From a virus: a stretch of DNA of 24,497 bases. Made by a program: the position numbers and the translations under genes. Each line of letters starts with the position of its first letter. The stretch's first letter is position 1. The notes beneath the pieces are model-generated. The model was not told the DNA's origin. It saw only the letters and a program-made list of their open reading frames with translations, and searched no databases. This document shows positions 1-24,497 of this stretch, piece by piece. The DNA is taken from IMG/VR virus record IMGVR_UViG_3300001213_001737, positions 1 through 24,497 of that record. One strand, written 5' to 3'.

Positions 1-447
1 CTCATCACGCTTTTCGTTCTCAAGCTCCAACCGATGAATCCGGTGATCTTGCTCTACAAGCTGATTGATAGTTCCCTGCAGGACCTCTAGGTGGCTCATA
101 GTAGGCAATGCCTTTGGATTAAAATAATTTTCCTCCAACTGGTCGAACATATCCCATGCCTGATCAGTACCAAGCATTTTGCAATGCCGAGAAGCTCCGC
201 GACGGGTCCAAAGAATAAGCGATGGAGCAAACTTTAAAGCTTCCCGGAAATTTTCCGGTAACCTTAATTTAAACTCCTTAAGGGTCTCCCCATTCAATTT
301 AAAAAAATGCTGTCCTTCCTGAAAACGTTCCGTATTTTTGCGATAATTATCCTGGATATTACTTCCTTCGCATCCATATACCTGCGCAAGTTGCTCCGTT
401 GTGAGAACTCTTTCCTCTTTGTACTCAATCACAGCCAAATTTTCCAC
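1..447 (-). CDS. ORF6N-domain antirepressor, C-terminus beyond window
   Basis: Open from a GTG at 447 to base 1 with no stop, so only the first 149 residues are present. The N-terminus reads through ERVLTTEQLAQVYGCE, FQEGQHFFKLNGE, LILWTRRGASRHCKMLGTD and AWDMFDQLEENYF, the recognisable layout of the ORF6N domain (about residues 8-110). A coiled stretch rich in Leu/Glu/Gln follows. ORF6N is a DNA-binding domain of phage antirepressors, usually joined to a C-terminal Ant/KilAC-type domain that would lie to the left. A GAGGG ribosome site sits about 8 nt upstream of the GTG. The gene is downstream of the ribbon-helix-helix gene at 606-764 and probably shares its promoter. Its ~160-nt leader is crossed by an antisense transcription unit. 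Domain call is firm; the antirepressor role is inferred from family and context. Confidence 0.85.
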   Translation of the reverse strand, partial: MENLAVIEYKEERVLTTEQLAQVYGCEGSNIQDNYRKNTERFQEGQHFFKLNGETLKEFKLRLPENFREALKFAPSLILWTRRGASRHCKMLGTDQAWDMFDQLEENYFNPKALPTMSHLEVLQGTINQLVEQDHRIHRLELENEKRDE

Positions 448-509
448 AAAAATAACCCTCTTTCATAATTTTTTGCACGTTAAATGCCGTAATGCAGCAC
501 ATTTATGCA

Positions 510-538
510 TTGAATTTTTCTTGAAATCGGGTTACAAT
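510..538 (+). promoter_or_regulatory. Promoter for antisense RNA (Psar-like)
   Basis: TTGAAT (510-515), a 17-bp spacer, then TACAAT (533-538): a close match to a sigma-70/SigA promoter. It points rightward, against the RHH-ORF6N operon, and no ORF follows before the terminator at 574-615. The -10 box lies in the left arm of a palindrome (530-539 with 559-568). Confidence 0.65.
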
Positions 539-568
539 AACAATCGTGGTGAGGTTGCTATTGTAACC
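530..568. repeat. Inverted repeat over the antisense promoter
   Basis: GGTTACAATA (530-539) is mirrored exactly by TATTGTAACC (559-568). The next four inner bases pair with one mismatch. The left arm contains the -10 box of the antisense promoter. It could be an operator on that promoter, or a stem in leftward RHH-ORF6N mRNA upstream of the antirepressor start. Confidence 0.6.
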
Positions 569-616
569 GCTTAGGCCGTCAGTTCTTGCTGGAACTGGCG
601 GTCTTTTAATTTTTTA
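545..616 (+). ncRNA. Candidate ~70-nt antisense RNA, sar-like
   Basis: Predicted transcript starts about 7 nt after the -10 box at 533-538 and ends in the U-run at 604-615. It contains no ORF and ends in a 12-bp GC-rich stem. It lies wholly opposite the RHH-ORF6N intercistronic region and overlaps the last codons of the RHH gene. Size, place and orientation match the sar antisense RNA of P22, which sits between arc and ant and limits antirepressor synthesis. Unlike sar, it does not reach the predicted ribosome site of the downstream gene (near 458), so it might act by transcription interference, attenuation or mRNA decay. The transcript is predicted, not shown. Confidence 0.5.
574..615 (+). 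terminator. Intrinsic terminator of the antisense RNA
   Basis: Arms 574-585 and 592-603 form a 12-bp stem (two G-U pairs) with a 6-nt loop. TTTT (604-607) and TTTTTT (610-615) follow on the + strand. There is no T-run on the - strand side, so it is directional and serves a rightward transcript. Confidence 0.75.
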
Positions 617-764
617 TAACGTTTTTCATAAGGTCCGGCTGTTTTGCAAGTAAATCATTGCGTATCAGTGCTGCAATATACTCTTTCATCGTGCGACCTT
701 CCAATGCGCACTGAAAACGCAAAACAGCTCGTAATTCGCTAGAAATAGTAATTAGTGTATTCAT
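606..764 (-). CDS. Arc-like ribbon-helix-helix regulator (52 aa)
   Basis: A 52-aa ORF with an excellent GGGGTGA ribosome site 5 nt before its ATG. The N-terminus has a short alternating strand (TLITIS, residues 3-8), then helix A (SELRAVLRFQCALEG), a turn, and helix B (RTMKEYIAALIRNDLL). This is the fold plan of Arc/MetJ ribbon-helix-helix DNA-binding dimers, and the length is almost that of P22 Arc (53 aa). It is the first gene after a near-perfect promoter (813-841) and precedes the ORF6N antirepressor, so by analogy it may repress its own promoter to limit antirepressor output. It could instead be a plasmid-type antitoxin, but no toxin lies beside it. Confidence 0.75.
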   Translation of the reverse strand: MNTLITISSELRAVLRFQCALEGRTMKEYIAALIRNDLLAKQPDLMKNVIKN

Positions 765-812
765 ATACTCACCCCTTTACTTAATAGTATTTAATACTAA
801 ATTTATAATAAG

Positions 813-841
813 ATAATACTACTAGATATTATTAATGTCAA
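813..841 (-). promoter_or_regulatory. Leftward promoter of RHH-ORF6N operon (Pant-like)
   Basis: On the - strand TTGACA (841-836) is followed after exactly 17 bp by TATTAT (818-813). Five of six -10 bases and all -35 bases match consensus. The palindrome at 785-799 would lie in the early transcribed region. Confidence 0.75.
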
Positions 842-854
842 TACTATTTTATAA

Positions 855-883
855 TGGAAATATTTCTTATTATAGTATATAAT
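855..883 (+). promoter_or_regulatory. Rightward promoter of HTH repressor gene
   Basis: TGGAAA (855-860), 17 bp, then a consensus TATAAT (878-883), with start expected near 890. The -10 box is inside the AGTAT-ATA-ATACT palindrome, suggesting autoregulation of the HTH gene at 917. Confidence 0.6.
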
Positions 884-916
884 ACTTATAGTTTTATATA
901 GTTTGGAGGAACTTCT

Positions 917-1354
917 ATGAGCTTTCAACATAATCTCAAGCAATACCGAGAACTGGCTGGTTACAAATCAGCTAAAGATTTCGCTACTACAGCAAAAATA
1001 CCATACACTTCATACATGAACTATGAAAATAAAGGAAGTTGGCCAAACGAAGAAAATCTCATAAAAATAGCTATAAACCTTGATATATCTATTGATAAAC
1101 TATTAGGACTAGACAAAGATAGTGAGTTGGAACGATGTAAAAGATTAATTGGCGGTAAATTCAAATTTAGTGAAACCAAAAATAAGATTGAAGTTTTCAT
1201 CCCTCCAACAGCATCCGTAAAAGGATCTATAAAATTTTCTAAGGAACGCTTTATCGATATAGTTCATAAATATGAATTACAATCTAAAGAGAATATCCCA
1301 AAATCTTTTTTTCTCGATTATGTATATAACTTCCCCGGATATCCCAAAACTTAA
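917..1354 (+). CDS. XRE-family HTH repressor (145 aa)
   Basis: Starts at the ATG after GGAGGA (905-910). Residues about 5-65 form an HTH_3/XRE domain: FQHNLKQYRELAGYKS (helix 1), AKDFATTAKIPYTSYMNYE (helices 2-3 with recognition helix) and a final helix ENLIKIAINLDISIDKLLGL. The C-terminal 75 residues are not recognised and carry no protease or peptidase motif, so this is not a LexA/CI autocleaving repressor. It is divergent from the RHH-antirepressor operon and occupies the place of mnt in P22 immI. It is AT-rich compared with the early operon. A bidirectional terminator at 1389-1428 isolates it from the next gene. Confidence 0.8.
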   Translation: MSFQHNLKQYRELAGYKSAKDFATTAKIPYTSYMNYENKGSWPNEENLIKIAINLDISIDKLLGLDKDSELERCKRLIGGKFKFSETKNKIEVFIPPTASVKGSIKFSKERFIDIVHKYELQSKENIPKSFFLDYVYNFPGYPKT

Positions 1355-1388
1355 CTGTATCAGCACTTACCAATAGTGTCGATTTTTT

Positions 1389-1428
1389 GCATAAAAAGAA
1401 GCACCCCAAAAGGTGCTTCTTTTTATGC
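1389..1428. terminator. Bidirectional intrinsic terminator
   Basis: A near-perfect 17-bp inverted repeat (GCATAAAAAGAAGCACC with its complement) around a short CCAAA-centred loop. T-tracts arise on both strands (1419-1424 on +, 1392-1397 complement on -). It ends the HTH gene rightward and the zinc-ribbon gene leftward, whose stop codon lies inside it. Confidence 0.8.
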
Positions 1429-1578
1429 TTTAGATATTTTCAATACTCCATTTCCACATTCAATATGACATCTTGTCGCACAATGAGTGCAAGTCACGTT
1501 TGTTGACTGTTTTACATCCACCCTCCGATTTCCCAGGGATTTACCACACTTAGGACATTTTGCTTCCTTGTTTACCAT
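1423..1578 (-). CDS. Small Cys-rich zinc-ribbon protein (51 aa)
   Basis: ATG at 1578 follows GGAGG with a 7-nt spacer. The 51 residues contain CPKCG near the start and CTHC, then CHIEC, later, so two Cys pairs for a zinc ribbon plus two extra Cys. The shape recalls Com-like phage zinc proteins, which act as translational regulators in Mu, but similarity is to the fold pattern only. The stop codon lies in the bidirectional terminator. Function unknown. Confidence 0.7.
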   Translation of the reverse strand: MVNKEAKCPKCGKSLGNRRVDVKQSTNVTCTHCATRCHIECGNGVLKISKA

Positions 1579-1618
1579 ACAAACACCTCCAAGTTTTATA
1601 AAACAATATTCAAGACAA

Positions 1619-1786
1619 TTAAATTAAACCCTGCTGTAAATTTACTATTATTTCGACAGTTCCCTTCATGTTGAGCTCTTTAATGAATTCCCAAATTTAT
1701 TCTTTCGTTAATAGTTCCATACTTTTGACCTCCATATCTTCATGCTACGGATTTTTCTCAAAAGCACAAACTATTTTACACTACCC
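1619..1786 (-). mobile_element. Decayed left end of an IS256-family element
   Basis: Read leftward, 1786 begins GGGTAGTGTAAAATAG, resembling the end repeats of IS256-family elements. A GGAGG site and an ATG at 1720 follow. The frame reads MELLTKE, a TAA at 1697-1699, then IWEFIKEL and a short divergent tail ending at a second stop at 1619-1621. IS256-family transposases typically begin with LT(K/R)EQIxEFIKE, so a CAA-to-TAA change explains the internal stop. The rest of the transposase (about 350 aa) is missing. This is pattern recognition on a short stretch; a chance ORF cannot be excluded. Confidence 0.4.
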
Positions 1787-1904
1787 ACTTATATGGCTGT
1801 GATGACGAGGTTCATGATTTTGCGAAAGAATATTGACATTCCCTTCTATAAAAACTCAAAAAGTTCTTTTTTAATTTCTTTATAAAATAAAACATTCATC
1901 GTCA
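1787..1904. other. Intergenic stretch with no recognised gene
   Basis: Together with the IS remnant and the FRG terminator this fills the gene-poor interval 1579-2024. It is AT-rich with no supported ORF, RNA or repeat. It probably holds further degraded insertion debris. Confidence 0.3.
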
Positions 1905-1905
1905 T

Positions 1906-1938
1906 AAAAATGAGCTCGCAGTTAGTATCTGCGAGCTC
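1906..1938 (-). terminator. Intrinsic terminator of FRG gene
   Basis: A perfect 10-bp stem, GAGCTCGCAG (1912-1921) with CTGCGAGCTC (1929-1938) and a 7-nt loop. On the - strand ATTTTTAT follows, so it ends leftward transcription from the FRG-domain gene about 85 bp upstream. Confidence 0.75.
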
Positions 1939-2024
1939 TAAGGTGGTTTCTTGTTGATTCCCAATTATCGACAACACTATTATCTCACATTTTACACCGA
2001 AAAACCGGAAGTGTTTCGAAGGGG

Positions 2025-3083
2025 TCAGTGATTAGCAAAATTATTTTCTTCCAAATAATCAGCAACTCCCTTATACCCGGGAAACAGCCTAGCCGTATTG
2101 TAACCTTCTATTTGCAATTGTTTTTTTAAATCACAAGAAATGGAATTAGGAAATATTATTTTATAAAATAAATAGTCTATATGCGCACTCTGAGGAGTAC
2201 TTAAATATTGTTCATATTTCTTTTCTTCATTATGATTATCAGAGAAATATTTCGTAAATAGCGAAGTAAGCTCGCTAGTATCAGCAGGTCCCCCTAAAAA
2301 CTTTTGAAATTGCCTAGATACTTCTGTATTAAACTTTATTCTATCATTGAGAATCTCGGGGTCTTTTTCACTAATTCCACTAAGCATGTTATATTGCCAA
2401 GCAGATAAGATTCCTTTTTGTGCATTGAGATTAGGGTTGTCACAATAGGCTGGTACACAAAACTTCAATGGTATCCTCTCATCATAAATTTCATCCATAA
2501 GTTTCCGTTCAACAACACATTTCGGTTCTGTTTCTAACCCACCAACAAGCCGAATGGCCTGTGAAGCTTGTTCCTCTTGCCTTTTTTGAATATAACCCAT
2601 ATTTATAGCCCAAATAGAACAATAATCTACGGATTTATCTGTAGCTTTACCACACGAAAAATATAATGCTACACGTATATCTTGTGTCCAATCTAGAAAT
2701 CTCGTTTTCAATCCATAATGTTGTGCTAATGCCTCTAATTCAAATATGCTATTATTGGGCCAATAGTAATCATCATTCATACCATAACCTAGATCAAAAT
2801 AATCTGACATATAAGTGGCACGAAATTTTTTTATATCTGGTACTTTTAGGCCTTGATTATTGCATTCCCTAAAAAATTTAATCAATAATTTTATTTCTCT
2901 CAAAAAGATATCATGATTAGGCATATTTGCAGGAATTTCCCTCAAAAGGACAGGTAAAAGACGATATTTATCATCAGCATGCCCTCTAAAAACATATCTT
3001 TTATAAAACGTACTATTCATATCATAAATTACATCATTTAATTGTTTTCGGGTATCAACTTTTATTTCCCTTACTAAGTCCAT
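2025..3083 (-). CDS. FRG-domain protein (cargo, possible defence gene)
   Basis: About 352 aa. The N-terminal part has YVFRGHADDKYRLLP (the FRG motif that names the family) and residues ~130-150 have LAQHYGLKTRFLDWTQDIRVALYFSC, split here as LAQHYGLKTRFLDWT and ALYFSC, the second conserved FRG block. FRG proteins are predicted enzymes of unknown activity, common in prophage cargo and defence islands. An in-frame ATG lies at 3092, but AGGGAT is well spaced only for the ATG at 3083, so that start is preferred. Possible -10 boxes lie at 3101-3106 and 3115-3120, and a terminator at 1906-1938, so the gene looks monocistronic. It is markedly AT-richer than the phage operon to its right, consistent with later acquisition. 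Confidence 0.8.
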   Translation of the reverse strand: MDLVREIKVDTRKQLNDVIYDMNSTFYKRYVFRGHADDKYRLLPVLLREIPANMPNHDIFLREIKLLIKFFRECNNQGLKVPDIKKFRATYMSDYFDLGYGMNDDYYWPNNSIFELEALAQHYGLKTRFLDWTQDIRVALYFSCGKATDKSVDYCSIWAINMGYIQKRQEEQASQAIRLVGGLETEPKCVVERKLMDEIYDERIPLKFCVPAYCDNPNLNAQKGILSAWQYNMLSGISEKDPEILNDRIKFNTEVSRQFQKFLGGPADTSELTSLFTKYFSDNHNEEKKYEQYLSTPQSAHIDYLFYKIIFPNSISCDLKKQLQIEGYNTARLFPGYKGVADYLEENNFANH

Positions 3084-3126
3084 GATAACCATCCCTAAAA
3101 ATTATATTTTTTTTATTATACTACTC

Positions 3127-3621
3127 CTACCCCGCAAATACAAACCGCAGTTGCCGCGGCTTCACCACAATTCCAAACACCATAAACGCCACTTCCTTGA
3201 GTGCCTTGTTCCCCTTGTCCCTCGCCCATTTCTCGGAGCAGAATTGCTGCTGCCCCAGCTGGCGCCATGAATACCCATCGATATAGTATCCCTTAACCAA
3301 ATCACAGTCCGCATCACTGAGTCCTTCGAGAGCGCGATCCACCTTCCGGATGATGCGCTCAATCTCAGCCTTGTTGCTCTGCAACTCTATAATCTCCTGC
3401 TCACACTTAACGCGTTTGGCGGCAGCAGCCTCAGCCTGTGTGAGTTCCGAAAAGCCGCCCCCTGGCTGCATACCATAGCGAGAGATTGCCACAGACTCGT
3501 CCCTCAATAGCTCTTTGCGCGCATTGATATCCTCATCGAGATTCTCAATTGCAATCCGCAGCTGGTTATAGTTCTTCAAATATCTTCTCGTCATTCCCAC
3601 ATAGTCATTGTATTCCTTCAA
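3127..3621 (-). CDS. RinA/ArpU-like late-gene transcription regulator
   Basis: About 164 aa from a TTG at 3621, placed 7 nt after GGAGGT; a TTG 15 bases upstream overlaps that ribosome site and is less likely. The first half is helical and coiled (KNYNQLRIAIENLDEDI, then a long Ala/Glu helix). The C-terminal ~55 residues, from LSDADCDLVKGYYIDGYSWR to the helix around ARDKGNKALKE, resemble sigma-70 region 4-type HTH of RinA/ArpU phage activators, with 'GYSWRQLGQ' as the HTH lead. These proteins switch on packaging and late genes and stand last in the early operon, exactly as here. Family assignment is by layout and motif. Confidence 0.65.
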   Translation of the reverse strand: MKEYNDYVGMTRRYLKNYNQLRIAIENLDEDINARKELLRDESVAISRYGMQPGGGFSELTQAEAAAAKRVKCEQEIIELQSNKAEIERIIRKVDRALEGLSDADCDLVKGYYIDGYSWRQLGQQQFCSEKWARDKGNKALKEVAFMVFGIVVKPRQLRFVFAG

Positions 3622-3660
3622 TGCTGCCACCTCCAAAAATGGTAAATCGTAAACATGCCG

Positions 3661-3688
3661 AAAGAGCGGTGATTGGCCGCTCTTTTTT
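3661..3688. terminator. Hairpin ahead of the RinA-like gene
   Basis: AAAGAGCGG (3661-3669) pairs exactly with CCGCTCTTT (3677-3685) around a 7-nt loop. T6 on the + strand makes it a good rightward terminator; leftward only TTT follows. It may attenuate early-operon transcription before the late regulator. Confidence 0.5.
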
Positions 3689-3717
3689 CTTGCACAGAAA
3701 CTGGTAAGATTTAACTT

Positions 3718-4239
3718 CTAAGCAATAAATTCCAAATTGCTGCCTTCCGCCATTCGCTGCAGCACCATCTTCGTAGTCTTCAAATCCTCAAGCTGCTGTG
3801 CTGCGCTAACAATTGCCTCGTCAAGATTATCCAACGTAATTTTGCGTGGTTTCCCTTCCTCTGATTTCGCTGTAATTTTCTCTGAGGCTTCGCTGGTGCG
3901 ATTTTTATCCTTTAGTGCATATGCTTGTGTGGAGGATTGCTTTTTAGGTTCCTCTGCGCGATTTTGAGGAATGGGTGTGATAGTTTCCTGCTGCTTTGGC
4001 TTATCGTTCAGCAGCATCGCTGTCAAAAGGCCATATCGTTTAGCCTTCCCCTTGATGGTTCCAACCGTCAGCCCTGTGGTGTTTGCTATCTCATCACAGC
4101 TTAAGCCTTCATCCAAATACTTCTCCAAATCCTCTTTGATCAATGTATTCTGCATCATAGTGTTCTCTCCCTTAATTCCTAATTTTGCAAGCTCCTGCGC
4201 AATCTCCTCGGGCGTGCATCGCTTCGTTTTGCATGCCAT
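3718..4239 (-). CDS. Phage HTH-containing protein, function unknown
   Basis: 173 aa if started at the ATG at 4239, just after the stop of the upstream gene. A better ribosome site (GGGAGAG, 8-nt spacing) precedes the ATG at 4158, giving 146 aa. The upstream extra residues (TPEEIAQELAKLGI) look genuinely coding, so the start is unresolved. Residues around IKEDLEKYLDEGLSCDEIAN and TGLTVGTIKGKAKRYGL form a homeodomain-like HTH of the kind seen in phage small terminase-like and regulatory proteins. A Lys/Glu/Ser-rich linker follows, then a C-terminal helix pair. It is not close enough to any family for a named function. An ORF extension over the 3' end of the neighbour is a shadow. Confidence 0.6.
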   Translation of the reverse strand: MACKTKRCTPEEIAQELAKLGIKGENTMMQNTLIKEDLEKYLDEGLSCDEIANTTGLTVGTIKGKAKRYGLLTAMLLNDKPKQQETITPIPQNRAEEPKKQSSTQAYALKDKNRTSEASEKITAKSEEGKPRKITLDNLDEAIVSAAQQLEDLKTTKMVLQRMAEGSNLEFIA

Positions 4240-4249
4240 TGGCTTTGTA

Positions 4250-4678
4250 TCACGCCGTCCTGCATTGGACCGTGGCACTGGCGTCAGGCCTCCCATTTTC
4301 GATGATCGCATGCGGCACCACCTCTGCTTTCTTACGATATGTCCTTTTTGCATGATATGATTCCACCTTGCGGACCTCTCCTAGCATCCGCTCAAACGCC
4401 TTGACAGCAACAGCAATCTCCTGCCTGGCCATACACATCTTGATTTTCTCGGCTATCTCAAAAGCATCTTTATCAATGCGGCGCTCTCTCCGGACAGCCG
4501 CCAATTCCTGCGTCAGGGCCAGCAGCTCCTCATCTGTATGCTCATTAAGCTCAATATCATGTAGAATATCCTGCGTGCGAGCATCCTGCTGCTTGATACG
4601 CTCTATACTGCCCGCATATGTGTTGGCATTGTCCCGCAATAGGGCAAGAAACTGCGCTATTATTTCCGATACATCCAT
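4250..4678 (-). CDS. Phage coiled-coil protein, unknown
   Basis: 142 aa from an ATG at 4678, with GGGAG about 9 nt upstream and the stop of the adenine methyltransferase 17 bases away. It is almost wholly helical: an N-terminal helix (SEIIAQFLALLRD), then charged heptad-like segments (ELLALTQELAAVRRE, DAFEIAEKIKMC). A basic tail follows. No catalytic motif is seen. Position between DNA methyltransferase and RinA-like genes is typical of small early phage proteins of unknown role. Confidence 0.6.
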   Translation of the reverse strand: MDVSEIIAQFLALLRDNANTYAGSIERIKQQDARTQDILHDIELNEHTDEELLALTQELAAVRRERRIDKDAFEIAEKIKMCMARQEIAVAVKAFERMLGEVRKVESYHAKRTYRKKAEVVPHAIIENGRPDASATVQCRTA

Positions 4679-4695
4679 GTCATATCAGCTCCCTT

Positions 4696-5484
4696 TCATC
4701 CAAACAAGTCCATTTCGCGAGTACACGCTGGATTAAGATATATTATCTCAGTCGCGGTACCTGCGCAATTGGTCTGTGTCTTCATGCTATGTTTACTCCA
4801 TCCGACCAATATATCGTTGTACAACTCGTTTTCATAGCTGCTTACGATGCATGGCCCCGTATGCTTCTGGCAAAGCTGCAGCAGTTGTTCATGTTGGTCC
4901 GACGTCGAAAATTCACACTCATAATGCAATTGTGTGCGTGTACTCTTGAGATACGGCGGATCAACATATAGCAGCGTATTCGTCCTGTTATACATCGGGA
5001 TAAGCTCCAGCGCGTCCATACACTCAATCTGCGCCATCTTAAGCCGCTCCACGATAGCAATCAGCCTTGCCGGAAGCTGACACCAATACTTTGGACGGAA
5101 CACTGTATTTGTGCGGTCATGCGCCCATGATGATTTACAGTATGTCTTTCCGCCAAATGCCTGCCATACCCTAACAAGAAATCGCCGGGCTTGCTCAATT
5201 TCATTTCCTTTAATTTCATGACAACCGAGGTATTCTGCACGACTATATGGTGTCATTTCAAGAACCTCAGCCAGTTCGTCTGCAGAATCCCTAACCACCC
5301 GAAACAAATTGACAATGTTACTGTCAATATCATTGATTGTCTCGGTACCCGATGGAGCCTTTCGGAAAAATACGGCTCCACTACCAAAGAATGGCTCCAC
5401 GTATACATCATGGCGTGGGAACTGCCGTATTATCCAGTCAGCTATTCTCCATTTTGCTCCGGGCCATCGTAAGATTGTCTGCAT
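4696..5484 (-). CDS. Dam-type DNA adenine N6-methyltransferase (D12 class)
   Basis: 262 aa. RWPGAKWRIADWI at residues 6-18 is the N-terminal D12 signature, FFGSGAVFF (about 32-40) is the SAM-binding FxGxG motif, and DPPY (about 175-178) is the catalytic motif. Order (SAM motif first) and length suit the alpha/Dam class. Start is the ATG at 5484, 6 nt after GGAGG; an upstream in-frame ATG at 5514 has no site. The first 47 bases overlap the end of the cytosine methyltransferase gene, suggesting coupled translation. The likely role is to mark phage DNA against host restriction or to regulate phage genes. Target sequence cannot be read from the protein. Confidence 0.9.
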   Translation of the reverse strand: MQTILRWPGAKWRIADWIIRQFPRHDVYVEPFFGSGAVFFRKAPSGTETINDIDSNIVNLFRVVRDSADELAEVLEMTPYSRAEYLGCHEIKGNEIEQARRFLVRVWQAFGGKTYCKSSWAHDRTNTVFRPKYWCQLPARLIAIVERLKMAQIECMDALELIPMYNRTNTLLYVDPPYLKSTRTQLHYECEFSTSDQHEQLLQLCQKHTGPCIVSSYENELYNDILVGWSKHSMKTQTNCAGTATEIIYLNPACTREMDLFG

Positions 5485-7168
5485 GTTCCGCCTCCTCAAG
5501 TTTATAAGCGTCACTCACAACATCCGCTATGCTCTGTATTACAAAATCGGCACATGGCTGTGCCATGCCATTGCCCAATGCTTTATATCTTGCAGAGTCA
5601 CTGCCACCAGCGGTATACCCATCAGGTAAGCCCTGTAATCTCTCACACTCTACAGGTGTAAGCCGCCGTACCACATAAGCAACACGTACTGGATTGATAT
5701 AGTTTAAACTATAGCCACCATTTCCCTTGGCCTGTAATGTACCACTAATATTGCCTTCATTGATGTTACGGCAATCCACGGCTACCACAACATTATCAAC
5801 ATCTTTACGGTAACTCAGATTCCCTTTTGCAAGCAATGTGTTCGCTATGTTCTGATTTTCTGCGCTGCCATAGGGAACCATTACAGTTTGCTGATCATGC
5901 ATACAGTTCAATGCGCCAACTTTGTCCTGCAAATATGTTTGGCATAATTGCCCATTTCCCACGCAATAAGCCACGGCATGTCTATCGCCTACTGTCATCG
6001 TTGGCATTGGGTCACCAGATTTCCCTATACCAAGGCCATTTCCCGCACCATCATTCTGTCTAGTATCGCCACCACCCTTATATCTTGTGGCTTTATCATT
6101 TATCGGAATGGGTTCTTGTACAAGGGGAACCTGATTACCGCCCGTCCCCATCCTAGCATTTAGCGTTGGTACTATCCCATCTTTCACAAGCCGCATGACT
6201 TCATCTGCATGGGTCATATCCCAAATCTTAGGTTTTAGTACGCTTGGTCCACTTGTTCCTGCACTACGCATATTACAAGTCAATGTACAGGCAATGTCTC
6301 CTGTTATTGTGAAATTATACAGGTCTGAACCCACTATAACGGGCTCAAACAGTACCTGATCGTTGGTATTCGCCGCTAATGTCAAGGATTTCTCAATACT
6401 GACTAAAGCTCCTTTTCCTCCACCTTCACACCCACCTCGCATCCTAACGATTGCTGCTGCAATGCTATATGTAGCATTGCAGGTAGCGCCTTTCCTCTTG
6501 CCGCTGCCCGTCGCAATATTCCTTGACACGCTTTCGGACTTAAATAATATTTCTGCGGCACATCCACCTGTAAAATCTGCGACAAGGAAGATTCTCTTGC
6601 GACGCTGGGGCACTCCCCAATATTGGGCATCCATGACTCGCCAAGCGACTTCACAGCCATTGCTTCTGACCACCCCTGCGGGTGCCCAATCAATGCACCA
6701 CTCTTTGCTTTTGTTGTAGTGTCCAGACTTAGGAATTGGAATTTCGGCCTCTGTGATTTCTTCAAGCACGGCTCGAAAATCGGCTCCTTTGTTGCTACTG
6801 AAGGCTCCTGGCACGTTTTCCCAAACAAAAAATCTGGGATATCTCCCTCCTGCGGTATCCCGCATACTTCGAACAATGTCAATTGCTGTTCGGAATAAAC
6901 CACTCCGTTTTCCATCTAATCCCTCCCGTTTGCCTGCAATACTCAAATCCTGACAAGGAGAGCCGGCACATATAATATCTACTGGTTCTATTTCTGCTCC
7001 ATCGATCTTTGTGATATCGCCTAGCTGTGTTGTAAGCGGGAAGTGTCTCCGCGTCACTTCGCATGGGAAAGGTTCTATTTCGCTACTCCATACAGGGATA
7101 ATTCCTGCATGAACCGCCGCAAGCTGCCATCCTCCAATTCCATCAAACAGACTACCTAGTTTTAACAT
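5438..7168 (-). CDS. DNA cytosine-C5 methyltransferase (Dcm-like)
   Basis: 576 aa with the ordered motifs of C5 methyltransferases: FDGIGG (8-13, SAM), GSPCQDLS with catalytic Cys72, ENV (117-119), QRRKR (188-192), RRLTPVECERLQGLPDGY (about 510-528) and ALGNGMA near 540. The stretch between motifs VIII and IX, which holds target recognition, is about 300 residues. It is Gly/Asn-rich with repeated 'GTLQAKG/NTLLAKG'-like segments; multispecific phage C5 enzymes also have enlarged variable regions there. No endonuclease gene is adjacent, so it is an orphan modifier, most likely protecting phage DNA. It overlaps the small gene upstream and the adenine methyltransferase downstream. Confidence 0.92.
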   Translation of the reverse strand: MLKLGSLFDGIGGWQLAAVHAGIIPVWSSEIEPFPCEVTRRHFPLTTQLGDITKIDGAEIEPVDIICAGSPCQDLSIAGKREGLDGKRSGLFRTAIDIVRSMRDTAGGRYPRFFVWENVPGAFSSNKGADFRAVLEEITEAEIPIPKSGHYNKSKEWCIDWAPAGVVRSNGCEVAWRVMDAQYWGVPQRRKRIFLVADFTGGCAAEILFKSESVSRNIATGSGKRKGATCNATYSIAAAIVRMRGGCEGGGKGALVSIEKSLTLAANTNDQVLFEPVIVGSDLYNFTITGDIACTLTCNMRSAGTSGPSVLKPKIWDMTHADEVMRLVKDGIVPTLNARMGTGGNQVPLVQEPIPINDKATRYKGGGDTRQNDGAGNGLGIGKSGDPMPTMTVGDRHAVAYCVGNGQLCQTYLQDKVGALNCMHDQQTVMVPYGSAENQNIANTLLAKGNLSYRKDVDNVVVAVDCRNINEGNISGTLQAKGNGGYSLNYINPVRVAYVVRRLTPVECERLQGLPDGYTAGGSDSARYKALGNGMAQPCADFVIQSIADVVSDAYKLEEAEHADNLTMARSKMENS

Positions 7169-7340
7169 TGCCTGCCACCTCCCCTAGCATATCCTCAAAA
7201 CGCTGCTCCTCAGCCTCCCGCTTACGCCTGTGTCGCTTAGCAATGTGCTGCAAAGGCTGTATACGCCACCACAAACGCTTTAGCGGGGCTATGCGACGAA
7301 GCATGTCCCTTATTTGTGTTGTTCTGACACGCAATACCAT
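7152..7340 (-). CDS. Small basic phage protein, unknown
   Basis: 62 aa, strongly basic and Arg-rich (RVRTTQIRDMLRR, RHRRKREAEEQR). The ATG at 7340 overlaps the TGA of the Lar-like gene and has GGAAG 5 nt upstream; its end overlaps the cytosine methyltransferase start by 17 bases. That chained arrangement supports it as a real gene. No domain recognised. Confidence 0.5.
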   Translation of the reverse strand: MVLRVRTTQIRDMLRRIAPLKRLWWRIQPLQHIAKRHRRKREAEEQRFEDMLGEVAGNVKTR

Positions 7341-7573
7341 CAATTCTTCCGTACCTGCCCATTCCAGGCCTCAATCCCATACTTCACAAGTGTCGCACGG
7401 CTCATAAGTACTCCCCTCTGTACGCATCCTGTAGACACGAGTGCCTTCTTGTACCCGCATCGTTGGCACCGTGCCGCTGCAACCCCCACACGAGAGCCAA
7501 CCACGTAGGTCTCGATGCGAATCTCTCTTCCACACTTGGGGCAAGGCTCCAAGTGATAATCCACTTCCGCCAT
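7340..7573 (-). CDS. Lar-like restriction alleviation protein
   Basis: 77 aa from an ATG at 7573 (GGAG 5 nt upstream). It opens with LEPCPKCG, has CQRCGY about 25 residues on, and ends with the GIEAWNGQVRKN pattern. Two CxxC knuckles, a central strand segment and a terminal 'AxxxWN' are the hallmarks of the Lar family. In the Rac prophage, Lar modulates type I restriction-modification to favour methylation. Its place directly before two DNA methyltransferases makes an anti-restriction role attractive. The function is inferred; many such zinc ribbons in phages are untested. Confidence 0.65.
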   Translation of the reverse strand: MAEVDYHLEPCPKCGREIRIETYVVGSRVGVAAARCQRCGYKKALVSTGCVQRGVLMSRATLVKYGIEAWNGQVRKN

Positions 7574-7575
7574 AT

Positions 7576-7743
7576 TCACTCCGCATGTACCTCCTCCAGC
7601 GCCTGTTCCCAGCACAAGGCATAGCCTTCATTTGCTCCCATATTGCAAAACGCCGTAGAGTCCCGCAGCCCATATTTCGATGGACAGCCCTCTATGCTCT
7701 CACCCGCGCACTTTCTCATATTCTCCGGTAAAGGTTCCACCAA
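7576..7743 (-). CDS. Small Cys-containing phage protein
   Basis: 55 aa, probably from TTG 7743 (GGGAGG 9 nt before) or GTG 7740. Four Cys (in CAGES, GCPSK, FCNMG and LCWEQAL) may form a metal site. Similar short Cys proteins ending in 'CWEQAL' are frequent in Firmicute phage early regions, without known function. Its stop is immediately followed by the ribosome site and start of the Lar-like gene. Confidence 0.5.
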   Translation of the reverse strand: MVEPLPENMRKCAGESIEGCPSKYGLRDSTAFCNMGANEGYALCWEQALEEVHAE

Positions 7744-7757
7744 TGTCCTCATCCTCC

Positions 7758-8252
7758 CTAAAACAGGCATTGTGCCTGCTGTTCTTTCAGCTGCTTGATA
7801 ACATATGGATCCAAAGCTTCTTCGGGTACCACCGCAAACGGCTGGATGATTATTTCCACACGTGGATTGTATTTATCGATTCCGGCAATCTTTGTTCCAT
7901 CCCACGACGTTATGATCCGGTCATCCGATAGCAGCCATCGGCATGTAACAATTCTTTTGCCGTCTATTTTCTTGCGCTCGTCTGAGATGATATCTGCTGT
8001 GGCCTGCATAAGCCCGACTAAATCCGGCCAATGCGCCCGGTCTTGCAGCCAATAGTGGCAGGTGAGCTGCACTGGTAGCGAGTAATGCGGCAGCTTTGCT
8101 TTATAACGCAGCATATTAATTTTCTCTCTGCATGCAGTCTCGTATTTCCTGTATGCCACACTTGGCAAGAGTGTCGCACGATTCCGGACCATCGTTGCGC
8201 TGTTCTTCTTCGTGGCCGGTTGCCCTGGAATAACAATGCCGAACGGATTCAT
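7758..8252 (-). CDS. rusA: RusA-like Holliday junction resolvase
   Basis: 164 aa. It begins FGIVIPGQPATKKNS, the RusA opening with the K-K-N/S motif. The acidic WPDLVGLMQATADIISD (about residues 75-91) matches the conserved 'D-hN-h-K-hhhD-hh' metal-binding segment. 'DDRIITSWDGTK' follows with further acidic residues, then a C-terminal strand (PRVEIIIQ). RusA dimers cut four-way DNA junctions made during recombination-dependent phage replication, fitting RecT and SbcC-like neighbours. The ATG overlaps the stop of the helicase-loader gene (ATGA), giving translational coupling. Confidence 0.85.
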   Translation of the reverse strand: MNPFGIVIPGQPATKKNSATMVRNRATLLPSVAYRKYETACREKINMLRYKAKLPHYSLPVQLTCHYWLQDRAHWPDLVGLMQATADIISDERKKIDGKRIVTCRWLLSDDRIITSWDGTKIAGIDKYNPRVEIIIQPFAVVPEEALDPYVIKQLKEQQAQCLF

Positions 8253-9151
8253 ACCGCTACGCCCTTCATCCGGCAGTCGACACCCCGAAGCTCTATCCGC
8301 TCACACATGCCATAGAGCCGGCTCATAATCCGCTGCCCTTGCATATCGTCGATAATCCTTCCTGCGCGGTCCACGGTTGCCATGCGCCCAATGATGTCAT
8401 CTGGGCTGTAGTTCGATGTCACGATTGTCTGCAGCTTCTCGTTATAGCGATGATTGAGTATGCAGAAAAGCTGTTCGCCGACCCATTCCGTCATGCGCTC
8501 AGCCCCGAAATCATCGAGTACCAGGCAATGCGCTTCACAAACCACACGCATAGTCTCAGCTGTAGTATTGCTGCCGAAGGTCGAACGGATGTCTGCCAAA
8601 AGATCCGGAACCGACGAAAATAGCACCGGATGCCCGCAGCGAGCCTTCTCGTTTGCTATAATCGCCACGAGTTTCGTCTTTCCCGTTCCACGGGGCCCAT
8701 AGAGAAACATCCCGCGATCCTCGCAGTTGACCATCCAATGCGCCGCTTTCACAGCCTCTGCGTTCTCCCTGCCAACGATATAATCCGCAAAAGAATCATC
8801 CGCGTACTTGGCAGGAATCCGCGCTGACCTTAGCAGGCGGTCAATCCTGGCCTGCATCCGTCTCGTCTTCTCATGTCGGCACATGCGCATGGCGGCATAG
8901 AATCTCCCATCACAGCACTCCACAACCCTTACCATGCCTTGTACGCTCTGGCGGCAAACACTGCCATCACACCCTCGGCAAGTCGCCTGGTCCTCCTCGA
9001 TGCTCAGAATCTCCTCCCGGTTTTTCTCCAGCTCCTCCGGGAGAAGATGATATGTCCCACGGATGGACCTGACTTCTATCGGCCTCTCTGAAATCTGCAT
9101 ACCTGTCGTCTTCGCCCGCAGGCGCTCTAATATCCCTTTTAGCTGCTCCAA
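8249..9151 (-). CDS. dnaC: DnaC-like helicase loader, AAA+ ATPase
   Basis: 300 aa from a TTG at 9151 (AAAGGAG 9 nt upstream). A Cys cluster (CRGC, then three further Cys groups, about residues 58-91) suggests a zinc-binding N-terminal part as in other DnaC/DnaI loaders. Then SFADYIVG, Walker A GPRGTGKT (about 152-159), Walker B CLVLDDFG (Asp ~213-214), sensor region IVTSNYSPDDI and an arginine-rich box near the C-terminus. It would load host DnaB at the phage origin with the DnaD-like initiator encoded just upstream. A longer in-frame ORF begins at ATG 9235, but that has no good ribosome site and would overlap the upstream gene more. Confidence 0.88.
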   Translation of the reverse strand: MEQLKGILERLRAKTTGMQISERPIEVRSIRGTYHLLPEELEKNREEILSIEEDQATCRGCDGSVCRQSVQGMVRVVECCDGRFYAAMRMCRHEKTRRMQARIDRLLRSARIPAKYADDSFADYIVGRENAEAVKAAHWMVNCEDRGMFLYGPRGTGKTKLVAIIANEKARCGHPVLFSSVPDLLADIRSTFGSNTTAETMRVVCEAHCLVLDDFGAERMTEWVGEQLFCILNHRYNEKLQTIVTSNYSPDDIIGRMATVDRAGRIIDDMQGQRIMSRLYGMCERIELRGVDCRMKGVAV

Positions 9152-9995
9152 TTCTTGATTCTCCTTTCGGCTGTTGCCTTTCCCCATCATCGTCATATCC
9201 GTTTTCCTGCCAACTGCGAAGTATACCCTCGACATAGCCTATACTCCGTTTGCCCCTCTTCACCGCTCGCATAATCGCCCGAAGAATGACGTCGCTTGAG
9301 AATATGTCTAGAAAGCCTCCCAGAATCTCTGCCTCCATCGGTGTAACGGGATGGATATTGTCTGAGTAAGCCGATATGACTTTTCCAAACTCCGCATCTG
9401 TCCCACAGGGGGGATATAGGGGGGTAGTAGTAGTAGTAGATATATACTTTACTTTACTTTGTGTAGTTTCTGCTGACATATCGTCGACAGAAATATCATT
9501 TGAATCATGGTTATTGTCAACATTAACTCCCTCTGAACCAGTGTTATTGTCCGCATTAACGTTTTTAGCTAGGTTTTGGTAGGAAATACGTCCTTCTTTG
9601 ATGCCATCCTCATTTGTGAGCAGTGAAAACTCCTTAATCATGCGAACGCTGCGACGGCGCTCAACCGCCCGTAAATAGCGGGTTTGGATACCATGCGACG
9701 TTAAAATTTTGTACGTATTGTAGACATTTTTGTCGAATACGCCCTCATTAATGCATACATTAACTATCTCTGAAAGGTGGTTTATGTCGACATTAACCTT
9801 TTTTGAAAATACATATTGCTGACGCTCTGTCCACATCATGTAGTAACCTTGTCGGTAGATTGCCATCATCAAGCGAACAATAATACCGAAAGCAACGAGG
9901 CCGTATTTGGCCTCGATATATTCGATTTTGTCATCTGAATCCATATCCACATCGAGTGGAAAATAATCTAAGCCCTCACTTTGCGGCCTCGCCAT
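8967..9995 (-). CDS. DnaD-like replication initiator (DUF4373 plus DnaB_2 domain)
   Basis: 342 aa from ATG 9995 after GAGGTGAT. The N-terminus (GLDYFPLDVDMDSDDKIEYI and VRLMMAIYRQGYYMMWTE) is a Lin1244/Lin1753-type winged-helix domain (DUF4373). Residues ~205-270 (FGKVISAYSDNIHPVTPMEA to SIGYVEGILRSWQENGY) are a DnaD/DnaB_2 domain, ending at the usual family end. A low-complexity Asn/Asp/Thr linker joins them and contains the iteron-like repeats. The reading frame then runs a further ~70 Gly/Pro/Arg-rich residues, overlapping the helicase-loader gene by 185 bases; that tail looks like its out-of-frame shadow. Likely role: origin binding and helicase-loader recruitment. Confidence 0.85.
   Translation of the reverse strand: MARPQSEGLDYFPLDVDMDSDDKIEYIEAKYGLVAFGIIVRLMMAIYRQGYYMMWTERQQYVFSKKVNVDINHLSEIVNVCINEGVFDKNVYNTYKILTSHGIQTRYLRAVERRRSVRMIKEFSLLTNEDGIKEGRISYQNLAKNVNADNNTGSEGVNVDNNHDSNDISVDDMSAETTQSKVKYISTTTTTPLYPPCGTDAEFGKVISAYSDNIHPVTPMEAEILGGFLDIFSSDVILRAIMRAVKRGKRSIGYVEGILRSWQENGYDDDGERQQPKGESRIGAAKRDIRAPAGEDDRYADFREADRSQVHPWDISSSPGGAGEKPGGDSEHRGGPGDLPRV
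9509..9797. repeat. Iteron-like repeats, candidate phage origin
   Basis: Four copies of GTTAATGTNGACANTAACC-like sequence on the - strand: 9797-9779, 9764-9748, 9560-9542 and 9527-9509. Within each pair the copies start exactly 33 bp apart, and both 33-bp units also share TTCAGAG at the same offset. They lie in the initiator gene, the usual site of origins in lambdoid and many Firmicute phages. The same bases encode repeated VNVD-N...SE-VNV, so protein-level repetition is an alternative cause. A (GTA)5 run follows at 9424-9438. Confidence 0.5.
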
Positions 9996-10006
9996 AACTT
10001 ATCACC

Positions 10007-10609
10007 TCACTGTGCCGCGTTTTGCGGAAAATCAATTATCTGAGCAGCTGCAGCTACCCCACCGGTCAGCGGAACATCGCCTGTAAGAAGCTCACTTGTA
10101 TCTTCTTCGTTGCTTGGCGCAGCCTCCGCCACATTCCCTGTTTCATCAAAGAGTGTTGTCTGCGCACGCTTACCAGCGATATACTTACGAGCTTCTATTT
10201 CGGCTTTCCAAATAAGCTTTGTAGCGGTTTCGGATAAACACGGCCCGGCCTCCTCCATATCTTCATAGGATTTCAGCATAGGTGTATTAATTGCCACCTG
10301 CATCCCTGTTTCCGGCATTTCGAGTTTTACCGAAATAATGGCACTCATCGCATCATCTTTGTTGTAGTGGAAGGTAATCCCATAGGGCTTGATACGCTGC
10401 TTAAATTTCGCAGAATCAAATTCCAGGATACTGCACACCGGAAGGATAAGTGCTTCCAGTGCCGCATAGAACTCGGGCGCCGCTGCTTCATCCGAGAGAA
10501 GTGATAATTCATCATAATGCTCATCACGAATACGGGAATAATCGATGGAAATCTTTCCCGCACCCTCACTGTATTTAATTTTCTTTACCTTGATGCTGCT
10601 CTTACTCAT
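10007..10609 (-). CDS. Conserved-looking phage protein, unknown
   Basis: 200 aa from the ATG at 10609 with GGAGGG 7 nt upstream. The first ~140 residues alternate strands and helices (SIKVKKIKYSEGAGKISIDY, LILPVCSILEFD, KPYGITFHYNKDDAMSAIIS) and the last ~45 are acidic and Ala-rich. No catalytic motif is seen. It lies between recombination genes and the initiator and overlaps the gene upstream by 8 bases, so an accessory role in phage DNA replication is only an inference from place. Confidence 0.6.
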   Translation of the reverse strand: MSKSSIKVKKIKYSEGAGKISIDYSRIRDEHYDELSLLSDEAAAPEFYAALEALILPVCSILEFDSAKFKQRIKPYGITFHYNKDDAMSAIISVKLEMPETGMQVAINTPMLKSYEDMEEAGPCLSETATKLIWKAEIEARKYIAGKRAQTTLFDETGNVAEAAPSNEEDTSELLTGDVPLTGGVAAAAQIIDFPQNAAQ

Positions 10610-10862
10610 GTCTCTTCCCTCCCGCAAAATCTACCCCCATAAAGGTTACGTGAAACGGATCTGACAGATTCTGTGGTTTCGTACACTTCTCTATCACAAG
10701 ATTCACCAGCTCCATAATCAATTTGATTTCCTCCGGGCTGCGATTCACCCGTGTCCGCGTGGAATATTGCTTATCCTCCACAGTCATGATCGTCGTCAAT
10801 ATATCCTGCGTCGCAGGTACAATCCGCATTGCCTCTTTTATGCTCAACATAGAATCATCCAT
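10602..10862 (-). CDS. Small phage early protein, unknown
   Basis: 86 aa from ATG 10862. AAAGGAG abuts that ATG, and a second in-frame ATG at 10850 lies 12 nt after it, so the start is uncertain. Helical middle (SPEEIKLIMELVNLVIEKC). No recognised domain. Its 3' end contains the ribosome site of the next gene, supporting coupled translation. Confidence 0.55.
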   Translation of the reverse strand: MDDSMLSIKEAMRIVPATQDILTTIMTVEDKQYSTRTRVNRSPEEIKLIMELVNLVIEKCTKPQNLSDPFHVTFMGVDFAGGKRHE

Positions 10863-10916
10863 CTCCTTTTATTTATAGGCTGTCAAAATAGCTTTCCCAA
10901 CCGAAGGCAGCCACAC

Positions 10917-11603
10917 TCAATAGACATAAACCTCAGCGCCCGTCTGTTTCTGTACCAAATCCTTAAATTTAGCTGCATCACTATTGCCATCACTCAAATG
11001 CAGCAGATAAATCTGCCGCACACGATGCATGTCGTTCGCTTTCAAAAGCTGCAGCGTGGTTTCAATACTCATATGCGTCTGTATAATCCGTTCGGCCAGG
11101 AAAGCGGGTATGCGATTGCCGCGGGCGTTATCCATAATAATTTCCTGACTATAATTTGCCTCCACCATAAGATGGGTAAGTCCTTCAAACTTGTATTTTA
11201 TATATGCACTATCGGTAACATATAAGAGCCGTTCCCTGGTCTCTTTCGAATTGATCTGATACCCATAGCATTCAACATCGTGCTGCGTTTCAAAGGGAAG
11301 GACACGCAAGGTCCCGATTGTGTGGCTTTCCAGTGCTTTCAGGTAGTTCACTTTTGGATATAAAGCTTTGAGCTCTGCTGGCCCATATATGGGAATTCCT
11401 CGTTCAAGCATTTTCGGTATAGCCTTTGCATGGTCTCCATGCCGATGTGTCACCAAGCACCCACAAATATCACTTGTACGAAAATCACATCCAACCTGAA
11501 TGCTCTTGAAAGGAATGCCCGCGTCCAGGAGCAATGTGGTTGTACCATCATCAATGCGATAGCAATTTCCTGTGCTCCCAGACGCGATTACCTTGATATT
11601 CAA
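10917..11603 (-). CDS. Phage MBL-fold metallohydrolase
   Basis: 228 aa from a TTG at 11603 (AGGAAGGA about 9 nt upstream) that overlaps the recT stop. IASGSTGNCY opens the fold, LLLDAGIP is the first beta-Asp motif, THRHGDHAKA (about 52-61) is the HxHxDH zinc site, and a later ETQHDVECYGY, YVTDS and LHLSDGN supply remaining metal-site residues. The family is close to YycJ/WalJ-type hydrolases, and similar genes sit beside recT in many Firmicute phages. A nuclease role in recombination is plausible. The substrate is unknown. Confidence 0.85.
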   Translation of the reverse strand: MNIKVIASGSTGNCYRIDDGTTTLLLDAGIPFKSIQVGCDFRTSDICGCLVTHRHGDHAKAIPKMLERGIPIYGPAELKALYPKVNYLKALESHTIGTLRVLPFETQHDVECYGYQINSKETRERLLYVTDSAYIKYKFEGLTHLMVEANYSQEIIMDNARGNRIPAFLAERIIQTHMSIETTLQLLKANDMHRVRQIYLLHLSDGNSDAAKFKDLVQKQTGAEVYVY

Positions 11604-12772
11604 AAGGTAGGTCCTTCCTCAGCCATGGCCGCCTGTGGGTGCTGTATGGCTGCCTGTGCAAACATATCCTGACTATAAGAGGATGTGCCTGCCGGGTGCT
11701 TTTCCTGCGAATAGGGAGGTGCTCCAGCATCCATGCTCTTTTTTGCTACCGGCTGGGCCTGTACTGCTGCGGCTGTGTCTGTCGGATATACCGCAGGAAT
11801 CGGGCTTACGATTGGTGCTGCAGCTTCTTTGATTTCTTTGAGCGGTACCGTATTGGCAGTCACATTGATTTCTTCCCGCAACTCTTCCTGAACTGCCTGC
11901 AGGCGAGCCTCCTGCTGTTTCATATACTGGTAATTCTCATCCACTTTACGCGGATCGCGCGGGATGTGCTTTGCACTATATACCTCACGAATCAGGGTTT
12001 TGCGGCACATTTCGTCGAGCCAGCCTGCTTTTTCAACAGTTTCCTTTTTGCCGCCTTTCTTCCACTCTGTTGCGGTACCACCCCAGAAATTTGCGCTCGC
12101 ATATTCCGGTTTACGCTTTTCAATGTCCCGCATCGTCATGATGACCAGCTCATTACGCACCGCGTCATCGTACTCGATATAGCCAAAGCCTCCGACGATA
12201 TTGCCGCGGTCAAATGCATTCTCAATATCAAATTCATAGGTCTCAATAGGATGGGAGAAACTCTTTTTTATAGGCTTGAAATGATCATTGCTATATACGA
12301 GGTCGATGGTGACACTCTTAGGCCGAATCAATGCATACTTTTCAGCAACGTAGCGGATGCCGTTATAGCCAGGCATCAGATTGACATCGTACTTATTCGT
12401 TTTTTTGTTGCGATACGGAATCGGGCTGATGTGGTTTGGCTGCATCATATCAAGTCCTAGCCGTGCGTAATGGACCACATCGAGAGCCAAATCATTCATG
12501 TTCACATTGTTCCATTGGACAGCCAGCGGATTATCCCATTTATGTTCGCTATTGCTCTCATTCTTTCTCACCCGGTCTTCCTCAGCCGTCTTTAAGGCCC
12601 GATCAATCCCGATAAAATATCCTTGAATGAGCGAGCGCTGATAATCGGTGATCTGCAAGGCGCCAGTTGCACTCACGCCAAACTCTGCAAGCACCTTATG
12701 GGCGAACCGCTCGCTCATATTAAGCTGGATTTCCGCTTCCTGAACATTTTTTACTTCTTTTCCATTTGCCAT
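11600..12772 (-). CDS. recT: RecT-family single-strand annealing protein
   Basis: 390 aa. The core (residues ~35-270) carries the RecT pattern: NPLAVQWNNVNMNDLALDVV, ARLGLDMMQPNHISPIPYRN, NLMPGYNGIRYVAEKYAL and a late block around WKKGGKKETVEKAGWLDEMC followed by KTLIREVYSAKHIPRDPRK. The last ~120 residues are Ala/Pro/Gln-rich and probably disordered, longer than in Rac RecT (269 aa). ATG 12772 follows AAAGGAG. RecT anneals complementary strands and is normally paired with a 5'-3' exonuclease. No RecE-like gene is here, and an SbcC/Rad50-like ATPase immediately precedes it instead. Confidence 0.92.
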   Translation of the reverse strand: MANGKEVKNVQEAEIQLNMSERFAHKVLAEFGVSATGALQITDYQRSLIQGYFIGIDRALKTAEEDRVRKNESNSEHKWDNPLAVQWNNVNMNDLALDVVHYARLGLDMMQPNHISPIPYRNKKTNKYDVNLMPGYNGIRYVAEKYALIRPKSVTIDLVYSNDHFKPIKKSFSHPIETYEFDIENAFDRGNIVGGFGYIEYDDAVRNELVIMTMRDIEKRKPEYASANFWGGTATEWKKGGKKETVEKAGWLDEMCRKTLIREVYSAKHIPRDPRKVDENYQYMKQQEARLQAVQEELREEINVTANTVPLKEIKEAAAPIVSPIPAVYPTDTAAAVQAQPVAKKSMDAGAPPYSQEKHPAGTSSYSQDMFAQAAIQHPQAAMAEEGPTF

Positions 12773-12774
12773 TT

Positions 12775-14739
12775 TTAATTCTCTCCTTTAATTTTTATTC
12801 TGAGTGCTCCCTTATCCGGGGCAGATACGATAAACCGTATAAGTTGCTCCTCTATACGATTGACCTCACACACGCTCTCTGCACGATCCATGAGAACAGG
12901 CATGCTGGTTCCATAATGTTGGTTAAGCACATCGATAATCTCAAGCCCGGCATTGAACTGCGCTGCCGTATTGGCCGACTTGTATTCCACCCATTCACCA
13001 GCGGCGTTCTGCAGCATCGGATCACAAGTCTCTCGGAGGCCACCATTGATCTGGTCCTTGAAGAGCTGAAAGTGTATGGTCTTGAAATGTCCATTGATTC
13101 TATCTGTAACCATCTGGACTTTGGCACGTGTAAAAACATCGCAAAGGTATATGCCGCGTTCAAGTTTTTCAAGCTCTGCCGCTTTATCCCGCTTCTCCTT
13201 TTCAAGTTCGGCGATACGTGCCTGACTTTCAGCTGCTGCCTGTACACGTGCGATTCGCATATGGAGATTCTGGATTTCCGCAGCAATCTTATGAATTTTT
13301 TCTGCCTGGATTTTCTTTACTTCATCCATGGATCCATCCAGATTCATTTCTTTGGCTCGCAGGGCGTCGATACGCTGCTGCAAATTTGTGTATTCATCAC
13401 TTGCCTCAAAGACTGGCTGCTCGGTTACGCTCTGCTGCAGGTTATTGATGCGCTCAACCGTATCATTGATAACAGCTGTTGCCTCTGTAAGCTTGTTTTG
13501 AGCCTCACAAATCTTATAATCAAGTCCTTGGAGAATGGTTTGGCTACAGGCTTGTCCCCGACGGTTGATATTTTCTTTCTTTTGCGATTTACTCTGATTG
13601 AATGCCTCGCGCAGTGCCTGTACGCGCTCTGTGGGAAGAGACTGTCCGCAAGTTGGACAAAGCTCCTGTCCCTCATCCCATTGCTCCGCTTGCGCCTCAG
13701 CATAGTCAGTGAGGAGTTTTTCGCGCATTGCATTGATGCGTTCATGTTCCTCTTTCAGCCGCTTCTCTTCGGCTTTAAACCCTGCAATTTGGCTGGTGAG
13801 CGCAAGTTTTTTACTGTTCATCTCGTTAATGGCTGCATAAATTTCCTGATTTGCATCATTGCCTTTTTTGATCCAGGCAGCGCGCTTCGTCTCAATCTCG
13901 GTATTGAGTCCCGCGATGGCCGCCTGCAAAGCCTGCTTCTTGCCATCCTGCGTTTCAAGCTGCCGCCCTTCCTCCATGATTGCGGCCTTTTGCTGTTCCT
14001 GCTCCTCTATCGCGCCTTTCAGTACAGCCTCATCTTCTATTTGTTCCGGAATACTTTTCGTGACTTCATCAATTCGTTCTGGCAAGATATCCAAGTCCCG
14101 GTTCAGCTTACGGCGCTGCTCATTGGCAATCTTCTTATATTGCTCTGTACTGTAATACTGGCCGTTCGTGCCCGGAATCAGCAGGTATGCCGTTAAATCT
14201 GAGAGTTTATTCTCGAGGATGACCTCGCCATCCGTAACATCACCGCAAATCTCGAAAAGTACTTTGCGTCGGTCTTCTACACTCATTTCCTCTGTAAAAT
14301 ATCCGAGCATCATGAGCATCCGAATTTGTTCTGTTCTGCAGACGCAAGCACTCTCCATGGCAGCTTCATAGGCTTTCTTTTTAACCGGCAGCCCATTGAT
14401 GCTGTGATCCGTAGTATTGTTGCTAAATTCCTTAGTCGCCGAGCCCTTCTTCTGTTTCCATACCTCATAAAAATCCTTGCGAAATGTTATTTGCTCTCCG
14501 CTGGTAAGTGCAACCGTAAGAGCAGCTATATGATGCAGATTGTGTGCACCCGTGGTCTTTGGGTCGAAATCCTTCTCCCCCGTCACTGCCTGATCTGTTA
14601 TAAGCCAACATATTGCATTGGCTACTGTCGTCTTCCCAGTTCCATTCGCCCCGAAAATATCCGTGTCATCCCCATTGAACCTGATTTCTAAATCTTTGAT
14701 GCCTCGAAAATTCTCCAACTTAAGCATCAAAATTTTCAT
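12775..14739 (-). CDS. SbcC/Rad50-like AAA ATPase
   Basis: 654 aa from the ATG at 14739 (GGGAGG 7 nt upstream; ATG 14745 lies against that site). LENFRGIKDLEI then GANGTGKTT (about 30-38) is the ABC/SMC-type Walker A. Long coiled coils (about 200-345 and 370-540) flank CPTCGQ (about 361-366), the Rad50 zinc hook. Near the C-terminus MPVLMDRAESV is a Walker B-like strand with Asp and Glu, after a weak signature 'YKSANTAAQFNAGLEI'. At about 650 aa it is shorter than bacterial SbcC. No SbcD nuclease gene is adjacent; the MBL-fold protein two genes on could be the partner. Likely DNA end processing with RecT. Confidence 0.88.
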   Translation of the reverse strand: MKILMLKLENFRGIKDLEIRFNGDDTDIFGANGTGKTTVANAICWLITDQAVTGEKDFDPKTTGAHNLHHIAALTVALTSGEQITFRKDFYEVWKQKKGSATKEFSNNTTDHSINGLPVKKKAYEAAMESACVCRTEQIRMLMMLGYFTEEMSVEDRRKVLFEICGDVTDGEVILENKLSDLTAYLLIPGTNGQYYSTEQYKKIANEQRRKLNRDLDILPERIDEVTKSIPEQIEDEAVLKGAIEEQEQQKAAIMEEGRQLETQDGKKQALQAAIAGLNTEIETKRAAWIKKGNDANQEIYAAINEMNSKKLALTSQIAGFKAEEKRLKEEHERINAMREKLLTDYAEAQAEQWDEGQELCPTCGQSLPTERVQALREAFNQSKSQKKENINRRGQACSQTILQGLDYKICEAQNKLTEATAVINDTVERINNLQQSVTEQPVFEASDEYTNLQQRIDALRAKEMNLDGSMDEVKKIQAEKIHKIAAEIQNLHMRIARVQAAAESQARIAELEKEKRDKAAELEKLERGIYLCDVFTRAKVQMVTDRINGHFKTIHFQLFKDQINGGLRETCDPMLQNAAGEWVEYKSANTAAQFNAGLEIIDVLNQHYGTSMPVLMDRAESVCEVNRIEEQLIRFIVSAPDKGALRIKIKGEN

Positions 14740-14790
14740 TTTCATCCCTCCCGAAGTGTGCTAAACTAGAACTGTGTTAAACTTATAATG

Positions 14791-14985
14791 TCATCCTTTG
14801 GATGACCTCCACTCATCCGTATCAGTTCCCGCTGATGCGGATTTTTCTTTTGCCCATGCATCGGCCATTTCTAAAGTAGGCGCTAACGCGGCAATGTTTT
14901 CCTTGCCATATCTCGGATAGAGCACTGTCTCGCGATGCCCTGCATCACAAAGCCCCTGTATGACGCGGCCCATTTCCCAATCCAA
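14791..14985 (-). CDS. Small phage protein, unknown
   Basis: 64 aa from a TTG at 14985, placed 8 nt after GGAGG. It reads MDWEMGRVIQGLCDAGHRET in part, then an Ala/Glu-rich helix and a polar tail. The frame stays open upstream, but those residues come from the membrane-peptide gene in another frame. No domain recognised. The gene follows the LysM and membrane-peptide genes and precedes the ATPase. Confidence 0.5.
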   Translation of the reverse strand: MDWEMGRVIQGLCDAGHRETVLYPRYGKENIAALAPTLEMADAWAKEKSASAGTDTDEWRSSKG

Positions 14986-14990
14986 AGTCT

Positions 14991-15080
14991 TCACCTCCCT
15001 CCTAAAAAATAACCAACCGTAAAACACGCGATAAATAAGATTACTGTCCAAACATGATCCTGGAAATATGGGAGTTTCAA
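14991..15080 (-). CDS. 29-aa single-span membrane peptide
   Basis: A 29-codon ORF starts at TTG 15080 with GAGGGG 10 nt upstream, and the TTG overlaps the TGA of the LysM gene (TTGA). After a short polar start (MKLPYFQDH) there are about 17 hydrophobic residues (VWTVILFIACFTVGYFL) ending GGR, predicting one membrane span. Its stop overlaps the ribosome site of the next gene. Genetic coupling to a membrane-anchored LysM protein suggests a cell-envelope role. It is too short for family assignment. Confidence 0.45.
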   Translation of the reverse strand: MKLPYFQDHVWTVILFIACFTVGYFLGGR

Positions 15081-15403
15081 AGCTCTGCATCCCCTCTCTG
15101 AACCCAGTAGTTTACCCTAAGTTCGTCTCCAATCTGAAGCTGCCCATGCGATTCCAGTAACCACGGATTCAGCTCTTCGATTCCGGACTTAAATTCCAAT
15201 ATGTATCGCCTGCCACCCGTATTCTTTGCCATATAGGCCTCAGCAATATCCCAAAGCGTGTCGCCTGGCTGAACAATATAGACCGTCTCGACAAGTTCCT
15301 GATTGCCACTATAAAATCCAGTGGCCAGAAAACCAGATGCTACGAAGACTGCACATACAGCAACTTTCTTCAACGTCTTTATGCCTCCAAATCTCTGCTT
15401 CAT
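15077..15403 (-). CDS. Membrane-anchored LysM-domain protein
   Basis: 108 aa. ATG 15403 overlaps the upstream stop (ATGA); a TTG at 15373 after GGAGG is an alternative start. Residues ~11-30 (KKVAVCAVFVASGFLATGF) form a signal anchor. A LysM domain follows at ~42-98: YIVQPGDTLWDIAEAYM, a middle insert, then NPWLLESHGQLQIGDELRV. LysM binds peptidoglycan. The protein is expected on the outer face of the membrane and is unusual in an early operon of regulators and replication genes. Possible roles are superinfection exclusion or envelope modification; neither is shown. Confidence 0.85.
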   Translation of the reverse strand: MKQRFGGIKTLKKVAVCAVFVASGFLATGFYSGNQELVETVYIVQPGDTLWDIAEAYMAKNTGGRRYILEFKSGIEELNPWLLESHGQLQIGDELRVNYWVQRGDAEL

Positions 15404-15561
15404 AATGCTGTTCCAACCCCTTTCTTCTTGTCGTCTTTCGTGAATTTCACATCAATTCCCAGCGCTACTTTAGCAAGCTGGCTGAAAATCTCTGTGTCCG
15501 GCGTATCCCCAAACTTCCGCGTCACTTCTGCCACATATTTTGGCCGCTTAATCTCCTCCAT
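15400..15561 (-). CDS. Small basic phage protein, unknown
   Basis: 53 aa from ATG 15561, with AAGGATGGGG upstream. It overlaps the preceding regulator's end by 14 bases and the LysM gene by 4. KRPKYVAEVTRKFGDTPDTE leads to a helix and a Lys-rich tail (KFTKDDKKKGVG). No domain recognised. An upstream in-frame extension to 15744 is an antisense-like Arg-rich shadow of the regulator gene and is not accepted. Confidence 0.5.
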   Translation of the reverse strand: MEEIKRPKYVAEVTRKFGDTPDTEIFSQLAKVALGIDVKFTKDDKKKGVGTAL

Positions 15562-16054
15562 GTGCATCCCCATCCTTTGCGACATATTTTTCCATCCAAA
15601 TTTGTAGCTCCGAAGATACCGACGATACTTTCTGCATAGCCTGAAGAATCTTCTGCAGCTGTGGCACCTCATCCGGTGTAACCTGTCCATCTGCATCAAT
15701 GGCCAATATAGCCTTACCGATATCCGAGATACCATTGACCGCATTTAGGATGTTGATCGTCATCCGGTCAAGCTGTCGCAGTTCTGCAGGCGGAACCATC
15801 CGCTTACCAATCGGGCATTCATTGGTGCAATAATGGTTCATGATTTCCGGTGCGTTATAGGCATCTGCCATCATGACCACTTCCTCTGGATAAAGTGATA
15901 TCATTCCCAGCTCAATCCTCGCCAAACGCGTGCGATCGATTCCAATCCTTACGGCAGCCCCTTCCCGGCTATTCATATGCTCGTTGTGTTCTGCAGCCGC
16001 CATGCGTGCTTTATAAAATACGCTGTCCGCTGCTTTTGTTGCTAATCTAGTCAC
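15548..16054 (-). CDS. XRE-like HTH early regulator
   Basis: 168 aa from a GTG at 16054, 9 nt after GGAGGT; an ATG at 16087 lies upstream of that site. Residues ~15-75 (FYKARMAAAEHNEHMNSREG, then AVRIGIDRTRLARIELG and LYPEEVVMMADAYNAPEIM) form a lambda-repressor-type HTH. CTNECPIG follows, then a helical C-terminal half with an acidic loop (DADGQVTPDE). Second gene of the leftward early operon after the Cro-like gene, with its own candidate promoter. Probably an early regulator; target unknown. Confidence 0.75.
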   Translation of the reverse strand: MTRLATKAADSVFYKARMAAAEHNEHMNSREGAAVRIGIDRTRLARIELGMISLYPEEVVMMADAYNAPEIMNHYCTNECPIGKRMVPPAELRQLDRMTINILNAVNGISDIGKAILAIDADGQVTPDEVPQLQKILQAMQKVSSVSSELQIWMEKYVAKDGDAHGGD

Positions 16055-16084
16055 TTTTGCATTACCTCCTTGCGGTAAAATATA

Positions 16085-16113
16085 CATATAGGATTTTGCA
16101 TGATGTTACTCAA
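16085..16113 (-). promoter_or_regulatory. Candidate second early promoter
   Basis: On the - strand TTGAGT (16113-16108), 17 bp, TATATG (16090-16085). It lies in the ~100-bp gap between the Cro-like gene and the XRE-like regulator and would start about 25 bp before that gene's start. A strong AAAGGAGG nearby (about 16136-16143) has no ORF in reach. Confidence 0.35.
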
Positions 16114-16154
16114 ATCTTTATGCGTTACGTTATGCCTCCTTTAGTTATTTTAAA

Positions 16155-16346
16155 TCACGTAAAAGAGCATAATAAATCATCTATACTACAGTGCAAAACC
16201 TTAGACAGCTTTATAAGCATAGTAACACGAGGCTTATTTTTTCCTCGTTCCCACAAAGTTACAGTCGTTCTTCCCACAGAAAGCTTGCTAGCTAACTCTT
16301 TTTGCGTTAAATTTTGCTTTTCTCGCAGTTCTTTTAATTTATTCAT
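16155..16346 (-). CDS. Cro-like XRE repressor (63 aa)
   Basis: 63 aa, essentially one HTH_3 domain: LKELREKQNLTQKELASKLS, VGRTTVTLWERGKNKPR as the recognition region, then LIKLSKVLHCSIDDLL. ATG 16346 follows AAAGGAGG. It is the first gene of the leftward early operon and divergent from the CI-like gene. The two share the VGRTT turn into the recognition helix, so they probably read the same operators, as Cro and CI do. A terminal dimerisation domain is absent, as normal for Cro-sized proteins. Confidence 0.82.
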   Translation of the reverse strand: MNKLKELREKQNLTQKELASKLSVGRTTVTLWERGKNKPRVTMLIKLSKVLHCSIDDLLCSFT

Positions 16347-16370
16347 CGTAGCCCTCCTTTCAATTCATAC

Positions 16371-16474
16371 GTTATGTTTCATAACATCTACATTTATAGT
16401 ATATGTTATATTACATAACTTGTCAATATAAAAAGTAATGTTTAATCACGGCTTTAAATGTTATGTATAATAAC
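16371..16474. promoter_or_regulatory. Three immunity operators
   Basis: Three 15-bp sites with consensus GTTATGTNNCATAAC: GTTATGTTTCATAAC at 16371-16385 (perfect palindrome), GTTATATTACATAAC at 16405-16419 (in the spacer of the leftward promoter) and GTTATGTATAATAAC at 16460-16474 (in the spacer of the rightward promoter). They are the best candidates for binding by the CI-like and Cro-like proteins. Confidence 0.75.
16398..16426 (-). promoter_or_regulatory. Main early leftward promoter
   Basis: TTGACA (16426-16421), exactly 17 bp, then TATACT (16403-16398) on the - strand, close to consensus. One operator fills the spacer and another lies just downstream of the start, so repressor would block it. 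It drives the Cro-like gene and probably the whole 13-kb early operon. Confidence 0.8.
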
Positions 16475-16481
16475 CTATAAT
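16453..16481 (+). promoter_or_regulatory. Repressor maintenance promoter
   Basis: TTTAAA (16453-16458), 17 bp, consensus TATAAT (16476-16481). The third operator occupies most of the spacer. The CI-like start codon is about 20 bp downstream of the box, so the leader is very short. A second TATAAT at 16466-16471 has no good -35. Confidence 0.6.
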
Positions 16482-16501
16482 ATGTACAAGGAGTGATTCT
16501 A

Positions 16502-16873
16502 ATGAACACAGGTGCGCGTTTAAAGAAATTGCGCGAAGCCAAGGGTCTGTCCCAAGAAGAAGTAGCCAAAATTATAGGTGTTGGCAGAACCACCTATCTA
16601 AAATATGAAACTGGTGAAAACAAGCCCACACGTAAACTAAAAGAGTTGTCCGCTTTTTTTAATGTGAGTACAGACTATATTCTTGGTAATGATACCCCAT
16701 CTACTCCGAGGGAAAAAGATCCGGCTGATCTCACAAAATTTCTTAATCAGGCTGAGATTATGTTTGACGGTGACCTGTATAAACTCACAGAATCTGATCG
16801 TGAAAAAATTCGTGCCGCTCTTAAACTAGCTTTTTGGGATGCCAAGGAACGAAACAAACGCAAGAAAGGCTGA
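16502..16873 (+). CDS. CI/ImmR-like immunity repressor
   Basis: 123 aa from ATG 16502, 8 nt after AAGGAG (a GTG at 16493 overlaps that site). Residues ~3-63 are an XRE HTH: GARLKKLREAKGLSQEEVAK, GVGRTTYLKYETGENKPTRK, ELSAFFNVSTDYILG. The C-terminal half is a helical, charged region (LTESDREKIRAALKLAFWD) with no LexA-type Ser/Lys peptidase. It is therefore of the ImmR/phi105 kind, inactivated by a partner metalloprotease, and the next gene encodes one. Sets lysogeny by shutting the leftward early promoter. Confidence 0.85.
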   Translation: MNTGARLKKLREAKGLSQEEVAKIIGVGRTTYLKYETGENKPTRKLKELSAFFNVSTDYILGNDTPSTPREKDPADLTKFLNQAEIMFDGDLYKLTESDREKIRAALKLAFWDAKERNKRKKG

Positions 16874-16915
16874 TTCATTATAGAGAACGTACTACAATCA
16901 AAGGAATGATACTTT

Positions 16916-17350
16916 ATGCTGAACATCAAATTGCGCGTCAGAAATCTCGTAAAAAAATATGGTACTTCCAATCCTTTCCATCTTTCAAAGGATCTGAATA
17001 TCAAAATAATACACGCACCATTGCCGCATAATATTCGCGGCTTTTTGGTGCGTGTATTGCGATGTAAATATATTATTCTAAATGACGAACTTTGTTATGA
17101 GGCTCAAAAAATAACGGTATGTCATGAAATTGGTCATGCCCGGATGCATGAAGGATATGGGTATTACCTACATGCAGACCGCACCTATTACGTGCCATGT
17201 CGTCGAGAGCGCGAAGCAAACGAATATGCGCTACATCTTCTCTCCTACTCCTCCGATATGGATTGTGATGCTATATCTCGAGTTATTGCAGAGAAGCAAC
17301 CTGAGCCGCATGAAGTGCATCGAATATTAGGTATGATGATGGCTACATGA
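16916..17350 (+). CDS. immA: ImmA/IrrE-family anti-repressor metalloprotease
   Basis: 144 aa. HEIGH (70-74) is the zinc-binding HExxH, and EREANEYALHLL about 25 residues on gives the third ligand Glu. The N-terminal LVKKYGTSNPFHLSKDLNI and ILNDEL are usual for the family. ATG 16916 follows AAAGGA. In ICEBs1 and phi105 ImmA cleaves the ImmR repressor to induce excision, and the same gene pair is present here directly behind the repressor, so SOS or signal-dependent induction by cleavage is likely. Confidence 0.9.
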   Translation: MLNIKLRVRNLVKKYGTSNPFHLSKDLNIKIIHAPLPHNIRGFLVRVLRCKYIILNDELCYEAQKITVCHEIGHARMHEGYGYYLHADRTYYVPCRREREANEYALHLLSYSSDMDCDAISRVIAEKQPEPHEVHRILGMMMAT

Positions 17351-17498
17351 TAGAAGATTGAATGATTAAAATTTTTTTACCAAGGCTATTGTATCGAAAA
17401 CACCCAGACAATACTGTTGCAAATTCTAAAAACCAGAATCAATAAGAACCATACACGCATTGCTATACTCATATCATATAAAGAAAGGGTTATGTAAA

Positions 17499-19145
17499 AT
17501 GGAAAATAACACCACCTATACAAAAACAACTTTGCCCACAGATAGAATCATTATTAATCCTGATAACGCTAGATTCTATGACCGTGATGTAGAATCGTTA
17601 GACGACATTGTTGGCATGAATAATATTATCGAACTAGATCATGCACACGTAATTAATTTAGCAAAAGATATTGCCAAAAATGGCCTATTACCAAATCAGT
17701 CCCCAATTGTTATGCCACTAAAAAGCAAATCCGGCTACTATCTTACTTACGACGGAAATCGACGTCTAACTAGTTTGAAACTCATTACAACTTATAAAAA
17801 CGATTTAAATAAATTTTCACTAACAACATCAGAAAAAGAGATATTATCCCAATTAGAATCTACAATTTCTAGGATTGAATGTATCGTTTCTGAAGACGAA
17901 AGTTATGTTAATCAATTATTACTGAAAATTCATGGTGAGACAACGCCTGGTCTTAGGCAAGTTAATTGGTTAATACAGGCTAAAGCAAAGCACATGAGAA
18001 AAACCTCAGGAGAAATATTACCGGACCTGGCCTTCTTACATTTATTAGAAAATATTTCTGCAGGAGACACAACTCTACTAGATATTATACATTCTGGCAA
18101 ATGGGTTTCAAAAATGAAACGTTTTTTAAACAATAAAAAAAATATGCTTCTTCTCGGATTAGAATTCACTACAAACAGTAGAATCATATGTTATTTCCAA
18201 AAAGACTCATCTAATGCTCTGCTAATTAAGTTCCTAAAAAAAGTGAACAATGAACCTGCTAGTAAAATTGCACAAACAGTACAAGAGCGCAATAATTTTC
18301 TGGCAGCATTTATTACTGAAAATAAACTAGACAAATTACATTTAAATAATATGCAATATATATATGATCCATATACAAATACTTTCTCACTTTCTAATAT
18401 CCCTTTAAACAAAGATAATTTTAATAAAAATTTGATTGCATTCAAAAAGAAACACATAGTTTCTACGGATTCTACGGGCTCTACAGATTCTACAGATTCT
18501 ACGGGCTCTACAGATTCTACGGACTCTACAGATTCAGAAAATACGATACCCCACTCAGAAAAAGGCCCTTCTACAGCACCTGCCTCCAGCGATCAATCAG
18601 CTCATACTCCATCACAATCAATACCAGCAGCAACTCCTACTCCATCTAAGCGGAAAAAATATCCAACATTTTTTTCACAATTAAAATATAATAATATTAA
18701 TGCGACAGATACAAAAACTCTACCATTATTAAAGATTTGTAAAGAAATACAATCTTTCTCCAAAGGCCCCTATCATGCTTATCAAAAATATCCAATAGCA
18801 GCAACAGTTTTATTTCGCAGTCTAGTTGAACAATGTTTCAAATATTTATTACGAAAATCATTTCCAACAATTTTTAATGATTTAAAAAACAAAAATGCTG
18901 GGCAAGATCCCTTATTAGGAGACTTAATTAAAAAAATATCTTTTAAAAAAAAGGATATCTTTACAGATCCAGCAACTCTCAGAAATTATAATGCTCTATT
19001 CGATGGGACAGGTTTTAAAGATGGCCTAGATTTAGCCGCTCATCATAGCCGTACAGATGTTGATTTTTTAGAGGAAAAAGCTCAAAACTTCATTCTTATT
19101 GCAGACCACATCCTAAATACCGAACTCAAAAACTTAGAACCTTGA
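17499..19145 (+). CDS. ParB/Srx-like nuclease-fold protein with C-terminal helical domain
   Basis: 548 aa from ATG 17499 after AAAGGG; a TTG at 17460 opens the same frame but lacks a site. Residues ~14-100 show the ParB/sulfiredoxin fold: INPDNARF, LAKDIAKNGLLPNQSPIVM and YYLTYDGNRRLTSLKLI, with GNRRL the active-site loop. Middle region is helical. Residues ~322-345 are eight Ser-Thr-Asp/Gly triplets, then a Ser/Pro-rich linker. The last ~120 residues (ATVLFRSLVEQCFKYLLRKS, DPLLGDLIKKI, FDGTGFKDGLDLAAHHSR) resemble the helical tails of ParB-like proteins found in defence islands. AT-rich cargo, paired with the radical-SAM gene 58 bp on. Defence or DNA modification is possible; activity is unknown. 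Confidence 0.75.
   Translation: MENNTTYTKTTLPTDRIIINPDNARFYDRDVESLDDIVGMNNIIELDHAHVINLAKDIAKNGLLPNQSPIVMPLKSKSGYYLTYDGNRRLTSLKLITTYKNDLNKFSLTTSEKEILSQLESTISRIECIVSEDESYVNQLLLKIHGETTPGLRQVNWLIQAKAKHMRKTSGEILPDLAFLHLLENISAGDTTLLDIIHSGKWVSKMKRFLNNKKNMLLLGLEFTTNSRIICYFQKDSSNALLIKFLKKVNNEPASKIAQTVQERNNFLAAFITENKLDKLHLNNMQYIYDPYTNTFSLSNIPLNKDNFNKNLIAFKKKHIVSTDSTGSTDSTDSTGSTDSTDSTDSENTIPHSEKGPSTAPASSDQSAHTPSQSIPAATPTPSKRKKYPTFFSQLKYNNINATDTKTLPLLKICKEIQSFSKGPYHAYQKYPIAATVLFRSLVEQCFKYLLRKSFPTIFNDLKNKNAGQDPLLGDLIKKISFKKKDIFTDPATLRNYNALFDGTGFKDGLDLAAHHSRTDVDFLEEKAQNFILIADHILNTELKNLEP
18462..18533 (+). repeat. Eight 9-bp in-frame tandem repeats
   Basis: Eight contiguous units of TCTACRGRY (TCTACGGAT, TCTACGGGC, TCTACAGAT and so on) encode Ser-Thr-Asp/Gly triplets in the linker of the ParB-like protein. 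The unit is a multiple of three, so slippage would change linker length without a frameshift. Confidence 0.9.
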
Positions 19146-19203
19146 CATCTATGTACCGTCCATGGGATAATAAACGTGGATAAATTTAAGGAGAATATTA
19201 TAC

Positions 19204-20829
19204 ATGGACATACTTTTAATTGAGCCTGCATATAAAAATAAATACCCACCTATGAGTCTAATGAAAATAAGTACTTATCATAAAAATCGCGGGGACAAGG
19301 TCTTCTTCATAAAAGGAATCAAAAAGCTCACAAAATCATGGGATAGAATTTACATCACTACATTATTTACTTTTCATTATTCAGATGTAATTAAAACCAT
19401 CAACTATTATAAGCCGTACGTATCTAACCAAAACAATATATTCGTCGGAGGAATTTTAGCTACTCTTTTACATGATGATTTATTAAGAGACAGCGGGGTA
19501 TCGAATATTATCAAAGGACGTTTATTGGATTCGGCTTTACTAGGTTTCAATGATCACATTAATATTGACTTATTACCTTTAGATTATGATATTTTATCCG
19601 ATACAGATTATCAATATCCATCTGGAGACAACTTCTTTGCTTATACTACACGCGGATGTATAAACCATTGCCCCTTTTGTGCCGTCCCTGAACTTGAAGG
19701 GAATTTGCAAATTACTAATAATATCGTTGAACAAATTATGTCTGCGCAAGAACTTTATGGAGATAAACGCAATTTATTACTAATGGACAATAACGTTCTA
19801 GCTCTTCCAGCCAACTCATTAAAAAAAATAGTAAACGACTTAAACGAATTAGGCTTTGTAAATACGCCTACATTCCAACATCCATCTGCTTTTTTAAAAT
19901 ATTTTGATATGTATCATCGTTATATATCCGAAAAAAAATGCACCACAAATATAGAAAAAAAGCTTTCTATGGCATTTGAAAAATTAACTACAAAACATAT
20001 TTCTAAAATATACAGAGAGCAGATTAATGATTTATTATCTAATATAGGTGCAATGTATGCAAATCGTACACAAATGATTCTTGACAATATTGACTTTTTC
20101 ATTAAAATAGAAAAAAAATATTCTTATAAAAAACCAATGCAACGTTTTGTCGATTTTAATCAAGGCATGGATGCTCGGCTCTTAACGCCAGAAAAAATGG
20201 GCATTTTGAGTCAACTGCCCATTCGACCTTTTCGAATCGCATATGATAAAATAAAATTAACTGACATATACACAAATGCCATACGTTTAGCCGCTCAGTA
20301 TGGAACGACTATTTTTTCTAACTATTTATTGTACAATTTCAATGACACGCCTATCGATTTATATAAACGCTTAGAAATAAATATTAGCTTAGCTGAAGAA
20401 TTAAATGTGCATATTTATTCTTTTCCTATGAAATTTGAACCTATAGAGAATAAAAAACGCGGGCACATTGATTCAAATTGGAACTATCACTATTTAAGAA
20501 GTATAAAGGCTATTTTAAATGTATCTAATGGCGTTTTTGGCGGAGATCGTAGTTTTTTTGAAAAAGCTTTTGGTCATAATGAAGTAGAATTTTATGAGAT
20601 ACTGTCAATGCCAAAAGATCTTTTGACTTATAGAACATACTATGAATCATTAGGCATTACGACTAAATGGCTCACAGAATTCAGAGACCTACCTCATTCG
20701 AGCCAAGCTCTTTTATTAAACCTTATATCAAAAGATATTTATCATAGTGACGAAGCCAGAGTGAATGATGTTTTACGATACTATAACCCTCAGCACATAA
20801 ACAAAAAAAAAGGAATCCTTAACATATAG
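19204..20829 (+). CDS. Radical-SAM protein with Rossmann-like N-terminal domain
   Basis: 541 aa from ATG 19204 after AAGGAG. The N-terminus (ILLIEPAYKNKYPPMSLMKI, then IFVGGILATLL near 80) looks like the cobalamin-binding-type Rossmann domain of B12 radical-SAM enzymes, but no DxHxxG histidine motif is visible, so B12 may not bind. YTTRGCINHCPFCAVPELEG gives the iron-sulfur CxxxCxxC (C152, C156, C159). LLLMDNNVLA, VDFNQGMDARLL and FSNYLLYNFNDTP are barrel-strand segments. There is a ~90-residue insert after the first strands. It follows the ParB-like gene by 58 bp and probably shares its transcript. The last codons overlap the terminator of the convergent operon. Substrate unknown. Confidence 0.82.
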   Translation: MDILLIEPAYKNKYPPMSLMKISTYHKNRGDKVFFIKGIKKLTKSWDRIYITTLFTFHYSDVIKTINYYKPYVSNQNNIFVGGILATLLHDDLLRDSGVSNIIKGRLLDSALLGFNDHINIDLLPLDYDILSDTDYQYPSGDNFFAYTTRGCINHCPFCAVPELEGNLQITNNIVEQIMSAQELYGDKRNLLLMDNNVLALPANSLKKIVNDLNELGFVNTPTFQHPSAFLKYFDMYHRYISEKKCTTNIEKKLSMAFEKLTTKHISKIYREQINDLLSNIGAMYANRTQMILDNIDFFIKIEKKYSYKKPMQRFVDFNQGMDARLLTPEKMGILSQLPIRPFRIAYDKIKLTDIYTNAIRLAAQYGTTIFSNYLLYNFNDTPIDLYKRLEINISLAEELNVHIYSFPMKFEPIENKKRGHIDSNWNYHYLRSIKAILNVSNGVFGGDRSFFEKAFGHNEVEFYEILSMPKDLLTYRTYYESLGITTKWLTEFRDLPHSSQALLLNLISKDIYHSDEARVNDVLRYYNPQHINKKKGILNI

Positions 20830-20837
20830 GATTCCTT
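20802..20837 (-). terminator. Terminator of the ATPase-RES-STAS operon
   Basis: AAGGAATCC (20810-20818) pairs with GGATTCCTT (20829-20837), 10-nt loop. On the - strand a run of nine U follows (20810-20802). The element lies inside the final codons and stop of the convergent radical-SAM gene. Rightward there is no T-run. Confidence 0.8.
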
Positions 20838-20865
20838 AAAGCAGTTGCCCACAACAAACATTCCA

Positions 20866-21255
20866 TCATTTAGAGAAACCCTTATTGTGCATATGAGTCG
20901 TGCTACTTTTTGTCTGAGTCTGTTTAGCTTGATTTTGTGCATTAGCTATTACCAATCTCAACATTTCAATATCTTTATGTGTCCCAATATTGACTAATTG
21001 AATCTTCCCCATAGCATCTTTTAACTCATGATCTAAAAAAATTTTTCCTATTGCTTCATTCAAAAATGCAGTTGTTAATAATTTCACACCATTAAAATCA
21101 ACTTTTATATCTGTTGCATTCTCTTTTTTAACTTCTTCCTTGATTTTCACAAAAATCTTTTTCCCTTGCGCATTATCAATTGCAGCAGGATTCTTCAAAA
21201 GATCACTAATGGATATTTTTGATATTCTTTTTCCTTGAGATTTCTCAAATTTCAT
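20866..21255 (-). CDS. STAS-like DUF4325 protein
   Basis: 129 aa from ATG 21255 with AAAGGAG upstream, 22 bp after the RES gene. Residues ~45-115 show the DUF4325 pattern: VDFNGVKLLTTAFLNEAIG, a helix, then IQLVNIG and a final helix EMLRLVIANAQNQ. DUF4325 is a STAS-type fold often encoded beside GHKL ATPases, as SpoIIAA is with SpoIIAB. The N-terminal SQGKRISKISISDLL and C-terminal polar tail are extras. It is the last gene of a three-gene operon whose first gene is such an ATPase. An antagonist or partner-switch role toward the ATPase or the RES protein is inferred. Confidence 0.75.
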   Translation of the reverse strand: MKFEKSQGKRISKISISDLLKNPAAIDNAQGKKIFVKIKEEVKKENATDIKVDFNGVKLLTTAFLNEAIGKIFLDHELKDAMGKIQLVNIGTHKDIEMLRLVIANAQNQAKQTQTKSSTTHMHNKGFSK

Positions 21256-21277
21256 ATTAACTCACACTCCTTTTCAG

Positions 21278-22504
21278 TCATACTTGATTCCTTTTTTCAT
21301 ATAATAAATAATAGACCAAATACAGCTGAAACTTGCCTATCTGACTCGTAAAATACTCATCTTTTTTTATTTGCAAACCCGCAAAGGCATTCTTCTGTTC
21401 CAAACCCACATTATAATATTTTTCAAAATCACCCCCGGTATCCATGTCTTTAAGACTATCACAAATTGCAATCAGCTTCTCTATCGTTAAAGACTCATCT
21501 ATTTTTGAATATGCAATTGGCGTAGAAATTTTTACTTCATGAAATAATTTGTCATCGTAAATATGTTCTCTGTCAAAGTGAGTAAAAATGGCAATATTAT
21601 CTTTGTAAGAAAAGTTCACTACCTTCCTAAGCGTATCTTGTTCAAGACATTTTTTTGTTGAAGAATAGACCAAGCCATTTTTTCCCGTTTCTTTTAAATA
21701 CTGTGCTACCATTTGGGGTAATACGTATTCTTCATAAAAATAGTAAGTTGAATGTTCTTTCTTCCTTTCAAAGCTACAACATTCTATTAAAATAAATTCA
21801 AAAAACCATTTTTTAAATTTATCAAGCGTAATTTCCTCACTATATTCAGGAATTAGACTGTCTGTCATTTTGCGCTTTAAGAAAAAATCTATTTTATTAC
21901 GAAAATCTATGACATCAAAACTGTTTTTAAATTCTATTGTAGATACCTTATATTCATCACATGAGTCTCCCCCTAGTTCGTTAATAATATCATAGACAGA
22001 AAGCCCTAAGTAGAAGAGGGGTTGCCCTGTTAAACTATATCGTTGATTGGATATTAAATAACGTTTATTAAAGGGAATATGAAACATATCCAATTTTGTT
22101 AATATATCTTGTGATTTTCTCGCTCTGAATAATATATATTTTTGTATATCAATTTCTTCATTTAGAATTTGCTTGGATTCGATAAATTTTTCTAAAAGAC
22201 TAATTGCCTCTTTGCTTTTGAAATCTATCCATTTGACATATATATTTTCAAGTTCTATAAACGCATCCTGTATGGTTGTAATATCTATTTCTTTTAAAAA
22301 TTGATAAACAATTTTTTCGTATTCTGTCATCTGGGATATTATAGTACCATCTGTACTTATTTGATTTTCAATCAATTTCAATTCAGTTAAAAACGCTAAC
22401 TTGTAGTTCTGTAAAACATCTTCATAACGCTCGCTTTCTACTTGGCACAATCGCCTTAGTTTAAACTGATATTGATGTGTAAAAAAATCTGCTATTTCAC
22501 TCAT
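21278..22504 (-). CDS. RES-domain protein (predicted NAD-consuming effector)
   Basis: 408 aa; ATG 22504 starts one base after the ATPase stop, with GGGGGAT upstream. An N-terminal helical region (1-115) leads to a RES-like core: YILFRARKS (Arg127, Arg129), MFHIPF (140-145), NQRYSLTGQPLFYLGLS (153-169) and NELGG with Glu176. RES toxins such as MbcT carry the same order of Arg, the 'RY/FS-x-x-G-x-P-x-x-YL' block, Ser and Glu, and break down NAD+. The C-terminal half (DKFKKWFFEFILIECCSFER and PQMVAQYLKE) is an extra domain. It is far longer than classic RES toxins (150-200 aa) and has no Xre antitoxin. Assigned by pattern, so moderately sure. Confidence 0.68.
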   Translation of the reverse strand: MSEIADFFTHQYQFKLRRLCQVESERYEDVLQNYKLAFLTELKLIENQISTDGTIISQMTEYEKIVYQFLKEIDITTIQDAFIELENIYVKWIDFKSKEAISLLEKFIESKQILNEEIDIQKYILFRARKSQDILTKLDMFHIPFNKRYLISNQRYSLTGQPLFYLGLSVYDIINELGGDSCDEYKVSTIEFKNSFDVIDFRNKIDFFLKRKMTDSLIPEYSEEITLDKFKKWFFEFILIECCSFERKKEHSTYYFYEEYVLPQMVAQYLKETGKNGLVYSSTKKCLEQDTLRKVVNFSYKDNIAIFTHFDREHIYDDKLFHEVKISTPIAYSKIDESLTIEKLIAICDSLKDMDTGGDFEKYYNVGLEQKNAFAGLQIKKDEYFTSQIGKFQLYLVYYLLYEKRNQV

Positions 22505-22505
22505 A

Positions 22506-23399
22506 CTAATTATCCCCCAAAAAATCTGCTAATGAATATATTTCCTGAATCTCTGCCACATTTTCTTCATTTTTAAATTCACGAATATTAAATCTTAAAA
22601 CTATATAGGTTCCTGGAAAAGTCTTTCGCATATCCTTAATAATTTGCCCACTATATTGATTCTCTGCTCTAAAAAAACACTTACCAGATATAATTTCCAT
22701 ACTTCCTCTATTATTTCTCACAGTTTTATCTACAAAATATAAGCCCACTCCTCCTATTTCTAAATTAGTTTTTGTCGTATTACCCAGTTTCAAAGCCCAC
22801 AAAATAGCTTCTGAGTCTTTATCAAATTGCATTTGTCGTTCTCTTTTTATAACATAACGCATGGTTTCTCCAAAATTTCCAATAATGAATTCCAAATCAC
22901 TGTTATCGTACTTCCAAGAAATTGTTACAAAAAAGGATTCTGCATGTTGTGTATTAATAAAGACTTCCATCAAACATTGTGATATCGTTTTATATGCATC
23001 AAATTTCCCTTCAAAATCAAAATAACGAAATATATGCTTTAAGTATTTGTTAAAATCATCTAACCTATTTGCCAAAAAAAACTTAAAAGAAGCATTTCTT
23101 AGTATGTTATCTTCTTCTATTCTCAGCAATTTTCCTTCAAAAAATAAATATTCTTTTTCTGTTTCATCTTCACCAAAAAAATTCCGAAAGAAGACCTTAT
23201 TTCTTTCTGCTAATTTGTATAATACCATCGTCAAAGGTGTAAACATTAGTATATCTATATAGCGTGTATGACAAAAATCTAATATTATTTTATCCCCACT
23301 ATGTTTTTTAAATGAAAACCATAAATTTGATATATAATTAATAGTTTTTTCCGCATCTTCAATATTTCTTGGCATATTTATTTCTATACATTTATCCAT
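22506..23399 (-). CDS. GHKL/HATPase_c-like ATPase with STAS-like N-terminus
   Basis: 297 aa from ATG 23399 with GAGG 6 nt upstream (ATG 23411 lacks a site). N-terminal ~75 residues (KIILDFCHTRYIDILMFTPL) look STAS-like, strand-then-helix. The GHKL fold follows: CLMEVFINTQHAES (N-box), LEFIIGNFGETM (degenerate G1 in place of DNGxG) and EIGGVGLYFVDKTV (G2), then strands (GSMEIISGKCFF, TYIVLRFNI). This matches an anti-sigma/SpoIIAB-type ATPase rather than a histidine kinase; no dimerisation-phosphotransfer helix is visible. It heads the RES/DUF4325 operon and is the likely sensor or regulator. AT-rich. Confidence 0.72.
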   Translation of the reverse strand: MDKCIEINMPRNIEDAEKTINYISNLWFSFKKHSGDKIILDFCHTRYIDILMFTPLTMVLYKLAERNKVFFRNFFGEDETEKEYLFFEGKLLRIEEDNILRNASFKFFLANRLDDFNKYLKHIFRYFDFEGKFDAYKTISQCLMEVFINTQHAESFFVTISWKYDNSDLEFIIGNFGETMRYVIKRERQMQFDKDSEAILWALKLGNTTKTNLEIGGVGLYFVDKTVRNNRGSMEIISGKCFFRAENQYSGQIIKDMRKTFPGTYIVLRFNIREFKNEENVAEIQEIYSLADFLGDN

Positions 23400-23627
23400 T
23401 GCTATCCTCATTTCTTATTTGAAAATATAAAAACCGCCAAATAGATTATGACGCAGTATAAAACAATGGAGTATCTTGTATTTCATTATATCAAGCCGAT
23501 ATATTCTGTCAATCATCATATAATAAAAAGGAAGATGACGACAAAAATCATCTGTAAATGCATACATCGCATCAAAGACCACTACCTTGGAAATAAGATT
23601 CATACGATTAGTTTTAGGAGGATTATC

Positions 23628-24167
23628 ATGAAAAAAACATTTCTACTTATGCTAACACTATTGCTACTGGCAACATCTGCTGTATCTGCTGCACCAGCCT
23701 GGCAACAAACTGGGGACAATGCGGCGCAGACAAACTCTATAGATACAAGCAGCATCCGATACTATAAGGGAGACACTGGCATCAACCGAAACATTATTAT
23801 CTTCCATGAAAAATCACAATATAAGAAGGCTGTACTCTCGAAATACCAACCAGGCGGGCAAATGGTAGCCGTCTGTAGCATGGATATCAAACAAAAAGTA
23901 CAGCTCACTTATTCCTATTCGTATTCTGATCCGAGCACGTCCATGTCTGGAATGGATAGTACTGGTGGAACGCCCGTAGCAATTGATAAAGATCTCCTAG
24001 TAAAAGCTGACTATGATTTTTTAGTCAAATATTGCAAAAAACATGATGCTGCTATCACGAAAGCTACGCTTGCTGACAAGAACTCCGCAATATCGCTTCC
24101 TTCCGTTGATAATAAATCTTCTCAAACACCCGCAGATTCTGAACTTAGCGGCGAAGAAATGATATAA
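23628..24167 (+). CDS. Secreted protein with Sec signal peptide, unknown
   Basis: 179 aa from ATG 23628 after AGGAGG. MKKTFLLMLTLLLLATSAVSA is a classic signal peptide (split KKTFLL, LLLLATSAVSA), cleaved near AAPA. The mature part repeats short polar strands (SIRYYKGDTGI, QLTYSYSYSDPS), carries two Cys (CSMD, YCKKH) and ends in a Ser/Glu-rich tail. It resembles small exported proteins with surface-antigen-like or stress-linked roles in Negativicutes. An ORF extension back to 23448 is not supported. The rise in GC relative to the cargo region suggests a return to host or a different module. Confidence 0.75.
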   Translation: MKKTFLLMLTLLLLATSAVSAAPAWQQTGDNAAQTNSIDTSSIRYYKGDTGINRNIIIFHEKSQYKKAVLSKYQPGGQMVAVCSMDIKQKVQLTYSYSYSDPSTSMSGMDSTGGTPVAIDKDLLVKADYDFLVKYCKKHDAAITKATLADKNSAISLPSVDNKSSQTPADSELSGEEMI

Positions 24168-24251
24168 AGATTTCCTTACTTGCAAACCAATTTGAGCGAG
24201 CTTTTTCCCTTTATCAAGTTTGTAGCGCGCGAAACAAAGGAGCGATTAAAT

Positions 24252-24497
24252 ATGGATGAAGCTTTCATCGGCAGTATCATGTTATTCCCTTATGATTTCA
24301 GTCCTAGAGGCTGGTTACCTTGTGAGGGACAAATCTTACCAATTGGTAATTATCAGGCACTTTTTTCTCTACTCGGTACTAAGTTCGGCGGCGATGGACG
24401 ATCCTCTTTTGCATTACCCGATCTAAAAGACAAATCCCCTGCACCATCAATGAAATACTATATGGCAATAGAGGGACTCTACCCTACTAGAGATTAA
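24252..24497 (+). CDS. Phage tail-collar domain protein (81 aa)
   Basis: 81 aa from ATG 24252 with AAAGGAG 8 nt upstream; the stop codon is the last three bases of the window. Residues 4-75 are one tail-collar (Mdp-like) domain: GSIMLFPYDFSPRGWLPCEG, NYQALFSLLGTKFGGDG, FALPDL, and a terminal 'AIEGLYP'. Single-domain collar proteins occur in tail-fibre sets and as microcystin-dependent-protein relatives in bacterial genomes. The TTG-started extension from 24180 lacks a site. It may share a transcript with the secreted protein 84 bp upstream. Confidence 0.82.
   Translation: MDEAFIGSIMLFPYDFSPRGWLPCEGQILPIGNYQALFSLLGTKFGGDGRSSFALPDLKDKSPAPSMKYYMAIEGLYPTRD

Follow-up and report, generated by a model that had tools for sequence, protein, structure and literature searches.

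A predicted antisense RNA switch in the leader of a prophage ORF6N antirepressor gene resembles antisense units found upstream of prophage integrases

Results

A putative antirepressor cassette and a second immunity region

The window analysed here is the whole of a 24,497-nucleotide stretch of viral DNA (IMG/VR record IMGVR_UViG_3300001213_001737, positions 1 to 24,497), for which we infer a host in the Negativicutes, of Selenomonadaceae-like type. At its left end a gene for a helix-turn-helix (HTH) regulator runs divergently from a leftward pair that encodes a 52-aa protein and then an ORF6N protein, as the initial annotation had described, and all three genes are preceded by good Shine-Dalgarno (SD) sites. 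Likewise, the separate cI-type region that had been placed near 16.4 kb is present, with an M78 metallopeptidase gene behind the repressor gene. The features of the locus are collected in Table 1.

Table 1. Genes and predicted regulatory features of the cassette, in window coordinates
Feature	Position	Strand	Basis
ORF6N antirepressor gene, start GTG 447	1..447, extends beyond window edge	-	PF10543, E 7.9e-20; PHROG anti-repressor, 8.5e-39
ORF6N SD region, TGAAAGAGGGTTA	453..465	-	
Predicted antisense promoter, TTGAAT-17-TACAAT (9/12); -10 inside the 530-568 hairpin	510..538	+	Consensus scan
Anti-SD segment, TAACCCGATTTCA; overlaps arm B	522..534	-	Inverted repeat I11 with 453-465, 11/13
Arm B, TTGTTATTGTAACC on mRNA; pairs with arm A or, via its 3' end, with the SD	530..543	-	
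ORF-less predicted antisense RNA of ~65-70 nt	~545..613	+	Promoter and terminator
Arm A of leader hairpin, GGTTACAATAGCAA on mRNA	555..568	-	Inverted repeat I7, 13/14
Intrinsic terminator of predicted antisense RNA	573..604	+	14 pairs, 7 G-C, 4-nt loop, TTTTAATTTTT tail
52-aa ribbon-helix-helix (RHH) protein gene	606..764	-	AlphaFold and Foldseek; orphan by sequence
Palindrome AGTATTTAATACT, putative operator directly downstream of the RHH promoter, inside the RHH transcript	786..798		
Predicted RHH-ORF6N operon promoter, TTGACA-17-TATTAT (11/12)	813..841	-	Consensus scan only
Predicted HTH promoter, TGGAAA-17-TATAAT (10/12)	855..883	+	Consensus scan only
Palindrome AGTATATAATACT, putative operator over the -10 of the HTH promoter	874..886		
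HTH_3 (cI/RstR-like) regulator gene, 145 aa	917..1354	+	Pfam HTH_3, E 2.5e-7
Second immunity region: cI-like repressor gene	16493..16873	+	Pfam HTH_3, 2.2e-15
Second immunity region: M78 metallopeptidase gene	16916..17350	+	Pfam Peptidase_M78, 1e-7

The HTH protein matches the NCBIfam RstR model at 1.5e-11, yet stays under the family cut-off, and it had no homologue in the viral contig set. The 52-aa protein had been called an RHH protein in the initial annotation. Profile searches gave no confident family for it and no match to Arc, and homologues were absent from the phage and viral contig sets, with one marginal match among 380 genomes of the class. An AlphaFold model built from the single sequence (pLDDT 80.9) has an extended N-terminus followed by helices at residues 9-22 and 26-41, and a Foldseek search of the PDB with this model returned almost exclusively RHH repressors (omega, CopASO, ParG, AmrZ, Arc and CopG), at TM scores of 0.6-0.7 and with weak to modest E-values. 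Because the predicted fold matches RHH repressors, we accept the protein as a likely member of this group. The ORF6N gene encodes 252 aa in full (L002:3421-4179), and its product matches several PHROG anti-repressor families. From this family annotation it would be an active antirepressor that inactivates a repressor, and probably a trigger of lysis.

Two copies of the palindrome AGTATWTAATACT, at 786-798 and 874-886, lie beside the divergent promoters, and no other exact copy of AGTATNNAATACT occurs in the window. In shuffled sequence such twin palindromes arose in 3 of 3000 cases, scored as a 5+3+5 pattern since the second site has 5-bp arms. They are likely to be operators for the HTH protein, the RHH protein or both.

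A predicted opposing transcription unit between the RHH and ORF6N genes

The gap between the two leftward genes contains an intrinsic terminator that faces right. The initial annotation had also placed a terminator here, and it is a real one by structure; the RHH stop codon (606-608) falls within its U-rich tail (605-613). Upstream of it there is no + strand gene, and the terminator sits inside the - strand operon. Its two G.U pairs in the + strand RNA become A-C mismatches on the - strand, where it also has no U-run, and for these reasons it would serve only a + strand transcript. The RNA of positions 541-616 folds with a z-score of -5.2. The opposing promoter, which had been described as near-consensus, proved weaker than that: 17 promoter-like matches of such quality were found here against 9.9 +/- 3.3 expected, and on its own it is not above chance. 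The position of its -10 agrees with that in the other loci described below. It is the terminator, rather than the promoter, that makes a short antisense transcript from this unit likely, and the proposed ORF-less unit of about 70 nt corresponds to the predicted RNA in Table 1.

An RNA of this kind could in principle be a relic of a type I toxin-antitoxin pair. The layout of type I antitoxins, in which a short opposing RNA ends at a strong terminator next to a phage repressor, is present in the window, so that an antitoxin-like RNA might have persisted after loss of its toxin gene. However, the - strand of 448-605 holds no small hydrophobic ORF of at least 40 aa. A search of Rfam with the window gave no match at the gathering threshold and nothing meaningful at E <= 10, and the related units likewise have no toxin and face recombinases. 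We regard this origin as extremely improbable.

A predicted switch over the ORF6N Shine-Dalgarno sequence

A 14-bp inverted repeat (530-543/555-568) surrounds the -10 and the start of the predicted antisense RNA, and the G.U pairs of its arms lie on the - strand RNA, with A-C on the other strand. Arm A is complementary to the 5' part of the predicted antisense RNA. A second, 13-nt inverted repeat (453-465/522-534) includes the ORF6N SD (463-455), and its upstream half overlaps arm B. When 605-545, the part covered by the antisense RNA, was blocked in the fold, mean openness of the SD fell from 0.64 to 0.22, and the direction of this change agreed across five different segment lengths. Equal closing was reached by 0 of 300 shuffled whole leaders in each of three kinds of shuffle and by 7 of 300 shuffled spacers. 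Similarly, the joint score of A:B and B:SD pairing was 51 in the window, which none of 1000 shuffles and none of 35 leaders of ORF6N homologues reached. Seven of 502 control leaders did so: six are members of the family of units described below (L161, L159, L162, L152, L151 and L141), three of these being the same C40 leader, and one (L094) is not. A scan of the - strand around the ORF6N SD revealed nothing like a terminator, and because the B:SD pairing lacks a U-run, the effect is predicted to fall on translation.

Comparison with P22 immI

The locus had been read as a P22 immI-like switch. Compared with the annotation of P22 (NC_002371), the likeness holds for the order and orientation of a divergent repressor, a small RHH gene, an opposing short RNA and an antirepressor, for the equal size of the RHH gene and the about equal length of the RNA, for a terminator that ends on the stop codon of arc or the RHH gene, and for a second immunity region elsewhere. 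It does not extend to homology. Mnt and Arc of P22 belong to PF03869 and Ant to P22_AR_N/C, whereas here an HTH_3 protein replaces Mnt, the RHH protein has no Arc match and the antirepressor is of ORF6N type; that the families differ, as had been proposed, is thus confirmed, with no protein homologous to its P22 counterpart. Nor does it extend to the way in which the RNA would act. P22 sar (3022-3091) fills the whole arc-ant gap, abuts the ant start at 3092 and covers the ribosome-binding site. In contrast, the predicted 5' end of the RNA here (~545) lies 98 nt from the ORF6N GTG at 447. Direct occlusion in the manner of sar does not fit because the predicted RNA leaves the ORF6N SD uncovered, and a structural switch is predicted in place of direct cover. 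From its sequence, then, the cassette appears to be in immI style and not an immI homologue.

A longer RNA, begun further upstream and ended at the same terminator, would restore the parallel. Inside ORF6N, positions 319-347 (CTGAAA-17-GATAAT, with TG) resemble an extended -10 promoter, and a transcript from there would cover the start codon and SD as sar does. However, this match is also 9/12, a quality common by chance, the RNAs of other units start inside the hairpin and not in the gene, and a start at 319-347 leaves the layout of arm A, arm B and anti-SD unexplained. Direct cover of this kind is accordingly quite unlikely.

Related units precede prophage recombinase genes

Homologues of the unit were found in neither phages, plasmids nor viral contigs by blastn and two DNA patterns, and blastn gave no second copy elsewhere in the genome. 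The initial annotation had pointed to other RHH-ORF6N pairs as the place where the opposing promoter and hairpin should be conserved, but the loci compared offered no such pair: none of about 40 loci of ORF6N homologues has an RHH gene or a comparable opposing terminator. A search by terminator shape turned up a pair of prophages (G151 and G168; viral contigs L063 and L068) from a single genus of the same class, in which a similar unit sits between the M78 gene of the repressor operon and the integrase gene. A covariance model built from those two integrase leaders only (R1) scored 30.3 bits on window positions 437-613; this score is partly circular because the founders were found via terminator similarity to the window. 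Run over 300 genomes of the class, R1 revealed matches in 13, and two more came from outside the class (L160 and L161). Some candidates were set aside: the model matches L165 and L166 as terminator look-alikes, L147 as a partial match in a non-phage context, and terminator-only look-alikes in viral contigs on their context.

We examined 17 other units (L144, L145, L148-L161 and L163), among them two clear ones in the same genome as the window, C40 (L152) and C8 (L163). All but one lie directly before recombinase genes, 11 of them for tyrosine integrases and five for serine recombinases (L148, L149, L153, L159 and L163); the remaining unit precedes a gene for a 93-aa protein without a Pfam match. 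In many of them the end of the same-strand upstream gene coincides with the antisense terminator or lies close to it. Similarly, in the window an opposing promoter and terminator occupy the gap that precedes the target gene, the terminator adjoins the end of the upstream gene, the A/B hairpin holds the antisense -10 and arm B overlaps the anti-SD. The window differs in its target, which is an ORF6N gene and not a site-specific recombinase gene, and in the distance from arm B to the start codon, 82 nt compared with 18-39 in the others.

In nearly all units the anti-SD within arm B follows the SD sequence. The SD variants that change together with arm B are GGAGGTC, GGAGGCT, GGAGGTT, AAAGGCGG and GGAGCTG, and the anti-SD/SD pairs include GACCTC/GGAGGTC, AGCCTCC/GGAGGCT, TGACCTCC/GGAGGTTA, GCCGCCTTT/AAAGGCGGT, CAGCCCCTT/AAGGAGCTG, ATCAGCTCTT/AGGAGCTGAT and, in L161, ATTCCTTT/AAAGGAAT. 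In a shuffle test of arm B, from which L160, L161 and L163 were left out, the observed anti-SD score was reached by at most 13 of 300 shuffles per unit, except for L155 (121 of 300). Blocking the part covered by the antisense RNA lowered SD openness in 15 of 18 units, the window included; L151 and L154 changed in the opposite direction, L163 was unchanged, and in L161 the drop was negligible. Several other units have joint scores of 41-46, which 5-10% of controls reach, and the joint measure gives nothing for L154, L158 and L160. Because several units score low or nothing, the argument is carried by the group as a whole rather than by any single unit.

This recurrent overlap bears on two further readings. 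In the first, RNase III cleavage or collision of polymerases in convergent transcription would do the work in the RHH-ORF6N gap, and the SD pairing would be incidental. Both would be permitted by the convergent promoter within a dicistronic unit and by complementarity that is perfect over about 60 bp. However, neither predicts that arm B should overlap an anti-SD that is seen in nearly all units and tracks the SD, and we consider this reading unlikely. In the second there would be no regulatory RNA: the hairpin would stop stray + strand transcription and the 530-568 repeat would be a DNA operator for a regulator of the cassette. Indeed, as DNA the repeat forms a good palindrome that spans a -10, the antisense promoter is weak, and RHH and HTH proteins are encoded alongside. 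Against this, the palindromes of the main promoters differ in sequence from the repeat, the G.U pairs in the arms and terminator fit RNA, and the layout recurs in the 17 other loci although their arm sequences are unrelated. We judge a purely DNA-level role to be distinctly improbable.

Whether the window belongs to this family by descent was approached with a second covariance model (R2), built from 13 units with the window excluded. The whole unit (445-613), at 30.3 bits with R1, scored 35.3 bits with R2, with E-values of 2.4e-4 for the window and 0.034 for the genome. A non-member from the same genome, a plain terminator, scored 34.5, which makes membership by sequence borderline. Architectural equivalence to the integrase-leader units is well supported; common descent is no more than possible. 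Most likely, then, the relatives of this unit are the integrase-leader antisense units and not immI. For 11 related loci, Rfam returned tRNAs only.

Discussion

Precedents for the parts of the predicted switch

Antisense RNAs have been detected by RNA-seq upstream of the integrases of four Streptococcus pyogenes prophages (SP119_SR034, SR071, SR086 and SR106) and were proposed to silence the integrase in lysogens (PMC6431027). As compared by description, these RNAs share with ours a place in the gap upstream of the gene they face, in a Firmicute prophage; the target is an integrase there and an antirepressor here. By eye, five of seven leaders of streptococcal and lactococcal phage integrases show, ahead of the SD, an opposing hairpin and a repeat that encloses a TATAGT-like -10; the elements run from the gene end through the opposing hairpin, arm A and then arm B with the -10 to the SD. 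An SD switch was not significant by folding in the streptococcal leaders examined, and the R2 search did not detect streptococcal or lactococcal integrase leaders. A weak streptococcal blast match, in Javan454, was discarded as unrelated to an integrase.

Two plasmid systems supply further precedents. For pT181 repC and pIP501 repR, the antisense RNA binds the leader and blocks pairing of a pre-emptor, whereupon a downstream stem-loop containing the ribosome-binding site forms (PMC5703833). The pre-emptor logic is the same, here predicted to act on translation rather than termination: in pT181, a plasmid, the main effect is on transcription termination, whereas the stem-loop that would be induced in the window is not a terminator. 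In the copG-RNAII-repB region of pMV158, also a Gram-positive plasmid, an RHH repressor and an antisense RNA exert dual control, a small RHH gene is co-transcribed with the target, and the RNA is directed against the gap just upstream of the target ribosome-binding site (PMC5703833). It differs in that the RNAII promoter lies inside repB, the target is a replication initiator and the proposed action of RNAII is direct hindrance of the ribosome.

Antisense control of antirepressors is known from P22 and from P1 and P7 (PMC12197685, PMC8201110, PMC2629481). The immI region of P1/P7 (c4 RNA, icd and ant) shares this control, and the Ant of RCS47, which is of P1 type, has an ORF6N domain and shows 34% identity to the window protein in an alignment. 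However, c4 acts on the ribosome-binding site of the icd/ant leader, with no convergent unit after an RHH gene (PMC8201110, PMC12197685), and the window has no match to the c4 family in Rfam. The suggestion that no Gram-positive example had been described therefore needs qualification: pMV158 follows the same logic on a plasmid and S. pyogenes has integrase antisense RNAs, while a search of open-licence papers brought up none that describes an antirepressor of a Firmicute under antisense control.

A model for the cassette

We lean, by a modest degree, towards a model in which two locks govern the RHH-ORF6N operon as an antirepressor cassette, its antisense RNA acting through an attenuator-type SD switch. 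The first lock would be transcriptional: the HTH protein, the RHH protein or both would act at the twin AGTATWTAATACT palindromes, where binding would silence the leftward promoter. The second would be a short rightward RNA, predicted to be initiated by the promoter at 510-538 within the leader hairpin and ended by the terminator at 573-604, which would pair with arm A and everything upstream of it and not with the ribosome-binding site. Without this RNA, arms A and B would be paired and the ORF6N SD free. Once it occupied arm A, arm B would be released, its end, UAACCC, could pair with the SD GGGUUA, and antirepressor translation would stop. In a lysogen the lock would keep the antirepressor low; should operon transcription surge beyond what the antisense RNA can match, antirepressor would be made and would inactivate a repressor, perhaps the cI-like one at 16.5 kb or that of another phage. 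The unit would be a diverged relative or an architectural equivalent of the integrase antisense switches of this class, used for an antirepressor.

Implications

Most likely, the locus represents ordinary parts in an unusual combination, a P22-like order joined to an antisense switch of the integrase-leader type before an antirepressor. If so, phages other than enterobacterial ones also place antirepressors under antisense control, and a single RNA architecture recurs in front of genes that determine whether a prophage remains or exits. More tentatively, and with slightly more doubt than conviction, we suggest that a portable RNA module, consisting of a promoter in a hairpin, a terminator and an A/B/anti-SD attenuator, is a general lysogeny lock of the prophages of this class. 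Such a lock would stand before lifestyle genes of different kinds, those for tyrosine integrases, for serine recombinases unrelated to them and, in this locus, for an antirepressor, and would be a translational counterpart of pT181-type plasmid attenuation that is so far absent from Rfam, to which the family could be added. It would also offer a possible mechanism for the antisense RNAs upstream of streptococcal prophage integrases. If the combination is as we describe it, these loci would provide a compact and mutable test system, in which mutations of the antisense RNA or the anti-SD should uncouple excision or antirepressor synthesis from the protein repressors.

Genes flanking the phage control regions

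Beside the antirepressor cassette, an FRG-domain gene and the 51-aa ORF that accompanies it look like a moron or defence cargo. Past the repressor region, the gene for a Radical-SAM-like protein and a group of other genes look like non-phage cargo or chromosome. A search of contig C12 for a tyrosine integrase found none. DNA methyltransferases of three differing types, C5-cytosine, D12 adenine and N6_N4, occur in a single prophage.

Coordinates of features in the window and related loci
Feature	Location	Strand	Remark
FRG-domain protein	window 2025-3092	-	adjoins antirepressor cassette
Zinc-ribbon-like ORF, 51 aa	window 1423-1578		accompanies FRG-domain gene
DNA methyltransferase genes	window 5438-7168 and 4696-5514; L002:123-1571	-	
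Radical-SAM-like protein and gene group	window 19204-20829 (+), 21278-23411 (-)		past repressor region
L152	G000:C40:17985-18121		clear antisense/anti-SD unit; downstream target tyrosine integrase
L163	G000:C8:114908-115048		clear antisense/anti-SD unit; downstream target serine recombinase

Predicted antisense units upstream of recombinase genes

In the window's own genome (G000), the two units that precede recombinase genes, L152 and L163, themselves lie downstream of M78-like or repressor-operon genes. Outside the bacterial class, units L161 and L160 (genomes G412 and G447) each sit ahead of a tyrosine integrase gene. Arm B and the SD of L161 have an 8-bp match in common, plus another match of 6 bp, and the L160 integrase has an additional HTH domain. 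An opposing hairpin can also be made out by eye in five integrase leaders of streptococcal and lactococcal prophages (L170, L171, L172, L173 and L175), together with a repeat that surrounds a TATAGT-like -10 upstream of the SD. These leaders are possibly related to the antisense RNA family found upstream of prophage integrases in S. pyogenes by RNA-seq (PMC6431027).
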